Source of the DNA: Streptomyces sp. JHA26
GTDB lineage: Bacteria; Actinomycetota; Actinomycetes; Streptomycetales; Streptomycetaceae
DNA length: 64,000 bases
Reading direction: 5' to 3'
NCBI RefSeq assembly: GCF_002005565.1
Contig: NZ_BDJC01000001.1
Span: forward strand, 124,001-188,000
This document shows, one piece after another, positions 1 through 64,000 of this stretch. Every line of letters begins with the position of its first letter. Positions within the stretch are counted from its first letter, which is position 1. A model generated the notes under the pieces. It was not told the DNA's origin. It worked only from the letters and a program-made list of their open reading frames with translations, and ran no database searches. Made by a program: the position numbers and the translations under genes.

Positions 1-259
1 GGCGGCCGCCCGCCAGGTGGAGGAACGGCACCTCGCCGTCCGCCAGGGCCTCGACCTGGTCCTCACCGACCGGGGACGCGAGTACGCCGAACGCCTGGCG
101 AAGGCCCGCGAGGACTCCCTGGCCGAACTCCTGGGCGACTGGTGGGGGCCGGACCGCCCGACCGACCTGGTGCGGCTGGTGAGGGAACTCACCGGTGAGC
201 TGTGCGGCTCGGAACGGGAGCGCCCGCACGACCGGCGCGCCCTGACCCGGGCCGGCTGA
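1..259 (+). CDS. C-terminal fragment of a MarR-like winged-helix protein
   Basis: The frame is open from the window edge, so the N-terminus is missing. The visible residues hold a wing-like strand pair followed by LTDRGREYAERLAKARED, which is the typical start of the last long helix of MarR-family regulators, then a helical tail ending in a charged segment (SERERPHDRR). Some Streptomyces multidrug MFS transporters carry a MarR-like domain at their C-terminus, so this could be either a free regulator or the tail of such a transporter. The sequence shown cannot decide between them. It converges on the acetyltransferase gene that follows, nine bases away. Confidence 0.6.
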   Translation, partial: AAARQVEERHLAVRQGLDLVLTDRGREYAERLAKAREDSLAELLGDWWGPDRPTDLVRLVRELTGELCGSERERPHDRRALTRAG

Positions 260-268
260 ACGACCCCG

Positions 269-772
269 TCAGACGACGGTCCGGGCCAGCGGCTTGGCGA
301 ACCAGTGCTCGGCGTACGGGTTGTCGTTGTACGCCTCGGTCTCCGTGTAGCCGAGCCGCGCGTACAGGGAGCGGGCCTCGACGAGGTCGCCGCGCGTGTC
401 GAGGACGATCCGCGCGGCCCCGAGCTCCCGTGCGGCCTCCTCGGCGGCTCCGACGAGCAGCGCGGCGCCGCCCCGGCCGCGCAGGTCCTCCCGGAGGAAC
501 ACCCGGGTCAGCTCGGCGGTGGTGCCGTCGAGCAGCCGCACACCCGCGGTGCCGGCCGGCTCACCGGCGTACCGCGCCACCAGCAGCCGGCCCCGCGGCG
601 GGGCGAGGTCGGCGCCGGACCGCGCGGCGATCTCCCGCTCCAGCTCGTCCGGGTCGGTGCGCCGGCCCTCGTGCAGCAGGTACCAGCGGTCGCTGACCTC
701 CGTGTAGTACGCGCGCCACAGGGCGGCGGCGACGGGGGAGTCGTACGGTTCCGGGGCGATGGTCCAGGTCAT
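269..772 (-). CDS. GNAT family N-acetyltransferase
   Basis: This 167-residue protein should transfer an acetyl group from acetyl-CoA to an amine; the acceptor is unknown. The acetyl-CoA pyrophosphate loop is visible as LRGRGGAA at about residues 97-104, preceded by the strand TAELTRVFLRE and followed by the helix and strand of GNAT motif A, then ARSLYARLGYTET of motif B. The start was placed at MTWTIAPEP because the open frame upstream reads into arginine-rich, non-family sequence. The length matches single-domain GNAT enzymes. It is convergent with the partial gene on its left and divergent from the 937 gene on its right. Confidence 0.85.
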   Translation of the reverse strand: MTWTIAPEPYDSPVAAALWRAYYTEVSDRWYLLHEGRRTDPDELEREIAARSGADLAPPRGRLLVARYAGEPAGTAGVRLLDGTTAELTRVFLREDLRGRGGAALLVGAAEEAARELGAARIVLDTRGDLVEARSLYARLGYTETEAYNDNPYAEHWFAKPLARTVV

Positions 773-936
773 GACCCGCCATTGTCGGGACCGGTCGGTC
801 AGGTGCGCGAGCGTATTTTCCCACCGGTGCGGCGCCGGCGCTCCCCGCGCGCCGTTTGAGGGGCACCTGCGCGGCAACACGGAGGGCGAACCGGCCGCTC
901 GGAGAGCCGGTTGGGCCGAGAACCCGGAAGGCACTC

Positions 937-1605
937 ATGTCCACAGGCGTGATCATCGCTCTGATCGTGATCGTGGCGGCCGTGCTCGTCGTCGCGGCCG
1001 TCCTGGCCTCGCGTGCGCGGGGCTCCCAGCACGGCGGGAACCTGAAGCGGCGTTTCGGGCCCGAGTACGACCGGGCCGTGGCCCGGCACGACGGCGACAC
1101 CAAGGCCGCCGAGCGCGAACTGGCCGAGCGTGTCGAGCGGCACGGGTCGCTGCACACGCGGCCGCTGGACCCGGCCGAGCGCGAGCGGTTCGAGGCGCGC
1201 TGGACGGCCGTCCAGGAACGCTTCGTCGACGCCCCGCGCGAGGCGGTCGCCGAGGCGGACCGGCTGATCGCCGAGGTGGCCGGCGCCCGCGGCTTCCCGG
1301 ACGGCGGACAGTACGAGGAGCAGCTCGCCGCGCTGTCCGTGCACCACGCCCACCACGTCGACGGCTACCGGCGCGTGCACCGCGTGACCCACGCCCGGGT
1401 GGACGGCGCGCAGGACGGCGGCGCGGGCACGGAGGAGATGCGCGCGTCCCTCGTGGAGGCGCGCGCGCTGTTCGAGGACCTGCTCGGCCCGGCCCGCCAC
1501 GACGGCGGCCGGCACCGTGCCGGGGCGGACGACGGCGCGGCCGCGCCGGCCCGCACGCAGCACCAGCCCTGGTCGTTCGGCAAGCACCGCCCGAAGGAGA
1601 GTTGA
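937..1605 (+). CDS. Membrane-anchored protein with FVDAPR/EADR motif
   Basis: The 222-residue product begins with one strongly hydrophobic helix (about residues 4-24, VIIALIVIVAAVLVV) followed by arginines, so it is probably anchored with its body in the cytoplasm. The body is charged and helical and carries VQERFVDAPREAVAEADRLI near residues 90-109, the conserved core of a widespread actinobacterial family of unknown role. The next gene, six bases downstream, carries a related core, so the two look like a co-transcribed paralogous pair. The start ATG lies inside a longer frame; the hydrophobic helix immediately after it supports this choice. No function can be assigned. Confidence 0.7.
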   Translation: MSTGVIIALIVIVAAVLVVAAVLASRARGSQHGGNLKRRFGPEYDRAVARHDGDTKAAERELAERVERHGSLHTRPLDPAERERFEARWTAVQERFVDAPREAVAEADRLIAEVAGARGFPDGGQYEEQLAALSVHHAHHVDGYRRVHRVTHARVDGAQDGGAGTEEMRASLVEARALFEDLLGPARHDGGRHRAGADDGAAAPARTQHQPWSFGKHRPKES

Positions 1606-1610
1606 GACAC

Positions 1611-2177
1611 ATGTCCGACGTGACCCGCCGACCCGGCGGCGACCCCGTCGAGCGAGACGCGCAGACCCCCGACGCCCGCGGAGGAACCGCCCCGGGCACG
1701 AGCCCGACGGGCGGCACCGGCACCTACGACGGCACCGCCCCCTACGGCACCGGCACCCACGCCGACCACGGCACCGGCCCGACGGGCGGTGCGGGCCCGG
1801 CGCCCGGCACCTACACCGACCACGGCGCCGGCACCCGCGACGACGTCACCCCCGGCCCGCGGACCGACGCCGCCGGGGGCGCCGCGGGCGCGCACGGGCT
1901 GCTCCCGCACGAGGAGTGCGACAGGCTCGGGCAGCGGCTCCAGCACGCCGTGGCGGAGTTCGTCGACGCCCCGCGGGCCTCCGTCGAGGAGGCCGACCGC
2001 GTCCTGGAGGAGCTCGCCGCCCGTTTCGCGGACGCCGTCGCGCACCGCCGCCGCACCCTGCGCACCGCGTGGCAGGACACCGGCGGGGAGACCCGCGCGA
2101 CGAGCACCGACACCGAACAGCTCCGGCTGGCCCTGCGGGACTACCGCGAGCTGGCCGACCGCCTGATGCACGTGTGA
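1611..2177 (+). CDS. Low-complexity protein sharing the FVDAPR/EADR motif
   Basis: This 188-residue protein has two halves. Residues about 15-90 are a disordered Gly/Thr/Pro tract with repeated TGT/PTGG units. The remainder is helical and contains VAEFVDAPRASVEEADRVLEEL, which matches the motif of the preceding gene. There is no signal peptide or membrane segment. A purine-rich ribosome site (gaaggag) lies about 13 bases ahead of the ATG, inside the end of the upstream gene. The pairing of an anchored and a soluble copy suggests the two proteins interact, but that is inference. Confidence 0.65.
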   Translation: MSDVTRRPGGDPVERDAQTPDARGGTAPGTSPTGGTGTYDGTAPYGTGTHADHGTGPTGGAGPAPGTYTDHGAGTRDDVTPGPRTDAAGGAAGAHGLLPHEECDRLGQRLQHAVAEFVDAPRASVEEADRVLEELAARFADAVAHRRRTLRTAWQDTGGETRATSTDTEQLRLALRDYRELADRLMHV

Positions 2178-2187
2178 GGCACGCGCG

Positions 2188-2595
2188 TCACCGCTCCGCC
2201 CGGCGCTCCCGCCACCGCCGTACGACCTCGTCGACGTCGTAGGGCTTCTTGCCCAGCGGGGGCCCGGGCGGCGGCTTGAACATGACGTCGCGGATCTTGA
2301 CGTTGATCTGCTCGACGATCCTGCGGGCCGCCCCCTCCGTCGGGGCGTCCAGCGCCGCCGCCAGCGCGTCCTCCGCCTCCTTGCGCAGGGCCAGCGTCGG
2401 CGGCAGCACGGAGAGGCCCTCGCGGGCCATCTTCCGCTTGACCCACCACAGTTCGTCGTACGTGCTCTCCACGTCGCTCGGGAGGGGCTTGCCCACCCCC
2501 GGCAACCGGTCGAACTCGCCGCGCGCGTCCGCGTCGCGGATCTGTTTGTCGACCCAGGACACGAAGTCGACGCCGGGTGGCTTCCGCTCGGTCAT
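2188..2595 (-). CDS. DUF1992 (DnaJC28-like conserved domain) protein
   Basis: The 135-residue product contains the full DUF1992 signature: an N-terminal SWVDKQIRDADARGEFDRLPGVGKPL segment (about residues 13-38), then LWWVKRKMAREG, then a helical tail ending NVKIRDVMFKPPPGPP. This domain is shared with the human DnaJ homologue DNAJC28, although no J-domain is present here. Its biochemical role is not known. It is a monocistronic gene ending 10 bases from the stop of the convergent 1611 gene, and it is divergent from the FHA gene on the other side. Confidence 0.85.
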   Translation of the reverse strand: MTERKPPGVDFVSWVDKQIRDADARGEFDRLPGVGKPLPSDVESTYDELWWVKRKMAREGLSVLPPTLALRKEAEDALAAALDAPTEGAARRIVEQINVKIRDVMFKPPPGPPLGKKPYDVDEVVRRWRERRAER

Positions 2596-2689
2596 GACCC
2601 CATTGTGCCGGACACCGCGTCACCGGCCGATCTATCATGCGGCGGCGACAACAAGCCATTGCCAGCCGGAACGTCCCGAAGGAGCGCAC

Positions 2690-3082
2690 GTGCTCGAACT
2701 GACCATGGCCGCCGTCACCGCGGCGGACGCGGGCGCCACCGCCGGCATGCAGATGGCCGACGCGCCCAGCGAGCCGGGCGCGGTGCTGCGGGTGGGCCGG
2801 GACAGGTCCGTGTGCCGGCTGGCGACGCCGGACGACTGGCTGTTCGTCTCCCGGGTGCACCTGGAGTTCCGCTGCGGGCCCGACGGCACCTGGCAGCTGA
2901 CCTGGCTGCGCGGCTCGCAGCCGGACCCGTCATCGGAGGTCCGGCTGACCGTCGGCGCGCACACGCAGGCCCTCGTCTACGGCGGCACCGCCGCGCTGCC
3001 CAGGGGCGGCAGCGGCGAGATCGTCGTCCAGGACCGCACCGAGCCGCGCAGCGTCAACGTCGGCTTCTACCACGAGGCGTAG
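2690..3082 (+). CDS. Small FHA-domain protein
   Basis: The 130-residue protein has a forkhead-associated phosphothreonine-binding fold. The marks of the fold are VGRDRS at about residues 34-39, then the SRVHLEF strand with the Ser-Arg-x-His signature, then a series of short beta segments. The GTG start is fixed by the ribosome site AAGGAG at 2679-2684, six bases upstream. FHA proteins usually read phosphorylation by Hanks-type Ser/Thr kinases; no kinase gene is visible in this window. The first 25 residues (LTMAAVTAADAGATAGMQM) precede the domain and are not a convincing signal peptide. Confidence 0.75.
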   Translation: MLELTMAAVTAADAGATAGMQMADAPSEPGAVLRVGRDRSVCRLATPDDWLFVSRVHLEFRCGPDGTWQLTWLRGSQPDPSSEVRLTVGAHTQALVYGGTAALPRGGSGEIVVQDRTEPRSVNVGFYHEA

Positions 3083-3105
3083 GGTCCGCGTCCGCGCCCG
3101 GCCGC

Positions 3106-3777
3106 TCAGGTCAGGACGCGGGCCAGCGCGAAGCCGTCGTGGCCCTTGCTGCCGACCGTCTGGATCGCGGTGCCGCTGAGCCGCGGATGGCTGCCGATCA
3201 TCTCGATGGCGGCGCGGGTGCCGCGCACGTCCTCGGCGTCGTCGCCGGCGTCGGCCACGCGCCCGCCGCGGACCACGTTGTCGAGGACGATCAGGCTGCC
3301 GGTGCTGGTGAGCCGCAGCGCCCACTCCAGGTAGTGCGGGTTGTTGCCCTTGTCGGCGTCGATGAAGACCAGGTCGAAGGGCGGCGGGTTCTCGTCGGCG
3401 AGCTTCGGCAGCGACTCCAGCGCCGGGCCCACGCGCACGTCGACGACGGAGTCCAGGCCGGCGCGGGCGATGTTGCGGAGGGCGACCTCGGCGTGCCGGT
3501 CGCTGTACTCCAGGGTGACCAGGCGGCCGTCGGCGGGCAGGGCGCGGGCCAGCCAGATGGTGCTGTAGCCGCCGAGGGTGCCGATCTCCAGGACGGTGCG
3601 GGCGCCCTGGACCTGGGCGAGGAGGTGGAGGAGCTTGCCCTGGGTGGGGGTGACGGCCACCGGCGGCAGCCCGGCGGCGTCGCTCTCCCGCAGGGCGGCC
3701 TCCAAGGCGTCGTCCCCCGGTGCGAGATGGCTGGTGAAGTAGGCGTCGACGTCGTCCCAGAGCCGTGAGTCGCTCAT
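3106..3777 (-). CDS. O-methyltransferase (class I, SAM-dependent)
   Basis: This 223-residue enzyme resembles the catechol/caffeoyl-CoA O-methyltransferase family, which is soluble and metal dependent. SAM-binding motif I is VLEIGTLGGYST (about residues 62-73). The acidic residue binding the ribose follows in VTLEYS, and FDLVFIDADKGNN carries the metal-binding Asp pair, with VLDNVVRGG after it. The substrate cannot be predicted. A start at MSDSR is preferred over an upstream in-frame codon because GGGAGG sits about ten bases before it. The upstream region holds an AT-rich inverted repeat that may be its operator. Confidence 0.85.
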   Translation of the reverse strand: MSDSRLWDDVDAYFTSHLAPGDDALEAALRESDAAGLPPVAVTPTQGKLLHLLAQVQGARTVLEIGTLGGYSTIWLARALPADGRLVTLEYSDRHAEVALRNIARAGLDSVVDVRVGPALESLPKLADENPPPFDLVFIDADKGNNPHYLEWALRLTSTGSLIVLDNVVRGGRVADAGDDAEDVRGTRAAIEMIGSHPRLSGTAIQTVGSKGHDGFALARVLT

Positions 3778-3802
3778 GCCGGGGATGCCTCCCGTACGCG
3801 TG

Positions 3803-3830
3803 GTTAGCACTTCTAAATAGATGCGCTAAC
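3803..3830. promoter_or_regulatory. AT-rich inverted repeat upstream of the O-methyltransferase
   Basis: GTTAGC and GCTAAC are separated by 16 bases of AT-rich sequence, which stands out against the surrounding GC-rich DNA. The repeat sits 25-53 bases upstream of the methyltransferase start, where an operator and promoter would lie. The binding protein is not encoded nearby and its family cannot be named from the repeat alone. Confidence 0.45.
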
Positions 3831-3980
3831 GAATATAGACGCACGGAAGGGCCCACGCCCCGCAGTCGGCCGGGGTCCGCCGGACGTGTCCCGCGAGGCG
3901 CGTCCGCGCGGTGGGTTTCCGGGCGACGCCGGGTCCCGGCGGGTGCGGGCCTCCGGTGGGACCGGGTCCCCAGTGGCACA

Positions 3981-4017
3981 GGCCCCGCCCCCACCGGGCT
4001 CCGGTGAGGGCGGGGCC
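3981..4017. terminator. Hairpin terminator in the 3778-4096 gap
   Basis: GGCCCCGCCC pairs with GGGCGGGGCC around an inner CACCGG/CCGGTG stem, giving a very stable hairpin without a U-tract, as is usual in Streptomyces. It lies downstream of the ProP-like transporter gene (minus strand). Apart from this hairpin and the operator-like repeat, the 319-base gap holds only GC-rich sequence without a recognisable gene. Confidence 0.6.
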
Positions 4018-4096
4018 CGGTGCGGGCGGGTGTCAGGGGGCGGGGGGACCGGGGCCCCGGCCCCGCGCTCCCGGTTCCGTCCCCTCCCCGCAGGGG

Positions 4097-5494
4097 TCAG
4101 GCCGCCTCGGCGTGCTCCACCGCGGGCGCCGAGCCCGGCAGGGGGCGGCCGGCCGACTCCGCCATGAACCACACCGCCACGCCGCCGATCACGGCCGCGG
4201 CCATCATGTAGTAGGCGGGCATCATCATGTTGCCCGTCGCCCCGATCAGCGCCGTCACCACCAGCGGGGTGGTGCCGCCGAAGAGGGACACGGAGACGTT
4301 GAAGCCGATCGACAGCGAGCCGTAGCGCACCCGCGTCGGGAACAGTGCGGGCAGGGCGGACGGCATCGACGCGGTGAAGCAGACCAGCAGCAGCCCCAGC
4401 GCGGCCATGCCGAGACCCACGGCGAGCAGGCTGCCCTCGCGGATCAGCAGCAGCGCCGGGACGGACAGCAGCAGGAAGCCGGCGCAGCCGGCCGCGATCA
4501 CGGGCCGGCGCCCGACCCGGTCGGTGAGCGCGCCCGCGAACGGCTGCACGATCATCATCAGCACCATCACGGCCAGCACGACCAGCAGCCCGTGCGTCTC
4601 GTCGTACTTCAGCTCGCTCGTCAGGTAGCTCGGCATGTACGACAGCAGCATGTAGTCGGTGACGTTGAAGACCAGCACCAGGCCGACGCACAGCAGCAGC
4701 GTCCTCCACTGCCCCGTGATCATCTCCCGCAGCGGCACGCGGGGCCGCGCGGCCTCCGCCTTCTCGGCCTCGGCGGCGAACGCCGGGGTCTCCTCCAGCC
4801 GCATCCGCAGGTACAGCCCGATGAGGCCCATCGGCCCGGCGATCAGGAACGGGATGCGCCAGCCCCAGGAGGTGAGGTCGCCGTCGGACAGCAGGGCCGT
4901 CATCAGGGTCACCAGCCCCGCGCCGCCGATGTAGCCGGCGAGCGTGCCGAACTCCAGCCAGCTCCCGAGGAACCCGCGCTTCCTGTCCGGCGCGTACTCG
5001 GCGATGAAGGTGGAGGCGCCCGCGTACTCGCCGCCCGTGGAGAAGCCCTGCACCAGGCGGGCCACCAGCAGCAGCACCGGCGCCCACACGCCGATCGACG
5101 CGTACGACGGGATCAGGCCGATGGCGAACGTGCCCGCCGCCATCATGATCATCGTGACCGCGAGGACCTTCTGCCGCCCCACCCGGTCGCCGAGCGGTCC
5201 GAAGACCATGCCGCCGAGCGGACGGACCAGGAAGGCGGCGGCGAAGGCGCCGAAGGTGGAGAGCATCTGGGCGGTCGGACTTCCCGAGGGGAAGAAGACC
5301 TTGCCGAGCGTCACGGCGATGTAGCTGTAGACGCCGAAGTCGAACCACTCCATGGCGTTGCCGAGCGCCGCCGCCTTCACGGCGCGCTTGACGAGGGCGG
5401 GGTCGGTGGCGGTGACGCCGGCGGCGGACGACGACGCGCCCGTGCGGGCCGGCTTCTCGAGGGACGGGTGGGATACGACGGTGGCAGCCGACAA
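4097..5494 (-). CDS. MFS metabolite/H+ symporter, ProP-like
   Basis: The 465-residue protein has twelve predicted membrane helices. Family marks are GNAMEWFDFGVYSY at about residues 45-58, RPLGGMVFGPLGDRVGRQKVL (the MFS loop 2-3 motif), and RLVQGFSTGGEYAGA, all typical of the proline/betaine/alpha-ketoglutarate branch (metabolite:H+ symporters such as ProP). The likely cargo is a compatible solute or organic acid, but it cannot be fixed by eye. The reading frame opens with TTG at 5494; the ribosome site there is ambiguous (a GGAG only two bases away, AAAGG further off), so the true start could differ slightly. Confidence 0.85.
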   Translation of the reverse strand: MSAATVVSHPSLEKPARTGASSSAAGVTATDPALVKRAVKAAALGNAMEWFDFGVYSYIAVTLGKVFFPSGSPTAQMLSTFGAFAAAFLVRPLGGMVFGPLGDRVGRQKVLAVTMIMMAAGTFAIGLIPSYASIGVWAPVLLLVARLVQGFSTGGEYAGASTFIAEYAPDRKRGFLGSWLEFGTLAGYIGGAGLVTLMTALLSDGDLTSWGWRIPFLIAGPMGLIGLYLRMRLEETPAFAAEAEKAEAARPRVPLREMITGQWRTLLLCVGLVLVFNVTDYMLLSYMPSYLTSELKYDETHGLLVVLAVMVLMMIVQPFAGALTDRVGRRPVIAAGCAGFLLLSVPALLLIREGSLLAVGLGMAALGLLLVCFTASMPSALPALFPTRVRYGSLSIGFNVSVSLFGGTTPLVVTALIGATGNMMMPAYYMMAAAVIGGVAVWFMAESAGRPLPGSAPAVEHAEAA

Positions 5495-6000
5495 AACTCC
5501 GCTCGCCTACCTTTCGACGGGGACAGGGACACCGCGACCCGCACGGCGGCACTGTCGCCGGGCCGGTGAGGCCCGCGGAAACACGCCACAGGCCGAAAAG
5601 CGACCATAGGCGGTGGTGTGCCGCTTACGCCCGGTAAGCTGCTCGTTGCACAGTGCATCAATATGACGTGCACGCAGGGACGTCTCGTCGGTACGGTGCG
5701 CGTTCCGCCCCTTCGGCCTGTGATCCTTCTCGCTCCGTACCGGCCGGTGGCGGGCTCCGGGGCAGGGTGGGAGGCGTCCGGATCGCGCTCGCACTATCGT
5801 CGTGCGGACGAAAGGCAGACAAAAGCGGACAGCGGGTAGGCGGCAGGCGGCCATGGGCCCGACCGGCGGCGGACGGCGGTCAGGTGGAACGGGGGCTGCC
5901 CGCGTCTCCCTCAGGGGGCGGTGCGAGCCTCATAGGGTTCGCAGGGACAAGTACCGCGCACACGGGCGCGCGGACGAGCGGGGCGGGAGGCCGACGGGGC
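5495..6000. other. 506-base divergent intergenic region
   Basis: This gap separates the divergent transporter and GT87/PAP2 genes and should hold promoters for both. Two structures stand out: a small dyad CTTAC/GTAAG at 5625-5639, and an AT-richer stretch with repeated TGCAC/GTGCA half-sites at about 5645-5680. Frames running through the gap are arginine-rich shadows with no homology signal. I see no RNA gene here. Confidence 0.4.
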
Positions 6001-8103
6001 GTGGCGAATGCGGAGCACAGTGGGCGACCGGCGGAGGCTTTCGGAGCCCCGGCCGTCGATGCGACCAGGGCACGGCTGCGTGCGGCGCGGCTGGGACTGT
6101 GGCTGGTCGCCGCCGTCCTCGCCGTACGCCAGCTCGCCTCGGTCGTCGGCACCCCGCGCGGGGAGCGGCTGACGGACCTGGAGACCTGGGTCGGGGAGAA
6201 CGGGGTCCTGCACGTGGAGGGGTCGCTGTACGACTCCACGCAGTTCACCGGCACCCCCTTCGTCGGCCTCGTCCTCAAACCGTTCACGAAGGCCGCCGAG
6301 CAGGCCCTCGGCTGGGGCTGGACCTTCGGCTCGCTGCTGCTGGTCGTGGCCCTCGGCCTGGTCGCCGCCCGCGCCCTGCCCCGGCCGGTCGGCCGCCGCA
6401 CGGCGCTGCTGGCGGCGCCCGTCGCCGTCAGCCTGCTGATGCTGTCGCTGCCGGTGCGCAACGCGCTGTGGCTCGGCCAGACCAGCATCCTCCCCGTCCT
6501 GCTCGTCCTGCTGGGCTGCTTCGCCGTCCGCGGCGAGCACGGCGAACGCCTCGGCGGCGTGCTGATCGGCGTCGCCGCCGCCTTCCAGCCGACGGTGCTG
6601 CTGTTCGTGCCCCTGCTGTGGTTCACCGAGCGCAGACGGGCCGCCGTGTCCACGGCCGCCGCGTTCGCCGTCTGCACGGCGACGGCCTGGGTGGTGATGG
6701 CGCAGGACTCGTACACCTACTGGGTGCACCACCTGGCGGGCGTGGGTCTCGGCGGAGCGGCCGACGACCTCGCCAACCAGTCCCTGCACGGCGCCCTGCT
6801 GCGGTTCGGCCTCTCCGGTCCCGTGGAGATCACCCTCTTCCTCGCCCTCGGTGCCGCCGTCGCGGTCCTCGCCCTGCGCCGCGCCGTGCGCTACGCCCGC
6901 GACGGACAACTCCTGCTCGCCGTCGCCGTCACCGGCTGCGCGGCGGTCGCCGTCTCGCCGACCACCTGGCAGCACCAGCTGCTGTGGGTGCTGCTCGCGG
7001 TCGTCGGCCGGGTCGGCAAGCGCGCCTCCGACCGGTACGTGTGGCCGGTCGCCGTCGTCCTGGTGATGACGCTGCCCGCCAAGATGATGCTGCCGGACAT
7101 GGCGGCGCTGTACCCGCTGCGCGACAACATCGTCCTGCTCGCGGCGCTGGCCGCCGCCGTCGCCGTGCCGTTCCTCCCCCGCACCTCGCCCTACTACGAC
7201 TCCCCGGTCCCGACGAGCTACGCGCCGCCGGTCCCCACCCGCTTCCGGCGCGTCCCCCTGCTGCCCTTCCTGCGCCGGGTCCTCACCCGCCCCAACCTCC
7301 TCCTGGAACTCCTCCTCATCCGGGTCACCTACGCCGCCTACTCCCGGGTCCGGCTCGCGGCGACCGGCGGCAGCAACTCGGCCGGCCGGGAGCGGGCGGA
7401 GGAGCACGGCCACCAGATCCTCGACCTCGAACGCCTCCTGTACATCGACATCGAGCACACGGTCAACCACGCGGTGGTGAAGATCGACTGGCTGCGGGAC
7501 TTCTTCGACTTCTACTACACGTCGTTCCACTTCCTCGTCCCGCTGACCGTGCTCGGCGTCCTGTACTGGCGCCGGCCGGTGGACTACCGCTGGGCCCGCG
7601 CCTCCCTCGGCTTCACCACTCTGCTGGCCCTGGTCGGCTTCTGGCTGTACCCGCTGGCCCCGCCGCGCCTGATGCCGGGACTCGGGATCATCGACACGGT
7701 GCACGGCGTGCAGGACTTCTCCAAGCCGGACTACGGCACGCTCACCCACCTCACCAACCAGTACGCGGCGATGCCCTCGCTGCACTTCGGCTGGTCGCTG
7801 TGGTGCGGACTGGCGATCGCGGTCATCGCCCCGAAGACGTGGATGAAGGCCCTCGGCCTGCTCCACCCCCTCTTCACGGTCTCGGCGATCGTGGCGACCG
7901 GCAACCACTGGGTGCTGGACGCGGTGGGCGGCGCGCTCGTGGTCGGCGCGGGCTTCGGGCTGACGTACCTGTTCCAGGGGCCGCGCGCCCGGACGGTCAC
8001 GGCGGCGGCGCAGGGACGGGTCCCGGCCCCCGGTCCCCGGACCCCGGCCGACGAGGTCAGCAGCGGTCCGGCGTCGTCGGCGAAGGAAGGTACGCCGAGC
8101 TGA
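6001..8103 (+). CDS. Bifunctional GT87-type glycosyltransferase / PAP2-family protein
   Basis: This 700-residue membrane protein joins two modules. The N-terminal 400 residues are polytopic and look like a GT-C (GT87) mannosyltransferase using a polyprenyl-phosphate sugar on the outer membrane face. The C-terminal 270 residues form a PAP2-type module, with AAMPSLHFGWSLWCG and ATGNHWVLDAVGG containing the phosphatase His and His/Asp motifs. PAP2 proteins of this subtype act on lipid phosphates or phosphoinositol transfer. The GTG start has GGGAGG ten bases upstream. The last 47 bases overlap the convergent gene. A role in cell-envelope glycolipid or lipoglycan synthesis is inference. Confidence 0.8.
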   Translation: MANAEHSGRPAEAFGAPAVDATRARLRAARLGLWLVAAVLAVRQLASVVGTPRGERLTDLETWVGENGVLHVEGSLYDSTQFTGTPFVGLVLKPFTKAAEQALGWGWTFGSLLLVVALGLVAARALPRPVGRRTALLAAPVAVSLLMLSLPVRNALWLGQTSILPVLLVLLGCFAVRGEHGERLGGVLIGVAAAFQPTVLLFVPLLWFTERRRAAVSTAAAFAVCTATAWVVMAQDSYTYWVHHLAGVGLGGAADDLANQSLHGALLRFGLSGPVEITLFLALGAAVAVLALRRAVRYARDGQLLLAVAVTGCAAVAVSPTTWQHQLLWVLLAVVGRVGKRASDRYVWPVAVVLVMTLPAKMMLPDMAALYPLRDNIVLLAALAAAVAVPFLPRTSPYYDSPVPTSYAPPVPTRFRRVPLLPFLRRVLTRPNLLLELLLIRVTYAAYSRVRLAATGGSNSAGRERAEEHGHQILDLERLLYIDIEHTVNHAVVKIDWLRDFFDFYYTSFHFLVPLTVLGVLYWRRPVDYRWARASLGFTTLLALVGFWLYPLAPPRLMPGLGIIDTVHGVQDFSKPDYGTLTHLTNQYAAMPSLHFGWSLWCGLAIAVIAPKTWMKALGLLHPLFTVSAIVATGNHWVLDAVGGALVVGAGFGLTYLFQGPRARTVTAAAQGRVPAPGPRTPADEVSSGPASSAKEGTPS

Positions 8104-9694
8104 TCCGGTACTCGCCCGCCGCCGGGACGGTCAGCCGCGTGAACTCGCCGTCCCGGGTCAGGCACCCGCCGTCGGCCCGCAGCCACGGCGACCACGCGAT
8201 CTTCACGGTGACCGGGCCCGGCCGTTGCGCGCGCAGCACCAGCTCGGTGCCGGTGGTCGTCACGACGCTGCCGGGCGCGGAGACGAGCGGTACGGCGTCC
8301 CGCACCCGGTAGACCCGCCAGTGCTCGTCCTGCCAGACCGGCTCCAGCCACTCGGGCCGCGATCGCGGGTCCCGCACGAGCGCGGCCTCGGCCTCGGCGG
8401 GGCCGTCCGGCCTGGCGAGCGGCAGGACGACGAGGCCGACGGCCCAGCGGTCCAGCCACGCCCGGTAGGCGGCCGCGGAGAAACTGCCGTCGTAGAAGAG
8501 GCGGCCGCGTTCGACGTCCAGCTGCCGGTTCCAGCCGCGGGCCATGTTGACGTGCGGGGCGAGCCGGGCGGCCTCGCGGTGGTTGCGGGCCGGCACGACC
8601 TCGACGCGGGTGCGGTCGGCCCCGAGCCCCTCCAGCGCCCGCACGACCCCGTCCGTCTCGGCGGCCCAGGCGGGCACCTCGGTCGACACCCGCAGATCGT
8701 CCACGGTCTTCTTCCCCACCCACCCGGTGGACCAGACGAGCGCGACGACCAGGAGAGCGCTCGTGACGCGCCGCAGCCGGTCCGCCGTGAGCAGGGCGGC
8801 GAGCAGCGCGGCGGGCGCGAACAGCTCGACGAAGCGCTCGACGTTCGTCCCGATCGGCGAGGCGATCAGATACGTCAGCACGGTCCCGACCGCGTACACG
8901 GCCCCGCTCCACCGCGCCACCCGCCAGGTGCGCGGCGCCAGCACGGTGACGGCCAGCCCGAGCACGACGGGCGGCCAGATCCGCCCCGCGGGCATCGGCT
9001 GCTCCCCGGTGAAGGGGAAGAACAGCGTGGTGAGGCCGACGACGGCGGCGGGCGGGACGAGCAGGACCAGGGCCCGCCCCCAGTCCCGCACCATCAGGAA
9101 CCCGGCCCCGACCACGGCCAGGAACAGCCCGGCCACCGGGGAGGCCATGGTGGCGAGCGCGGCGTAGGCGGCGGCGAGGGCGAGCCGCCGCTCGCGGACC
9201 AGCGGCACGCACGCGGCCAGACCGAAGGCGACGCCCAGGGCGAAGGTGGTCCGCCCCGAGGCGACGTTGCACCACAGGGCGAGCGAGGCGAGCAGCGCGG
9301 GCCACAGCGGCCGGCGCACCCCCGCCCGCCTGATCAGAACCGCCGCCAGCCACGTGGCGGCCAGCCCGGACGCCACGGTGACCGTGCGCACGCCGAGCGC
9401 GGCCATCACGTACGGGGATATCAGGCTGTAGTTGGCGGTGTGCATCCCGCCGTACCAGAACAGCCCGTACGCCGAACCGCCGTGCCGCGCCGCGAAGTCC
9501 GCCCACGCCTGCTGCGCGGCGAGGTCACCGCCGCCGGTGGCGAGGTGGACCCACCACAGCCCGTACAGGGGCAGGGTGGGCAGCGTGGCGAGCAGCGGGA
9601 CGCGATACCGGTGCCAGAGGGCACGCGGCGTGCCGGTCCGATGTCTGTCGGACTCCTTCGCGGGCCGGGAGACGGTGAGTTCGGCAGGGACCAC
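8057..9694 (-). CDS. Polytopic membrane protein, GT-C-like, unknown function
   Basis: The 545-residue protein has about ten hydrophobic segments between residues 30 and 350, followed by a soluble C-terminal region of about 190 residues. Its overall plan (membrane barrel plus extracytoplasmic tail) resembles GT-C glycosyltransferases, but I cannot point to a catalytic motif with confidence. It is convergent with, and overlaps by 47 bases, the GT87/PAP2 gene. A joint role in envelope glycan assembly is possible but unproven. The GTG start has only a weak ribosome site. An AT-rich patch at about 9755-9775 could be its promoter. Confidence 0.65.
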   Translation of the reverse strand: MVPAELTVSRPAKESDRHRTGTPRALWHRYRVPLLATLPTLPLYGLWWVHLATGGGDLAAQQAWADFAARHGGSAYGLFWYGGMHTANYSLISPYVMAALGVRTVTVASGLAATWLAAVLIRRAGVRRPLWPALLASLALWCNVASGRTTFALGVAFGLAACVPLVRERRLALAAAYAALATMASPVAGLFLAVVGAGFLMVRDWGRALVLLVPPAAVVGLTTLFFPFTGEQPMPAGRIWPPVVLGLAVTVLAPRTWRVARWSGAVYAVGTVLTYLIASPIGTNVERFVELFAPAALLAALLTADRLRRVTSALLVVALVWSTGWVGKKTVDDLRVSTEVPAWAAETDGVVRALEGLGADRTRVEVVPARNHREAARLAPHVNMARGWNRQLDVERGRLFYDGSFSAAAYRAWLDRWAVGLVVLPLARPDGPAEAEAALVRDPRSRPEWLEPVWQDEHWRVYRVRDAVPLVSAPGSVVTTTGTELVLRAQRPGPVTVKIAWSPWLRADGGCLTRDGEFTRLTVPAAGEYRISSAYLPSPTTPDRC

Positions 9695-9882
9695 GGTCGG
9701 GGTTTCCGTTCGGCTTCGTCAGGGGTGCCCGGTGCGGACACACGTGCGAAGACGATAAATCGAACAGAAACGTTGACCCGACCCGCCCCGGACCGGGCGC
9801 CCGGTGCGGAGGACCGGCCGGGGAAGGCGGCGGGGCGGCGGGGGCGGCAGGACGGTGCGGGGCGGGTCGGTCCGGGTGCGAG

Positions 9883-9918
9883 GGGCACCCCCCCCGCCGG
9901 GGGGAGCGGGGGGTGCCC
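9883..9918 (-). terminator. Terminator after the Tat-exported protein gene
   Basis: GGGCACCCCCC pairs with GGGGGGTGCCC across a short GC loop. It lies just beyond the stop codon of the 9924-11057 gene on the minus strand. Confidence 0.65.
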
Positions 9919-9923
9919 GGTGG

Positions 9924-11057
9924 TCACACCGTTGCGGTGTGACCGGTGACGGGGCAGGTGCCGGCCGCCGTCGAGGTGAAGCCGGCGGTCCTGGCGGTGG
10001 GCGCCGTGCCGCCGATCTGCTGGAGGATCTCGTCGGAGAGGAGGTCCTCCTTGCCCTTGAGGGCGTCCGCGACCTTGAGGTCGGTGTTGAAGACCATCTC
10101 GGCGGCGACGTTGTCCTGGACGATGCGGGCCAGGTTGTCCAGGGCGACGGCGATCGGGTCCGAGGGGGTCTCCACGGTCGGCAGGTCGATCAGGTGGGTG
10201 TCCACCTTCGCCTGGTTCATGGTGCGGCGGATGATGATGGACGCCTGGTTCAGCTCGGCCGTGGTCCAGATCGACAGCACCGTGACGTAGAGGTCGCTCC
10301 ACGCCTTCTCGCCGATCAGCGTGCGCCACCGCTTCATGAGGCTCTCGATGCCGGTGATCTGCGCGGTGGCGGCGAAGGTCATGTTGACGCGGATGGACGG
10401 GTAGACCGTGGCGGCGAACCGGTTGAACGACACCATGTCGAACGACTGCGCCTTGACGGACGCGTCGATGAACGCGACGGCCTCGCTCAGGATCTTGGCG
10501 CAGGAGTTCTCGAGGTCGAGCGGGAGGTTCGCGGTGGGGAGCTTCGTGTACGCCGACTGGAGCGTGGTCCGGAAGGCGGTCAGCGGGGTGGTCCAGCCCT
10601 TGTCGCCCGGCGCCCTGGTGACGACCATGTCGAGGTCGTGCGGGTCGATGCGGTCCGCGTTGGGGATGTTGGGGACCTGGTCGCTGAGGTAGGAGGCGAG
10701 GATCGAGAACAGGCCCAGGGGAACGTGGGCGATCGACTTGGCCAGTTCGAAGTACTCCGGGACCGGGTCGACGGTCTCGACCTGCCTGCCGTCGTTGATG
10801 AGGGTGAAGCGTCCGCCGACCGCGTTGTTCGAGACGACGACGACCGGGCTGAGCTGCGTGGTCAGTTCGCTCTTGAGGGTTGCGTAGTTGGCGCGCATCT
10901 TCGCGTTGACGGCGCGTATCGCGTCGCGTGCGGCCTTCTCGTCGGTGGCGGTGGTTCCGGTGGTGGCCGCCGAGGCGGTGGAGGCGGTCTGGCTCGTGAG
11001 CAACGTCGCCGCCCCGACGGCCGACGCGGTACCCAGAAATCCTCTACGTGTTGCCAT
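9924..11057 (-). CDS. Tat-exported protein of unknown function with C-terminal CPVTGH
   Basis: The 377-residue product starts with a twin-arginine signal (TRRGFLG at residues 3-9, hydrophobic stretch, then STASAATT as the likely cleavage region). The mature part is largely helical and has no enzyme motif I recognise. It ends in AAGTCPVTGHTATV. A Cys-Pro dipeptide in this context resembles heme-regulatory CP motifs, but no other heme ligand pattern is evident. Only two cysteines are visible in the mature chain (ENSCAKIL and TCPVTG). Tat export suggests that it folds, perhaps with a cofactor, before secretion. The upstream sequence contains a G-rich tract. Confidence 0.7.
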   Translation of the reverse strand: MATRRGFLGTASAVGAATLLTSQTASTASAATTGTTATDEKAARDAIRAVNAKMRANYATLKSELTTQLSPVVVVSNNAVGGRFTLINDGRQVETVDPVPEYFELAKSIAHVPLGLFSILASYLSDQVPNIPNADRIDPHDLDMVVTRAPGDKGWTTPLTAFRTTLQSAYTKLPTANLPLDLENSCAKILSEAVAFIDASVKAQSFDMVSFNRFAATVYPSIRVNMTFAATAQITGIESLMKRWRTLIGEKAWSDLYVTVLSIWTTAELNQASIIIRRTMNQAKVDTHLIDLPTVETPSDPIAVALDNLARIVQDNVAAEMVFNTDLKVADALKGKEDLLSDEILQQIGGTAPTARTAGFTSTAAGTCPVTGHTATV

Positions 11058-11108
11058 GCCCCGTTTTCCTGCTTTCTCGGATGGGTGGAGGTGCCTTTTC
11101 GGCGATGT

Positions 11109-11143
11109 GGGGGGGAGGCGTGGGGGGAGATCAGGGTGGGGGG
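11109..11143 (+). repeat. G-run cluster (possible G-quadruplex)
   Basis: Four G-runs of 7, 6, 3 and 6 bases occur within 35 bases on the plus strand. They lie between the lipoprotein hydrolase gene and the start of the Tat protein gene, about 50 bases ahead of the latter. Such spacing satisfies the usual four-run G-quadruplex pattern. Confidence 0.5.
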
Positions 11144-11184
11144 AGATACAAAGATGACGGTGGTGCTGAGGGGGGATCAGACGG

Positions 11185-11907
11185 TCAGGTCAGGGACTTC
11201 TGCGACGGGACCACGACTCCGTAGAGGTCCTGGACCGTGGCGAGAGCGGCCTCGTGGACCTGCTGTGCGGGAATGCCGTCCGGGTCGCCCTTCAGGGGCA
11301 GCGGCCGGGTCGCGGAGGCGTCCGCCACCACGGTCGGCTTGTTCCCGTTGAGGAAGGCGCCCTGGGTGGTGAACAGCGTGCACATGTTCGTCATGAAGCC
11401 CGCGATGATGACGTTCTCGCGGCCGGCCTTCTTCACCTGCGCGGCGAGGTCGGTGCCGTGGAAGCCGTTCGGGACGCTCTTCTCCACGACGGGCTCGCCC
11501 TTGACGGGCTTGAGCGCCGGGATGATCTGGCCCGCCTTCGACTTCAGGTCGTAGCCCTTGTCGACGATGTGGATGACCGGCGTGCCCGCCGCGCGGGCCC
11601 GCTTCAGGAGAGCCGCGGCGTTGTCCACCGCCGGCTTCCACCCGTCGAGTTCCATCACGCCCTCGGTGTAGGTGTTCTGGTAGTCGACGAGGATGAGCGT
11701 CGCGTCGGAGAGCGTGGCCGGGGTCTCGTCGAGATGGTTGAGCTCGCGCAGCGTCGTGGTGTCCTTCGCGACGTTCGCCGCGGTGGTGGCGGAGGCCGAC
11801 GGCTCGCCCTTGGGGGAGGCGGCCTCGGAGTCGCCGCCGCACGCGGTGGCGGTGAACGCGAGAACGACGGCGGCACCGAGCGCGACGGCCGGACGGCGCA
11901 GCTTCAT
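11185..11907 (-). CDS. Lipoprotein isochorismatase-family cysteine hydrolase
   Basis: The 240-residue protein is an isochorismatase-fold hydrolase carried behind a lipoprotein signal (MKLRRP, hydrophobic core, TATACGG with the lipidated Cys at about residue 23). The catalytic triad is visible: Asp in LILVDYQNTYT, Lys in EPVVEKSVPN and Cys in AGFMTNMCTLFT. It is about 70% alike to the preceding gene product over the whole catalytic domain, differing mainly by the export signal and a Ser/Ala-rich linker. Its ATG overlaps the stop of that gene (ATGA), so the two are translationally coupled. The substrate is unknown; an amide or imide is typical of the family. Confidence 0.85.
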   Translation of the reverse strand: MKLRRPAVALGAAVVLAFTATACGGDSEAASPKGEPSASATTAANVAKDTTTLRELNHLDETPATLSDATLILVDYQNTYTEGVMELDGWKPAVDNAAALLKRARAAGTPVIHIVDKGYDLKSKAGQIIPALKPVKGEPVVEKSVPNGFHGTDLAAQVKKAGRENVIIAGFMTNMCTLFTTQGAFLNGNKPTVVADASATRPLPLKGDPDGIPAQQVHEAALATVQDLYGVVVPSQKSLT

Positions 11908-12497
11908 CGGACGAGCTCCTTCTGCGAGGGGACGACGACGCCGTACAGGTCGGCGATGGTGGCGAGGGCGGCGTGGTGCACCTGGCGGGCGTCCACCTCG
12001 GTGCCCGCGACCGGCAGGGCGCGGGTGGCGCTGGCGTCGGCCACCACGGTGGGGCGGTTGCCGCGCAGGAAGGCGCCCTGGGCGGTGAAGGCCACGCACA
12101 TGTGCGTCATGAAGCCGGCGATGACGACGTCCTCGTTGCCCGCGGCGTCGACGTGCTCGGCGAGGTCCGTGTCCACGAAGGCGTTCGGCGCCTTCTTGAC
12201 GACGACGGGCTCGCCGTCGATCGGTGCGACGCTCGGGTGGATCTGCCCGATCTCGGCCCGGACGTCGTACGGGGTGCCCTCGCCGCCGTCGTTGACGACG
12301 TGGATGACCTTCGCGCCCTCCCGGCGGGCGCGGGCCAGCAGTTCGGCCGCGGCGTCCAGCGCCTCACGCCAGCCGTCCAGCTCCATGACGCCGGTCGTGT
12401 AGGTGTTCTGGTAGTCGACGAGGATCAGCGTGGACGCGGCGAGCTTCGCCGGGGTCTCGTCGAAGCCGTTGAGTTCGCGCAGCGTCGTTCTGGGCAT
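11904..12497 (-). CDS. Cytosolic isochorismatase-family cysteine hydrolase
   Basis: This 197-residue protein lacks any signal peptide and starts at MPRTTLRELNGFDETPAKL, a segment repeated almost word for word in its lipoprotein paralogue. The catalytic Asp, Lys and Cys are in LILVDYQNTY, EPVVVKKAPN and AGFMTHMCVAFT. It is the first gene of a two-gene operon and is divergent from a GlxA-like regulator 149 bases away, which probably controls it. Members of the fold hydrolyse isochorismate, nicotinamide, N-carbamoyl compounds or related amides; the active-site residues alone do not discriminate. The start is supported by the alignment with the paralogue. Confidence 0.88.
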   Translation of the reverse strand: MPRTTLRELNGFDETPAKLAASTLILVDYQNTYTTGVMELDGWREALDAAAELLARARREGAKVIHVVNDGGEGTPYDVRAEIGQIHPSVAPIDGEPVVVKKAPNAFVDTDLAEHVDAAGNEDVVIAGFMTHMCVAFTAQGAFLRGNRPTVVADASATRALPVAGTEVDARQVHHAALATIADLYGVVVPSQKELVR

Positions 12498-12581
12498 GGG
12501 GAACCACCTGAAGTCACGTGTAGGGGGAGGCAGTTCACCGGTGCGGTGACCTGCGCCTACGACGTTATGGCCACCCGCTGG

Positions 12582-12616
12582 TGTCGGCAATGTCGTCTAA
12601 CATGCAGAAACCGACA
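12582..12616. promoter_or_regulatory. Inverted repeat in the divergent hydrolase/regulator promoter
   Basis: TGTCGG at 12582-12587 and CCGACA at 12611-12616 form an inverted pair 23 bases apart, and a second TGTCG follows the first at a nine-base step. Both lie between the divergent starts at 12497 and 12647. Half-sites spaced this way suit a dimeric AraC-type protein such as the one encoded at 12647. Confidence 0.5.
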
Positions 12617-12646
12617 TGGCCGTTGCCGTCGAGCGTGGGGGGTTCC

Positions 12647-13648
12647 ATGAGCACCGTCGGACGACTGATCGTCATCGTCCTCTTCGAGGACGTCGACCTG
12701 CTCGACGTCACCGGACCGCCGGAGGTGTTCTCCCTCGCGCGCCGCGAGACGGACGAGGCGGCGGGCTACGACGTCGTCCTCGCCGCCGAGACCATGGCCC
12801 CGGTCACCACCGGCGCCGGGGTCCGGGTCCTGCCCGACGTCACCTTCGACGACCTGGCCGCGAGGAGCATCGACACCCTGATCGTGCCCGGCGCCGTCGA
12901 GGTGGACGACCGGCGCCGCGTGCACCCGCTCACCGACCCCGCCGTGGTGGAGCGGGTCCGGCAACTCGCCGCCCGCACCCGGCGGGTCACCTCCGTCTGC
13001 GTCGGGGCGCACATCCTCGCCGCCGCCGGACTCCTCGACGGCAAGCGCGCCACCACCCACTGGTCGACCGCGCGGCAGCTCGCCGCCGAGCACCCGGCCG
13101 TCGAGGTCGACGCCGACCCGATCTTCATCCGCGAGGGCGACGTGTGGACGGGCGCGGGGATCAGCGCCTGCCTCGACCTGTCCCTCGCGCTCATCGCCGA
13201 CGACCTCGGCGAGGACGTCGCGCTGCGCGTGGCCCGGCAGCTCGTGATGTACCTGAAACGGCCGAGCGGACAGAGCCAGTTCAGCGTCCCCTTGGAGCAG
13301 GTCTCCACGACCCGGCGCATCGAGGACCTGCGCCACCACATCATGCGCCACATCGCCGAACCCCTCACGGTCGCGGACCTCGCCGCGTGCGCCCACGTCA
13401 GCGACCGGCAGCTCACCCGCATCTTCAAGAACGAACTCGGCACGACCCCGCACGCCTACATCGAGTCGGCCCGCGTCGAGGTGGCGCGCCACCAGCTCGA
13501 ATCCACCGACGCCACCCTGGAACGGGTCGCCACCGCCTGCGGATTCGGCACCGTCGACACCCTGGTCAGGGCCTTCCGCCGCCGGCTCGACACGACACCG
13601 ACCGAGTACCGGCGCCGGTTCCGCACCGGACCGGCGCGGGCGCGCTGA
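12647..13648 (+). CDS. GlxA-like transcriptional regulator (DJ-1/PfpI + AraC HTH)
   Basis: The 333-residue protein has an N-terminal DJ-1/PfpI domain (about residues 5-180). Its nucleophile-elbow segment is VTSVCVGAHILAAAGLLDG, with the Cys retained. A C-terminal AraC-type double helix-turn-helix follows (about residues 225-325: LTVADLAACAHVSDRQLTRIFKNELG, then RVATACGFGTVDTLVRAFRR). Regulators of this type often sense metabolites and control divergent operons. Here the divergent target is the pair of isochorismatase-fold hydrolases. The ATG follows a GTGGGGGG ribosome site. Confidence 0.88.
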   Translation: MSTVGRLIVIVLFEDVDLLDVTGPPEVFSLARRETDEAAGYDVVLAAETMAPVTTGAGVRVLPDVTFDDLAARSIDTLIVPGAVEVDDRRRVHPLTDPAVVERVRQLAARTRRVTSVCVGAHILAAAGLLDGKRATTHWSTARQLAAEHPAVEVDADPIFIREGDVWTGAGISACLDLSLALIADDLGEDVALRVARQLVMYLKRPSGQSQFSVPLEQVSTTRRIEDLRHHIMRHIAEPLTVADLAACAHVSDRQLTRIFKNELGTTPHAYIESARVEVARHQLESTDATLERVATACGFGTVDTLVRAFRRRLDTTPTEYRRRFRTGPARAR

Positions 13649-13677
13649 CACCGGCCCGGCGGCGTCGTCCGGACGCA

Positions 13678-13717
13678 CGAAGGCGGCGACCCCGGGGATC
13701 GGGGGCCGCCGCCTTCG
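13678..13717. terminator. Bidirectional terminator
   Basis: CGAAGGCGGC pairs with GCCGCCTTCG around an inner CCCC/GGGG stem. It lies between the convergent regulator and transglycosylase genes, so it can serve both. Confidence 0.75.
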
Positions 13718-13734
13718 GGCTGTGGGGGCCGGTG

Positions 13735-14148
13735 TCAGTACCAGCTGTTGGCCTGCCAGAAGTTCCAGGCGTCGCAGGCGCCGCCGTAGCGGTCCTTCAT
13801 GTAGTCCAGGCCCCACTCGATCTGGGTGGCCGGGTTGGTCTTCCAGTCCGAGCCCGCCGAGGCCATCTTCGAGCCCGGCAGGGCCTGGACCAGGCCGTAG
13901 GCGCCGCTGGAGGCGTTGGTGGCGTTGACGTTCCAGCCGCTCTCGTGCTCGACGATCTTCGAGAAGCACCGGTACTCGGCCGGGTCACCGATCATCTTCT
14001 GCGCGGTCGCCTGCGCCGAGGAGGCCGGCGTCGCGGCCTGAGCGGGCCCGGCGGCGATCAGGGAGCCGCAGGCGGCCGCGGCCAGGGCGGCGCCCGCGAG
14101 GGCCTTCTTCGGGGCGGCGACGGTGCGGAGGAGGGAAGCGGCGGTCAA
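13735..14148 (-). CDS. Secreted transglycosylase SLT-domain protein
   Basis: The 137-residue protein has a signal peptide (hydrophobic residues about 15-38 ending AQAATP) and a compact lysozyme-like SLT domain. The catalytic Glu is expected in CFSKIVEHESGWNVNATNASSGAYGLVQALPGSKMASAG, of which HESGWN and GAYGLVQ are the usual signatures. The domain ends in WGLDYMKDRYGGACDAWNFWQANSWY, the form common in actinobacterial cell-wall hydrolases. It should cleave peptidoglycan glycan strands outside the cell. The frame opens with TTG at 14148, which has AAAGG about nine bases upstream. The long leader contains a strong hairpin and three copies of GCGTCGGCGC. Confidence 0.85.
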   Translation of the reverse strand: MTAASLLRTVAAPKKALAGAALAAAACGSLIAAGPAQAATPASSAQATAQKMIGDPAEYRCFSKIVEHESGWNVNATNASSGAYGLVQALPGSKMASAGSDWKTNPATQIEWGLDYMKDRYGGACDAWNFWQANSWY

Positions 14149-14222
14149 CGGGGTGCCTTTCTTCGGGGACAGGGGCGTCGGCGCAGCCCGGCCGGATCCG
14201 CGCGGTGCGCGGCGGGGGGCGT

Positions 14223-14258
14223 GCGTCGGCGCCGTGGCCCCTGAGGGGCGTCGGCGCC
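14223..14258 (-). promoter_or_regulatory. Nested hairpin in the leader of the transglycosylase gene
   Basis: GGCGCC pairs with GGCGCC and, inside it, GCCCC pairs with GGGGC, giving a nested stem at 14229-14258 about 80 bases upstream of the coding start. The decamer GCGTCGGCGC occurs three times in the leader (14175, 14223 and 14248). A terminator/antiterminator or attenuator role is possible. The rest of the 256-base gap (14149-14404) shows nothing else I can name. Confidence 0.4.
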
Positions 14259-14404
14259 TGGCGACCGGTTCAGAGAAACAGGCCGACCCTTCGCCCGCAA
14301 TCGTCCCTTTCGCCGGGGAAGGTCGTAGGCGGGGGCCGGGGCGGCCGTGTGGGAGCCGGGGGCCCGGCCCGTCGGCTACGACCCCGCTTCGTAGGTGAGC
14401 CGGG

Positions 14405-15256
14405 TCACGTGGGGCGGCTCACCCCGTCGGCCTTCTCGAACGTGACCGGGGTCTCGAAGGCCGCCCGGCGGGTGGCGCGGCGCAGCGCCTTCAGGACCGG
14501 CGTGCCGAGCGCGAGGGTGAGCACGACCGTCATGGCGGCGCGGCCACCGTCCCAGCCGAGGGACGTGGCCAGGCAGTAGGCGGCGAAACGGGCCAGGTTG
14601 TCGAGGACCGGGGCGTCCGGGTCGAAGGCGATGTCCGAGGCCAGCGTGTTCATGAACGTCCAGCCGGCCAGGTTCATCACCGTGCCGTAGGCGAACGCGG
14701 CCAGGAAGCCGTAGGCGGCCAGCAGGAGCAGCTCCCCGCGGCCGCGCAGCCGGTCGGGGAAGGGCAGCAGGCCCGCGCCCATCGTGAACCAGCCCATCGA
14801 CAGCATCTGGAACGGCATCCACGGCCCCACCCCGCCCGTGAGCAGCGCGGACGCGAACATCGTGACCGAGCCGAGGACGAAGCCGAAGCCGGGGCCGAGG
14901 ACCCGGCCGCTGAGGACCATCAGGAAGAACATCGGCTCCAGACCGGCCGTCCCCGCGCCGATGGGGCGCAGCGCCGCCCCCGCCGCCGCCAGTACGCCGA
15001 GCATCGCCACGGCCTTGGGACCGAGCCCCGACTCCGAGATCGTCGCCGCCACCACCGCCACCAGCAGCACCAGCACGCCCGCGAACAGCCACGGGGCGTC
15101 CTGGGCGTGGGCGTTCAGCGAGGCGTCCGGCGGGGCGAGGAAGGGCCAGCCGAAGCCCGCCACGCCCACCGCACTGACCAGCACCAGGGCGGCGACGGAC
15201 CGGGGGCCCAGACGGACGGCACGGACCTGGCGCTGCGCAGGAGCACCGCCGCTCAT
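14405..15256 (-). CDS. ECF transporter S component (predicted cobalamin-specific)
   Basis: The 283-residue protein has about seven hydrophobic helices. Its middle section (LRPIGAGTAGLEPMFFLMVLSGRVLGPGFGFVLGSVTMFASALLTGGVGPWMPFQMLSMGWF) has the shape of ECF substrate-binding components. Cobalamin is the inferred substrate, because the operon is headed by a cobalamin riboswitch. The start ATG overlaps the stop of the ATPase gene (ATGA), making it the last gene of the five-gene unit. Its C-terminus (TFEKADGVSRPT) is short and polar. Confidence 0.8.
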   Translation of the reverse strand: MSGGAPAQRQVRAVRLGPRSVAALVLVSAVGVAGFGWPFLAPPDASLNAHAQDAPWLFAGVLVLLVAVVAATISESGLGPKAVAMLGVLAAAGAALRPIGAGTAGLEPMFFLMVLSGRVLGPGFGFVLGSVTMFASALLTGGVGPWMPFQMLSMGWFTMGAGLLPFPDRLRGRGELLLLAAYGFLAAFAYGTVMNLAGWTFMNTLASDIAFDPDAPVLDNLARFAAYCLATSLGWDGGRAAMTVVLTLALGTPVLKALRRATRRAAFETPVTFEKADGVSRPT

Positions 15257-16929
15257 GACAGCGCCTCCCGCACCTGCGCCACCGTCAGCCACTTCCGCGG
15301 CGCCAGCACCTTCGCGACCTGCGGGGCGAACGACGGCGACGCCACCACCACGTCCGCCGCCGGGCCGTCGGCGATCACCTCGCCCTCGGCGAGCAGGACC
15401 ACCCGGTCGGCCAGCTCGGCGGCGAGTTCCACGTCGTGCGTGGCCAGCACGATCGCGTGACCGTCGGCCGCCAGGGAGCGCAGGATGCCGGCCAGGCGGG
15501 CCTTCGCCGCGTAGTCCAGGCCGCGCGTCGGCTCGTCCAGGAGGAGGAGGGGAGGACGGGCGGTCAGGACGACGGCCAGCGCGAGGGTCAGGCGCTGGCC
15601 CTCCGAGAGGTCGCGGGGGTGCGTGCCGTCGGCGACGCCGGGGAGCAGCTCCGTCAGCAGGGCGCGGCAGGTGCCGGGCGCCGCGTCCGCGTCCCGGTCG
15701 GCGGCCGCGCACTCGGCGGCGACCGTGTCGGCGTACAGCAGGTCGCGCGGCTCCTGCGGGACCAGGCCGACCCGGCGCACCAGCTCGCGCGGCGCCGTGC
15801 GGTGCGGCACGGCGTCGCCGGCGCGGACCGAACCGGCGGACGGTTCGACGAGGCCGACCAGCGTGGAGAGGAGGGTGGACTTCCCGGCGCCGTTGCGGCC
15901 CATGAGGGCGACCGTCTCGCCGGGGGAGACGGTGAGGCCGACGTCGCGCAGCGCCTGGACGCGGTCGCGCCGGACGGCGAGGGAACGGACCTCGGCGGCG
16001 TACGGGGAGGGGGCGGCGTCCGGGGCCTTCCTGCGGCGGCGCCAGCGGGAGGCGGGTGCGGGACGGGGCGCGGGGAGCGCGGGGGCCGAGGGGGCGCACT
16101 CCGCAGGGCGCCGGTCGGCGAGCCGCTCCCGCAGCGGGGCCGCGCGGCGGCGGGCGTCCCGGATCGTCAGCGGCAGCGGGGACCAGCCCGCCAGCCGGCC
16201 CAGGTCCACCACCGGCGGGTACACCGGGGACACGGCCATCACCTCCGCCGGGGGCCCGATGACCGGTGCCGCGCCCGGGGACGGGAGCAGGACGACCTGG
16301 TCGGCGTACTGGATGACGCGCTCCAGCCGGTGCTCGGCCATCAGGACCGTCGTCCCGAGGTCGTGGACCAGGCGCTGGAGGACCGCCAGGACCTCTTCCG
16401 CGGCGGCCGGGTCCAGGGCGGAGGTCGGCTCGTCCAGGACCAGGACGTCCGGGTGCGGGGTGAGCACCGAGCCGATGGCGACGCGCTGCTGCTGACCGCC
16501 GGAGAGCGTGGCGATGGGACGGGACCGCAGGTCGGACAGGCCCAGCAGGTCGAGGGTCTCCTCGACGCGGCGGCGCATCACGTCCGGGGCGAGGCCCAGG
16601 GACTCCATGCCGTAGGCGAGTTCGTCCTCGACGGTGTCCGTCACGAAGTGGGACAGCGGATCCTGGCCGACCGTGCCGACCACGTCGGCGAGCTCGCGCG
16701 GCTTGTGGGTGCGGGTGTCGCGGCCGGCCACGGTGACCCGGCCGCTCAGGGTGCCGCCGGTGAAGTGCGGCACGAGGCCGCCGACCGCGCCGAGCACGGT
16801 CGACTTGCCGACGCCCGACGGCCCGGCCAGCAGGACGAGTTCGCCCTCGGGGACCTCGAAGTCCACGCCGCGGACGGTGGGTTCCGCCGCGCCGTCGTAC
16901 GTGACCGACACGTCCTCGAAGCGGATCAC
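15253..16929 (-). CDS. ECF transporter ATPase, two ABC domains in one chain
   Basis: This 558-residue protein fuses both ATPases of an ECF energising module. Domain 1 (about residues 1-245) has Walker A GPSGVGKST, signature LSGGQQQR and Walker B VLVLDEPTSALD. Domain 2 (about residues 320-555) has Walker A GRNGAGKST, a signature read as LSEGQRLT and Walker B LLLLDEPTRGLD, then the H-loop ATHD. A disordered Pro/Ala/Arg linker of about 50 residues joins them. The second signature departs slightly from LSGGQ. The GTG start has AAGGAG five bases upstream and overlaps the stop of the T-component gene (GTGA). Confidence 0.9.
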   Translation of the reverse strand: MIRFEDVSVTYDGAAEPTVRGVDFEVPEGELVLLAGPSGVGKSTVLGAVGGLVPHFTGGTLSGRVTVAGRDTRTHKPRELADVVGTVGQDPLSHFVTDTVEDELAYGMESLGLAPDVMRRRVEETLDLLGLSDLRSRPIATLSGGQQQRVAIGSVLTPHPDVLVLDEPTSALDPAAAEEVLAVLQRLVHDLGTTVLMAEHRLERVIQYADQVVLLPSPGAAPVIGPPAEVMAVSPVYPPVVDLGRLAGWSPLPLTIRDARRRAAPLRERLADRRPAECAPSAPALPAPRPAPASRWRRRRKAPDAAPSPYAAEVRSLAVRRDRVQALRDVGLTVSPGETVALMGRNGAGKSTLLSTLVGLVEPSAGSVRAGDAVPHRTAPRELVRRVGLVPQEPRDLLYADTVAAECAAADRDADAAPGTCRALLTELLPGVADGTHPRDLSEGQRLTLALAVVLTARPPLLLLDEPTRGLDYAAKARLAGILRSLAADGHAIVLATHDVELAAELADRVVLLAEGEVIADGPAADVVVASPSFAPQVAKVLAPRKWLTVAQVREALS

Positions 16930-18234
16930 GACGGCTCCTTCACGGCGGTGGGGACGGGGGCGGGGGCGACGAACGCCGGGAGCAGGCCGACGAGCACGGC
17001 CGCCGCCGGCCACAGCGGGAGCGACGGCGCGACCAGCGGGACCACGCCCGGGTGCAGCGCCGCCGGGTCGCGGGCGGCGGCCACGGACAGCGAGGCCGCG
17101 ACGGCCACGCCGGAGGCGGTGACCAGCCAGGCGCGGGCGTCCCAGCGGTCGGGGCGGTAGCGGGTGCGCGGGGTCCGCCGGCCGCCGAGCCACAACCCCC
17201 CGAGCGCGGCGGCCAGTCCGGCGAGGAGGACGGGGACGGCCGTACGTGCCGCCGGCGGCGGTCAGCACGCCGTACGTCCCCGCGCAGACGCCGAGCAGGC
17301 CGCCGAGGGTGAGGGCGGCGGTGGTACGGCGTACGGCGGCGGGCACCCGGGCGGTGCGGCCGTAGCCGCGGGCGTCCATCGCGGCGGCGAGGGCGACGGA
17401 GCGCTCCAGGGCGCCCTCCAGCACCGGCAGCCCGACCTGGAGCAGGCCGCGTACGCCCGTGTCGGGGCGGCCTCGCAGGCGGCGGGCGGCGCGCAGGCGG
17501 TGGACGTCGGCGACGAGGTTCGGGGCGAAGGTGAGGGCGACGACGACGGCCACGCCCATCTCGTACAGGGCGCCCGGGAGGGACTTGAGGAGGCGGGAGG
17601 GGTTGGCCAGGGCGTTCGCGGCACCGACGCAGACGAGGAGGGCGGCCAGCTTCATCGCGTCGTACAGCGCGAAGGCGAGGCCCTCGGCGGTGACGCGGCC
17701 GCCGAGACGGATGCCCTGCGCCCAGTGGGGGAGGGGAACCTCGGGGAGGGTGACGAGGGTGTGGGTGCCGGGGATGGGGGAGCCGAGGATCGTGGTGAAG
17801 GCGAGGCGGATGAGGAGGACGGCGAGGGCGAGTTTGACGAAGGCGCCGTAGGAGCGGGACCAGGGGGCGTGGGGGCGGCGGGCGGTGACGACGTAGGCGG
17901 AGACGGTGACGAGGAGGGCGAGGAGGAGCGGGTTGGTGGTGCGGGTGGCGGCGGTGCCGAGGGCCAGGGCCCAGAGCCACCAGGCGCCGGGGTGGAGCTG
18001 GGCGGAACGGTGGCGGCGGGCGGGCGCCGGTCGTGCGGTGGCGGTGCGCCGGCGGGGGCGGGGGGCGGGGGCGTTCGCCCGCACCGAGGGGGCGTCTTCC
18101 CCGGAGGGGACACCCCCGGCGCCCACCCTCCCCCGCTCTCGGCCTCGCTCGAGCGGGGGGACCCCCGTCGCCCCACGGCTGCCCGCGGGCCGGGCGGGGT
18201 GCTCGGCCGCGTCGGTCGGGTCAGGAGTCGGCAT
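16926..18234 (-). pseudogene. ECF transporter T component (CbiQ-like), frameshifted as sequenced
   Basis: The first part (about residues 1-335 from the ATG at 18234) is a CbiQ-like transmembrane protein with two conserved cytosolic motifs: AARRLRGRPD, the Ala-Arg-Gly type coupling segment, and AAAMDARGYGRTAR. At about 17245 the frame breaks after GTYGVLTAAGGTYG. The remaining 105 residues, including two more membrane helices ending PVPTAVKEPS, are read one base over and stop at 16926, where the stop overlaps the ATPase start. The total length is one base more than a multiple of three, so a single extra base restores the gene. This may be a sequencing error or a real mutation. Confidence 0.75.
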
Positions 18235-18883
18235 TCCTGCGCCGCCTCGACTGCCAGACCGCCGCCGCGGCCAGGGCCGCGACGATGGCCGTGCCGGTGA
18301 CGAGGCCGGTCGACGGGCCGCCGTCGCCGTCCTCGTCCTGCGCGGGCTCCTGCGCGGGGGCCGCGCTCGTCGTCGGGTCCTGCTTCTGCGACACCTGCTC
18401 CCCGCACCCCGTCCGCGGGTAGCCCGCGATGGCGCACAGCAGTGCGTTGGTGTCGTAGCGCAGGGGACCGGCGACCGCGGCCAGGGCGTCGGCCGTCGTC
18501 GCGTCGGAGGCGACGCGGGCGCAGGCCGTACGTCCCGCCGGCGGCGTCTCGCCGGACGGGGCGTCGGCCGCCGTACCGAAGTCCAGGACGAGCGCCACCC
18601 GCTTCTCGCCGTCCCGCGCGGGCGTCTTCGCGCAGATCGTCGCGAAGTCGGCCGTGCCGCGCGGCTGTGCCGCGTCGCCGGAGTCCTCGCTCACCGAGAA
18701 GCGGAAGCCCTGGACGTCGCCGTCGGAGGGACGGGCCATGGAGGGGCCCTGGGTGGCGTACGTCCAGCGTTCGCCGTCGCGGTCCCAGAAGGACCAGTAG
18801 CGGTAGCCGGTGGCCTGCGCCGGGCCCGCGCCCGTGACGATCACGAGCACGGCCGTCAGTAGAAGGGTGAGGCGGCGTATCAC
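18221..18883 (-). CDS. Secreted membrane-anchored protein (SCO2322 family) of the B12 operon
   Basis: The 220-residue product has a signal peptide (RRLTLLLTAVLVIVTGAGPAQA). An extracytoplasmic domain of about 150 residues contains four Cys, and a Pro/Glu/Asp-rich linker leads to a C-terminal membrane helix followed by RRRR. The start of the mature domain (YRYWSFWDRDGERWTYATQGPS, then DGDVQGFRF) has the aromatic and DGD pattern seen in the small beta domain (DUF4430) of transcobalamins; that similarity is by eye. The GTG start overlaps the stop of the upstream alpha-toroid gene, and its stop overlaps the T-component start. A role in binding cobalamin outside the membrane is inference. Confidence 0.75.
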   Translation of the reverse strand: MIRRLTLLLTAVLVIVTGAGPAQATGYRYWSFWDRDGERWTYATQGPSMARPSDGDVQGFRFSVSEDSGDAAQPRGTADFATICAKTPARDGEKRVALVLDFGTAADAPSGETPPAGRTACARVASDATTADALAAVAGPLRYDTNALLCAIAGYPRTGCGEQVSQKQDPTTSAAPAQEPAQDEDGDGGPSTGLVTGTAIVAALAAAAVWQSRRRRNADS

Positions 18884-20139
18884 GGCTGCTGCTTCCGGTT
18901 GCGGCCGCTGAGGACGAAGCCGATGCCGATGCCGAAGACGAGGCAGACGCCGACGAACCACCAGACGCCGAAGGGGGAGTCGTCCTTCTCGTCCTTCTTC
19001 TCGTCCTGCGCCTCGTCCTTCTTCCCGTCCGAGCCGGTGGCGCGGTCCTTGACGCCCTGCGGCGTCGGCCCCGTGGCGTTGAGCCGCTCGACCAGGTCGG
19101 TGCCGCCGAAGGCGCGGGGGTCGGTGCCCGTGGCGTGGGCGGCGAAGATCAGCTGGGCGTAGGCGGCCGGCCCGCTCTGCGCGGCCCAGGTCGCGGCGTT
19201 CTTCTCCAGCCAGGCCAGCGGCTTCGCGGCGCTGCCGGCCCCGCCCTGCGCGGCGAGCGCGACGACGGCGTCGGCGGTGTTGCCGTAGTCGGGCTGGGCC
19301 TCGGCACCGGCGAGGGCGGACGTCAGGTGGCCGTCCTTCGCGACCGCCCGCGCGAGGTGGGCGGCGCCGTTCGCGGCGGCCTGCTCCCGCGTGGGCCGGT
19401 CCCCGCCGGCGCAGCCGGCGTCGCCGCCCGCCGCCTTGCCCGGCTCGGCGACCAGGCCCTTGCCGAGCGCGCCGAGGACGCCGGCGGCGGTCGCGTCGTC
19501 GTTGGCGAGGAGCTTGCCGTCCTTGTCGGGCTGGAAGGCGAAGGCGCCCGCGCCCTTGCTCTCCGAGCAGGGCAGGGCGAAGGTCAGCAGGGCGTCGTAG
19601 GGCGACTTGCCGTCCTTCGTGACGGTCTCCGGCTTCGTGCCGGTGGCGGTGAGGGCGCCGATGACCACGGAGGTGGAGTTGGCGTCGCTGGGGCCGCCGG
19701 GGGTGTAGCCCCAGCCGCCGTCCTTGTTCTGCACGGACTTCAGCCAGCCGAGGGCGTCCTCGACGGCGTCGCCGTGCCCGCCGACGGCCCACAGGGCCTG
19801 GACGGCGGCGGCCGTGCTGTTGGTGTCGACCATGGTCTTGGCGTCGCAGGGCTTGGCGGTGTCGGCCCGGTAGGGCGCGAAGGCGCCGTTGTCGCACTGC
19901 TGCCCGGTGAGCCACCGCACGGCCGTCGCCGACGGGACGACGCCCACGGTGTCCTGGGCGAGCATCGCGAGCGACTGGCGCCACACGCCGTCGTACTGCG
20001 GGTCGGCGGTGCCGTACAGCCCGGCGGGCGTGGACGCGGAGGCGGACGGTGACGGGTCGGCGGCGACCGCGGGCGCGGCGGCGGCGCCCAGCACGGCTAT
20101 GGCGGCGAGAGCCGCGGCGCTGCGACGGCGGACGTTCAT
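18880..20139 (-). CDS. Secreted, anchored prenyltransferase-repeat (transcobalamin-like) protein
   Basis: The 419-residue protein has a signal peptide (RRRSAAALAAIAVLGAAAAPAVAA). An alpha/alpha-toroid of about 300 residues follows, with prenyltransferase-type repeats such as LGWLKSVQNKDGGWGYTPGGPSDANSTS and VRWLTGQQCDNGAFAPY. The tail has a Lys/Asp/Glu-rich linker, a final membrane helix (FGVWWFVGVCLVFGIGIGFVLS) and a basic end. The same toroid fold forms the large domain of animal transcobalamin and intrinsic factor. Placement directly after a cobalamin riboswitch, and with ECF transporter genes, points to extracellular cobalamin capture rather than prenyl transfer. The ATG is about 70 bases below the end of the aptamer region. 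Confidence 0.8.
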   Translation of the reverse strand: MNVRRRSAAALAAIAVLGAAAAPAVAADPSPSASASTPAGLYGTADPQYDGVWRQSLAMLAQDTVGVVPSATAVRWLTGQQCDNGAFAPYRADTAKPCDAKTMVDTNSTAAAVQALWAVGGHGDAVEDALGWLKSVQNKDGGWGYTPGGPSDANSTSVVIGALTATGTKPETVTKDGKSPYDALLTFALPCSESKGAGAFAFQPDKDGKLLANDDATAAGVLGALGKGLVAEPGKAAGGDAGCAGGDRPTREQAAANGAAHLARAVAKDGHLTSALAGAEAQPDYGNTADAVVALAAQGGAGSAAKPLAWLEKNAATWAAQSGPAAYAQLIFAAHATGTDPRAFGGTDLVERLNATGPTPQGVKDRATGSDGKKDEAQDEKKDEKDDSPFGVWWFVGVCLVFGIGIGFVLSGRNRKQQP

Positions 20140-20224
20140 GATCGGCGGGTGCCTTTCCCTGCGCGGGGCCGGACAGCACGGGGCACCCCCGGCGGCTCGG
20201 CCCCGTATGCCTCGACGGTGCCCG

Positions 20225-20385
20225 TGCACGGCGGGCGCCGGGCACGTGAGCCGGTCACGGTTCCGTCCGGGGCGATCCGGCTCACCGCCCGCGGACCTGC
20301 TCGGGGGACGGCTCACGGTTGCGGGTCAGCGCCGGAATTGCACCGGCTTCCCCCCGTACGGGCGTGATACGACGCCGCTACTTTA
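20225..20385 (-). promoter_or_regulatory. Cobalamin riboswitch
   Basis: On the minus strand the leader reads GCCGGTGCAATTCCGGC, then GCTGACCCGCAACCGTGA. This is the strongly conserved core of cobalamin riboswitches, at about 20313-20350. It is followed by GAGCCGGATCGCC, which resembles the B12-box arm. Downstream hairpins, including GTGCCCG/CGGGCAC near 20219-20246 and GGGGCCG/CGGCCCC near 20160-20200, could mask the ribosome site of the 20139 start. Ligand binding should reduce expression of the five-gene operon. The outer boundaries are approximate. Confidence 0.9.
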
Positions 20386-20415
20386 CCCGGCCGTAAGAAG
20401 GGCGGGGCGGGGCGC

Positions 20416-21165
20416 CTAACGGCACTCCCCGGGCGTCCCCGCCTCCGTCAGGTCGATCAGGCGGCACGCCGTGTCGATGTCCGCCTTCACCTCGGCGATG
20501 GAGGCACGGCCCGAGAGCCAGGTGATCAGGGTGGAGTGCCAGGTGTGTTCGACGACGCGGACCGCGGAGAGCTGTTCGGGGGTCGGATCGGCCAGGCCGC
20601 CCATCGCGTCCAGGATGATCGCCGTCGTCTGGCGGGAGACCTGGTCGACCTCCGGGGAGACGCTGCGGTCGGCGAAGGTGAGGGCACGGGCCATCGCCTC
20701 GGCCAGCTGCGGTTCGCGCTGCAGGGCGCGGAAGGCCCGCATCAGGGTCTGGGCCACCCGCTCCGCCGCCGTCTCGCCCGTCGGCGGCTGTCTGCGCAGC
20801 GTCGCGTGCAGGCGCTCCAGCTGGTCCTGCATGGTCGCCACCAGCAGGTGGACCTTGGAGGGGAAGTAGCGGTACAGCGTGCCGAGGGCGACCTGCGAGG
20901 ACTCCGCGACCTCGCGCATCTGCACGGCGTCGAAACCGCCCCGGCCGGCCAGCCGGGCGCTCGCCTGGAGGATGCGGCGGCGACGCGCCTCCTGCCGTTC
21001 CGTCAGGGGCGGGGAGGACGCGGCGCGGTGCACGGGGGCGGCCGTCGTGCCCGCCACCGGGTGGTCCACCTCGGTCACCTTCTTCCCCTTCCTCCCCCCG
21101 CCCGGCCCGGCGGGCGCACCGGCGTGACCGCCGTCGTGGCGTGAATCACCTGATCCACTCGTCAC
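20416..21165 (-). CDS. TetR-family regulator, KstR-like
   Basis: The 249-residue protein has an unusually long disordered N-terminus (about 50 residues, Gly/Ala/Lys rich) and then a TetR DNA-binding domain (RRRRILQASARLAGRGGFDAVQMREVAESSQVALGTLYRYFPSKVHLLVA, about residues 60-110). The recognition helix and the following DRS-VSPEVDQV and W-S-LITWLSGRAS segments closely follow mycobacterial KstR, the regulator of sterol and lipid catabolism. A perfect match to the KstR consensus lies in the promoter region between this gene and the divergent glycosyltransferase operon, so autoregulation is likely. The GTG start is preceded by AGGGG; a later start would only remove disordered residues. Confidence 0.85.
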   Translation of the reverse strand: MTSGSGDSRHDGGHAGAPAGPGGGRKGKKVTEVDHPVAGTTAAPVHRAASSPPLTERQEARRRRILQASARLAGRGGFDAVQMREVAESSQVALGTLYRYFPSKVHLLVATMQDQLERLHATLRRQPPTGETAAERVAQTLMRAFRALQREPQLAEAMARALTFADRSVSPEVDQVSRQTTAIILDAMGGLADPTPEQLSAVRVVEHTWHSTLITWLSGRASIAEVKADIDTACRLIDLTEAGTPGECR

Positions 21166-21211
21166 AGCACCCCTACCTGCCGGTAGATTCGAACCCTCTG
21201 GCGATCAAGTC

Positions 21212-21225
21212 TGAAACTTGTTCTA
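21212..21225. promoter_or_regulatory. KstR-type operator
   Basis: TGAAACTTGTTCTA fits the published KstR motif TnnAACnnGTTnnA at every fixed position. It lies 47 bases upstream of the KstR-like gene start and 55 bases upstream of the glycosyltransferase start, in an AT-rich patch unlike the surroundings. Confidence 0.75.
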
Positions 21226-21279
21226 GATTAACGTCCCGGCATAGTGTCGCGGGACGAAGCAGGGAGAGAGGGGCCCAGA

Positions 21280-22683
21280 GTGACCGCTGAGGCCAGTCAG
21301 GCGGGTCCCCGTCAGGAGCCCGCCGCCGACGGCTTGCGACCGCTCCGCATCGCGCTCCTCACCTACAAGGGGAACCCGTTCTGCGGCGGCCAGGGCGTCT
21401 ACGTCCGCCACCTCTCGCGGGAACTGGCCCGTCTCGGCCACCGGGTCGAGGTCATCGGCGCCCAGCCCTACCCCGTGCTGGACGAGGGCCTGGAGGACCG
21501 GCTCTCCCTCACCGAACTCCCCAGCCTCGACCTGTACCGCCAGCCGGACCCCTTCCGCACTCCGAAGCGCGACGAGTTCCGCGACTGGATCGACGCCCTC
21601 GAGGTCGCCACCATGTGGACCGGCGGCTTCCCCGAACCGCTGACGTTCTCCCTGCGCGCCCGCCGCCACCTGCGCGCCCGCCGCGGCGAGTTCGACGTCG
21701 TCCACGACAACCAGACCCTCGGCTACGGCCTCCTCGGTGACGTCGGCGCACCCCTCGTCACCACGATCCACCACCCCATCACCGTGGACCGGCAACTGGA
21801 GCTGGACGCCGCCGACAGCCGCAAGCGCCGGTACTCGGTGCGCCGCTGGTACGCCTTCACCCGCATGCAGAAGCGCGTCGCGCGCCGCCTGCCCACCGTG
21901 CTCACCGTCTCCGGCACCTCCCGCCAGGAGATCGTCGACCACCTCGGCGTACGGGGCGACCGCATCCACGTCGTCCACATCGGCGCCGACACCGACCTGT
22001 TCTCGCCCGACCCGTCGGTGCCGCAGGTCCCCGGCCGGATCGTGACCACCTCCAGCGCGGACGTGCCGCTCAAGGGCCTGGTCTTCCTCGTCGAGGCACT
22101 GGCGAAGGTCCGCACCGAGCAGCCCGACGCCCACCTCGTCGTCGTCGGCAAGCGCCCCGCCGAGGGACCCGTCGCCCAGGCGATCGAGCGGTACGGCCTC
22201 GACGGCGCCGTCCGGTTCGTCAAGGGCATCTCGGACGCCGAACTCGTCGACCTGGTCCGCTCGGCCCAGGTCGCCTGCGTGCCCTCCCTGTACGAGGGCT
22301 TCTCGCTGCCCGCCGCCGAGGCCATGGCCACCGGCACCGCGCTGCTCGCCACGACCGGCGGGGCCGTCCCGGAGGTCGCCGGACGCGACGGGGAGACCTG
22401 CCTCGCCGTGCCGCCGGGCGACGCCGGCGCGCTGGCCGCCGGACTGAACCGACTGCTCGGCGACCCGGCACTGCGGGCCCGGCTCGGCGCGGCCGGACGC
22501 GCACGCGTGCTGCGGCACTTCACCTGGGCCCGCGCCGCCGAGGGCACGGTCGCCCGCTACCGCGAGGCCGTCGGCCCCTCCTCCCCGAACACCCCGAGCA
22601 CCCCGAGCACCCCGAGGATCGTGACCGCGACCCCGGCCACCAGTGACACCGGCGTCTACCCCGAAAGCAGGGCCACGTGCTGA
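21280..22683 (+). CDS. Glycosyltransferase family 4 protein
   Basis: The 467-residue enzyme has the GT-B fold of family GT4. The N-terminal domain begins RIALLTYKGNPFCGGQGVYVRHLSRELARLGHRV, whose glycine-rich loop binds the sugar nucleotide or acceptor. The C-terminal domain holds VHIGADTDLFSP, then VPSLYEGFSLPAAEAMATGTALLAT with the EGFSLPAAEAMA donor-binding motif. It should act at the cytosolic membrane face using an NDP-sugar; donor and acceptor are unknown. GTG at 21280 is preferred to GTG at 21244 because AGGGAGAGAGG lies just before it. A Ser/Thr/Pro tail of about 35 residues follows the catalytic domain. Its stop overlaps the methyltransferase start by seven bases. Confidence 0.88.
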   Translation: MTAEASQAGPRQEPAADGLRPLRIALLTYKGNPFCGGQGVYVRHLSRELARLGHRVEVIGAQPYPVLDEGLEDRLSLTELPSLDLYRQPDPFRTPKRDEFRDWIDALEVATMWTGGFPEPLTFSLRARRHLRARRGEFDVVHDNQTLGYGLLGDVGAPLVTTIHHPITVDRQLELDAADSRKRRYSVRRWYAFTRMQKRVARRLPTVLTVSGTSRQEIVDHLGVRGDRIHVVHIGADTDLFSPDPSVPQVPGRIVTTSSADVPLKGLVFLVEALAKVRTEQPDAHLVVVGKRPAEGPVAQAIERYGLDGAVRFVKGISDAELVDLVRSAQVACVPSLYEGFSLPAAEAMATGTALLATTGGAVPEVAGRDGETCLAVPPGDAGALAAGLNRLLGDPALRARLGAAGRARVLRHFTWARAAEGTVARYREAVGPSSPNTPSTPSTPRIVTATPATSDTGVYPESRATC

Positions 22684-23411
22684 CCGTCGACTTCTCCCGG
22701 TTCCCGCTCGCCCCCGGCGACCGCGTCCTGGACCTCGGCTGCGGCGCCGGCCGGCACGCGTTCGAGTGCTACCGGCGCGGCGCCCGGGTCGTGGCGCTGG
22801 ACCGGAACGGCGAGGAGATCCGCGAGGTCGCCAAGTGGTTCGCCGCGATGAAGGAGGCCGGTGAGGCGCCGGCCGGTGCCACCGCCACCGCCATGGAGGG
22901 CGACGCGCTGGCCCTGCCCTTCCCGGACGAGTCCTTCGACGTCGTCATCATCTCCGAGGTGATGGAGCACATCCCCGACGACAAGGGCGTCCTCGCCGAG
23001 ATGGCCCGCGTCCTCAAGCCCGGCGGCCGCATCGCCATCACCGTGCCCCGCTACGGCCCCGAGAAGGTCTGCTGGACGCTGTCCGACGCCTACCACGAGG
23101 TCGAGGGCGGCCACATCCGCATCTACCGGGCCGACGAACTCCTCGCGCGCATCCGCGAGGCGGGCCTGAAGCCCTACGGCACCCACCACGCGCACGCGCT
23201 GCACTCGCCGTACTGGTGGCTGAAGTGCGCCTTCGGCGTCGACAACGACAAGGCGCTGCCCGTGCGGGCGTACCACAAGCTGCTGGTCTGGGACATCATG
23301 AAGAAGCCGCTGGCGACCCGCGTCGCCGAGCAGGCCCTCAACCCGCTGATCGGCAAGAGCTTCGTGGCCTACGCGACCAAGCCCCACCTGGCACCGGTGG
23401 ACGCCACGTGA
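22677..23411 (+). CDS. Class I SAM-dependent methyltransferase
   Basis: The 244-residue protein is a Rossmann methyltransferase. Motif I is VLDLGCGAGRHAFE (about residues 18-31), the ribose-binding acid is in VVALDRN, and motif II/III is FDVVIISEVMEHIPDD, then LKPGGRIAITVP. The aromatic patch HALHSPYWWLKCAFG may help bind a lipid or large acceptor. It is the middle gene of a coupled three-gene operon with a GT4 glycosyltransferase and an alpha-toroid protein, so it probably modifies the same glycan or glycolipid product. Both its start and its stop overlap the flanking genes. Confidence 0.88.
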   Translation: MLTVDFSRFPLAPGDRVLDLGCGAGRHAFECYRRGARVVALDRNGEEIREVAKWFAAMKEAGEAPAGATATAMEGDALALPFPDESFDVVIISEVMEHIPDDKGVLAEMARVLKPGGRIAITVPRYGPEKVCWTLSDAYHEVEGGHIRIYRADELLARIREAGLKPYGTHHAHALHSPYWWLKCAFGVDNDKALPVRAYHKLLVWDIMKKPLATRVAEQALNPLIGKSFVAYATKPHLAPVDAT

Positions 23412-24496
23412 CGTCGCCCGGCAGCCCCCGCACCCCCCGCACGGAACACCTCGTCCTGCCCGGCGTCCTCACCGACGAGCAGGCCGCGGCCACCGTCCGC
23501 GGCATCCTCGCCGTGCAGCGCGAGGACGGTGCCATCCCCTGGTTCCGCGGCCACCACCTCGACCCCTGGGACCACGTCGAGGCGGCGATGGCCCTCGACG
23601 CGGCCGGCGAGCACGACGCCGCCGCGCGGGCGTACGCGTGGCTGGCCCGGCACCAGAACCAGGACGGCTCCTGGTACGCCGCCTACGCCGACGGCGACTT
23701 CGCCGACGTCACCGACCGCGGCCGGGAGACCAACTTCGTCGCCTACGTCTGCGTGGGCGTCTGGCACCACTACCTCGCCACCGGCGACGACACGTTCCTG
23801 GACCGGATGTGGCCGGTCGTCGTCGCCGCGACCGAGTTCGTGCTGCTCCTCCAGCAGCCCGGCGGGCAGATCGGCTGGCGGCGCGACGACGACGGCACCC
23901 CGGCGAAGGACGCGCTGCTGACCGGCAGCTCCTCCGTCCACCACGCGCTGCGCTGCGCCCTCGCCATCGCCGAGCAGCGGGAAGAGCCGCAGCCCGACTG
24001 GGAGTTGGCGGTGGGCGCGCTGCGGCACGCCATCCGGCGCCACCCCGAGCGGTTCCTGGACAAGGACCGCTACTCGATGGACTGGTACTACCCGGTGCTG
24101 GGCGGCGCGCTGACCGGCACCGAGGCCCGGTCACGCATCGAGGAGAGCTGGGACCGCTTCGTCGTCCCCGGCCTCGGCGTGCGCTGCGTCGTCCCCAACC
24201 CGTGGGTGACGGGCGGCGAGTCGGCCGAACTCGCCCTCGCGCTGTGGGCGGTGGGCGAGTCCGACCGCGCCCTGGAGATCCTCCAGTCCATCCAGCACCT
24301 GCGGGATCCGGACAGCGGCCTGTACTGGACGGGGTACGTCTTCGACGACCAGGTCGTCTGGCCGCGCGAACTGACCACCTGGACGGCCGGTTCCCTGCTG
24401 CTCGCCGTCGCCGCGCTCGGCGGTCACGAGGCGACCTGCCAGGTCTTCTCGGGCGACCGGCTGCCCAGGGGCCTCGACCCGGACTGCTGCGTCTGA
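23408..24496 (+). CDS. Alpha/alpha-toroid (prenyltransferase-like) protein
   Basis: The 362-residue protein has no signal peptide and consists of helical-hairpin repeats typical of six-hairpin (alpha/alpha) barrels: ILAVQREDGAIPWFRGHH, then WLARHQNQDGSWYAAY and SIQHLRDPDSGLYWTGY. Databases usually call such proteins prenyltransferases. The QxDGSW repeats and the many Trp, Asp and Glu residues fit equally well with a glycoside hydrolase or sugar-binding barrel. The GTG start overlaps the methyltransferase stop (GTGA). With a GT4 enzyme and a methyltransferase it likely serves one glycan- or glycolipid-related pathway under the divergent KstR-like regulator. Confidence 0.75.
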   Translation: MTSPGSPRTPRTEHLVLPGVLTDEQAAATVRGILAVQREDGAIPWFRGHHLDPWDHVEAAMALDAAGEHDAAARAYAWLARHQNQDGSWYAAYADGDFADVTDRGRETNFVAYVCVGVWHHYLATGDDTFLDRMWPVVVAATEFVLLLQQPGGQIGWRRDDDGTPAKDALLTGSSSVHHALRCALAIAEQREEPQPDWELAVGALRHAIRRHPERFLDKDRYSMDWYYPVLGGALTGTEARSRIEESWDRFVVPGLGVRCVVPNPWVTGGESAELALALWAVGESDRALEILQSIQHLRDPDSGLYWTGYVFDDQVVWPRELTTWTAGSLLLAVAALGGHEATCQVFSGDRLPRGLDPDCCV

Positions 24497-24512
24497 CCGG
24501 GGCGCCGGGCGG

Positions 24513-24800
24513 TCAGCGGTGGCCGAGCCGGTTGGCGATGGCGTGGCCGACGAAGAGGTAGACCACGGCGGCCAGGCCGTACCCGGCCACGACGCGCGCC
24601 CAGGCCTCGTCGAAGGTGAACAGGTCACGCGACCAGCCGGCCAGCACGTCGGCCGCGTCATGGACGAACCGCACCAGGTCGTTGGCCCGGTTGGCATCCA
24701 ACAGGTACATCACTATCCACAGGCCGAGGATGAAGGCCGTGACGTCCGCGACGATCGCGACGGCCCGTCCCGCGGAGCTGGAACCGTGGTATCTAGACAT
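24513..24800 (-). CDS. Small two-helix membrane protein
   Basis: The 95-residue product has two hydrophobic helices (about residues 13-34, VAIVADVTAFILGLWIVMYLL, and about 68-88, VVAGYGLAAVVYLFVGHAI) connected by a polar loop (RANDLVRFVHDAADVLAGWSRDLFTFDEAW). No family function is known to me. It ends 16 bases from the stop of the convergent alpha-toroid gene. Confidence 0.7.
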   Translation of the reverse strand: MSRYHGSSSAGRAVAIVADVTAFILGLWIVMYLLDANRANDLVRFVHDAADVLAGWSRDLFTFDEAWARVVAGYGLAAVVYLFVGHAIANRLGHR

Positions 24801-24921
24801 GCCTTGCGTATGGCCCCGCGGGCCCGGCGGAAACCTGCGGACGGGCGGACGAGAGACGGCCCCCCGGCCGGAACCGCGTCCGGACAGGGGGCCGTTGGGG
24901 CGTTCGGCGACCGCGAGGGGG

Positions 24922-25743
24922 TCAGCCGCGCTGGATGCCCGAGGTGTCCTGCAGGACGCCGCGACGGCCGTCCTGCGTCTGGGCGACGAGGTTCGCGCCG
25001 CGCTGCTCGACGGCCAGGTACCAGGTGCCCGGCGCCAGTTCGGCGATCGGCGTCGGCGAGCCGTCCTCCGCGAACAGCGGACGCGGCACCGGCACGGCGA
25101 ACCAGAACGGCGAGAAGTCCCCGGCCGGCTGCGGCTGCTGCGCCTGCGGGGCCTGCGGCTGACCCGGCTGCGGCTGGCCGCCGAACGACGGCTGGCCGGG
25201 CTGACCCGGCTGTGCGCCGTACGGCTGCTGCGGCGCACCCGCGCCCGGGTAGCCGTAACCCCCCTGCGGCTGGGCGCCGTAGGGCTGCGGCGCGGCCGGA
25301 CGGGGCGCCGGGACGAGCGCGCCCTTGAGGGCGGGGACGAGGGGGGTGGCCAGGGCGGCGACGGCCAGCAGCAGGGCGGCGATCAGACCGAGGACGAGCC
25401 CGGAACCGACCTCGATGCCGGAGCCCAGCTCGTCGAACGGGCCGGCCGGGTCGATGATCGTCCAGAACGCGGTCCACGCGGAGAAGACCGTCAGCGCGAC
25501 GCCGAGCTGACCGAGGTCCAGACCGGCGACCTTGCGCGGCTGGGGCATGGCACGGGCGAGGACGATCAGCACCGCACCGATGATGCCGCCGACGTACATG
25601 CTCATCACGAGGCCCAGGTCGTCCCAGGCGTTGGGGATGTCACTGCCTTCGCCGTCGTACGTGGCGAGGAACGACGCGATGAACAGCAACACCGCTGCTC
25701 CGATCACCACGCCGTCGCCTCGAGTGAGGGAGCGGATATTCAC
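24922..25743 (-). CDS. Four-helix membrane protein with Gln/Pro/Gly-rich cytosolic linker (DUF5336-like)
   Basis: The 273-residue protein has four membrane helices in residues 10-145. A low-complexity linker of about 70 residues follows (repeats of QPYGAQP, QPGQPG and PQAPQAQ), then a small globular C-terminal domain (FSPFWFAVPVPRPLFAEDGSPTPIAELAPGTWYLAVEQRG) that looks like a phosphopeptide- or lipid-independent beta fold of unknown use. The membrane part resembles the actinobacterial DUF5336 group. The GTG start has AAGGA seven bases upstream. A perfect 11-base inverted repeat lies about 100 bases upstream and may mark its promoter or the end of the amidase transcript. Confidence 0.7.
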   Translation of the reverse strand: MNIRSLTRGDGVVIGAAVLLFIASFLATYDGEGSDIPNAWDDLGLVMSMYVGGIIGAVLIVLARAMPQPRKVAGLDLGQLGVALTVFSAWTAFWTIIDPAGPFDELGSGIEVGSGLVLGLIAALLLAVAALATPLVPALKGALVPAPRPAAPQPYGAQPQGGYGYPGAGAPQQPYGAQPGQPGQPSFGGQPQPGQPQAPQAQQPQPAGDFSPFWFAVPVPRPLFAEDGSPTPIAELAPGTWYLAVEQRGANLVAQTQDGRRGVLQDTSGIQRG

Positions 25744-25839
25744 TTCAGGTCCTTCTAGGTCGTCTCGTCGTCGGTAGAGGCGTCGCTGTCACCATGTCGC
25801 CGTCGGGCCCTGATGGGAAGCGCGGGGGTGACCCCTCAT

Positions 25840-25866
25840 CGTACGGACGACACTATCGTCCGTACG
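25840..25866. repeat. Perfect 11-base inverted repeat
   Basis: CGTACGGACGA and TCGTCCGTACG are separated by CACTA. The repeat lies between the amidase stop at 25900 and the DUF5336-like start at 25743, both on the minus strand. It could be the amidase terminator or an operator for the downstream gene. No U-tract follows it. Confidence 0.55.
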
Positions 25867-25899
25867 CGGGGCTGTCCGCAGGGATCCGGGCGGCGACCA

Positions 25900-26898
25900 C
25901 TACCCGCGCAGGAAACTCACGATTCCCTCAGACATCCCCTGTGCCGCCTTCTGCCGCCAACTGCCGCTGGTCAGCAGAGCCGCGTCCTGGCTGTCGCGCA
26001 TGTTGCCGCACTCGATGAACACCTTGGGAACCGTTGACAGATTGAGACCGCCCAGGTCCGTGCGCGTGACCAGACCGGTGCCGCCGCCCAGGTAGTTGGC
26101 GGGCGCGCTGCCCGTGACGCGGACGAAGTTGCCCGCGATGCGCCGGCCGAGCTCGGCGGAGGGGGCGACGATGGCACGGGTGTCGGCGGCGCCCTCGTGC
26201 ACCGCGCCCGGCAGGATGACGTGGAAGCCGCGGTTGCCGGCCCCCGCGCCGTCGGCGTGGAGGGAGATCGCGGCGTCCGCACGCGCCTCGTTGCCGATCC
26301 GGGCCCGCTCGTCCACGCAGGGCCCGTAGGGGCGGTCGCCGTCCTGGGTCAGCTTCACCGTGGCGCCCTGCTCCTCCAGGAGCGCACGCAGCCGGTGGGC
26401 CACGTCGAGGGTGAACTCGGCCTCGGGCCAGCCCGCGTTGGTGGACGTGCCCGTCGTGTCGCATTCCTTGCGGTTCGTCCCGATGTCCACCTTGCGGTTG
26501 ATCTCGGACGGGTGCCGGAAGTTGTCCGGGTTGTGCCCGGGGTCGATGACGACGACCTTGCCCTTCAGCGGCCCCGACCCGGCGGCGGGCGCGGACGTCT
26601 GCGGACGCCCGGAGGCGGAGGGCTTGCCGTCCGCGGACGGGGAGGTCGTACCGGTGGGTGTCCCGGAGTCCTCGGTGGAGGAGGCGGAACCGCTGGAGGG
26701 CGACGCCGACGCACCGGCCGCCCGGTCCGTGCCACCGCCCCCGCCGTCCGGGCCGCCGACCGCGGCGTACACGCCCCATCCGAGCAGCGCACCGGGGACG
26801 AGCGCGGCGATCGCCACGGTCAGCGGGCGGCGCAGCGGGGAACGGCGGGGCTGGGGCGGATCGAGGTCCGGGCCTGTGTACGACACGTCAGCCACCAT
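25900..26898 (-). CDS. N-acetylmuramoyl-L-alanine amidase (Amidase_3)
   Basis: The 332-residue protein has one N-terminal membrane helix (about residues 28-48), a Ser/Gly/Thr-rich linker to about residue 105, and a zinc amidase domain. The zinc ligands fit VVVIDPGHNPDN (His), EAEFTLDVAHRL (Glu) and DAAISLHADGAG (His), with the catalytic Glu in PKVFIECGNMRD. It should cut the bond between muramic acid and L-alanine in peptidoglycan on the outside of the membrane. ATG at 26898 is immediately followed by GTG; either could initiate. A small conserved gene lies just upstream on the same strand. Confidence 0.88.
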   Translation of the reverse strand: MVADVSYTGPDLDPPQPRRSPLRRPLTVAIAALVPGALLGWGVYAAVGGPDGGGGGTDRAAGASASPSSGSASSTEDSGTPTGTTSPSADGKPSASGRPQTSAPAAGSGPLKGKVVVIDPGHNPDNFRHPSEINRKVDIGTNRKECDTTGTSTNAGWPEAEFTLDVAHRLRALLEEQGATVKLTQDGDRPYGPCVDERARIGNEARADAAISLHADGAGAGNRGFHVILPGAVHEGAADTRAIVAPSAELGRRIAGNFVRVTGSAPANYLGGGTGLVTRTDLGGLNLSTVPKVFIECGNMRDSQDAALLTSGSWRQKAAQGMSEGIVSFLRG

Positions 26899-26933
26899 AG
26901 AGGCCGTGGGCGTGCTCCGCAGGGCCCGCCCGG

Positions 26934-27197
26934 TCAGTCGTCGCCGGACTGCTGCTCGTGCCGGTAGGTGCCACGGGCCAGCTCCTGCAGCAGCTCGTGC
27001 TCGGTCTTGCCCGTCACCCGGGCCATGGTGCGCAGCAACTGGGCGCACAGCGCCGCCGCGCCGTCCATCAGGGCCTCCGTCGCCTGGGGGTCCTCGCGGC
27101 GCCGCTCGGCGACGTACTCGGCCAGCAGGTCGTCCCCGGAGACGTAGGCGGTCATGAACTCGATGCCGGTGCGGACGCGGTCGTAGTCACTGCTCAT
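26934..27197 (-). CDS. Small hypothetical helical protein
   Basis: The 87-residue acidic protein is predicted to be entirely helical (MTAYVSGDDLLAEYVAERRRED, then ALCAQLLRTMARVTGKTEHELLQELARG) with no membrane segment or known domain. It sits 35 bases upstream of the amidase on the same strand and may share its transcript. I do not recognise a family with an assigned role. Confidence 0.65.
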   Translation of the reverse strand: MSSDYDRVRTGIEFMTAYVSGDDLLAEYVAERRREDPQATEALMDGAAALCAQLLRTMARVTGKTEHELLQELARGTYRHEQQSGDD

Positions 27198-27243
27198 GGC
27201 CGAACGATCGCACACGGACGCGCCCCGGGGGCGGCGGACGCCG

Positions 27244-27894
27244 TCAGATCCCCCTGCCCGTCCGCCGCAGGACGCGCAGCGAGTCGGTCGCCGAGACCTC
27301 GGTGAACGCGCCGGACGCGAGGGCGCGGAGGTAGACGCGGTAGGGGGCCTGGCCGGTGAACTCGTCGGCCGGGTCCGGGAAGACGTCGTGGATGACCAGC
27401 AGGCCGCCCTCGGCCACGTGCGGGGCCCAGCCCTCGTAGTCGGCGTTCGCGTGCTCGTCGGTGTGACCGCCGTCGACGAAGACCAGGCCGAGGGGGGAGT
27501 TCCAGAGGGCCGCGACCTGGGGCGAGCGGCCGACCAGGGCGACGACGTGGTCCTCCAGCCCGGCGCGGTGCAGGGTGCGGCGGAAGGTGGGGAGCGTGTC
27601 CATCACGCCGAGCTCCGGGTCGACCGTCTCCGGGTCGTGGTAGTCCCAGCCGGGCTGCTGCTCCTCGCTGCCCCGGTGGTGGTCGACGGTGAGCGCGGTC
27701 ACCCCGGCCCGGCGGGCCGCGTCGGCGATCAGGAGGGTGGAGCGCCCGCAGTACGTGCCGACCTCCAGGAGCGGCAGTCCCAGCCCGCCCGCCTCGGCCG
27801 CCGCCGCGTACAGCGCCCGTCCCTCGTGCGCGGGCATGAACCCCTTCGCGGCGTCGAAGGCGGCCAGGATCTCCGGCGTGGGTACCGCGGGCAT
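27244..27894 (-). CDS. Class I SAM-dependent methyltransferase (Methyltransf_24-like)
   Basis: The 216-residue enzyme has LLEVGTYCGRSTLLIADAAR as motif I (about residues 42-61), the acidic DHHRGSEEQQPGW segment after the second strand, and LGLVFVDGGHTDEHANADYEGW as the metal/acidic motif typical of this subfamily. The DHH and DGGH histidines suggest a metal-assisted O-methyltransferase. The substrate is unknown. Start at 27894 is preferred, since the sequence beyond it reads into non-conserved arginine-rich residues. Confidence 0.82.
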   Translation of the reverse strand: MPAVPTPEILAAFDAAKGFMPAHEGRALYAAAAEAGGLGLPLLEVGTYCGRSTLLIADAARRAGVTALTVDHHRGSEEQQPGWDYHDPETVDPELGVMDTLPTFRRTLHRAGLEDHVVALVGRSPQVAALWNSPLGLVFVDGGHTDEHANADYEGWAPHVAEGGLLVIHDVFPDPADEFTGQAPYRVYLRALASGAFTEVSATDSLRVLRRTGRGI

Positions 27895-27936
27895 GGGGGT
27901 CCTCCGGTCGTACGTGCGTGCTGGCGCCCCATGCTG

Positions 27937-27973
27937 CCGCACCCCCTGCCGCGCGGTGCGACAGGGGGTGCGG
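27937..27973 (-). terminator. Terminator after the MFS gene
   Basis: CCGCACCCCCTG pairs perfectly with CAGGGGGTGCGG across a 13-base loop, about 35 bases beyond the stop of the 28009-29748 gene. Confidence 0.7.
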
Positions 27974-28008
27974 ACGGGCGGCCGGGCCGCGCCGGGCGGA
28001 GGTGCGGG

Positions 28009-29748
28009 TCAGGCGGGGACCGTGTCGCCCGGCAGGGACAGGTCCAGGTCGACCGGGCGCTCGTCGCCCCCGTGGGTCGCCGCGTGGGCGAGCGGACCGT
28101 GGCCCGCGGCGCGGGCGGCCAGCACGTACGGGCCCCCGGCCGGGACGGCGAGCGTGTAGCTGCCGTCCCCGGCGGTCAGGGTCGCGCCCGCCTGACGGCC
28201 GTGGCGGTCGATCAGCGTGACCTTGGCACGGGCCACGGGCGCGCCGTCGGCGGCCAGCACCCGGCCGCGGAAGCCCCGCAGCACCTCCTCGGCGCGGGCC
28301 AGGTTCGCGTCCTCCTCGCTGCTCGCGCGCAGCTGCGTGGTGGCCGCCGGGCGCCTGCGCGGCAGGAAGAAGGCCAGCACGAGGCCGGCCGCGACCGCGG
28401 CGGTCGCGATCAGGAAGGAGACCCGGAAGCCGTGCATGGTCGGGATCGCCACGCCCCCGACGGTGGTCGAGGTGTTGGCGAGCACCATGCCGATGACGGC
28501 GCTCGACACCGACGTGCCGATGGACCGCATCAGGGTGTTGAGGCCGTTGGCCGCGCCCGTCTCCGAGGCCGGGACCGCGCCCACGATCAGCGCGGGCAGC
28601 GACGAGTAGGCGAGGCCGATGCCCGCGCCGAGCAGCACCGAGGTGACGACGGTCTGCCAGGCGGCGCTCATCAGTCCGAGACCGCCGCCGTAGCCGACCG
28701 CGATGACCAGCAGGCCGATGATCAGCGTGGTGCGCGGGCCGTAGCGGGCGGACAGCCGGGCGTACACCGGTGCCGTGAACATCATCGTCAGGCCCAGCGG
28801 CGCCACGCACAGACCCGCGACGACCATCGACCGGCCGAGGCCGTAACCGGTGGCGGAGGGCAGCTGGAGGAGCTGGGGCAGGACGAGGGAGACGACGTAG
28901 AAGGCGACGCCGACCATGATCGAGGCGAGGTTGGTCAGCAGCACCTCGCGGCGGGCCGTGGTGCGCAGGTCGACCAGCGGCGCCGCGACGCGCAGCTCCA
29001 TCAGGCCCCACAGCAGCAGGATCACGACGGCGGCGGCGAACAGTCCGAGCGTGGTGGCCGAACCCCAGCCCCAGTCGCTGCCCTTGGTGATCGGCAGCAG
29101 GAGCAGCACCAGGCCGGCGGAGAGACCGAGCGCGCCGGGCAGGTCGAAGGAGCCCTTCGCGCGCAGCGGGGACTCCGGCACGACGAGGAGGGTCAGGGCG
29201 ATGGAGAGGACGCCGAGGCCGGCGGCGCCGTAGAACAGGGCGTGCCAGTCCGTGTGCTGCGCGACCAGTGCGGCGGCGGGCAGCGCGAGACCGCCGCCGA
29301 CGCCGATCGAGGAGCTCATGAGGGCCATCGACGAGCCGAGCCGCTCGCGCGGCAGCATGTCGCGCATGAGGCCGATGCCGAGGGGTATCGCGCCCATTGC
29401 GAAGCCCTGGAGCGTACGGCCGACGATCATGGGCAGCAGGGCGTCGGTGACGGCGCTGACCAGCGCGCCGGCCACCATCACGGCCAGGCTGACGATCAGC
29501 ATGCGCCGCTTGCCGTACAGGTCGCCGAGGCGGCCCATGATCGGCGTGGCGACGGCTCCGGACAGGAGCGTGGAGGTCAGGACCCAGGTGGCGTTGCTGG
29601 GCGTGGTGTCCAGGAGTCGGGGCAGGTCCTTGATGACCGGCACGAGCAGGGTCTGCATCACCGCGACGACGATGCCCGCGAAGGCGAGCACCGGGACGGT
29701 GGCCCCGCTCACTGGCCGGGCGGGCTCGTCGGTCGTCGTGTGGGACAT
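28009..29748 (-). CDS. MFS drug-efflux transporter with C-terminal carboxypeptidase-regulatory-like domain
   Basis: The 579-residue protein begins with about 14 membrane helices of the DHA2 drug:H+ antiporter type (GRLGDLYGKRRMLIVSL at the loop 2-3 motif, then GIGLMRDMLPRERLG). After about residue 470 it leaves the membrane. A charged stretch (SSEEDANLARAEEVLRGF) leads to a beta-sandwich of about 80 residues with the pattern GRVLAADGAPVARAKVTLIDRHGRQAG...GDGSYTLAVPAGGPY, as in CarboxypepD_reg domains. Such a domain on an efflux pump is uncommon outside actinobacteria and may contact the cell wall or a partner. It is divergent from a MaoC dehydratase, with 407 bases between them. Confidence 0.88.
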   Translation of the reverse strand: MSHTTTDEPARPVSGATVPVLAFAGIVVAVMQTLLVPVIKDLPRLLDTTPSNATWVLTSTLLSGAVATPIMGRLGDLYGKRRMLIVSLAVMVAGALVSAVTDALLPMIVGRTLQGFAMGAIPLGIGLMRDMLPRERLGSSMALMSSSIGVGGGLALPAAALVAQHTDWHALFYGAAGLGVLSIALTLLVVPESPLRAKGSFDLPGALGLSAGLVLLLLPITKGSDWGWGSATTLGLFAAAVVILLLWGLMELRVAAPLVDLRTTARREVLLTNLASIMVGVAFYVVSLVLPQLLQLPSATGYGLGRSMVVAGLCVAPLGLTMMFTAPVYARLSARYGPRTTLIIGLLVIAVGYGGGLGLMSAAWQTVVTSVLLGAGIGLAYSSLPALIVGAVPASETGAANGLNTLMRSIGTSVSSAVIGMVLANTSTTVGGVAIPTMHGFRVSFLIATAAVAAGLVLAFFLPRRRPAATTQLRASSEEDANLARAEEVLRGFRGRVLAADGAPVARAKVTLIDRHGRQAGATLTAGDGSYTLAVPAGGPYVLAARAAGHGPLAHAATHGGDERPVDLDLSLPGDTVPA

Positions 29749-29885
29749 GGGGTGAGGCCTCCAGGCCGGGGTCGGCGAACGCGTCGTTCTGCTTGATATG
29801 TGCAGGCTGAACCTCGTACGCCCGGGCACCTATTCCGTTGCTTCGAGTCCCTAACTATTTCTTGACCTTCTCTTGACACACGCCT

Positions 29886-29952
29886 GTCCGAGGGGCCGGG
29901 GGCTGAGGGGCCGGGTGTCCGAGGGACCGGGTGCCCGAGGGGCCGAGGGGAT
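29886..29952. repeat. Imperfect tandem GAGGGGCCGGG repeat in a 407-base gap
   Basis: Four to five imperfect copies of a roughly 16-base unit centred on CGAGGGGCCGGG lie in tandem. The 29749-30155 gap also has an AT-richer promoter-like stretch (two CTTGAC boxes near 29860-29880). No gene is visible in the gap. Confidence 0.6.
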
Positions 29953-30155
29953 CCCGTCCGCGACCGTCCCGGCGGGCGCGTGCGACGTGCCGGGCACCGT
30001 GATCGTGCCGTCCGCGTATCGTGTGCGTCCCGCACGGACGAAGCCGCGGAGCCGGCGGGAGCGGGCGACGGATGCGGTTGTCCGCACGTCGGCAGGACGG
30101 ACGTCACGGGTGACCGCCGTCCACGACCGGACCACCCGACGACGTACGGAGACGC

Positions 30156-31040
30156 ATGCCCATCGACGCAGCCCGGGCGCTCGCCGCCGCACCCCGCGTC
30201 CGCGAGATCACCTGGGACCACGGGGACGTCCAGCTGTACCACCTCGGCATCGGTGCCGGCGTCCCCGCCACCGATCCGCGCGAGCTGCGCTACACCCTGG
30301 AGTCCCGGCTGCGCGTCCTGCCGAGCTTCGCCACCGTCGCGGGCGGCGGGCCCCCGGGGGTGATCCACGCGCTCTCCGTGCCCGGTGTCGACGTCGACCT
30401 CGCCCGCGTCCTGCACGGCGGACAGAGCCTGCGCGTCCACCGGCCCGTCCCGGTGCGGGGCCGGGCCACAGCGGCCTCGCGCGTCGTCGCCGCGTACGAC
30501 AAGGGCACGGCCGCCGTCCTCGTCCTGCGCACCGAGGCCGCGGACGCCGAGGGCCCGCTGTGGACCGAGGAGGCCGAGGTCTTCGTCCGGGGAGAGGGCG
30601 GGTGGGGCGGCGAACGCGGCCCGTCCGGGCGTCCGGCGCCGCCGCCGGACGGGGCCCCCGACCTGATCGTGGAGCGCCCCGTGCGCGAGGACCAGGCCCT
30701 GCTGTACCGGCTGTCCGGCGACCTCAACCCCCTGCACGCCGACCCCGCGTTCGCCGCGCGCGCCGGCTTCGACCGGCCCGTCCTGCACGGTCTGTGCACC
30801 TACGGCAGCACGCTCAAGACGGTCGTCGACACGCTGCTCGACGGCGACGTGACCCGGGTGCGCGCGTACCGCACGCGCTTCGCCGGGGTCGTGTACCCCG
30901 GGCAGACCCTGCGGGTGCGGCTGTGGCGGGCGGGCGACACCGTCGTACGGGCCTCCGTGAGCACCGTCGTGACGGACCCTCGGGAGCGGGGCGGCGACGA
31001 AACGGTCGTCCTCGCCGACACCGTCGTGCACCACGACTGA
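30156..31040 (+). CDS. MaoC-family double hot-dog dehydratase/hydratase
   Basis: The 294-residue protein is built from two hot-dog halves. The C-terminal half has the hydratase-2 motif YRLSGDLNPLHADPAFAARAGFDRPVLHGLCTYG (about residues 187-220), where Asp and His of DLNPLH are catalytic. The enzyme should hydrate or dehydrate a trans-2-enoyl-CoA or a thioester in fatty acid, polyketide or steroid side-chain metabolism. The N-terminal half lacks these residues and is probably structural. A KstR-like regulator is encoded 9 kb away, but no KstR motif was found near this gene. The start ATG follows CGGAGACGC. Confidence 0.88.
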   Translation: MPIDAARALAAAPRVREITWDHGDVQLYHLGIGAGVPATDPRELRYTLESRLRVLPSFATVAGGGPPGVIHALSVPGVDVDLARVLHGGQSLRVHRPVPVRGRATAASRVVAAYDKGTAAVLVLRTEAADAEGPLWTEEAEVFVRGEGGWGGERGPSGRPAPPPDGAPDLIVERPVREDQALLYRLSGDLNPLHADPAFAARAGFDRPVLHGLCTYGSTLKTVVDTLLDGDVTRVRAYRTRFAGVVYPGQTLRVRLWRAGDTVVRASVSTVVTDPRERGGDETVVLADTVVHHD

Positions 31041-31063
31041 GCGCGGGGTCCGGACCGACGACG

Positions 31064-31099
31064 ACGGCCCCGCCCGTCGCGTGCGACGGGCGGGGCCGT
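31064..31099. terminator. Perfect 17-base-pair hairpin terminator
   Basis: ACGGCCCCGCCCGTCGC pairs with its exact complement across a two-base centre. It lies between the convergent MaoC gene and the small 31125 gene. Confidence 0.85.
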
Positions 31100-31124
31100 G
31101 TCTCTCGTGGTGTCCGACGTGCCG

Positions 31125-31292
31125 TCAGGCCGCCGGTTCGGTCTCCTCCACCGGCTTGCGGTGGCGGCCGCGCGGCCGGGCCGCGCCGTCGTGGCTGGAG
31201 ACCGGTCCACGGTGCCGGCCGTGGCCGGTGTCGGTCTCGCGAACGTCGGCACCGGCGGCCTGGATCGGCTGGGTCGTGCTGGCGTCGTTCAT
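31125..31292 (-). CDS. Small basic His/Arg-rich protein
   Basis: The 55-residue frame reads MNDASTTQPIQAAGADVRE and continues with a HGRHRGPVSSHDG segment, then RPRGRHRKPVEETEPAA. The repeated GRHR-PV units look like a small conserved Streptomyces peptide. It lacks a clear ribosome site immediately upstream, although a short four-codon frame (ATG-TTG-ACG-GGG-TGA) with an AGGAAAG site ends 17 bases before it, which could allow reinitiation. Function is unknown. The frame stops next to a strong terminator, which favours a real gene. Confidence 0.5.
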   Translation of the reverse strand: MNDASTTQPIQAAGADVRETDTGHGRHRGPVSSHDGAARPRGRHRKPVEETEPAA

Positions 31293-31389
31293 CGGAAGGA
31301 ATTCACCCCGTCAACATGATCTTTCCTACAGCCGGGCGAGTGTAACCGGCACACCACGGCCCGAATCCAGGCGACCACGCCGACCGGGA

Positions 31390-32562
31390 CTAGTTCGTTA
31401 CAAGCCGTGCCAACGGGGCCTGTTGGAGCGGAACCGGACGCGACGGGACAGGGGCCGGGGCCTCCGTCTCCGCCGCCCCGGCCGGAGCCGGATCCGCCGC
31501 GCCGTCCGCCCGTCCGTCCTCGGTGAAGGGCACCGCCAGCCGCGCCACCCCGCACGGCGATTCCCGCGTGGCGTACGGCAGATGCAGCTCGCCGCCCGCC
31601 GTCCACACACCGGCCCCCGTCAACCAGCCCTCGGGCGCCGCGAGATGCCGCACCCGCCGCTCGGCGGGCCGCCACACCGCGACCCAGCTGCCCCGCGCGC
31701 CGTCCACCCGGAACGCCACCCCGCAGCGCTCCGGCGTGAGCATCTGACCCGGCTGGACCGCGAACGGCGTCACGGCGCAGTCCGGAAGCCGCAGGCACTC
31801 CGGGAACCGCACCGGCAGGGTGCTGCCCAGCACGCCCCAGCCCAGCCGGGCGTGCCCCGGCGAGGGCGCGTCCGAGCGGATCAGCACCAGTCCGCTGTCC
31901 GGGTCGGCCAGCAGTATCCGGTCGTCGCTGTCCGCGGCGATCTGCAGCAGCGGCGACACCTCGCCGCCGCACCCCAGGTCCACCACGACCGCCTTGGTGC
32001 GCCCGCCGGTCTCCCGGTCCACGGCCAGCATCCGTCCCTCGCGGTCCAGCCAGACCCCGCCCGAACAGCGACCCGGGATCTCCGCGAGGTGCTCCGGCCC
32101 GAAGGCGCCCCCCACCACCTGCCACAGCGCCGTCGAACGCGGGCCGACGGCCAGGGCGTACGCCCGCTCGCCGCCCGGCACCGGCGGCAGCAGCCGCAGC
32201 CCGGTGGTGCCGTCCGGGCACTCGACCGCGCCCAGCGGCTGCTCACCGGTGCCGGGGCCGGTCGGGTACAGCAGGGCGAACAGGTGCCGCCCGGCCGCGA
32301 CGCGGTGGACCAGGACCCGGCCGTCGGCCATCGGCTGCACCTCGGTGCCGGGCTCCTCCGGCTGGTCGCCGGGCAACGGCACCGCGTACGGCTCCGGACC
32401 GTCCAGGGTCCAGCGCTCCGGGTACCAGGAGTCGCCGGCCGGGGCGAGGCGCGCGGCGTAGGCACCCTCCGTGGTGATGGCGCAGGCCGCCCGGGGCGTC
32501 CCGTCGTCCCCCGGACCACCGTCCCCGCGATCCGCCGAAGGCTCGGTAGCACAGACCGTCAT
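31390..32562 (-). CDS. Hypothetical beta-propeller-like protein
   Basis: The 390-residue protein has no signal peptide. Its composition (repeated beta strands such as RHLFALLYPTGPG, ERAYALAVGPRSTALWQVVGG, SGGVWLDREGRMLAVDRETGG and SDDRILLADPDSGLVLIRSD) suggests a six- or seven-blade propeller. The final 45 residues are a Pro/Ala-rich tail. I know of no assigned role. It lies upstream of the small 31125 gene on the same strand, about 100 bases apart, and is divergent from the Nif3 gene. Confidence 0.7.
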   Translation of the reverse strand: MTVCATEPSADRGDGGPGDDGTPRAACAITTEGAYAARLAPAGDSWYPERWTLDGPEPYAVPLPGDQPEEPGTEVQPMADGRVLVHRVAAGRHLFALLYPTGPGTGEQPLGAVECPDGTTGLRLLPPVPGGERAYALAVGPRSTALWQVVGGAFGPEHLAEIPGRCSGGVWLDREGRMLAVDRETGGRTKAVVVDLGCGGEVSPLLQIAADSDDRILLADPDSGLVLIRSDAPSPGHARLGWGVLGSTLPVRFPECLRLPDCAVTPFAVQPGQMLTPERCGVAFRVDGARGSWVAVWRPAERRVRHLAAPEGWLTGAGVWTAGGELHLPYATRESPCGVARLAVPFTEDGRADGAADPAPAGAAETEAPAPVPSRPVPLQQAPLARLVTN

Positions 32563-32760
32563 CGTTCGGTCACCTCCGGCGACGAAGCTAGTTTCGTACG
32601 CACGGCCGGGGGAGCGGAGACCGCCCCCATCACACGTACGTGTGGCACAGGAACGATTCGCCTGAGGGAAGGGTGAGGGGTGTGCTGCACGGCGCCGGTG
32701 CGGCCCGGGACGGCACGCGGCGGGTACAGCGGCCCAGAAGCTCCAGGTAGCCTTGCGTTC

Positions 32761-33618
32761 GTGCCCCGTCTGTCAGAAGTCATCGCCGCGCTGGAGAACC
32801 TGTGGCCCGCCGAGCGGGCCGAGTCCTGGGACGCCGTCGGCACCGTCGTGGGCGACCCCGACCAGGAGGTCTCCCGGGTCCTGTTCGCCGTCGACCCCGT
32901 CCAGGAGATCGTCGACGAGGCGGTGGAGCTGGGCGCCGGCCTGCTCGTCACCCACCACCCGCTGTACCTGCGCGGGACGACGACGGTCGCGGCCTCCACC
33001 TTCAAGGGCCGCGTGGTGCACACGCTCATCAAGAACGACGTCGCGCTGCACGTCGCCCACACCAACGCCGACACCGCCGACCCGGGCGTCTCCGACGCAC
33101 TGGCCGGCGCGCTCGACCTGCGCGTCGTACGCCCCCTGGTGCCGGACCCGACCGACCCCGAGGGCCGCCGGGGCCTGGGCCGCGTCTGCGAACTGGAGCA
33201 CCCGCTCACCGTCCGCGAACTCGCCGCCCGCGCCGCCGAACGACTGCCCGCCACCGCGCAGGGCATCCGCGTCGCCGGCGACCCCGAGGCCGTGGTCCGC
33301 ACGGTCGCCGTCAGCGGCGGTTCCGGCGACAGCCTCTTCGACCACGTACGGGCGGCCGGCGTCGACGCCTTCCTCACCGCGGACCTGCGTCACCACCCGG
33401 CCTCGGAGGCCCGCGCCCACAGTCCTCTCGCGCTGCTCGACGCGGCACACTGGGCCACCGAATGGCCCTGGTGCGAGCTGGCCGCAGCCCAGCTCGACGA
33501 GATCTCCGACCGCAACGGATGGGACCTCAGGGTCCACGTCTCCAGGACGGTCACCGACCCCTGGACCGCCCACGCGGCGTCCACCACCACAGCCGACACC
33601 ATGGGAGCCCCCAACTGA
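32761..33618 (+). CDS. Nif3-like dinuclear metal centre protein
   Basis: The 285-residue protein belongs to the NIF3/YbgI family of hexameric proteins with a two-metal site. The metal ligands fit LLVTHHPLYLRGTT (His-His), HVAHTNADTADPG (His and Asp) and DAAHWATEW near the C-terminus (His and Glu). GTP cyclohydrolase I type 2 is the usual database name, but the physiological role is unsettled. The GTG start opens a conserved cluster with a coiled-coil zinc-ribbon protein and an RNase H/phosphatase. Its stop codon shares bases with the CTG start of the next gene. Confidence 0.9.
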   Translation: MPRLSEVIAALENLWPAERAESWDAVGTVVGDPDQEVSRVLFAVDPVQEIVDEAVELGAGLLVTHHPLYLRGTTTVAASTFKGRVVHTLIKNDVALHVAHTNADTADPGVSDALAGALDLRVVRPLVPDPTDPEGRRGLGRVCELEHPLTVRELAARAAERLPATAQGIRVAGDPEAVVRTVAVSGGSGDSLFDHVRAAGVDAFLTADLRHHPASEARAHSPLALLDAAHWATEWPWCELAAAQLDEISDRNGWDLRVHVSRTVTDPWTAHAASTTTADTMGAPN

Positions 33619-34358
33619 ACGCCGCGCCCGCCGACCAGATCCGACTCCTCGACGTCCAGGGCCTCGACGTCCGCCTCCAGCAGCTCGCGCACAAGAAGCG
33701 GTCGCTGCCCGAGCACGCCGAGATCGAGTCGCTGACCAAGGACCTCACCCAGCTGCGCGACCTGCTCGTCGCCGCGCAGACCGAGGAGAGCGACTGCGCA
33801 CGCGAGCAGACCAAGGCCGAGCAGGACGTGGACCAGGTGCGCCAGCGCGCCGCCCGCGACCAGCAGCGCCTGGACTCCGGTGCCGTCACCTCCCCGAAGG
33901 ACCTGGAGAACCTCCAGCGCGAGATCGCCTCCCTCGCCAAGCGGCAGGGCGACCTCGAGGACGTCGTCCTGGAGGTGATGGAGCGCCGCGAGTCCGCGCA
34001 GGAGCGCGTCGGCGAGCTGACCGAGCGGGTCGCCTCCGTCCAGGCGAAGATCGACGACGCCGCCGGGCGCCGGGACGCGGCCGTCGAGCAGCTCGACGGC
34101 GAGGCGGCCTCGGTGACCAAGGAGCGCGAGGTCGTCGCGGCCACGATCCCCGCGGACCTGCTGAAGCTCTACGACAAGCTGCGCGAGCAGCAGGGCGGCG
34201 TCGGCGCGGCCAAGCTGTACCAGCGCAGCTGCCAGGGGTGCCGCCAGGAACTGGCCATCACCGAGCTGAGCGAGATCCGCTCGGCGGCGCCCGACACGGT
34301 CGTACGCTGCGAGAACTGCCGCCGCATCCTCGTGCGCACGGCCGACTCCGGACTGTAG
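33615..34358 (+). CDS. Coiled-coil C4 zinc-ribbon protein, CTG start
   Basis: The 247-residue protein is a long antiparallel coiled coil (residues about 10-190, rich in Glu, Gln, Lys and Leu heptads). It ends in a four-cysteine zinc ribbon (QRSCQGCRQELAITELSEI, then RCENCRRILV). No ATG, GTG or TTG exists in frame for about 70 codons, whereas CTG at 33615 sits seven bases after GGGAG and overlaps the Nif3 stop as CTGA. I therefore read a CTG start. Proteins of this type resemble the HP0958/FlgZ-like zinc-ribbon family, proposed to bind nucleic acid. The role here is unknown. Confidence 0.8.
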   Translation: MNAAPADQIRLLDVQGLDVRLQQLAHKKRSLPEHAEIESLTKDLTQLRDLLVAAQTEESDCAREQTKAEQDVDQVRQRAARDQQRLDSGAVTSPKDLENLQREIASLAKRQGDLEDVVLEVMERRESAQERVGELTERVASVQAKIDDAAGRRDAAVEQLDGEAASVTKEREVVAATIPADLLKLYDKLREQQGGVGAAKLYQRSCQGCRQELAITELSEIRSAAPDTVVRCENCRRILVRTADSGL

Positions 34359-34369
34359 GGGGCCGGTCG

Positions 34370-35659
34370 GTGGCGGGCGCGGGGGCGGACCCGGCGGCGG
34401 GTCCGGCGCGGGAGTTCGTGGTGGAGGCCGACGGCGGGTCGCGGGGCAACCCGGGACCCGCGGGCTACGGCGCGGTGGTGAGCGACGCGGTGACGGGGGA
34501 GACCCTGGCCGAGGCCGCCGAGTACCTCGGCGTCGCCACGAACAACGTCGCCGAGTACCGGGGCCTGCTGGCCGGCCTGCGCGCCGCGCACGCGCTGGAC
34601 CCGTCGGCGTCCGTCCACGTGCGGATGGACTCCAAGCTGGTCGTCGAGCAGATGTCGGGCCGCTGGAAGATCAAGCACCCCGACATGAAGCCGCTCGCGG
34701 CCGAGGCGGCGCGCGTCTTCCCGCCGGGCCGGGTGACCTACGAGTGGATCCCCCGGGCGAGCAACAAGCACGCCGACCGCCTGGCCAACGAGGCGATGGA
34801 CGCGGGGGCCCGCGGCGAGCAGTGGTCGCCGTCGACGTCGACGGCGGACCTGGACACGAGGGGCGCCGACGGAGCCCGCGCCGTCCGGGGCGGTCGTGCC
34901 GAGGACGAGCCGGGCGTCCGCTCCTCCGGCACCACCGCCGATGCCGGCACCACCGCCGATGCCGACGCCTCGGCCGACGGCGACGTACGGGCCGCCCGGA
35001 CCGTGGCCTCGCCCGGCTGGGGCCCGCCCGACCTGGACGCCCCCGCCACCTTCGTGCTGCTCCGGCACGGGGAGACGCCCCTGACGCCGCAGAAGCGGTT
35101 CTCCGGGAGCGGCGGCAGCGACCCGTCGCTGTCCGACGTCGGCCGCGAGCAGGCCGCCAGGGTCGCCGAGGGCCTCGCCCGGCGCGGCACGATCCAGGCG
35201 ATCGTCGCCTCGCCGCTGGCCCGCACCCGCGAGACCGCCGCCGTCGTCGCCGCCCGCCTCGGCCTGGAGGTGACGGTCGACGAGGGCCTGCGCGAGACCG
35301 ACTTCGGTGCCTGGGAGGGGCTCACCTTCGCCGAGGTCCGCGAGCGCTACCCGGACGACCTGAACGCCTGGCTGGCCTCCCCGGACGCCGCGCCGACCGG
35401 CGGCGGCGAGAGCTTCGCGCAGACCGGCGCCCGCATCGCCGCCACCCGCGACAGGCTGGTCGCCGCCCACGCGGGCCGCACCGTCCTGCTGGTCTCGCAC
35501 GTGACGCCGATCAAGACGTTCGTCCAGCTCGCCCTCGGTGCCCCGCCCGAGTCGCTGTTCCGCATGGAACTGTCGGCGGCCTCGCTGTCGGCCGTGGCGT
35601 ACTACGCCGACGGCGGCGCCAGCGTCCGCCTGTTCAACGACACGTCCCACCTGCGCTGA
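34370..35659 (+). CDS. Bifunctional RNase H / acid phosphatase
   Basis: The 429-residue protein has two domains. The N-terminal RNase H domain (about residues 15-150) carries the four acidic residues in VVEADGGSRGNPG, NNVAEYRGLL, RMDSKLVVEQM and NKHADRLANEA; it degrades the RNA strand of RNA/DNA hybrids. The C-terminal histidine-phosphatase domain (about residues 225-429) has VLLRHGETPLT, SPLARTRETA, the acidic LRETDFGAWEG and LLVSHVTPI. In mycobacteria the homologous protein also has CobC-like (alpha-ribazole phosphatase) activity. An 80-residue Ala/Gly/Asp linker with an 18-base tandem repeat joins them. The GTG start has AGGGGG seven bases upstream. Confidence 0.92.
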   Translation: MAGAGADPAAGPAREFVVEADGGSRGNPGPAGYGAVVSDAVTGETLAEAAEYLGVATNNVAEYRGLLAGLRAAHALDPSASVHVRMDSKLVVEQMSGRWKIKHPDMKPLAAEAARVFPPGRVTYEWIPRASNKHADRLANEAMDAGARGEQWSPSTSTADLDTRGADGARAVRGGRAEDEPGVRSSGTTADAGTTADADASADGDVRAARTVASPGWGPPDLDAPATFVLLRHGETPLTPQKRFSGSGGSDPSLSDVGREQAARVAEGLARRGTIQAIVASPLARTRETAAVVAARLGLEVTVDEGLRETDFGAWEGLTFAEVRERYPDDLNAWLASPDAAPTGGGESFAQTGARIAATRDRLVAAHAGRTVLLVSHVTPIKTFVQLALGAPPESLFRMELSAASLSAVAYYADGGASVRLFNDTSHLR

Positions 35660-36308
35660 GCCCCGCCGCCGCGCGGGCCAGCGCCTCGACCCGCGCCCAG
35701 TCGCGCCCGGCGACGGCGTCCTTCGGCAGCATCCAGCTCCCCCCGACGCAGCCGACGTTGGGCAGCGCGAGGTACTCCGGCGCGGAGTCCGGTCCGATGC
35801 CGCCGGTCGGGCAGAAACGGGCCTGCGGCAGCGGGGCGGCGAGCGCCTTGAGATAGGCGGTGCCGCCCGCGGCCTCGGCGGGGAAGAACTTCATCTCCCG
35901 CACCCCGCGCTCCAGCAGCGCCACCACCTCCGACGTGGTCGACACCCCCGGCAGGAACGGCACCCCGGACGCCCGCATCGCCTCCAGCAGCGCGTCCGTC
36001 CACCCCGGGCTCACCAGGAACCGCGCCCCGGCCGCCACCACCTCGCCGACCTGCTCCGGCGTGATCACCGTGCCCGCGCCGACCACCGCGCCCGGCACCT
36101 CGCCGGCGATGGCCCGGATCGCCTCCACGGCGACCGGCGTCCGCAGCGTGACCTCGATCGCGGGCAGCCCGCCGGCGACGAGCGCACGGGCGAGCGGTAC
36201 GGCGTCCGCGAGGTCGTCGACGACCACGACGGGGACGACGGGCGCGAGGTCCAGTACCGATGGGGGCGGGGAGGAGGGCAGCGGTGAGGAGGGCAACGGT
36301 GAGGTCAT
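35634..36308 (-). CDS. eda: KDPG/KHG aldolase
   Basis: The 224-residue enzyme is a class I bifunctional 2-dehydro-3-deoxy-phosphogluconate / 4-hydroxy-2-oxoglutarate aldolase, which splits KDPG to pyruvate and glyceraldehyde 3-phosphate. The catalytic Glu is in [11 protein letters not shown], the Schiff-base Lys in [13 protein letters not shown], and the phosphate-binding loops are [10 protein letters not shown] and FCPTGGI. A Ser/Pro-rich N-terminal tail ([13 protein letters not shown]) precedes the domain. It stands alone, with no other Entner-Doudoroff gene nearby. Its 3' end overlaps the convergent RNase H/phosphatase gene by 26 bases. An inverted repeat lies just upstream of the start. 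Confidence 0.9.
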
Positions 36309-36339
36309 GACCTCATCGTGCCCTCGGATGCGCATCCTC

Positions 36340-36365
36340 TGCAATTGTCGTTGCACATGGTGCAA
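36340..36365. promoter_or_regulatory. TTGCA half-site cluster upstream of the aldolase
   Basis: TTGCAC and GTGCAA form a perfect inverted repeat around ATG at 36351-36365, and a further TGCAA lies at 36340. It is 32-57 bases upstream of the aldolase ATG and between the aldolase and YaaA genes. It is a probable operator; the regulator is unknown. Confidence 0.55.
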
Positions 36366-36386
36366 TACGTGTCCGGGTGGGCCGGC

Positions 36387-37169
36387 TCAGTGGACCTCCT
36401 CCACCAGCACATCCAGCGACCACGGCTTCCCCGCCTTCGCCGGTGCCTCGGCCTCCACCACGTACCCCAGGTCGCGCAGCGCCTCCACCAGCTCCGCGGG
36501 CCCCTCGGGCGCGCTCCCGGACGACAGCAGGCTGCGCACGATCCGCCCCTTCGTCGCCTTGTTGAAGTGGCTGACGACCTTCCGGGTCGGCGCGTGCAGC
36601 ACCCGCACCGAGGCGGTCCGCCCGGCCACCTCACCCTTCGGCCTCCACGCCGCCGCGTACGCCGCCGACCGCAGGTCCAGCACCAGCCCGTCACCGGCGG
36701 CCCCGGGCAGCACCTCGGCCATCGACGCCCGCCAGAAGGCGCCCAGCGCCCCGAGCCCGGGCAGCTTCACGCCCATCGAGCAGCGGTAGGAGGGGATCCG
36801 GTCGGTCACCCGCACGGCACCCCACAGTCCGGAGAACACCAGCAGCGACCGGGCCGCCCGTTCCCCGGCGGCCGGGTCGAGGGAGGCTAGGTCCAGGGCG
36901 TCGTAGAGCACACCGGTATAGACCTCCCCGGCGGGCCGCGCCCCGGCCGTCCGCAACTCCGCGTTCTTGGCCACCTCGCCGCGCAGCCCCTCGCTCAGCC
37001 CGAGCACCTCGCGCGCCTTCTCCTCGTCGGCGGCGCACAGCTCGACCAGCTCGGCGAGCACGGCCTCCCGAGCAGGCGTCAGCCCCGGAAGGGACAGCGT
37101 CTCGGGCTTCAGCGGGGCACCCGGGCCGGACGCGGCCTTCCCCTCGGACGGCGGCAGCAGGACAAGCAC
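36387..37169 (-). CDS. yaaA: Peroxide stress protein YaaA
   Basis: The 260-residue protein matches the YaaA/DUF328 family throughout. It starts [12 protein letters not shown] and contains [31 protein letters not shown] and [17 protein letters not shown], followed by [16 protein letters not shown]. In E. coli YaaA limits free iron and DNA damage during hydrogen peroxide stress and has a DNA-binding fold. The GTG start has AAGGAG nearby. It stands alone and is divergent from a small lipoprotein gene. Confidence 0.92.
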
Positions 37170-37269
37170 ACGGACTCCTTCATTCCGAACTCCTGGTCAG
37201 GGTACGGGGTGCGTCCGGCGGTCCCGGTGGCCCATACTCACCCGGGACGATCACGGGGAGGGGCCTCTC

Positions 37270-37623
37270 ATGCGACACAAGGGCAGGGCGCGGGCCGTCG
37301 CGGCAGCGATGACGGCCGTGGTCGTCGTCGGCCCGACGAGCGGCTGCTCGTCCCACGACACGGCGCAGGACGACGAGACGCGGGAGCACTACTGCTCCGC
37401 GCTGGGGACCTGGCAGCGGACGAAGGCCCGCTCCGAGAACGCCGACGTCGCCGGGTACGCGGCCCTCGCCGCCGCACGACGGCTCGACCGAGAGGGCCTC
37501 GACCGCTCCGGCAGCCACGTCCTCCAGGACACCGCCCTGGCCGTCGACACCGCCGACACCGCCGCCGAGGGCCGCGTGGCGTCCTACTGCACCGACGCCG
37601 GCTTCGAGACGTACGTCCGCTGA
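37270..37623 (+). CDS. Small lipoprotein
   Basis: The 117-residue product has a lipoprotein signal (RHKGRARAVAAAMTAVVVVGPTSGCSSHD, with the lipidated Cys at about residue 26). A helical mature part has two more cysteines (HYCSALGTW and ASYCTDAG) that could form a disulfide. Function is unknown. The ATG follows GGGAGG by nine bases, confirming the start inside a longer frame. Confidence 0.75.
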   Translation: MRHKGRARAVAAAMTAVVVVGPTSGCSSHDTAQDDETREHYCSALGTWQRTKARSENADVAGYAALAAARRLDREGLDRSGSHVLQDTALAVDTADTAAEGRVASYCTDAGFETYVR

Positions 37624-37739
37624 GCCGCGCCCCCGGGGACGGTGATCCTGTGCCACGATCGAGAGAACGGTTCCCGATCTCTCGGACAGGTGATCAGCCC
37701 ATGTCCCAGTCTGGCGAGCGACCGAAGGAGGGGCGTGAC

Positions 37740-38315
37740 ATGACTGCCATGGCACACGAACCGATCACGCAGGACCTCTTGCTGGAGTGGTTTCTCGACC
37801 TGGACGCCCCGGAGGGCTTCCGGGCGGAACTGATCGAAGGGGAGATCGTCGTGACACCGCCGCCGGACGGGGACCACGAGCACTGCATCAGCAGGATCGT
37901 GACGCAGGTGATCAGGCGCTCCCGTGTCGACATGGACTTCTCCGGCAACAAGGGCCTCAAGCTGAAGAACGCCGACGGCCTCCTCGCGGACCATGTGATC
38001 CCCGACGGCACCTTCGCGCCCGAGAGGTCCAGGCTCTATCGCGGAGCCGAGCCCTGGATGCCGTGCGACGGCGTCTCGCTGGTGCTGGAAGTGACCTCCG
38101 GCAAGCCCCTGGCCGACCGTGAGGTCAAACGCCATGCGTACGCGCGCGGCGGTATCCCGCTCTACCTGCTCGTCGACCGTCAGGAGTCGTCGGTCACGTT
38201 GTTCGGCGATCCGGGCCACGACGACTACCGGCAGCACTGCACCGTCGCCTTCGGCAAGTCGCTGACCCTGCCCGCCCCCTTCTCCTTCGACCTGGACACC
38301 GCTGACTTCCTCTGA
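37740..38315 (+). CDS. Uma2-family PD-(D/E)XK endonuclease
   Basis: The 191-residue protein has a Uma2-type restriction-endonuclease-like fold. The active-site pieces are visible: RAELIEGEIVVTPP (Glu), VIPDGTF (Asp), VSLVLEVTSGKPLADREVKRHAYARGGIPLYLLVD (Glu-x-Thr and Lys). Uma2 proteins are widespread in actinobacteria and cyanobacteria with largely unknown biological targets. The start at 37740 is chosen over 37701 because AAGGAGG lies nine bases before it. Confidence 0.85.
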   Translation: MTAMAHEPITQDLLLEWFLDLDAPEGFRAELIEGEIVVTPPPDGDHEHCISRIVTQVIRRSRVDMDFSGNKGLKLKNADGLLADHVIPDGTFAPERSRLYRGAEPWMPCDGVSLVLEVTSGKPLADREVKRHAYARGGIPLYLLVDRQESSVTLFGDPGHDDYRQHCTVAFGKSLTLPAPFSFDLDTADFL

Positions 38316-38340
38316 TCTCGTGGGCGAGGGGTGAGGAGCG

Positions 38341-39168
38341 GTGGACGCACGCGAACAGGCACGGTGGACCAGGGCCCGGCTGGGCACGGACGGACCGCCC
38401 CTCGACCTCCTCACCGCCCGTTTCGACCGCCACGTCTACGCCCCGCACGCCCACGACGAGTTCACGGTCGGCGTCACCGTCGGCGGCCTGGAGGTCATCG
38501 CCTACCGGGGCGGACACATCCACTCGGGACCGGGATCCCTCGTCGTCCTGGAACCCGGCGAGATGCACACCGGCGGCCCGGCCGCCCCCGAGGGCTACTC
38601 GTACCGCGCCCTGTACGCGGCGCCGGCCCTCCTCACCGACGGCACGCGCGGCGACGCCCTCCCGCACTTCCGCGAGCCCGTCCTCCAGGACCCCGAACTC
38701 GCCCGCGCCCTGCGCGCCGCCCACACTGACCTCGCCCGCTGCCCCGACCCCCTGGAGGCCGAGTCCCGCATCCCGTGGCTGCTCACGGCCCTGGCCCGCC
38801 GCCACTCCACGGCCCGCGCCGCCTGCGACACGGTCCCGGGAGCCGACCGCGTCGCCCGCGTCGTACGCGACCGCCTCGCCGACGAACTCCTCGCCCCGCC
38901 CTCCCTGGCGGCACTCGCCACCGACCTGGGCCTGTCCCGGTACCAACTCCTGCGCGCCTTCCGCACGACGATGGGGATACCGCCGTACGCCTGGCTCGCC
39001 CAGCACCGGGTGGCCAGGGCGCGCGGACTCCTAGACGCGGGGCTGCGGCCCGCCGAGGCGGCGGCCCTGGTGGGCTTCGCCGACCAGGCGCACCTGACGC
39101 GCTGGTTCCGCCGCGTCCTCGGCGTGACCCCGGCGGCGTACCGCAACAGCGTTCAAGACGGCGGGTGA
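38341..39168 (+). CDS. AraC-family transcriptional regulator
   Basis: The 275-residue regulator has an N-terminal cupin-like arm (YAPHAHDEFTVGVTVGG and GSLVVLEPGEMHTGGP, with metal-like His/Glu residues). A C-terminal double helix-turn-helix follows (about residues 175-270: LAALATDLGLSRYQLLRAFRTTMG and AAALVGFADQAHLTRWFRRVLGVTPAAYR). The GTG start is preceded by GAGGAGCG. The next gene is a DMT permease 23 bases downstream on the same strand, so the regulator and transporter probably form one unit. Confidence 0.88.
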   Translation: MDAREQARWTRARLGTDGPPLDLLTARFDRHVYAPHAHDEFTVGVTVGGLEVIAYRGGHIHSGPGSLVVLEPGEMHTGGPAAPEGYSYRALYAAPALLTDGTRGDALPHFREPVLQDPELARALRAAHTDLARCPDPLEAESRIPWLLTALARRHSTARAACDTVPGADRVARVVRDRLADELLAPPSLAALATDLGLSRYQLLRAFRTTMGIPPYAWLAQHRVARARGLLDAGLRPAEAAALVGFADQAHLTRWFRRVLGVTPAAYRNSVQDGG

Positions 39169-39190
39169 GGGCGGCCCGCAGACTGCCGCC

Positions 39191-40171
39191 ATGACTGCAC
39201 GCGGCTGGGCCCTGTTCTCCCTGATGGGAGTGGTCTGGGGCATCCCCTATCTGATGATCAAGGTGGCGGTGGAGGACCTCTCCCCGTCCGTGGTCGTGTT
39301 CACCCGGTGCGCGCTCGGCGCCGCCCTCCTGCTCCCCTTCGCCCTCCGCCAGGGAGGCCTCGCCCGGACGGTCCGGGCGCACTGGGCACCGATGCTGGCC
39401 TTCGCCGTCATCGAGATCATCGGCCCCTGGTGGACCCTCACCGACGCCGAACGCCACCTCTCCAGCTCCACCGCCGGCCTGCTCATCACGGGCGTCCCCA
39501 TCGTCGCCGTCCTCCTGGCCCGCTTCTTCGGCGCCGAGGAACGGGTCGGCGCCCGCCGGATCACCGGACTCGGCGTCGGCCTCGGGGGCGTCGCCGTCCT
39601 CACCGTGCCGCACCTCACCGGCGGCGACGCCCGCTCGCTCGCCGAGGTGCTGGTGACGGTCGTCGGCTACGCCACCGCGCCCCTCGTAGCCGCCCGCCAC
39701 CTCAAGGACGTCCCCACCCTCCAGCTCATCACCCCCTGCCTCACCCTGGCCGCCGTCGTCTACGCCCCCGCCGCCTTCCTGACCCGGCCCGCCGCCCTCC
39801 CCCCGGGCGAGGTCCTGGCGGCCCTGGCCGGCCTCGGCGTCGTCTGCACCGCGGTCGCCTTCGTGGCCTTCCTGGAGCTGATCAGGGAGGTCGGACCGAC
39901 CCGGGCCGGCGTCATCACCTACGTCAACCCGGCGGTCGCCGTCGCCGCGGGCGCCCTCTTCCTGGACGAGGACCTGACCCTCGGCATCGGCGTCGCCTTC
40001 ACCCTGATCCTGGCCGGCTCGGTCCTCGCGACGGCCGCCGCCGGTCCGCGGCCGGGGGCCCGCCGGGTACCATGGTCGGCACGGCAGACGAGCCGGGCGG
40101 GCGGCCGCGTGGAGTCCCTTGCGGGACTTCCCGAGGAACGTCCGGGCTCCACAGGGCAGGGTGATGGCTAA
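39191..40171 (+). CDS. DMT (EamA) family permease; C-terminus runs into rnpB
   Basis: The 326-residue frame has ten predicted membrane helices in two EamA repeats (GVVWGIPYLMIKVAVEDLSP and the second repeat ending NPAVAVAAGALFLDEDLTLGIG). It probably exports an amino acid or metabolite. The last helix ends near residue 285. About 30 further residues come from sequence that is also the 5' end of rnpB on the same strand (40083-40171), so the tail is unlikely to be conserved and the ORF simply lacks an earlier stop. It is probably co-transcribed with the AraC regulator. Confidence 0.85.
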   Translation: MTARGWALFSLMGVVWGIPYLMIKVAVEDLSPSVVVFTRCALGAALLLPFALRQGGLARTVRAHWAPMLAFAVIEIIGPWWTLTDAERHLSSSTAGLLITGVPIVAVLLARFFGAEERVGARRITGLGVGLGGVAVLTVPHLTGGDARSLAEVLVTVVGYATAPLVAARHLKDVPTLQLITPCLTLAAVVYAPAAFLTRPAALPPGEVLAALAGLGVVCTAVAFVAFLELIREVGPTRAGVITYVNPAVAVAAGALFLDEDLTLGIGVAFTLILAGSVLATAAAGPRPGARRVPWSARQTSRAGGRVESLAGLPEERPGSTGQGDG

Positions 40172-40504
40172 CGGCCACCCGGGGTGACCCGCGGGACAGT
40201 GCCACAGAAAGCAGACCGCCGGAGGCTTCGGCCCCCGGTAAGGGTGAAACGGTGGTGTAAGAGACCACCAGTGCCCAGGGCGACCTGGGCAGCTAGGTAA
40301 ACCCCACCCGGAGCAAGGTCAAGAGGAGACGCCTCCTCGCACGAGGGGGCGGCTCTGCGCGGACGTTCGAGGGCTGCCCGCCCGAGTCCGCGGGTAGACC
40401 GCTGGAGGCCGGTGGCAACGCCGGTCCTAGATGGATGGCCGTCGCCGGCGGGCCCGCGAGGACCCGCCGGAACAGAACCCGGCGTACAGCCCGACTCGTC
40501 TGCC
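40083..40504 (+). ncRNA. rnpB: RNase P RNA (type A)
   Basis: The conserved RNase P RNA blocks are present in order: GAGGAACGTCCGGGCTCC, then CAGGGTGATGGCTAACGGCC, then GACAGTGCCACAGAAA, and near the 3' end CCTAGATGGATGGCCGTCGCC with AACAGAACCCGGCGTACA. The ends pair as GGCAGACGAG with CTCGTCTGCC (helix P1), which sets the boundaries at about 40083 and 40504. It is the catalytic RNA that matures tRNA 5' ends. TACCAT at 40068-40073 is a possible -10 element inside the end of the permease gene. A terminator follows directly. Confidence 0.95.
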
Positions 40505-40505
40505 A

Positions 40506-40534
40506 CACCCCTCCGGCCCAGGCCGGAGGGGGTG
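40506..40534 (+). terminator. rnpB terminator
   Basis: CACCCCTCCGGCC pairs with GGCCGGAGGGGGTG with one bulged G and a two-base loop, immediately after rnpB. Confidence 0.8.
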
Positions 40535-40917
40535 CCCAGGCTGCCCTTCGGCTCCGGGGTCGCATCGGGTGGGCAGACCGTTTCCCGGGGCAACCCACCC
40601 TCGCGCCACGACGGTTCGCCCCGTCGCGCCGAAGGGCCTTGCCCGTGCGGTGCGGTCGGGGTCGAGTCCCGCATCGGCGTCATGCGGCCGCGCGCCACCT
40701 GTTGTTGAAACGGCCGCGCGACGGCGGCCCGCACGTCCGCCACGTCCTGGGCGAGAACCCCATGAGTTCCTGATCAATAAGGCTCTTGGGGCCGAGGCGA
40801 TTCCACGGAGGGTGCCGAGCCCTGCCCGGCACCCCGCTCGACGACCCGAGAAGACCTGCGGCGGAACATCAACTCGAACATGACTGTTCAGGTTAGGCGG
40901 TGATGCGCTACGTTAAC
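40535..40917. other. Gene-free region between rnpB and the efflux pump
   Basis: About 380 bases carry no credible coding frame. They contain two copies of CGGCCGCGCG (near 40687 and 40719), a degenerate T-arm-like hairpin (CGGG-GTCGAGT-CCCG at 40657-40671), and an AT-rich promoter-like end after 40880. The lower GC of the last 120 bases suggests promoter DNA for the MFS gene. Confidence 0.4.
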
Positions 40918-40934
40918 TCATACAGCCTGTATGA
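40918..40934. promoter_or_regulatory. Palindromic operator of the MFS/TetR unit
   Basis: TCATACAG and CTGTATGA form a perfect 17-base palindrome about a central C, 17 bases ahead of the MFS start codon and just before its ribosome site AGGAGG. The TetR-family gene following the transporter is the obvious candidate ligand-controlled repressor. Confidence 0.75.
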
Positions 40935-40950
40935 ATTAGGAGGCCTGTTG

Positions 40951-42369
40951 ATGGCCCACGCCGCCCACACCACCGCCGAGACGCATCCCGGGCCAACGGC
41001 TCACCCGCGGCGCTGGATGCTGCTCACGCTTCTCTGTCTCGCTCAGTTCATGCTGATCGTGGACGTGACGGTGATCAACGTCGCGCTCCCCGGCATCGGC
41101 GCCGATCTCCACCTCAGCCGTGAGACCCTGACCTGGGCGGTCACCGCCTACACGCTCTGCTTCGGCAGCCTCATGCTGCTGGGCGGCCGTCTGGCCGACG
41201 CCTTCGGCGCCCGGCGCCTGCTGCTGACCGGTCTGGCGCTGTTCACCCTCGCCTCACTCGTGACCGGCCTGGCGGAGAACGCCACCGTCCTGATCGGTGG
41301 ACGGCTCTCGCAGGGCGTCGGCGCGGCCCTGATCTCCCCGGCCGCGCTCGCCACGCTCACCCGCACCTTCCACGGTTCCGAGCGCAACAAGGCGTTGGGC
41401 ATCTGGGCCATGCTCGGCGGCATCGGCTTCGCGGTCGGTGCGATCCTCGGCGGCCTGCTCACCGCCGGCCCGGGCTGGAGCTGGGTCTTCTTCATCAACG
41501 TCCCGGTCGGCCTGGGCGTCTTCCTCCTGCTCCCCCGGCTCCTGCCCGCGTCCGCGCCGCACGGCGACCGCCGCGTCGACCTGCCGGGCGCCGTCCTGGT
41601 GACCGCTGCGACCGGATCGCTCATCTACGGCCTGATCAAGGCGGGCGACGCGGGCTGGGGTTCGGCCGACACACTGGTGCCGCTGTTCGGTTCCGTCGTC
41701 CTCTACGCCGTCTTCCCCCTCGTCGAGCGGAGGGCCTCCGCCCCGCTGATGGACCTCCGCGTCCTCGCCAAGCGTCCGGTCGCCGCCGGCTCGTTCCTGA
41801 TGCTCATCGCCACCGGTCTGCTGCTCGGCTTCGTCTTCCTCGGGTCCCTCTACCTCCAGGACGTGCGCGACCTCTCCGCCCTGTCCGCCGGAGCCCTGCT
41901 GCTGCCCGTCGCCGTCGCGACCGCGATCGGCGCCCACCTCGCGGCGCACCTCGTCGCCCACGCGGGAGCGCGTCCCGTCGCCGCCGGCGGACTGCTCGTC
42001 TCGGGCGGCGGAGGGCTGGTGCTCGCCCTGGTCGACGGCACCGCCGGCACGGTCGCCGGCCTGGCCGTCGGCGCGATCGGCATCATCACCGTCTTCGTCT
42101 CCGCGACCACCACCGCGCTGGGCTTCATCTCCCACCACGAGGCCGGCGTCGCCTCCGGAGTCGTCAACACGTTCCACGAAGTCGGCGGAGCCGTGGGCGC
42201 CGCGATCGTCTCGACCGTCGCCGCCACCGGCATCGCCGAGCATTCCGCAACCGGCTTCCACGCCGCCTACACCGTCCTGGCCGTCGTGGCGGCGGTGGCA
42301 GCGGTCGTCGCGCTGGTGGTGGTCCCCCGAGGCAAGGCCGAAGTCCCCGAGGGCGTCCACGTCCACTGA
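40951..42369 (+). CDS. MFS drug-efflux transporter (DHA2, 14 helices)
   Basis: The 472-residue protein is a 14-helix drug:H+ antiporter. Typical marks are LIVDVTVINVALPGIGADL (motif D1, about residues 34-52), LLGGRLADAFGARRLLLTG (loop 2-3) and WVFFINVPVG (about 176-185). The ATG is preferred because AGGAGG is six bases upstream. It is followed 33 bases downstream by a TetR-family regulator and preceded by a 17-base palindrome, a common repressor-pump arrangement. The drug specificity is unknown. Confidence 0.9.
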   Translation: MAHAAHTTAETHPGPTAHPRRWMLLTLLCLAQFMLIVDVTVINVALPGIGADLHLSRETLTWAVTAYTLCFGSLMLLGGRLADAFGARRLLLTGLALFTLASLVTGLAENATVLIGGRLSQGVGAALISPAALATLTRTFHGSERNKALGIWAMLGGIGFAVGAILGGLLTAGPGWSWVFFINVPVGLGVFLLLPRLLPASAPHGDRRVDLPGAVLVTAATGSLIYGLIKAGDAGWGSADTLVPLFGSVVLYAVFPLVERRASAPLMDLRVLAKRPVAAGSFLMLIATGLLLGFVFLGSLYLQDVRDLSALSAGALLLPVAVATAIGAHLAAHLVAHAGARPVAAGGLLVSGGGGLVLALVDGTAGTVAGLAVGAIGIITVFVSATTTALGFISHHEAGVASGVVNTFHEVGGAVGAAIVSTVAATGIAEHSATGFHAAYTVLAVVAAVAAVVALVVVPRGKAEVPEGVHVH

Positions 42370-42389
42370 AAGGAACGACTCACGGTCTC

Positions 42390-42402
42390 TAGACTTCCTC
42401 CC
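42390..42402 (+). promoter_or_regulatory. Leaderless-type -10 element of the TetR gene
   Basis: TAGACT lies seven bases ahead of the ATG at 42403 and no ribosome site is present. This spacing is typical of leaderless transcripts starting at the initiation codon. The -35 region is weak. Confidence 0.5.
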
Positions 42403-43029
42403 ATGGACTCCGGACACCACAACGGCGCCGCGAAGGCCCGAGGGGGCAGATCCGCCCACCCCCGCCGGGCCGACGCGGAGCGCAACATCGCCGCGATCCT
42501 CGCCGCCGCCACCACGTGCTTCGCCAAGAACCCCCACGCGAGCATGACCGAGATCGCGGCGACGGCCGGAGTGGGCCGGGTCACCCTCTACGGCCACTTC
42601 TCCTCACGCGAGGCGCTCCTCAGTGAATTGATGGAGCGCGCCCTGGGCGAGGTCGCCGCGGTTCTCGCCGCCACCGACCTCGACCAGGGGCCGGCCGACG
42701 AGGCCCTCCGGTCCCTCATCCGTTCCTCCTGGCAACTGCTCGACCGCAACCTGCGCATGCTGCACGCCGCCCGCCGTGCCCTGCCCGCGGAAGCCGTCCA
42801 CGATCACCACGTCGAGATCCTGTCGGCGATGGAACGGCTCATCACCCGAGGGCGGCAGGAAGGAGTGTTCCGGGACGACCTCCCCTCCCACTGGCTGGTC
42901 GGCACCGTCTACGCCCTGGTCCAGGCGGCCGGAGACCAGGTCGAAGCCGGCCGGTTCACCTCCGAGGAGGCCCTCGGTGCTCTCGAGGCGACCCTCGCCT
43001 CGGCCCTCCGCGGCGGAACCGCCCGGTGA
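42403..43029 (+). CDS. TetR-family regulator
   Basis: The 208-residue protein has a TetR helix-turn-helix at about residues 28-72 (ILAAATTCFAKNPHASMTEIAATAGVGRVTLYGHFSSREALLSEL). A C-terminal helical ligand domain follows (LDRNLRMLHAARRALPAE and GRQEGVFRDDLPSHWLVG). It should repress the upstream MFS pump through the TCATACAG palindrome and be released by the pump's substrate; this is inference from gene order. The transcript may be leaderless. Confidence 0.88.
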   Translation: MDSGHHNGAAKARGGRSAHPRRADAERNIAAILAAATTCFAKNPHASMTEIAATAGVGRVTLYGHFSSREALLSELMERALGEVAAVLAATDLDQGPADEALRSLIRSSWQLLDRNLRMLHAARRALPAEAVHDHHVEILSAMERLITRGRQEGVFRDDLPSHWLVGTVYALVQAAGDQVEAGRFTSEEALGALEATLASALRGGTAR

Positions 43030-43034
43030 ATACG

Positions 43035-43058
43035 GGCCGGCCGGTCACCCGGCCGGCC
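43035..43058 (+). terminator. Terminator after the TetR gene
   Basis: Ten base pairs of GGCCGGCCGG against its complement surround a TCAC loop immediately beyond the TetR stop. Confidence 0.6.
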
Positions 43059-43222
43059 GGGTGAGAGGACCGCCGGGCACCGGCGGTGCCCCATCGGGCA
43101 GTTCACCCTGTCCCCGGGTCCGGTGACTCCCCGTCACGGGCGCGCTAGCGTCCGAGCGTGAGCCGATACACCCCGCCGACACCGCGCCACGCCGCGGTGC
43201 CTTCACGGAGCCGGCCCGGCAC

Positions 43223-44512
43223 GTGAGCAAGGACAGGGAAGGCACGGCGTACCCCCGGGCGGTGGGGACGGCCGGGCACGACGACGGCCTCCGGCCGGAC
43301 CCCGCGGCACCGCCCCCCGATCCGGCGGAACACCGCCCGGCCCGGCCCGGACCGCAGCCGCCCGTCACGCAGCCGCCCGTCACGGAGCCGCCCGTCACGG
43401 AGCCGGTCATCCCCTCACCGGCCGGGAACCCGTCGGCCGCCGGCACGACCGGTACGGCCGGCGCCCGCACCTCCCCGCGCCGTCGCCGCGGACCCGGTCC
43501 CCTCGTCCTGATCGTGCTGCCCGGCCTGGTGACGCTCACCGGGGTCCTCGCCCTCGCCGCCCGGTACGGCCTCCCCGGCACGGACCTGGCACAGGACCCG
43601 GACCCGGGCCGGTCGTCCGTCGGCAACGTGGACGGCTCCTACGTCCCCTGGCTGCGCCGGGCGACCGCGGACTGCCCGGGCGTCACCCCCGCCCTCCTCG
43701 CCGCCCACATCGACCAGCTCTCCGGATGGCAGGGCGACACCGCGAGCCTCACCGAGCGGGGCATCGCCCGGTTCACGGACGCCGACTGGAAGACCTGGGG
43801 CCGCGACGAGGACGGCAACGGCACCTCCTCGCCGCGCGACGCGGTGGACGCGATCATGGCGCTGGGGCGCAAGGACTGCTCCCTGGCGAAGGAGGTGACC
43901 GCCCTGCGTACCGAGGGCATCGTCAACGGTGACCTTGCCGACCTCACGCTCGCCGCCTACCGGAGCGGGACGGACCAGGTCGAGAAGGCGGGCAAGGTCC
44001 CCGCCCCGGCCCGCGCGTTCGTCGCCGAGGTCAAGAAGCGGCTGCCGCAGTACGACGCCCTGGTCCGGCAGAACCCCGAGCAGGAGAGCGGCCGGGCCCC
44101 CGGCGCGCTGCTGGTGCCGCCCGTCACCGTGCTCACCGTCACCTCGCCGTTCGGTTCGCGCTCCCACCCGCTGACCGGGGTCACCAAGCTCCACACGGGC
44201 GTCGACTTCGGTGCGCCGCAGGGGGCCCAGGTGTCCGCGGCGCGGGAGGGGCGGGTCGAGTTCGCGGGCACGACCCCGGCCTACGGCAACCGCGTGGTGA
44301 TCGACCACGGCACGATCAACGGCAAGCGGCTGCAGACCACCTACAGCCATCTGGCCGTCCTCCAGGTGTCCGCCGGCCAGAACGTGTCCGCCGGCCAGTC
44401 CGTCGGGCTGGTCGGCTCCACCGGCCTGTCCACCGGCCCGCACCTCCACTTCGAGGTGCTTTACGACGGCCAGTACACGGACCCGGTCGCCTGGCTCGAC
44501 AGCGGCGGCTGA
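43223..44512 (+). CDS. M23 (lysostaphin-type) peptidase with inner lytic-transglycosylase-like domain
   Basis: The 429-residue protein has a proline-rich cytosolic N-terminus with three 15-base repeats encoding PPVTE, then a membrane helix (about residues 95-115). A helical domain of about 150 residues follows (YVPWLRRATADCPGVTPALLAAHIDQLSGWQ, resembling degenerate transglycosylase folds). The C-terminal M23 domain (residues about 300-425) has the zinc ligands in KLHTGVDFGAP and THS-like TTYSHLAVL, then HLHFEVLYDG. It should act on peptidoglycan peptide crosslinks outside the membrane. The middle domain's ordinary catalytic Glu is not obvious. Confidence 0.85.
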   Translation: MSKDREGTAYPRAVGTAGHDDGLRPDPAAPPPDPAEHRPARPGPQPPVTQPPVTEPPVTEPVIPSPAGNPSAAGTTGTAGARTSPRRRRGPGPLVLIVLPGLVTLTGVLALAARYGLPGTDLAQDPDPGRSSVGNVDGSYVPWLRRATADCPGVTPALLAAHIDQLSGWQGDTASLTERGIARFTDADWKTWGRDEDGNGTSSPRDAVDAIMALGRKDCSLAKEVTALRTEGIVNGDLADLTLAAYRSGTDQVEKAGKVPAPARAFVAEVKKRLPQYDALVRQNPEQESGRAPGALLVPPVTVLTVTSPFGSRSHPLTGVTKLHTGVDFGAPQGAQVSAAREGRVEFAGTTPAYGNRVVIDHGTINGKRLQTTYSHLAVLQVSAGQNVSAGQSVGLVGSTGLSTGPHLHFEVLYDGQYTDPVAWLDSGG

Positions 44513-44739
44513 ACTCCGTCCCCGTCCTCGAGGGGTTTCCTGGGCGGGGCAGGGGGTTCCCAGGTCTGCGACGTGGTGTGCCGCGCAGGGTTGTCGATCA
44601 GCCACCAGTTCCGGCAGGGTGCTCGGCGGCCGGCTGCGCGAACGGTGACAGGGGGGAGCCCGGGTGACGTCCGGCACCCGACGTTCCGTAGTCTCCTGGC
44701 TGTTTCGCGCAGCACCCGGTGCAGGAGGAGGCGGACCGC

Positions 44740-46296
44740 ATGGCCCCCACGCGATACGACCAGCGGGTCCGGGTGTTCGTCCAGGTCCGCGGCGGTGAGC
44801 ACGACTGGCGGGAGGCGGAGGCCCGCTTCGAGGCGCACGGCTGGCCGGTGCGCGACGCGCACCCCGCGGGCCAGGGGCCGCTGGGCGCGGCGCTGGAACC
44901 CGACCCCGGATCCCGTGTGTACGAGATAGAGGTCCGCCTCTTCGGCGCGGCCAAGGGCAGTGACCGGGGCGCGGCCGACCGGGTCCGCAAGGTGCTGCGC
45001 GGCGCCCGCCTCGAAGGCTACGTCCGCCGGGCCGAACCGCTCGAGCGGGACCGGGAGCTGTTCCCTCACTGGAGGGTCGTCAGCACCGCCCACCGGCGTC
45101 CGGGCAGGCAGCCGGCCTGGCGGAGGCACCTCACCCGCGCCGTCACCCGGCTCGGCGGACACGACACCGGCGCGTTCGTCGCCAGCGGCCCGCGCCAGGC
45201 CCTGCGGCTGGCCCGCGCGGACGCCCCCGCCGGAGCCCCCCGCCCCGCCGTGGCCGTCAGGCCGCTGGACGGGCGGCGGCGTGAACCCGCTCCTTACCGG
45301 CGGGAGGAGCGGCTGGAGCGCTCGGTGTACACGCTGATCCTGCGGGCCCTGCTGGCGGCGGGCGCCCTCACACTGGCCTCGGCGGCGGTCCCCGGTGCCC
45401 CGCGGTGGATCCTGGGGGCCGTGGCGCTCTTCGCGGCGTGCGGAGCCCTCTGGTCCGGCTGGGACATGAGCGGGGAGGGCAAGCGGTACGAGGGCGTCGC
45501 CGTCGCCGTGCTCTGCCTGCTGGTTCTCGCCGCTTCCGGGACGGGCCTCCTCGGCGGCGACGACACGGCGTGGACCGCACGCCGCATCCTCACGACCGCG
45601 GTGGTGGCCGTCGTCCTCGCGGGGCTGTGGCTCCTGGTGCGGCAGTGGACGTGGGGCGAGTGGGTCGCCTGGGCGGTTCCGCTGGCGGTGACCCTGACCG
45701 TCTCCGCGTTCGTGGCGGCGGGATCCGTCCTGCACGCCCTGTACGCCGACGGTCTCTCCTTCGGCCCGGAGGATCTCGACGTGCCCCCGGTCTGGCAGTT
45801 CGCGGCCGCGGTGAAGCTGCTGGTGATGCTGAGCCTCGTCATGGTCGTCCCGGCCTGGTGGGGGTTCGCCAAGCACCGGCACCACCGGTACGCCGTCCCG
45901 GGGGACGGCACGAACGTCATCCTGAACGTGTGCCTCTTCGTGGCGATGCTCGCGGGCGCGGGGCTGCAGGCGTTGCACTCCGCCGGGACGGCCGTGGACC
46001 GGACGGTCGCGGCGGCCGCGCGCGGCGAGGACCCGCCGTCGTACTTCGGCGTCGAGCCGGAGTGGACCTGCGTACGGCTCGTCGTGCCGGCCGGTGAACT
46101 GGCCGGGGAAGGACCGCCGTTGAAGCCGACCAGGCCCTACCTCTCCTTCGGCGTCGCGGGAGAGACGGCGGTCCTGTGGGACCCGGTCACCCGCGAACCG
46201 GTGAAGCTGCCGGCGAACCAGGTGTGGCTGGGGCCGGCGGAGTCGGGGAAGGTCACGTGCCCGGAGCGGCCACCCGGAGCATCGAAACATTCGTAA
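44740..46296 (+). CDS. Hypothetical membrane protein with N-terminal cytosolic domain
   Basis: The 518-residue product has an N-terminal soluble domain of about 190 residues. Its first 100 include YEIEVRLFGAAKGSDRGAADRVRKVLRG, which looks like a regulatory or ferredoxin-like fold. Six to eight membrane helices follow (about residues 205-425), then an extracytoplasmic-looking tail with one Trp-Thr-Cys motif (PEWTCVRLVVPAGEL). I do not recognise the family. The start at 44740 follows GGAGGAGGCGG; it replaces an earlier in-frame codon without a ribosome site. Confidence 0.7.
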   Translation: MAPTRYDQRVRVFVQVRGGEHDWREAEARFEAHGWPVRDAHPAGQGPLGAALEPDPGSRVYEIEVRLFGAAKGSDRGAADRVRKVLRGARLEGYVRRAEPLERDRELFPHWRVVSTAHRRPGRQPAWRRHLTRAVTRLGGHDTGAFVASGPRQALRLARADAPAGAPRPAVAVRPLDGRRREPAPYRREERLERSVYTLILRALLAAGALTLASAAVPGAPRWILGAVALFAACGALWSGWDMSGEGKRYEGVAVAVLCLLVLAASGTGLLGGDDTAWTARRILTTAVVAVVLAGLWLLVRQWTWGEWVAWAVPLAVTLTVSAFVAAGSVLHALYADGLSFGPEDLDVPPVWQFAAAVKLLVMLSLVMVVPAWWGFAKHRHHRYAVPGDGTNVILNVCLFVAMLAGAGLQALHSAGTAVDRTVAAAARGEDPPSYFGVEPEWTCVRLVVPAGELAGEGPPLKPTRPYLSFGVAGETAVLWDPVTREPVKLPANQVWLGPAESGKVTCPERPPGASKHS

Positions 46297-46395
46297 AGAC
46301 CTCCCCACGTTTCTGATCTACAGGGTGACCCGACCTGTCAGGAAACGCTTCATCGCTGGTGAGTGCATATCTGAGCAGCCGGTATCCGCTGACTC

Positions 46396-46454
46396 TTCGA
46401 TCCTTCGACGCTCGAACCTTTCGAAACAAGTACCGAAACTATTGACGCTTGACG
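46396..46454 (+). promoter_or_regulatory. Xylanase promoter region with CGAA/TTCG repeats
   Basis: TTCGA-CGC-TCGAA (46404-46416), the palindrome TTTCGAAA (46419-46426) and two CGAAAC boxes are followed by two TTGACG boxes (46442 and 46449) that could be -35 elements. Such GAAA/TTTC half-sites upstream of a Streptomyces xylanase suggest a substrate-responsive repressor site. The 213-base gap shows nothing else. Confidence 0.5.
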
Positions 46455-46509
46455 CGAACAGGCCAACACTGGCGCCGTTGTCGATCCCCCCAGGAGAGGA
46501 AGCACCGCC

Positions 46510-47529
46510 ATGAGCGTGCTCGTCCAACCCGTGCGGCGCGGCAGTCGCGGCGTCGCACTGCTCGTCAGAACCGCGTGGGCCGTCGCCCTGGCCGCCCTGG
46601 CCGCGATGATGCTGCCGGGCACCGCTCACGCCGACACGGTCGTGACCACCAACCAGACCGGTACCGACAACGGCTACTACTACTCGTTCTGGACCGACAG
46701 CCAGGGCACCGTCTCCATGAACCTGGCGTCCGGCGGCCGGTACAGCACCTCGTGGCGCAACACCGGCAACTTCGTCGCGGGCAAGGGCTGGAGCAACGGC
46801 GGGCGCAGGACCGTGCAGTACTCGGGCACGTTCAACCCGTCCGGCAACGCGTACCTGGCCCTCTACGGCTGGACGTCCAACCCGCTCGTCGAGTACTACA
46901 TCGTCGACAACTGGGGCACCTACCGGCCCACGGGCACCTTCATGGGCACCGTGAACAGTGACGGCGGCACCTACGACATCTACAAGACGACGCGGTACAA
47001 CGCCCCGTCCGTCGAGGGCACCCGCACCTTCGACCAGTACTGGAGCGTGCGGCAGTCGAGGCGGACCGGCGGCACCATCACCACGGGCAACCACTTCGAC
47101 GCCTGGTCGCGTGCCGGGATGCCGATGGGCAGCTTCAACTACTACATGATCATGGCGACCGAGGGCTACCAGAGCAGCGGCAGCTCCGACATCACGGTCG
47201 GCGGCACGAGCTCCGGCGGTGGCGGCGGTGGCGGCGGTGGCGGCGGTGGCGGCGGTGGTGGTGGTGGCTGCACCGCCACGCTGTCGGCCGGGCAGAAGTG
47301 GGGTGACCGGTACAACCTCAACGTCTCGGTGAGCGGGGCCAGCAACTGGACGGTGACGATGAACGTGCCGTCCCCGGCGAAGGTGCTGTCCACCTGGAAC
47401 GTCAGCGCCAGTTACCCGAGTTCACAGGTGCTGACGGCCAGGTCCAACGGCAGCGGCAACACCTGGGGCGCGACCATCCAGGCCAACGGCAACTGGACCT
47501 GGCCCAGCGTCTCCTGCAGCGCGGGCTGA
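46510..47529 (+). CDS. xlnB: Endo-1,4-beta-xylanase, GH11 + CBM2-type module
   Basis: The 339-residue enzyme has a signal peptide ([25 protein letters not shown]) and a GH11 beta-jelly-roll catalytic domain. The two catalytic glutamates lie in [13 protein letters not shown] and [12 protein letters not shown], with the retaining YWS-R-GGTITT segment between. A glycine tract of about 18 residues then leads to a 85-residue cellulose/xylan-binding module ([23 protein letters not shown]...[10 protein letters not shown]). It hydrolyses xylan outside the cell. It heads a two-gene unit with an acetylxylan esterase bearing an almost identical module, as in S. lividans. The ATG follows AGGAGAGGAAGC. 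Confidence 0.92.
47269..47529 (+). repeat. 261-base direct repeat, copy 1 (xylanase binding module)
   Basis: This segment and 48323-48583 are aligned without gaps and differ at about a dozen positions by eye, most of them in the last 40 bases. The central part is identical for over 100 bases. It encodes the binding module of the xylanase. Confidence 0.9.
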
Positions 47530-47563
47530 CCCCGGACACGAGGAACGAGGAGGACCCACTCGT

Positions 47564-48583
47564 ATGCGCACCAGACCCCGCCCGTCATGGCGTTCCCGCG
47601 TCACCGGGGTGGCAGCCGCCGGGCTGACCGTCGCCGCGCTGGCCGCCGCGGGCACCGTCACCGCCGATGCCGCGCCCGCCGCCGCACCCGCACGGGCCGC
47701 CGCCTGCAACGGCTACGTCGGCCTCACCTTCGACGACGGCCCCTCGAGCACCACCCAGGCCCTGCTCAACGCCCTCAAGCAGAACGGGCTGCGGGCCACC
47801 ATGTTCAACCAGGGCCAGTACGCGGCCCAGAACCCGTCACTCGTCCGCGCCCAGGTCGACGCCGGCATGTGGGTCGCCAACCACAGCTACACCCACCCGC
47901 ACATGACCCAGCTCGGCCAGGCCCAGATGGACGCGGAGATCTCCCGCACCCAGCAGGCCATCGCGAACGCGGGCGGCGGCACGCCGAAGCTGTTCCGCCC
48001 GCCCTACGGCGAGACCAACTCCACGCTGCGCTCGGTCGAGGCCAAGTACGGCCTGACCGAGGTCATCTGGGACGTCGACTCGCAGGACTGGAACAACGCC
48101 AGCACCGACGCCATCGTGCAGGCCGTGTCCCGGCTGGGCAACGGCCAGGTCATCCTCATGCACGACTGGCCCGCCAACACGCTCGCGGCGATCCCCCGCA
48201 TCGCGCAGACCCTGGCGAGCAAGGGCCTGTGCTCCGGCATGATCTCCCCGACGACCGGACGCGCGGTCGCCCCCGACGGCGGCGGCACCGGTGGCGGTGG
48301 CGGGGGTGGCGGTGGTGGTGGCTGCACCGCCACGCTGTCGGCCGGACAGAGGTGGGGTGACCGGTACAACCTCAACGTCTCGGTGAGCGGGGCCGACAAC
48401 TGGACGGTGACGATGAACGTGCCGTCCCCGGCGAAGGTGCTGTCCACCTGGAACGTCAGTGCCAGTTACCCGAGTTCACAGGTGCTGACGGCCAGGTCCA
48501 ACGGCAGCGGCAACACCTGGGGCGCGACCATCCAGGCCAACGGCAACTGGACCTGGCCGACGGTCAGCTGCAGCACCGGCTGA
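47564..48583 (+). CDS. axeA: Acetylxylan esterase, CE4 polysaccharide deacetylase + CBM2-type module
   Basis: The 339-residue protein has a signal peptide to about residue 42 and a NodB-type CE4 deacetylase domain. The metal and catalytic residues fit LTFDDGPSS (Asp-Asp), [10 protein letters not shown] (the two His), RPPYGE (Arg) and ILMHDWP (His). A short glycine linker leads to a binding module that is nearly the same as in the xylanase. It should remove acetyl groups from xylan, cooperating with the neighbouring GH11 enzyme. It begins 34 bases after the xylanase stop and is followed by a very strong terminator. Confidence 0.92.
48323..48583 (+). repeat. 261-base direct repeat, copy 2 (esterase binding module)
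   Basis: This is the second copy of the 47269-47529 segment, 1054 bases downstream and in the same orientation. It encodes the binding module of the esterase. Recombination between the copies would fuse the two genes. Confidence 0.9.
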
Positions 48584-48595
48584 CCCGGCCGAGGA

Positions 48596-48632
48596 CCCGT
48601 GGCGCGACGGCCACCGGCCGTCGCGCCACGGG
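48596..48632 (+). terminator. Terminator of the xylanase/esterase unit
   Basis: CCCGTGGCGCGACGGCC pairs with its exact complement around a three-base loop, thirteen bases beyond the esterase stop. Confidence 0.85.
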
Positions 48633-48699
48633 CCGCAAAAGGAGGTGCGCGCACCGGCGGGCCCGGGATACGTTCCTGCCTGTTCGAGGGGGAACCGAC

Positions 48700-49431
48700 A
48701 TGACGAAGCTCAACCAGATCATCGCCGTCGAGAAGGGCGTCAAGAGCAAGGCGCTCCAGGACGTCACCGCCGCGCACGCCAAGGTGCAGAAGCCCGCGCT
48801 GCTGGCCGGCATCTCGCGCACGTACCAGCCGAAGGACGAGGAGGGCGAGCAGCTGCCGCCCGAGTCCACGCGGGTGCAGGTACGGGCCGAGGACGTGCTG
48901 CGCGAGATGTCCACCTCGCTGACCCGGCTGTTCGACGTGACCGCCACCAAGGACTGGGCGAACTGCACGGCCCGCGCGGACGTCACGGTCGACGGGCGGA
49001 CGGTCGTCGCCGACGTCCCGGTCGGCCACCTGCTCTTCCTGGAGAAGCAGCTCACCGACCTGCACGCCTTCGTCAAGAAGCTGCCCACGCTCGACGCCGC
49101 CGAGTCCTGGTCCCAGGACCCGTCCACGGACTGGTGGAAGACGGACCCGGTCCGCACGATCCGCACCAAGAAGGTCCCGCGCAACCACGTCAAGGCCGAG
49201 GCGACCGACAAGCACCCGGCGCAGGTCGAGGTGTACTACGAGGACGTCCCGATCGGGTACTGGACGACGGTGAAGTTCTCCGGGGCGCTCCCGGCGCGGC
49301 GGGTGAACGAGCTGCTGGAGCGGGTCGAGAAGCTCCAGCAGGCCGTGAAGTTCGCCCGCGAGGAGGCCAACGGCGCCGAGGTCGCCGACCAGCGGGTCGG
49401 CGACGCGGTGTTCGGCTACCTGTTCGGCTGA
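48700..49431 (+). CDS. Conserved protein of unknown function upstream of a Y-RNA-like RNA
   Basis: The 243-residue soluble protein starts MTKLNQIIAVEKGVKSKALQDVT. Its recognisable marks are QKPALLAGISRTYQPKDEEGEQLPPES, TATKDWANCTA, LLFLEKQLTDLHAFV and TRTKKVPRNHV-like RTKKVPRNHVKAEAT, then HPAQVEVYYEDVPIGYWTTVKFSG. It belongs to a broadly distributed bacterial family that I believe is catalogued as DUF7873; no activity is known to me. The gene is followed, 200 bases later on the same strand, by an RNA that folds as a permuted tRNA. That pairing suggests an RNA-related role, such as binding or repair, which is inference. A strong ribosome site (GAGGGGGAACCGAC) precedes the ATG. Confidence 0.8.
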   Translation: MTKLNQIIAVEKGVKSKALQDVTAAHAKVQKPALLAGISRTYQPKDEEGEQLPPESTRVQVRAEDVLREMSTSLTRLFDVTATKDWANCTARADVTVDGRTVVADVPVGHLLFLEKQLTDLHAFVKKLPTLDAAESWSQDPSTDWWKTDPVRTIRTKKVPRNHVKAEATDKHPAQVEVYYEDVPIGYWTTVKFSGALPARRVNELLERVEKLQQAVKFAREEANGAEVADQRVGDAVFGYLFG

Positions 49432-49531
49432 CGCCGGTCACGGGTAGCCCCACGATCGCCCTCGCGTGCGAGCGCGGGGGTGCGCGACAGGCGCGGGCCG
49501 GATTGAGGACCGGCTCGCGCGACGAGCGCAA

Positions 49532-49610
49532 GCTGAAACTGAAGTTCAGCCTGAAAGGCGCAGGCGAAACGCCTGAACCGTCAAACTCAGACTCTCGCTC
49601 CAGCTTCAGC
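49532..49610 (+). other. Structured, GC-poor leader region ahead of the Y-RNA-like RNA
   Basis: GCTGAAACTGAAG pairs with CTCCAGCTTCAGC (11 of 13 positions), enclosing a perfect CAGGCG-AAA-CGCCTG hairpin (49561-49575) and an alternative GTTCAG/CTGAAC pair. The base composition is clearly lower in GC than neighbouring DNA. It may be a second small RNA, or a leader or regulatory part of the next RNA. Confidence 0.45.
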
Positions 49611-49625
49611 ATCGCCGCCCATCGC

Positions 49626-49738
49626 CGGATCGACCGGGTACGGACGAACGCCGTCGGATGCGAGTTCGACTCTCGCCTGCACCTCTCGCGCGGTGCGGTA
49701 GTTCAAAGGAAGAACACGACGGCATGATGACTGATCCG
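49626..49738 (+). ncRNA. YrlA-like Y RNA (circularly permuted tRNA-like fold)
   Basis: All parts of a tRNA cloverleaf are present, but the 3' half precedes the 5' half. In order: anticodon-stem strand GCCGTCG (49650-49656); T-stem GCGAG, loop TTCGACT, CTCGC (49660-49676); acceptor strand CTGCACC (49677-49683); an eight-base loop; acceptor strand GGTGCGG (49692-49698); TA at positions 8-9; D-stem GTTC, loop AAAGGAA with the GG pair, GAAC (49701-49715); A; then CGACGGC (49717-49723), which pairs with GCCGTCG. The RNA ends pair through CGGATC/GATCCG. This topology, with the acceptor end closed by a loop and the RNA ends in a long stem, is that described for bacterial YrlA, a partner of Ro60/Rsr. 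No Ro60 gene lies in this window. Confidence 0.75.
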
Positions 49739-49784
49739 TCCCCTTAAACGCGCCGGCGTGCGCGTTCGGGTGGCATCCCCAGGG

Positions 49785-49812
49785 GCCCGGGAGCTGGATA
49801 CGACTCCCGGGC
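49785..49812. terminator. Terminator shared by the Y-RNA-like RNA and the convergent gene
   Basis: GCCCGGGAG pairs with CTCCCGGGC around a ten-base loop, between the RNA and the 49866 gene on the opposite strand. Confidence 0.7.
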
Positions 49813-49865
49813 TCCGCCACGTCCGGGGCGCGCCACGTCCGGGGCGCGCCGGCCCGGACGTCCGC

Positions 49866-50945
49866 TCAGCACCAGCGGGTGCGCGGGCAGTTCCAGCCGC
49901 CTCCGCCTCCGCCACCGCCCCCGCCGGACGAGCTCCCGGAGCTGTCCGGCAGCCCGTTCGGCCAGCTGCTGTTGCGGTTCCGGTCGCCGGGGAACGGGTC
50001 GCGGTAGTCGGGGTCTCCGTCGTCGTCGCGGTCCGGCAGGTTCGGCCTGTCGCCGTCCTCCCGGTCCGGGTCCGGGCAGCCGTTGTCCGGGTCGGTCAGT
50101 TCGAGGGTCACCCACAGGCCGACGGTGACGTCCCCGCCCTCGGCCGGGTCGGTCGCGCACACGCGCCAGTCGTCGTACTCACCCTCGTCGGGCAGCTGGT
50201 CGTTGAGGTACGCCGTGTCCGCCCGGATGTGATCGGCCGGGACGGTCCCGAGGCCGACGACCTCCTTGTGCGCCGTCTTCCACGTCTTCCAGACCAGATC
50301 CGGCATCGTCGGCCACGGGACGGGACCGCCGTCCGTCTCGGGGCACGGGCTGCCGACCTTCACCGCCCCGAAGTCGATCGTCTTCGTTCCGGACGACGTC
50401 CAGCCGGTCTTCTGGAAGCAGACGGTCCAGTTGAGGCGCATCATGATGCTCTTGTCCTGGTCGGACGCGTCGTGCTCGTCGACGCCGAAACCGGCCGCCT
50501 CAGCCTTCTCGCGGGCGTCGTCCAGCGTCATGCCCCGGTAGTCCGCGGCCTCCGGCCGAGGCTTGGTGCTCGGCTTCGCGCTCGGGGACGGCGACACGGA
50601 GGCGAGGGCCCCGGCCGTGCCTCCTCCGGCTCCCGCCTTCCCGTCCGCCTCCGCCGCGGCGGTCGACGCCCCGCCCTCGGGCGTCTCCGGGAGGACCGCG
50701 CCGAGCAGCGCCATGGCCCCGATCGTGGCGGCCACCTTCACGCCCTTCTGCCAGGGACTGTCCTTCCAGATCAGGACGATCGCGGCGATCAGGGCGAGGA
50801 AGCCCACGTACTCGTTGAGCAGACCGAGCAGGGGAACGGCGAGTACGGAACCGGCGCGGGCCTGGCCGGTCCGCCACCAACGGGCCCCGGGGCCCGCCGG
50901 ACCGGCGGGTGGTGGTGGCGTGGGAGGGGTGGGCGGATGGTGCAT
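49866..50945 (-). CDS. Membrane protein with PASTA-like domains and calcium-like Asp-rich C-terminus
   Basis: The 359-residue protein starts with a Pro-rich cytosolic stretch and has two hydrophobic helices (about residues 32-95). A Ser/Ala linker follows, then two domains of about 70 residues that begin with PASTA-like patterns (YRGMTLDDAREKAEAAGF and MPDLVWKTWKTAHKEVVGL). The end is DRDDDGDPDYRDPFPGDRNRNSSW, which resembles calcium-binding thrombospondin-type repeats, then a glycine run and a terminal Cys-rich WNCPRTRWC. The extracellular part could bind cell-wall or divalent ions. Function is not established. Confidence 0.65.
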   Translation of the reverse strand: MHHPPTPPTPPPPAGPAGPGARWWRTGQARAGSVLAVPLLGLLNEYVGFLALIAAIVLIWKDSPWQKGVKVAATIGAMALLGAVLPETPEGGASTAAAEADGKAGAGGGTAGALASVSPSPSAKPSTKPRPEAADYRGMTLDDAREKAEAAGFGVDEHDASDQDKSIMMRLNWTVCFQKTGWTSSGTKTIDFGAVKVGSPCPETDGGPVPWPTMPDLVWKTWKTAHKEVVGLGTVPADHIRADTAYLNDQLPDEGEYDDWRVCATDPAEGGDVTVGLWVTLELTDPDNGCPDPDREDGDRPNLPDRDDDGDPDYRDPFPGDRNRNSSWPNGLPDSSGSSSGGGGGGGGGGWNCPRTRWC

Positions 50946-51265
50946 GAGCGGTGTCTTTCCTGGAGCAGGGTCCTGAAGGCCCGTGAGGCTCTACCGACCC
51001 TCTGCCGAGCGACCGCATCGTACAGAGGCGGTCATACCGGATGGAACGGCGGCTGCCGCTGTCCGCAGGTGACCGGTACGCCGCCGCTCACGGGAACGCT
51101 CCTCCGGGAAGCGGGTCAAGCTTCCCCCGGCTCGGACGCTTGGTGGGGAAAGCGGGCGCAGGTGACCGTCCGACACCCCTCGCGGCCGTCCCGCGCATCC
51201 GGGAGCGACCACGGGCACATGAGGGCAGGGGAGCCGCGACCTCTCGCGGACCGAGTCAGCCGACG
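50946..51265. other. 320-base gap without a clear gene
   Basis: The frames here are arginine-rich and not conserved-looking. No hairpin, repeat or RNA signature stands out. It may hold the promoter of the 49866-50945 gene. Confidence 0.35.
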
Positions 51266-51738
51266 CTAGCGGACGGGGCCCTGCTCGTCGACGAGGAAGT
51301 CAGGCCTTCCACGGAACAGGTCAGTGGTCACCGGTCCGTAGGCGACGTTGAAGGTGTCCAGCCAGTAGGACCAGTCCCGGATCCCCAGCGCGCTGCTGAA
51401 GCGGTAGTTCAGCTGCCAACGGACCCACTGCCCGGGGGCGAGGCGCACGGCCGGCAGGCGTCGTCGCCGTGGCGGCAGGGCGAACAAAGGCTCCACTCGT
51501 GGGAAGACCCGCAGGCGTCCTTCGGCTTCACGGAGTTGTACATCGACCTTGCCCAGGTCCTCAAGAGTGTCATGAGGCTGGAAACCGTCCTCCTCGCGCA
51601 TGCGCACCACGTGCGCCGGCGGCCGCGGTGCAGGGGGAAGGGGAACCCGATCGGGGCGGCATTCCTGCGCGCGGCACTCCCGCCTCCCCGGGACTCCTTG
51701 GTCCACGATGTCCGCACCCACTGCACGGTGATCTCCAT
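51266..51738 (-). pseudogene. Hypothetical protein, probably frameshifted
   Basis: An ATG at 51738 with GAGTGAGGTGAC upstream starts MEITVQWVRTSWTKESRGG and reads well to about 51645 (IGFPFPLH). The best continuation (PPAHVVRMREEDGFQPHDTLEDLGKVDV, ending PDFLVDEQGPVR at 51266) is in a different frame that lacks a good start of its own. The total length is two bases over a multiple of three, as expected for one missing base. The join lies near a run of G and A (51630-51645), a likely indel place. Function is unknown. It is the second gene after 51745-52284 on the same strand. Confidence 0.5.
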
Positions 51739-51744
51739 GTCACC

Positions 51745-52284
51745 TCACTCCCCGTCCGGCTCGTTCAGGATCTCGCCGTAGTAGTGGCGCCGCTGGCTCA
51801 GCGTCCGGGCGACGTCCTCGTCCGTGACCCGGGAGATCTCCCCGAGGTGCCCCAAGAGGTTGTCCCGTTGGGGATGGGCGGAGCCTTTGACGTACTCCGT
51901 GGTGACGGACACCCCGGCGGCGAGCAGCAGGTGGTGCGGAAGGCCGCACCAGGTGTCGAAGCTCCGGCAGACGGCTCCCCACAGGAGCCAGACGTCCTCG
52001 ACGCGGCGTTCTTCGGCGACCCGCAGAGCGGCGAGTTCGATGCTGTGGCTGAATCCCCAGGAGTGCCCGTGCCACCGTGTCTCCTGAAGCAGCAGGAACC
52101 GGGCGAAGTCCCCGTCTTCCCGGCAAGGCTCCCGGACCAGGGCTTCGAGGACCTGCTGCCTGTCCTCCGAGCGGGAATCCACGGGCAGCCCGTCCGCGGT
52201 GTGCTGCCCGTCGAACTCCAGAAGCTCCCACCGCTCGGGGTCCCCGCGCCACCACACCAGGTCGGGTACGGCGGGACGGCTCAT
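51745..52284 (-). CDS. Hypothetical soluble protein
   Basis: The 179-residue protein has no signal peptide or membrane helix. It is helical and rich in Trp, His, Arg and Glu (LLLQETRWHGHSWGFSHSIELAALRVAEERRVEDVWLLWGAVCRSFDTWCGLPHHLLLAAG). The start has GGAAGG nine bases upstream. It is followed six bases after its stop by the putative frameshifted 51266-51738 gene, so the two form one unit. I recognise no domain. A toxin-immunity type of pair would fit the size and the low conservation, but nothing proves it. Confidence 0.6.
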   Translation of the reverse strand: MSRPAVPDLVWWRGDPERWELLEFDGQHTADGLPVDSRSEDRQQVLEALVREPCREDGDFARFLLLQETRWHGHSWGFSHSIELAALRVAEERRVEDVWLLWGAVCRSFDTWCGLPHHLLLAAGVSVTTEYVKGSAHPQRDNLLGHLGEISRVTDEDVARTLSQRRHYYGEILNEPDGE

Positions 52285-52582
52285 GGGCGTGCCTTCCGTG
52301 CGAGGAGGGACGTCGTTGTATGTACGCGATCAGCGTCGGCGGGGACGGCCCAGTTTCGCACGACTGCTGCCGGCCCTGGGCCGTCTGCGAGCCACCTGAG
52401 GGGCGATCGCGTCGAGCCGCGGTTCCGGTCGCGGATCATGTCCCGCAGGGCGGTCCGGGCGGCAGCCAGGTCGTCCCGTGCCTCGGCCGCCCCGTCCTGC
52501 AGGCTCCCGCCCCTTCCCCGCACTGCCGGTCCGCGTCGACCGCCCGGCCCGCGGGAGCCGTTTCCCGGCACGCCGGGGCGGG

Positions 52583-53125
52583 TCAGTCGAACAGCTTCTC
52601 CTGCTTGCTCTCCGCCGCCTTCCGCATCCGCCTGTTCCGTGCCCCCACGACCACCGTCGTCGCCGCGGCCGTCACCGCGAAGGCCGCCGGGACCATCCAG
52701 TTCCGGTTGACCGCGTGGCCCAGGGCGTGGTCCACGGAGAGGCGGCCGGGGCCCGTGACCGCGAGGCCGGCGGCCGTCAGGCCCAGGGAGGCCGCGTACT
52801 CGTAGCCGCCGCTCTGGGCGAAGAAGCCGTTCGGGGCGTGCACCGCCGCGACGCCCGCCATCGCGCCGGCCGCCGCCGCACCCGCGGCCGGGGTGGCCAG
52901 GCCCAGCGCCAGCAGGACGCCGCCGCCGGCCTCCGCGAGGCCCGCCGCGGTCGCGCTGGCCCGGCCCGGGGCGTAGCCCATGGCCTCCATGGCCCGGCCG
53001 GTCCCCTCGAGCCCCCCGCCGCCGAACCAGCCGAGCAGCTTCTGCGCACCGTGGGCGGCCAGGACGCCTCCCGTCCCCAGACGGAGCAGCAGCAGTCCGA
53101 GATCGCGTCGGTCGTAGCAGGTCAT
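52583..53125 (-). CDS. DoxX family membrane protein
   Basis: The 180-residue protein has four membrane helices of the DoxX type: RRDLGLLLLRLGTGGVLAAHGAQKLLGWFGG (about residues 6-36), LAEAGGGVLLALGLATP, AAAGAMAGVAAVHAPNGFFAQSGGYEYAASLGL, and an extra C-terminal helix near MVPAAFAVTAAATTVVVG, with a basic tail RNRRMRKAAESKQEK. DoxX proteins are linked to quinone or oxidative-stress functions. The 298 bases downstream, to the 51745-52284 gene, show no credible coding frame. Confidence 0.85.
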   Translation of the reverse strand: MTCYDRRDLGLLLLRLGTGGVLAAHGAQKLLGWFGGGGLEGTGRAMEAMGYAPGRASATAAGLAEAGGGVLLALGLATPAAGAAAAGAMAGVAAVHAPNGFFAQSGGYEYAASLGLTAAGLAVTGPGRLSVDHALGHAVNRNWMVPAAFAVTAAATTVVVGARNRRMRKAAESKQEKLFD

Positions 53126-53268
53126 GTCGGCTCCTTCGGGAGAACGTGAGGTGATGCCCCTCCTCGCGTTCCCACCGTCACACCGGCCCCGCGCCCCCGC
53201 ACCCGACCGGTCCGCAGCGGGCGCCGTTCGGGTGGCGGGGGTGCGGGACCGGTGTGACGCTGGCCGGC

Positions 53269-53595
53269 ATGACGATCCAGACCACCCGACTCAGCGACCC
53301 GGCCGTGAGGGCCTTCGTCGCCGCCGTCAACGCCCACGACCGCGAGGCCTTCATGGCGCTGCTCGCGCCGGACGCCACCATGGCCGACGACGGCGACGAC
53401 CGGGACCTCGCCCAGTGGATCGACCAGGAGATCTTCTCCTCCAACGGCCACCTGGAGGTCGACAACGAGTCGAACGGCGGACGCTCCCTCATCGCCCGCT
53501 ACCGCAACGACACCTGGGGCGAGATGCGCACCCGGTGGAGCTTCACCGTGGACGACGACGGCCGCATCGCGCGGTTCGAGACCGGGCAGGCGTAA
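53269..53595 (+). CDS. Nuclear transport factor 2 / SnoaL-like protein
   Basis: The 108-residue protein has the alpha+beta cone pattern of the NTF2 superfamily: a long N-terminal helix (SDPAVRAFVAAVNAHDREAFMALLAPDA), a short acidic loop, then four beta strands (HLEVDNESNGGRSLIARYRN, TRWSFTVDDDGRIARFETG). These proteins may be isomerases, cyclases or simply ligand-binding. No catalytic assignment is possible. The ATG at 53269 is used because the residues before it (MTLAG) lack a ribosome site. Confidence 0.75.
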   Translation: MTIQTTRLSDPAVRAFVAAVNAHDREAFMALLAPDATMADDGDDRDLAQWIDQEIFSSNGHLEVDNESNGGRSLIARYRNDTWGEMRTRWSFTVDDDGRIARFETGQA

Positions 53596-53664
53596 CCGGG
53601 GCCGTGCAAGGCCGCGCGGTCGCACTTGCCTTCGGGTGCGCTTCAACTCCTAGCGTCCCCGGGC

Positions 53665-54669
53665 ATGGAGACCAACGGAACGACCAGGACCACCAGGACC
53701 CTCGGCCGAGGGGGCATCGAGGTCAGCGCGCTCGGTTTCGGCTGCTGGGCCATCGGCGGCGAATGGCGGGACACCGCCGGGCAGCCGCTCGGCTGGGGAC
53801 GCGTCGACGACGACGAGTCCGTACGGGCGATCCGGCGCGCCCTCGACCTCGGCGTCACCTTCTTCGACACGGCGGACGTCTACGGCACCGGGCACAGCGA
53901 ACGCGTGCTGGGCCGCGCCCTCGGCAAGCGACGGGACGACGTGGTCGTCGCCACCAAGTGGGGCAACGTCTTCGACGCGGACACCCGCACCCTCACCGGC
54001 GCCGACGACTCGCCCGCGTACGTCCGCCGAGCGCTCACCGCGTCGCTGGAGCGCCTGGGCACCGACCACGTGGACCTCTACCAGCTGCACCTCGCCGACG
54101 CCGACCCGGAGCGCGCCGCGGACCTCCGCGACGTCTGCGAGGAGCTCGTGACGGAGGGGCTGGTGCGCGCGTACGCGTGGAGCACGGACGACCCCGCGCG
54201 GGCCGCCGTGTTCGCGTCCGGTGAGCACTGCGCGGCCGTGCAGCACCGGGCCAACGTCCTCCAGGACGCGCCCGAGATGATCGCCCTGTGCGAGGCCTCG
54301 GGGCTGGCGAGTGTCAACCGCAGCCCGCTCGCCATGGGGCTGCTCGGCGGCAGACACGCGGACCGGCGGGCCCCGGCGGCCGGGGACATCCGCAGCAGAC
54401 CGCCGGCCTGGCTGCCGGGGTTCGGGGACGGGACCGGTGCCGACCCGGAGTGGCTGGCGCGGGTCGAGGCGCTGCGGGACGTCCTCACCTCGGGCGGCCG
54501 CACGCTCGCGCAGGGCGCGCTGGCCTGGCTGTGGGCCCGCAGTGACCGCACCGTGCCGATCCCCGGGTTCCGTTCCGTCGCGCAGGCCGAGGAGAACGCG
54601 GGCGCGCTGGAGAAGGGGCCGCTCACCGACGGCCAGACGGCCGAGGTCGAGCGGATCCTCCGGGGCTGA
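53665..54669 (+). CDS. Aldo/keto reductase
   Basis: The 334-residue enzyme is a (beta/alpha)8 barrel NADPH oxidoreductase. The catalytic tetrad is visible: Asp and Tyr in FFDTADVYGTGHSE (about residues 71-84), Lys in VVVATKWGN and His in DLYQLHLADAD. The NADP-binding end contains AQGALAWLWARSDRTVPIPGFRSVAQAEEN. The carbonyl substrate is unknown. The ATG at 53665 is chosen as the family normally begins shortly before RTLGRGGIEVSALGFG. Confidence 0.9.
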   Translation: METNGTTRTTRTLGRGGIEVSALGFGCWAIGGEWRDTAGQPLGWGRVDDDESVRAIRRALDLGVTFFDTADVYGTGHSERVLGRALGKRRDDVVVATKWGNVFDADTRTLTGADDSPAYVRRALTASLERLGTDHVDLYQLHLADADPERAADLRDVCEELVTEGLVRAYAWSTDDPARAAVFASGEHCAAVQHRANVLQDAPEMIALCEASGLASVNRSPLAMGLLGGRHADRRAPAAGDIRSRPPAWLPGFGDGTGADPEWLARVEALRDVLTSGGRTLAQGALAWLWARSDRTVPIPGFRSVAQAEENAGALEKGPLTDGQTAEVERILRG

Positions 54670-54940
54670 CGCCGACGGGCATGTCGGCGGCAGCCGTCCG
54701 CCCACCGGTGCGCATCCCGCGGTCCCGCGCGGGATCCACCCCCCTCCGGTGGCCGGAACGGCTGCCGCCTCCCCCCTCGCCATGGTTCGCGGAATCCTGG
54801 AAGGCCGACGCTCCGAGTGTGAAGCTTCGGTGAAGGAAAGTTGAGCATAAGTCCGCCGCCGGCCGCAAGGGTGCGGACTGTTGAATTCCGGTTGTGCGGA
54901 TCGCCGACGGGCCGTCAAGGGGACCGCCCGAGCGGTCCGT

Positions 54941-55696
54941 TCAGCCGCGCCCCACGTACGGCATCGTCGTCGCCATGACCGTCGCGAACTGCACGTTCGC
55001 CTCCAGCGGCAACTCCGCCATGTGCCGCACCGTGCGCGCCACGTCGACGACGTCCATCACCGGCTCGGGCGCCATCTCCCCGTTGGCCTGGAGCGCTCCG
55101 GTCCGCATACCGGCCGTCATGTCGGTCGCCGCGTTGCCGATGTCGATCTGGCCGACCGCGATGCCGTAGGGCCGGCCGTCCAGGGACAGCGACTTGGTCA
55201 GGCCCGTCAGCGCGTGCTTGGTCGCCGTGTACGCCACCGAGTGCGGACGCGGCGTGTGCGCGGAGATCGAGCCGTTGTTGATGATCCGGCCGCCCTGCGG
55301 AGTCTGCTCCTTCATCTGCCGGTACGCCGCCTGCGCGCACAGGAACGCCCCGTTGAGGTTGGTGTCCACCACGTGCCGCCACGCGTCGTAGGGCAGCTCC
55401 TCGACCGGCACGCCGCCCGGGCCGAACGTCCCGGCGTTGTTGAACAGCAGGTCCAGCCGCCCGAACCGGTCGCGCACGGCGGCGAACAGGGCGGCCACGT
55501 CCTCGGGCCGTGACACGTCGGTCCGCACGGCGAGCGCGGCGCCGCCGGGGACGAGCGCGGCCGTCTCCTCCAGGGTCCCGGCGCGCCGGCCGGCCAGGAC
55601 CAGCGTCCAGCCCGCGCGCAGCAGTTCGGCGGCGACCGCGCGGCCGATGCCGGAACCGGCACCCGTGACCACGGCGATCCTCTCCCGGCCGGTCAT
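54941..55696 (-). CDS. Short-chain dehydrogenase/reductase
   Basis: The classical SDR reads [22 protein letters not shown] from the ATG at 55696, with the nucleotide-binding TGAGSGIG. It then has [24 protein letters not shown] (catalytic Ser) and [11 protein letters not shown] (Tyr and Lys). The coding frame extends 13 codons further to 55735; the later start has GAGGGGACG at a good distance and is preferred. It should use NAD(P)H to reduce or oxidise an unknown alcohol or ketone. It is divergent from the PhoD gene; the upstream gap is 182 bases. Confidence 0.88.
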
Positions 55697-55878
55697 GTCG
55701 TACGTCCCCTCGTCAGCGGTTCTCGCGGTGTTCATGAAGCCGCAGCGTACGCGTGGGGGACGGACCGGCGATCATGCGGAACTCATCCGTCCGCCACAGG
55801 CCCGTCATGTCCGCGCCAAGATGGCGTCGTTCCCGGCCATTCGAATGCCCCCTGCACCCACCGCAAGGGGAGGAACGG

Positions 55879-57555
55879 ATGACACCCGCGAACCACCAGG
55901 ACCCGAACCGTGCCCGGACCGACCGGGCCGACCGGGCCGCGCACGCGCCCGAACTCCGCGCCGCCGCCCGCCACCTGGGCCGCCGCCGCTTCCTGACCGT
56001 CACCGGCGCCGCCGCGGCGCTCGCCTTCTCCGTGAACCTGCCCGCCGCCGGCACCGCGAGCGCTGCCGAACTCGACCCGGCCCGGCTCACCGGCGACCCC
56101 TTCACGCTCGGCGTCGCCTCGGGCGACCCGCTGCCGGGCTCCGTCCTGCTGTGGACGCGCCTGGCCCCCACGCCCTACCAGGCCGACAGCGGACTGCCCG
56201 CCAAGCGCGTCACCGTCGGCTGGGAACTCGCCCTCGACGAACGCTTCCGCCGCGTCGTCAGACGGGGCACCGCCACCGCCCACCCCGAGTTCCACCACGC
56301 CGTCCACGTCGAGGTCGACCACCTCGCCCCCGGCCACGTCTACTACTACCGCTTCCGCGCCGGCCGCTTCGTCAGCCCCGTCGGCCGCACCCGCACCGCG
56401 CCCCCGGCCCGCAGCCGGGCCGCCGAGCTCACCTTCGGCCTGGTCTCCTGCCAGCGCTACGACCAGGGCTACTACACGGCCTACCGCCACCTCGCCGAGG
56501 AGGACGTGGACGTCGTCTTCCACCTCGGCGACTACCTCTACGAGTACGCCGTCAACGCCGTCGGCGGCTCCCGCGCCTACCCGGCCGGCACCCTGCCCGA
56601 CCTGTTCGACCACGAGACGGTGACCTTGGAGGACTACCGCCTGCGGTACGCCCTCTACAAGTCCGACCCCGACCTGCGGGCCGCGCACGCCGCGCACCCC
56701 TTCGTCGTCACCTGGGACGACCACGAGACCGAGAACAACTACGCGGGCGACACCCCGGAGAACAGCGTGCCACCCGAGGAGTTCCTGCTGCGCCGGGCCG
56801 CCGCCTACCGGGCCTACTGGGAGAACATGCCGCTGCGCCGCCCGCAGCTGCCCGACGGACCGGACCTGAAGCTGTACCGCCGTCTGCACTGGGGCCGGCT
56901 CGCCCAGTTCGACGTGCTCGACACCCGCCAGTACCGCTCCGACCAGGCCTACGGCGACGGCTGGCAGTTCCCCGGCCCGGAGTCCGAGGACCCGAGCCGC
57001 ACCCTGACGGGCGACGCCCAGGAGCGCTGGCTGATCAACGGCTGGCACCGGTCGGACGCCGTGTGGAACGTGGTGCCCCAGCAGGTCACCTTCTCCCGCC
57101 GGTACAGCTCCACCGCCACCCCGGCCAAGGTCTCCATGGACTCCTGGGACGGCTACCCGGCCTCCCGCGAACGGATCCTGGCCGGCGCGCAGGCCGCCGG
57201 TGTCGAGAACCTGATGGTCCTCACCGGCGACGTGCACGTGCACTACGGCTTCGACATCAAGCGCGACTTCTCCGACCCGGACTCCCGGACCCTGGGCACG
57301 GAGATCGTCACGTCCTCCGTCACCAGCGGCGGCAACGGCTCCGAGAAGCCGTCCAACTGGGACGCCTACACGGCCGCCAACCCGCACCTGCGGTTCTACA
57401 ACGGGCTGCGCGGCTACGCGACGGTGTCGCTGGGCCGTGAGCTGGCGCGCGCCGACTTCAAGACGGTGTCCCACGTGACCACCGAGGGCGCGCCGCTCAC
57501 GACCGCCGCCTCCTTCGTGACGGAGGTGGGCGAGCAGGGGCTCAAGCCGGCGTGA
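55879..57555 (+). CDS. phoD: PhoD-type alkaline phosphatase
   Basis: The 558-residue enzyme carries a twin-arginine signal (GRRRFLTVTGAAAALAFSVNLPAAGTASAAE, about residues 34-64), so it is exported folded. The N-terminal PhoD domain (FTLGVASGDPLPGSVLLWTRLAP) is followed by the metallophosphatase core. Metal ligands fit FGLVSCQRYDQGYYTAYRHLA (Cys), VFHLGDYLYEY (Asp and Tyr), VVTWDDHETENNYAG and VLTGDVHVHYGF. It should release phosphate from organic esters. The ATG has GGGGAGGAA upstream. A CATTCGAATG palindrome lies in the leader; I saw no convincing PHO box. Confidence 0.9.
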   Translation: MTPANHQDPNRARTDRADRAAHAPELRAAARHLGRRRFLTVTGAAAALAFSVNLPAAGTASAAELDPARLTGDPFTLGVASGDPLPGSVLLWTRLAPTPYQADSGLPAKRVTVGWELALDERFRRVVRRGTATAHPEFHHAVHVEVDHLAPGHVYYYRFRAGRFVSPVGRTRTAPPARSRAAELTFGLVSCQRYDQGYYTAYRHLAEEDVDVVFHLGDYLYEYAVNAVGGSRAYPAGTLPDLFDHETVTLEDYRLRYALYKSDPDLRAAHAAHPFVVTWDDHETENNYAGDTPENSVPPEEFLLRRAAAYRAYWENMPLRRPQLPDGPDLKLYRRLHWGRLAQFDVLDTRQYRSDQAYGDGWQFPGPESEDPSRTLTGDAQERWLINGWHRSDAVWNVVPQQVTFSRRYSSTATPAKVSMDSWDGYPASRERILAGAQAAGVENLMVLTGDVHVHYGFDIKRDFSDPDSRTLGTEIVTSSVTSGGNGSEKPSNWDAYTAANPHLRFYNGLRGYATVSLGRELARADFKTVSHVTTEGAPLTTAASFVTEVGEQGLKPA

Positions 57556-58579
57556 CCTCACGCTCCGCGGCCACCTCGACGGGGTGCTCGCCCGGGTAGC
57601 GGACGCCGACGCGGTCCCGGATCGCGTCGAGCGTCCGCATCACGGCGAGGGTGCCGTCGAGCGGGACCAGCTGCGAGCGGGTCTCACCGGCCCGCAGCGC
57701 GCGCATCACCTCCCGGGCCTCGTGCTTGAGGCTGGCCCGGGGGCCGTCGGCCGGGTCGGCCGTGAACTCCTCGGGGTCGCGGCCGTCCCGGTGCAGCACG
57801 AAGCGCTCCGGGAAGAAGAAGCCGTCGGGGACGTCGATGCGGCCCTGCGAACCGGTGACCGACGCGGCGTTGGGCGTACCGCCGGTGATGGAGCAGTGCA
57901 CCGAGGCGAGAGCGCCGCTCGCGTAGGAGAGCAGCGCTCCCGTCTGGAGGTCGACGCCCTCCGGCGAGAGCACCGCCCGCGCCGTCACGTCCGACGGCTC
58001 ACCGAGCAGGAGGTGCGCGAACGACACCGGGTACACGCCCAGGTCGAGCAGCGCGCCGCCGCCCTGTGCCGGGTCCCGCAGCCGGTGCGCGGGCGGGAAG
58101 GGCCCCGCCAGTCCGAAGTCCGCCTGGAGACTGCGGACCTCGCCGATCGCGCCGTCGTCGACCAGGGCCTTCAGCCGCCGCACCATCGGATTGCAGTACA
58201 TCCACATCGCTTCCATCAGGAAGCTGCCGCGCTCCCGCGCCAGCGCGACCAGTTCCCCCGCCTCACGCGCGTTCAGCGTGAACGGCTTCTCGCACAGCAC
58301 GTTGCGGCCCGCCTCCAGACAGAGGCCGGCGGCGGCCCGGTGCGCCGCGTGCGGAGTGGCGACGTACACCACGTCGACGTCCTCGTCGCGGGCCAGCGAC
58401 TCCCAGTCCCCGTACGCCCGCGGTATCCCGAACCGCTCCGCGAACGCCTTCGCCGACGCCTCGGTCCGTGAGGCGACCGCCACGACCTCCGCGTCCGGCA
58501 GGTCGACCAGATCCGCCGTGAACGTCGCCGCCATCCCCCCGGTCGCCAGAATCCCCCAGCGCACCTTCTGCTCGGTCAC
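57542..58579 (-). CDS. Gfo/Idh/MocA-family oxidoreductase
   Basis: The 345-residue enzyme has an N-terminal Rossmann domain (VRWGILATGGMAATFTADL, then VVAVASRTEASAKAFAERFGI). NVLCEKPFTLNAREAGEL contains the EKP lysine, and a C-terminal alpha/beta domain follows with GALLDLGVYPVSFAHLLLG (catalytic-type Asp, Tyr). It is expected to oxidise or reduce a sugar or inositol derivative with NAD(P). The start is GTG at 58579, preceded by GGGTGGGG. The 3' end overlaps the convergent PhoD gene by 14 bases. Confidence 0.88.
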   Translation of the reverse strand: MTEQKVRWGILATGGMAATFTADLVDLPDAEVVAVASRTEASAKAFAERFGIPRAYGDWESLARDEDVDVVYVATPHAAHRAAAGLCLEAGRNVLCEKPFTLNAREAGELVALARERGSFLMEAMWMYCNPMVRRLKALVDDGAIGEVRSLQADFGLAGPFPPAHRLRDPAQGGGALLDLGVYPVSFAHLLLGEPSDVTARAVLSPEGVDLQTGALLSYASGALASVHCSITGGTPNAASVTGSQGRIDVPDGFFFPERFVLHRDGRDPEEFTADPADGPRASLKHEAREVMRALRAGETRSQLVPLDGTLAVMRTLDAIRDRVGVRYPGEHPVEVAAEREVTPA

Positions 58580-58662
58580 CGTGCCCCACCCTCGCTCACG
58601 TTCAGACAAGTCCGTACGAGCTGAGAGCATAGGTGCCGGATCTGTCGAAGAGGGAGGGGCAC

Positions 58663-59997
58663 ATGCCCGAGCGCGGGCCGTCCATACCGCACGCGTCACC
58701 GTCGGACACCACACCACCCGGCACGCCCCGGGCGGCCGGACCGGACACGGAACCGGCCGTCCGTCCACCGCGCGGCACCCGCCGCGCCAGTCTGCTCGTC
58801 ACGCTCGTCCTCGGCGGCCTGACCGCCACGCCGCCGCTGGCGATGGACATGTACCTCCCCGCGCTGCCGGAGGTCACCGAGTCCCTGCACGCCCCGGCGG
58901 CGACCGTCCAGCTCACGCTCACCGCCTGCCTGGCCGGCATGGCCCTCGGCCAGCTCGTCGTCGGGCCGATGAGCGACAAGTGGGGCCGCCGCCGCCCGTT
59001 GCTGACCGGCCTCGCCCTCTACGTCGTCGCCACCGCGCTGTGCGCCCTGGCGCCCACCGTCGAACTGCTGGTCGCCTTCCGGCTGGCGCAGGGACTCGCG
59101 GGCGCCGCCGCCATCGTCATCGCGCGGGCCGTCGTGCGCGACCTGTACGACGGTGTGGCCATGGCCCGCTTCTTCTCCACCCTCATGCTGATCTCCGGCG
59201 TCGCCCCGGTCGTCGCACCGCTCATCGGCGGGCAGATCCTGCGGGTGACGGACTGGCGGGGCGTGTTCGTCGTGCTCACCGTGGTCGGGGTGCTGCTGGG
59301 CGGGGTCGTGTGGGCCAAGCTGCCCGAGACCCTGCCCGAGGCCGAACGGCACGCCGGCGGGATCGGCGACACCCTCCGCTCGATGCGCGGCCTGCTCGCC
59401 GACCGGGCCTTCACCGGGTACATGCTCGCCGGCGGCTTCGCCTTCGCCTCGCTGTTCGCCTACATCGCGGCCTCGCCGTTCGTCATCCAGGAGATCTACG
59501 GCGCCTCCCCGCAGACGTTCAGCCTGCTGTTCGGGCTCAACTCGATCGGCCTGGTCGTGGCGGGGCAGATCAACGGCAAGGTCCTCGTCGGGCGGGTCGG
59601 CCTGGACCGGGTGCTGGGCATCGGCCTCCTCGTCGTCATCGTCGCCGCGACCGCGCTGCTGCTGATGTCCCTCGGCGTCTTCGGCGAGGCCGGGCTCGCG
59701 CCGGTCGCCGCCGCGCTGTTCGTGCTGATGTCCGCGATGGGCATCAGCCTGCCCAACACGCAGGCGCTCGCGCTGATGCGGGTCAAGCAGGCCGCCGGGT
59801 CCGCCTCGGCGCTGCTCGGCACGTCCTCCTTCCTCATCGGCGCCGTCGCCTCGCCGCTGGTCGGGATCGCCGGGAAGGACACCGCCGTGCCGATGGCCGT
59901 CGTCCAACTGGGCGCGTCCCTGGTGGCGTTGGCCTTCTTCCTGGGCATGTGCCGCCCCTTCGCCGGGCGTGCGACCGCGGAGGGGGCGGAGAGCTGA
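58663..59997 (+). CDS. Bcr/CflA-family MFS efflux transporter
   Basis: The 444-residue protein has a disordered Pro-rich N-terminus of about 45 residues and 12 membrane helices. The Bcr/CflA marks are PPLAMDMYLPALPEVTESL and QLVVGPMSDKWGRRRPLLTG (about residues 60-130), then IARAVVRDLYDGVAMARFFSTLMLI. It exports drugs or sulfonamide- or bicyclomycin-like compounds; the specificity is open. The ATG at 58663 follows GGGAGGGG. Its stop shares bases with the CTG start of the next gene. Confidence 0.9.
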   Translation: MPERGPSIPHASPSDTTPPGTPRAAGPDTEPAVRPPRGTRRASLLVTLVLGGLTATPPLAMDMYLPALPEVTESLHAPAATVQLTLTACLAGMALGQLVVGPMSDKWGRRRPLLTGLALYVVATALCALAPTVELLVAFRLAQGLAGAAAIVIARAVVRDLYDGVAMARFFSTLMLISGVAPVVAPLIGGQILRVTDWRGVFVVLTVVGVLLGGVVWAKLPETLPEAERHAGGIGDTLRSMRGLLADRAFTGYMLAGGFAFASLFAYIAASPFVIQEIYGASPQTFSLLFGLNSIGLVVAGQINGKVLVGRVGLDRVLGIGLLVVIVAATALLLMSLGVFGEAGLAPVAAALFVLMSAMGISLPNTQALALMRVKQAAGSASALLGTSSFLIGAVASPLVGIAGKDTAVPMAVVQLGASLVALAFFLGMCRPFAGRATAEGAES

Positions 59998-61124
59998 GCG
60001 CTCCGAGACTGCGCCGCGGCACCCCGGAACGGGCCGGACTCGACCCCGAACAGCTCCGTCGTGTCGTGGAGGACGTGCACGCCCTCACGGCCGGCGAGCG
60101 GCCCTGGGCGGCGGGCGCCGTCGTGGCCGTGGGCCGCGGGCCCGTGCTCGCCGTCGAGGAGGCGGCGGGCTGGGCCGTGCGGTACGCGTCCTACGATCCG
60201 CGCGCCGACTCCGGCGTGGAGCTGCCCGCCGGCTCCCGCGTGCCGACGACCGTCGGCACGCCCTTCGACCTGGCGTCCCTGACCAAGCTGTTCACCGCGG
60301 TCGCCGCCGTGCAGCAGATCGAACGCGGCACGCTCGGCATCGACGCGGAGGTGGGGGCGTACCTGCCCGACTTCCGCGGCGCCGCCGCGCACGGCGTCAC
60401 CGTGCGGCAACTGCTCACGCACACCTCCGGGCTGCGGCCCGAACTGCCGCTGTACGACTGCGCCGACGACGAGGAACGCCTACGGCGGCTGCGTGCCGAA
60501 CCACCGGTGGGGGTGCCCGGCACGTACTGCTACTCCGACCTGAACATGCTGCTCCTGCAGAAGGTGCTGGAGCGCGTCAGCGGGCGCGGCCTCGACGCCC
60601 TCGTGCGCGACGGGATCACCCGGCCGCTGGGCATGACGGCGACGCGCTTCGGGCCGTGCCCCGGCGCGGCGGCGACGGAGGACCAGCGGCGGCCGTGGGC
60701 CAAGGCGGACCGGGGGATGCTGCGGGGCGTCGTCCACGACGAGAACGCCTGGGCGCTGGGCGGGGTGGCCGGACACGCGGGGCTGTTCTCCACCGGCCGG
60801 GACCTCGCGGTCTTCTGCCGGGCACTGCTCGCGGGCGGCTCGTACGGGCCCGCGCGCATCCTCGGCCCCGACTTCGTGGAGCTGCTCCTCGCCGAGCCGG
60901 GGCTCGGCTTCGCCCTGGACCAGCCGTGGTTCATGGGGGAGCTGGCGGGGCGCGGGGCGGCCGGGCACACCGGCTTCACGGGCACGATGCTGGTGCTCGA
61001 CCGCGCGACGGACACGTTCGCGGTGCTGCTCGCCAACACGGTGCACCCGCGGCGCCGGCCACCGGACAACGGGCCGCGGGCGACACTGGGGACACGGGTG
61101 GCGAAGGCGGTGCGGGCGGTCTGA
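59994..61124 (+). CDS. Serine hydrolase (class C beta-lactamase fold), CTG start
   Basis: The 376-residue protein has the penicillin-binding/class C fold with SLTK (Ser and Lys; about residues 97-100 in FDLASLTKLFTAVAA), YSD (Tyr in GTYCYSDLNMLLL) and HTG near the C-terminus (AGHTGFTGTML). No signal peptide is present, so it probably acts inside the cell as an esterase or peptidase. The family's N-terminus (TPERAGLDPEQLRRVVEDVHAL) requires a start before about residue 10. CTG at 59994 overlaps the upstream stop as CTGA and has GGAGGGGGCGGAG before it. GTG at 59949 inside the MFS gene is the alternative. Confidence 0.82.
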   Translation: MSAPRLRRGTPERAGLDPEQLRRVVEDVHALTAGERPWAAGAVVAVGRGPVLAVEEAAGWAVRYASYDPRADSGVELPAGSRVPTTVGTPFDLASLTKLFTAVAAVQQIERGTLGIDAEVGAYLPDFRGAAAHGVTVRQLLTHTSGLRPELPLYDCADDEERLRRLRAEPPVGVPGTYCYSDLNMLLLQKVLERVSGRGLDALVRDGITRPLGMTATRFGPCPGAAATEDQRRPWAKADRGMLRGVVHDENAWALGGVAGHAGLFSTGRDLAVFCRALLAGGSYGPARILGPDFVELLLAEPGLGFALDQPWFMGELAGRGAAGHTGFTGTMLVLDRATDTFAVLLANTVHPRRRPPDNGPRATLGTRVAKAVRAV

Positions 61125-61180
61125 CCGCCGCGCGCCGCCGGTCCGCGCACTCGCGGGCCGTCGTGTCCGGACGGCCCGGG

Positions 61181-61207
61181 AGGCGCCCCGGCGGTGCCGG
61201 GGCGCCT
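61181..61207 (+). terminator. Terminator after the serine hydrolase
   Basis: AGGCGCCCCGGC pairs with GCCGGGGCGCCT across a GGT loop, 57 bases beyond the stop codon. Confidence 0.75.
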
Positions 61208-61240
61208 GGGCCCGCGCCCTCCGCCCCGTAGAATCTCCGG

Positions 61241-62233
61241 GTGAACGCCCCCGCCACCCCCGCCGACACCCTGCGCACCGCCCTCGCCGGTCTCGTCGAC
61301 GGGCTCCCGCCCCGCCAGGCCGCGCAGGCCGTCGAGCGGCTGATCGCCAACTACCGCGGGGACACCCCGACCGACGCCCCGATCCTGCGGGACCGCGCGG
61401 ACGTCGTCGCGTACGCCGCGTACCGCATGCCGGCGACCTTCGCCGCCGTGCGGTCGGCGCTCGCGGCGTTCGCGGACGCCGTGCCCGACTGGACGCCCGC
61501 GAGCCACATGGACGTGGGCGGCGGGACCGGCGCGGCGACCTGGGCCGTCAGCGACACCTGGGGCGGCGTCCGCCCGGTGACCGTGCTCGACTGGGCCGAG
61601 CCCGCGCTCGCCCTCGGCAAGGAGATCGCCGCCGCCCACCCGGCCCTGCGCGACACCCGCTGGCAGCGCTCCCGGATCGGAGCGGCGCTCACCGTCGAGA
61701 GCACCGATCTCGTCACCGTCTCCTACGTCCTCAACGAACTGGCCCCGTCCGACCGTGCCGCCCTCGTCGACGCCGCCGCCGGCGCCGCCCGGGCCGTCGT
61801 GATCGTGGAGGCGGGCACCCCCGACGGCTACGCCCGGGTCATCGAGGCCCGGCAGCGGCTGATCGCCGCCGGCTTCCACGTCGCCGCGCCCTGCCCGCAC
61901 AGCGCCGCCTGTCCCATCGTCCCCGGCACGGACTGGTGCCACTTCGCGGCGCGGGTCAGCCGTTCCTCCCTGCACCGCCAGGTCAAGGGCGGATCCCTCG
62001 CCTACGAGGACGAGAAGTTCAGCTACGTCGCCGCCGCCCGCTTCCCGGCCGCCCCCGCCGCCTCCCGCGTGGTCCGGCGCCCGCAGATCCGCAAGGGACA
62101 GGTCCTGCTCGACCTGTGCGAGACCGACGAGCAGCTCCGCCGCCGGACGGTCACCAAGCGCCACGGCGACCTGTACAAGGCGGCCCGCGACGCGGAGTGG
62201 GGCGACCCGTGGCCCCCGGCGGCGGAGCGCTAG
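61241..62233 (+). CDS. Rsm22-family methyltransferase-like protein
   Basis: The 330-residue protein resembles the Rsm22/METTL17 family linked to small ribosomal subunit assembly. A SAM-type fold is visible (HMDVGGGTGAATWAVSDTW, about residues 87-105). The family's metal-binding cysteines follow in APCPHSAACPI and TDWCHFAARVSRS (about residues 207-235). RKGQVLLDLCETDEQLRRRTVTKRHGDLYKAARDAEWGDPW forms the C-terminus. Whether it methylates anything is unproven. TAGAAT lies six bases before the GTG and there is no ribosome site, so the transcript is probably leaderless. Confidence 0.88.
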   Translation: MNAPATPADTLRTALAGLVDGLPPRQAAQAVERLIANYRGDTPTDAPILRDRADVVAYAAYRMPATFAAVRSALAAFADAVPDWTPASHMDVGGGTGAATWAVSDTWGGVRPVTVLDWAEPALALGKEIAAAHPALRDTRWQRSRIGAALTVESTDLVTVSYVLNELAPSDRAALVDAAAGAARAVVIVEAGTPDGYARVIEARQRLIAAGFHVAAPCPHSAACPIVPGTDWCHFAARVSRSSLHRQVKGGSLAYEDEKFSYVAAARFPAAPAASRVVRRPQIRKGQVLLDLCETDEQLRRRTVTKRHGDLYKAARDAEWGDPWPPAAER

Positions 62234-62407
62234 TCAGGACTCCTCCCGTTTCTCCCGGAGCCTGCGCAGCAGTTCCCGTTTCTGGGCCCGCGCGTCCGGC
62301 GCGCCGCCGATCCGGCCGCCCCGGTCGCCGCCGCGCAGGGCCTTGCGGCCGAGGGTGCGGCGCGCGCCGCCCACGCCCAGCATGTTTCCGGCTCCGCCTC
62401 GGGTCAT
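62234..62407 (-). CDS. Small basic DUF6243-like protein
   Basis: The 57-residue frame reads MTRGGAGNMLGVGGARRTLG, then RKALRGGDRGGRIGG, and ends in a helix (AQKRELLRRLREKREES). This glycine-arginine layout with a basic C-terminal helix fits the small actinobacterial DUF6243 family. It stops immediately after the Rsm22 gene on the opposite strand and is divergent from a TetR regulator. Two TetR-type operators lie between the two starts, which suggests that this gene is the regulator's target. Function is unknown. Confidence 0.75.
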   Translation of the reverse strand: MTRGGAGNMLGVGGARRTLGRKALRGGDRGGRIGGAPDARAQKRELLRRLREKREES

Positions 62408-62436
62408 GGAGGCTCACTTCCCTTCACTCGAATTGA

Positions 62437-62494
62437 CGAGACGGTTCGTCTCGCTTGATGTCGTCACCACTGTCAGGCGAGACGCACCGTCTTG
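62437..62494. promoter_or_regulatory. Two TetR-type operators
   Basis: CGAGACG-GTT-CGTCTCG (62437-62453) is a perfect palindrome. CGAGACG-CAC-CGTCTTG (62478-62494) is a near copy centred 41 bases further on. Both lie between the divergent DUF6243-like and TetR genes, and the second is 20 bases ahead of the TetR start. Confidence 0.82.
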
Positions 62495-62514
62495 TCAACT
62501 GGTAAGTTCGGGCC

Positions 62515-63138
62515 ATGGCCACCCAGAAATCCACCCAGGTCCCCGACGCCACGCGCCGCAGCACCAGGTCCCGCCGGGCCATCTACGACGCCGCCCTCGC
62601 GCTCGTCGCCGAGGTCGGCTACCCCAGGACCACCGTCGAGGGCATCGCCGCCCGGGCCGGAGTCGGCAAGCAGACCATCTACCGCTGGTGGTCCTCGAAG
62701 GCCGACGTCCTGCTGGAGGCCTTCCTCGACCTCGGCGAGCAGTCCGCGCAGGCGGCGGGCCAGGAGGCGTACGCCATCCCGGACACCGGCGACCTCGCCG
62801 CCGACCTCAAGGCCGTGCTGCGCGCCACCGTCGACGAGCTCACCGACCCGAAGTTCGAGGCGCCCTCGCGCGCCCTCGCCGCGGAGGGCGTCGTCAACGA
62901 GCAGCTCGGCCGGGAGTTCGTCGCCAAGCTCCTGGAGCCGTCGCTCCAGCTCTACGTCGACCGGCTGCGCGCCGCCCAGGACGCCGGCCAGATCCGGCCG
63001 GAGATCGATCCGCGCATCGCCCTCGAACTCTTCGTCTCCCCGCTCGCCCAGCGCTGGCTACAGCGCACGGCCCCGTTCGACCACGACTACACCGACACGC
63101 TCGTCGACTATGCGCTGTACGGCCTCGTCCCGCGCTGA
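62515..63138 (+). CDS. TetR-family regulator
   Basis: The 207-residue protein has the helix-turn-helix at about residues 22-64 (IYDAALALVAEVGYPRTTVEGIAARAGVGKQTIYRWWSSKADVLLEAF) and a C-terminal ligand and dimerisation domain (LEPSLQLYVDRLRAAQDAGQIRPEIDPRIALELFVSPLAQRWL). The two palindromes in the divergent promoter are its probable binding sites, so it likely represses itself and the small DUF6243-like gene. The inducer is not known. Confidence 0.9.
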   Translation: MATQKSTQVPDATRRSTRSRRAIYDAALALVAEVGYPRTTVEGIAARAGVGKQTIYRWWSSKADVLLEAFLDLGEQSAQAAGQEAYAIPDTGDLAADLKAVLRATVDELTDPKFEAPSRALAAEGVVNEQLGREFVAKLLEPSLQLYVDRLRAAQDAGQIRPEIDPRIALELFVSPLAQRWLQRTAPFDHDYTDTLVDYALYGLVPR

Positions 63139-63230
63139 CCAGTGAGGTTTGTCCCTTCCCGCCCCCTCAAGCGCCGATTGGTGGGAGCATGGGGCATGCT
63201 GGTGCGCACGACGGCGAGGCGAGGGGATAG

Positions 63231-63962
63231 ATGAGCGCGGACTTCGGTGGCCGGCCCGGCCTGCGGGACAAACTCTCCCAGTGGCTGCGCAAGGGCCGCC
63301 CGAAGGAGGCCGCCGGTGACGGTGGCCGGGAGTCCCTGCTGCTCGCCGCCGCCGCCGCGGGGCTGCCGCTGGCACCCGCCGCCCACCCCGTCGGCTACCG
63401 CTGTTCCTGCGACCGCGTCGGCTGCCCCACCCCCGCCCGGCACCCCGTGTCGTTCGCCTGGCAGACGCAGTCCACCACCGACCGGTCGCAGGTCGAGCGC
63501 TGGGCCCGGCACCAGCCGGAGGCGAACTTCATCACCGCGACCGGCATGGTCCACGACGTCCTCGACGTGCCCCTGGAGGCCGGCCGCGAGGCGTTGCGGC
63601 GGCTGCTCGACGCGGGCGTCGAGGTCGGGCCCGTCGCCGGGAGCGACGACGGCCGCATGCTGTTCTTCACCCTCACCCGCGGCACCCCCGAGCAGGAGGA
63701 CGAGTGGTGGCCGTGCGAACTGGACTGCCACCCCGAGACCATGGACGAGCACCCCGGCCTGCGCTGGCACTGCCGCGGCTCCTACGTGCTCGTACCGCCC
63801 GCCCGGCTGCCCGGTGAGGACCGGACGGTGCACTGGGTGCGCGGCCCCGAGCACCCGCTGCCCGACCCGCTGACCCTGCTGGAGACCCTCACCGACGCCT
63901 GCGCCCGGCACGTCGGCGAGGAGAGCGACCCCGCCGGCACCGCCTGGCCGCTGCGCCGCTGA
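63231..63962 (+). CDS. Bifunctional DNA primase/polymerase-like protein
   Basis: The 243-residue protein resembles the small actinobacterial prim-pol group. The fold begins at about residue 34 (ESLLLAAAAAGLPLAPAAHP). It has a four-His/Cys-like loop (YRCSCDRVGCPTPARHPVSFAWQTQSTTD), the acidic-rich WARHQPEANFITATGMVHDVLDVPLEAG and WHCRGSYVLVPPARLPG. Catalytic Asp residues are only partly apparent, so activity is uncertain. The start ATG follows GAGGGGATAG. No other replication gene is adjacent. Confidence 0.72.
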   Translation: MSADFGGRPGLRDKLSQWLRKGRPKEAAGDGGRESLLLAAAAAGLPLAPAAHPVGYRCSCDRVGCPTPARHPVSFAWQTQSTTDRSQVERWARHQPEANFITATGMVHDVLDVPLEAGREALRRLLDAGVEVGPVAGSDDGRMLFFTLTRGTPEQEDEWWPCELDCHPETMDEHPGLRWHCRGSYVLVPPARLPGEDRTVHWVRGPEHPLPDPLTLLETLTDACARHVGEESDPAGTAWPLRR

Positions 63963-63986
63963 ACGCGGGCCGGCCGCGAGGGCGCG

Positions 63987-64000
63987 CTACTCGCCCTTCG
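63987..64000 (-). CDS. 3' end of a minus-strand gene cut by the window edge
   Basis: The last bases read Lys-Gly-Glu-stop on the minus strand. Only the final residues are visible, so the product cannot be named. Confidence 0.3.

What the first reader, a model, noticed from the sequence alone, without database searches (positions are those of the whole stretch)
14405..20385. Riboswitch-controlled cobalamin capture and ECF uptake operon with transcobalamin-like proteins
A cobalamin riboswitch heads five coupled genes: a secreted anchored alpha-toroid protein, a second secreted anchored protein with a DUF4430-like start, then ECF T, double ATPase and S components. Animal transcobalamins combine an alpha-toroid with a small beta domain; here the same two parts may be split into separate anchored proteins that hand B12 to the S component. 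That would be a Gram-positive counterpart of cobalamin-binding lipoproteins.
Basis: partly seen in the sequence, partly recalled or inferred. Interest (0 to 1): 0.85.

Follow-up and report, generated by a model that had tools for sequence, protein, structure and literature searches.

The report
Permuted two-piece bacterial B12 capture proteins
A soil bacterium of the Streptomyces group carries a probable vitamin B12 uptake operon whose two cell-surface proteins look like the two halves of the human B12 carrier transcobalamin, made as separate proteins and each with its sequence order rotated, which would explain why a standard domain library misses the smaller one.

Summary
In detail: a cobalamin riboswitch (32.7 bits, cut-off 31.5) heads five overlapping genes: secreted anchored alpha-toroid protein (P1, SCO2321_fam), second secreted anchored protein (P2, SCO2322_fam), ECF T, double ATPase, S. 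In this assembly T has a one-base frameshift.
The transcobalamin idea is partly supported and not new in outline: Burroughs et al. 2007 proposed bacterial toroid plus beta-grasp (SLBB) B12 scavengers in CbiO/CbiQ operons.
What appears new: both proteins are circular permutants. Against unpermuted actinobacterial relatives each aligns in two swapped blocks. Rotating P1 at residue ~244 raises the profile score from 210 to 304; rotating P2 at ~89-93 raises it from 73 to 95. Column shuffles never reached this (0 of 60; 0 of 100). P2's four invariant cysteines all align once rotated. Of 127 loci typed for both genes, 100 (79 of them Streptomyces) were permuted/permuted, 26 unpermuted/unpermuted, 1 mixed.
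P2 reaches transcobalamin only through intermediate profiles; direct comparisons are not significant. Cobalamin binding is inferred, not shown.

The parts
20380..20385 (-). TAAAGT, a -10-like hexamer just upstream of the aptamer
   Evidence: sequence. The pattern GGGTARRGT lies within 60 nt upstream of the aptamer core in 29 of 77 relatives. Function not tested.
20273..20378 (-). cobalamin riboswitch aptamer RF00174
   Evidence: core motif upstream of P1 in 77 of 80 Streptomyces loci, up to 8 substitutions allowed
18880..20139 (-). P1: secreted, anchored alpha/alpha-toroid protein (SCO2321 family), circularly permuted
   Evidence: (629 bits, cut-off 300)
19432..20031 (-). P1 residues 37-236, equivalent to the C-terminal part of unpermuted toroids
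19066..19392 (-). P1 residues 250-358, equivalent to the N-terminal part of unpermuted toroids
18913..18966 (-). P1 C-terminal transmembrane helix, residues 392-409
   Evidence: AlphaFold secondary structure; low pLDDT there
18221..18883 (-). P2: secreted, anchored SLBB/DUF4430-type protein (SCO2322 family), circularly permuted
   Evidence: (235.9 bits, cut-off 85)
18620..18811 (-). P2 residues 25-88 (strands S3-S5), equivalent to the C-terminal half of unpermuted SLBB
18392..18610 (-). P2 residues 92-164 (strands S1, S2, helix, cysteine hairpin), equivalent to the N-terminal half of unpermuted SLBB
18236..18319 (-). P2 C-terminal GPS-CTERM sorting/anchor segment, residues 189-216
16926..18234 (-). 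ECF T component (CbiQ family), frameshifted near 17238 in this assembly
15253..16932 (-). double ECF ATPase (two ABC domains in one chain)
14405..15256 (-). ECF S component, probably for cobalamin/corrinoid
   Evidence: specificity inferred from context only

Best explanation
This is a cobalamin (corrinoid) capture and uptake operon. When B12 is scarce the riboswitch would allow expression (inferred). P1 (toroid) and P2 (SLBB-type beta-grasp) are exported, fixed to the membrane by C-terminal segments, and together hold one corrinoid between them, as the two domains of transcobalamin do (inferred). They hand it to the S component, which the T/double-ATPase module empties into the cell (inferred). 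Shown here: the operon, the riboswitch match, its conservation, the pairing of both proteins with the same ECF genes, and the fact that P1 and P2 are each circular permutants of unpermuted toroid and SLBB proteins found next to the same ECF genes in other Actinomycetota. The permutation does not change the expected fold. It moves the chain ends, and so the membrane tethers, and probably hides the SLBB domain from Pfam.
For: Riboswitch at the head, core motif in 77 of 80 relatives, and Rfam cobalamin hits in 5 of 9 distant loci with a toroid gene. One of five RF00174 matches in the genome; three of the other four lie beside genes that I read as cbiM cobalt uptake, cobD/cobQ biosynthesis and a ribonucleotide reductase (labels read by eye from translations). 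P1 permutation: two swapped blocks (res 38-245 with profile 132-341; 247-355 with 28-129), doubled 303.8, native 210.3, rotated 304.0 over 288 columns with 34% identity, 0 of 60 shuffles as high. P2 permutation: native 73.2 and 31.9 in two swapped blocks, rotated 94.6 over 122 columns, best cut at residue 89-93 (steps of 4), 0 of 100 shuffles as high. P2 cysteines 84, 121, 150, 160, invariant in the 76 sequences of A3, each align with a cysteine of the unpermuted protein. A search with an unpermuted SLBB alone hits only the first half of P2 here, query 70-127, E 3.5e-4, and the same half in 5 of 8 other same-genus genomes. HMM halves made from P2 find the unpermuted L253 in N-then-C order (37 and 13 bits), and halves made from unpermuted SLBB find five permuted loci in C-then-N order (L237, L257, L258, L259, L263; N half only 12-22 bits). 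Chain to transcobalamin: TC C-domain to DUF4430 set E 1.5e-6, Prob 90; DUF4430 set to actinobacterial SLBB E 1.5e-5, Prob 80; SLBB to rotated P2 E 3.7e-16, Prob 98.7. These hhalign E-values are for one pair, not a database. AlphaFold P1 core is a confident toroid; human transcobalamin 2bb5 is among the Foldseek hits, rank 50, E 1.7e-3.
Against: No binding data. Squalene cyclases and prenyltransferases match the P1 fold better than transcobalamin, so the toroid alone says nothing about B12. Direct profile links to transcobalamin are not significant: P1 Prob 0.3, P2 Prob 0.5, actinobacterial SLBB Prob 0.4, unpermuted toroid Prob 5.7 (the TC profile has only three close sequences). P2 against the DUF4430 set is weak (Prob 25) and rotation does not improve it. 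No transcobalamin was listed in PDB sequence searches with the profiles of P1, P2, unpermuted SLBB, unpermuted toroid or DUF4430. 0 of 27 unpermuted SLBB members match any Pfam family at E<=0.01. The P2 model is poor (mean pLDDT 68) and found no fold match. The riboswitch is barely over threshold and only 3 of 9 same-genus loci, this one included, pass it; the folding energy of the leader is not unusual (z -0.76). The S profile matches no relevant solved structure. Streptomyces as a genus makes B12 (recalled), so uptake need not be essential. T is frameshifted here.
Confidence: 0.75

Rival explanations
1. The proteins and ECF module take up another ligand that is useful when B12 is low (for example cobalt complexes, cobinamide or another cofactor), and the toroid and SLBB have drifted from B12 binding.
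For: No binding residues could be tested; the toroid fold is shared with many enzymes and binders; S has no characterised close relative in the PDB sequences. Burroughs et al. suggest other metabolites for archaeal members.
Against: The cobalamin riboswitch and the toroid/SLBB/ECF set are conserved together. Cobinamide uptake would still be corrinoid uptake.
Confidence: 0.15
2. The swapped order comes from shifting within internal toroid repeats and chance similarity in a small beta domain, not from true circular permutation.
For: The toroid has internal repeats and hhalign does give weaker off-register matches (third and fourth pieces 71.9 and 63.0). The second half of P2 scores only about 30 alone. 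In 4 of the 21 loci L015-L035 the order of toroid blocks is unclear because repeats match.
Against: The rotated alignment of P1 gains 94 score units over native with a single broad optimum and no shuffle near it. The P2 rotation curve peaks at one cut, no shuffle reaches it, four cysteines fit, and both topologies are seen among related genomes.
Confidence: 0.04
3. P1 is a terpene-cyclase-like or prenyltransferase-like enzyme and P2 an accessory protein; the ECF genes are neighbours by chance.
For: Pfam prenyltransferase/squalene cyclase matches just under cut-off; cyclases top the structure lists.
Against: Extracellular and anchored; overlapping genes; the same pairing in many families; cobalamin riboswitch.
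Confidence: 0.03

Closest known systems
Animal transcobalamin II / intrinsic factor / haptocorrin (PDB 2bb5, 2pmv, 4kki)
   Same: alpha/alpha-toroid plus beta-grasp SLBB/DUF4430-type domain; proposed sandwiching of one corrinoid
   Different: two polypeptides instead of one; both domains circularly permuted; membrane-anchored; no significant direct sequence match
Bacterial SLBB (transcobalamin-type) B12 scavenging proteins of Burroughs et al. 2007 (PMC1796856)
   Same: secreted toroid and SLBB, operons with CbiO/CbiQ, proposed B12 scavenging (passages)
   Different: 'permut' and 'Streptomyces' have 0 occurrences in that main text, and no permuted order is mentioned in the passages I saw
NCBIfam NF053823 SCO2321_fam and NF040672 SCO2322_fam
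   Same: P1 and P2 are members over the curated cut-offs
   Different: the names returned carry no stated function or link to transcobalamin
ECF-CbrT vitamin B12 transporter of Lactobacillus delbrueckii (PMC5997447)
   Same: ECF-type importer for B12
   Different: no relevant sequence match of this S component to any solved structure; the cluster described for L. delbrueckii is nrdJ-cbrS-cbrT-pduO, without toroid or SLBB genes (passage)
Bacteroidetes BtuG/BtuH surface lipoproteins (recalled)
   Same: capture of B12 outside the membrane before an importer
   Different: unrelated folds and outer-membrane setting (recalled, not compared here)

Membership tests
Cobalamin riboswitch RF00174 | covariance-model score over the gathering score | tested here: met
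   32.7 against 31.5 bits; only 3 of 9 same-genus loci, this one included, pass
SCO2321_fam / SCO2322_fam (NCBIfam) | score over curated cut-off | tested here: met
   629.1 against 300 and 235.9 against 85
PF14478 DUF4430 | score over Pfam gathering score | tested here: not met
   0 Pfam families for P2 at E<=1; PF14478 not among the 15 families matched by any of 76 members at E<=10; no match in genome G000 at E<=0.001
SLBB transcobalamin-type beta-grasp superfamily | homology to the domain core in any order | tested here: met
   rotated profile alignment to unpermuted actinobacterial SLBB, E 3.7e-16, 122 columns, which in turn aligns with the DUF4430 profile at E 1.5e-5, Prob 80. P2 directly against the DUF4430 profile is weak, Prob 25
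SLBB transcobalamin-type beta-grasp superfamily | strand order S1-S2-helix-hairpin-S3-S4-S5 | tested here: not met
   order is S3-S4-S5-S1-S2-helix-hairpin: a permuted relative, not a classical member
Transcobalamin family | toroid and beta domain in one chain, toroid first | tested here: not met
   two genes, both permuted
Transcobalamin family | significant direct sequence similarity | tested here: inconclusive
   no significant direct match, narrow three-sequence TC profile; Foldseek lists 2bb5 at rank 50 for P1
Transcobalamin family | binds cobalamin | not testable with these tools
   needs a binding assay
ECF transporter | T, two ATPase domains, S component | tested here: met
   CbiQ 29.9 over 25; ABC_tran twice; S 29.9 just under 30.7; S of this group is 37-41% identical to those of three loci with unpermuted toroid genes
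ECF transporter | all components intact in this genome | tested here: not met
   T has a one-base frameshift in this assembly

The most novel reading that the evidence does not exclude
In a large group of Actinomycetes the transcobalamin clamp has been split into two membrane-tethered proteins whose toroid and beta-grasp halves were both circularly permuted. The two permutations are inherited together because the new chain ends place both tethers so that the closed clamp presents its corrinoid to the ECF S component. Permuted toroid with unpermuted SLBB (G194, and by collinear alignment G108) would be an independent half-way state.
Probability: 0.35. Interest if true: 0.75.

Novelty: new variant of a known kind. 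Interest (0 to 1): 0.62.

Why it matters
It gives two families named only after Streptomyces coelicolor locus tags, and common in the family of this genome, a testable role and fold. It would explain why Pfam misses the second one. It offers a natural case of linked circular permutation in two partner proteins, and a route to a two-component transcobalamin-like B12 binder in well-studied laboratory bacteria.

Tried and rejected
Plain Pfam and PDB sequence searches with P2 gave nothing useful; the PDB rows for P2 alone (mostly GFP, E>=0.04) look like chance. Foldseek and VIA-align with the P2 model gave no fold match: the model is weak, and a sequential aligner would not show a permuted domain, so this is neither for nor against. 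PDB sequence searches with the P1, unpermuted SLBB, unpermuted toroid and DUF4430 profiles listed no transcobalamin. VIA-align rows for P1 (top 50 entries shown) did not include transcobalamin. I considered that the two permutations arose from one duplication of a fused gene; a simple rotation of a fused toroid-SLBB chain does not give the observed order, so I dropped it (reasoning only). I considered that the permutation serves to add a membrane anchor; C-terminal hydrophobic segments occur with both topologies and vary, so this is not supported as a simple rule. Trees do not show one clean event. The S component tree needs 5 label changes for the permuted group, the rotated toroid tree 4 with at least 2 forced, the rotated SLBB tree 2 (quick method). 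So SLBB permutation may be single; toroid permutation happened more than once, or was lost or exchanged. L197 was typed 'perm' by the script because it carries two tandem SLBB domains in N-C N-C order; I read it as unpermuted and it is not among the 127. A hairpin that could compete with the aptamer (GTGAGCCGG/CCGGCTCAC or near) was found in 44 of 77 leaders, too few to build on. Covariation of the riboswitch was not computed. The S. lividans reannotation (PMC8079986, 12 of 17 passages including its Table 3) lists two cobalamin riboswitches, at cbiM and cobD, and none at this operon.

Literature, all open-licence PMC text: 'transcobalamin-like'+ECF+bacteria+cobalamin 0 papers; DUF4430 6 papers; SCO2321-SCO2325 1 paper, unrelated by its title; transcobalamin/ECF/cobalamin/'bacterial homolog', 3 of 4 terms, 11 papers; 'circular permutation'+transcobalamin 2 papers; five terms on intrinsic factor, Streptomyces and riboswitch, 4 of 5, 0 papers; 14 papers; 2; 2; 278 papers, 20 listed. 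No title or abstract start listed mentions these permutations. Passages were seen of PMC4350170, PMC1949818, PMC5997447, PMC2667541, PMC1796856 (passages, abstract, first part of section 7, one reviewer report) and PMC8079986; no paper was read whole.


Full report
WHAT IS THERE. The window is part of a 7.34-Mb genome in 169 contigs; its nearest named relatives in the scan are Streptomyces. On the minus strand an Rfam cobalamin aptamer (20378-20273, 32.7 bits, cut-off 31.5) is followed by five genes with overlapping ends: P1 20139-18880, P2 18883-18221, T 18234 to ~16926, double ATPase 16932-15253, S 15256-14405. NCBIfam puts P1 in SCO2321_fam and P2 in SCO2322_fam with a GPS-CTERM sorting domain. 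The T gene carries one extra base near 17238 relative to the three relatives shown; in 73 of 74 relatives with both parts they lie in one reading frame. This is either an assembly error or a lesion of this strain.

CONSERVATION. Within the fetched flanks P1 was found in 80, P2 in 79, T in 76, ATPase in 72 and S in 63 of 80; some loci end at contig ends. The aptamer core is present upstream of P1 in 77 of 80 (up to 8 substitutions), and the same loose pattern occurs 79 times in 1.19 Mb of these loci on both strands, so almost only there. At Rfam's own threshold 3 of 9 same-genus loci pass, this one included. In the family of this genome 131 of 150 genomes have a P1 match at E<=1e-10, not all full length. 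In a class-wide draw 94 of 296 genomes match at E<=1e-8. The first look of these searches scores only a few candidates per genome, so misses are possible.

DISTANT RELATIVES. Searching 296 Actinomycetota genomes with P1 gave 64 with matches at E<=0.001, this genome included. Of 11 distant loci looked at more widely, 8 have T and ATPase relatives and 6 also an S relative by single-sequence search; a separate small SLBB protein next to the toroid was read in four of them (L038, L041, L042, L043) and a fused one in L045. Five of nine such loci have a cobalamin riboswitch at the gathering score. In the 21 loci L015-L035 the match to P1 comes in two blocks in swapped order in 16, in one collinear block in 1 (L018, genome G108), and in no clear order in 4 (L028, L029, L033, L035).

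P1 IS CIRCULARLY PERMUTED. With 68 sequences (A2) against 18 unpermuted toroids (A5), hhalign aligns P1 residues 38-245 with profile columns 132-341 (score 210.3) and residues 247-355 with columns 28-129 (101.7); weaker off-register pieces follow (71.9, 63.0), as expected of a repeat fold. A doubled profile aligns in one piece (303.8). Rotating the start in steps of 9 residues gives one broad peak at residue 244 (304.0, 288 columns, 34% identity) against 210 in native order. Shuffling the columns of the moved part never reached the observed score (0 of 60; maximum 218.9). The AlphaFold model has most of the core above pLDDT 90, with dips near residues 191-200, 231-250 and 271-280.

P2 IS CIRCULARLY PERMUTED. 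With 76 sequences (A3) against 30 unpermuted SLBB proteins, native order gives two swapped blocks (3-65 with 80-142, score 73.2, Prob 97.6; 67-132 with 11-70, score 31.9, Prob 59.7; numbered from residue 25). Rotated, one alignment of 122 columns scores 94.6. In steps of 4 residues the score is highest with the cut at 89-93; 0 of 100 column shuffles of the moved half reach it, and that half alone scores 30.0 against a shuffled maximum of 17.9. The invariant cysteines 84, 121, 150 and 160 each face a cysteine in that alignment. The order of predicted strands and helices fits S3-S4-S5-S1-S2-helix-hairpin, in a model of modest confidence. A plain search with one unpermuted SLBB finds the first half of P2 in this genome and in 5 of the 8 other same-genus genomes drawn, E 2.7e-5 to 7.5e-4; two had no match and one matched elsewhere. 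Half profiles from unpermuted SLBB also match five permuted loci in C-then-N order, the N half weakly (12-22 bits).

BOTH TOGETHER. They are not a random sample and many are related. In 127 loci both genes could be typed: 79 of 79 Streptomyces permuted/permuted; of 48 others 26 unpermuted/unpermuted, 21 permuted/permuted, 1 permuted toroid with unpermuted SLBB (L199, genome G194). In 30 loci only one gene could be typed (one of them, L197, mistyped because of tandem domains); the remaining 11 gave nothing or repeated a sequence already counted. G108 also has a toroid collinear with P1 beside an unpermuted SLBB. Trees: label changes needed for the permuted group are 5 on the S tree of 54 rows, 2 of them forced, 4 on the rotated toroid tree of 55 rows, 2 forced, and 2 on the rotated SLBB tree of 67 rows, quick method. 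So the SLBB permutation may be a single event with one doubtful reversal (L253, long branch), while the toroid permutation in G194 is most simply separate from that in Streptomyces.

LINK TO TRANSCOBALAMIN. It is indirect. [quoted passage not shown]). That set aligns with the unpermuted actinobacterial SLBB (E 1.5e-5, Prob 80, 77 columns), and that with rotated P2 (E 3.7e-16, Prob 98.7). These are pairwise E-values. P2 directly against the DUF4430 set gives only Prob 25, with or without rotation. Direct comparisons of P1, P2 or the unpermuted SLBB with transcobalamin are not significant; the toroid of transcobalamin against unpermuted toroids gives E 0.0067, Prob 5.7, over 136 columns that cross the junction broken in P1, which if real means transcobalamin has the unpermuted order. 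Structure search lists human transcobalamin at rank 50 of the 50 rows shown for P1, below squalene and drimenyl cyclases.

FUNCTION. A cobalamin capture and ECF uptake operon is the most likely reading, from the riboswitch, the conserved pairing, and the published proposal for relatives (PMC1796856, section 7 part 1). The genome has four further RF00174 matches; by eye, three stand beside cbiM-type cobalt uptake, cobD/cobQ and a ribonucleotide reductase, and I assigned no gene to the fourth. Binding, clamp formation, delivery to S and the effect of the permutation on tethering are inferences.

NOVELTY. The broad idea dates from 2007. The permuted topology of both proteins, its joint inheritance and its occurrence in the SCO2321/SCO2322 families were in none of the listings or passages that I saw, all in open-licence PMC only.

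Noticed in passing
window 17236-17240: One extra base in the ECF T gene relative to close relatives shifts the frame; the first part of T and the ATPase then lie in one 993-aa reading frame. Assembly error or strain lesion.
   Followed up: partly
window 40089-40502 (+): Bacterial RNase P class A RNA, 274.7 bits.
   Followed up: no
window 20416-21165 (-): A TetR-type regulator (by eye; KstR-like from memory) ends 37 nt before the aptamer on the same strand, so the operon promoter must be very close to or inside its end.
   Followed up: no
window 12581-13648 (+) and 11904-12590 (-): By eye an AraC/GlxA-type regulator with DJ-1-like domain facing an isochorismatase-like hydrolase.
   Followed up: no
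L199 (G194) and L190 (G108): Permuted toroid beside an unpermuted SLBB in a family one of whose other members (L192) has an unpermuted toroid: probably an independent permutation at about the same place.
   Followed up: partly
L253 and L266 (same class, family f78): Loci with unpermuted toroids whose SLBB is recognised by the Streptomyces-derived half profiles and not by the unpermuted ones; possible return to the old order.
   Followed up: partly
L197, 5454-8282 (+): A toroid part followed by two tandem SLBB domains in one reading frame.
   Followed up: no
L200, G171:C1:3652397-3659127: A same-genus genome with SLBB and PF14478 hits far from its permuted pair, near a second toroid hit at 3657418-3657975: perhaps a second, unpermuted system.
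   Followed up: no
L004 (G000:C4:37306-37438): Cobalamin riboswitch beside what reads by eye as a ribonucleotide reductase gene.
   Followed up: no
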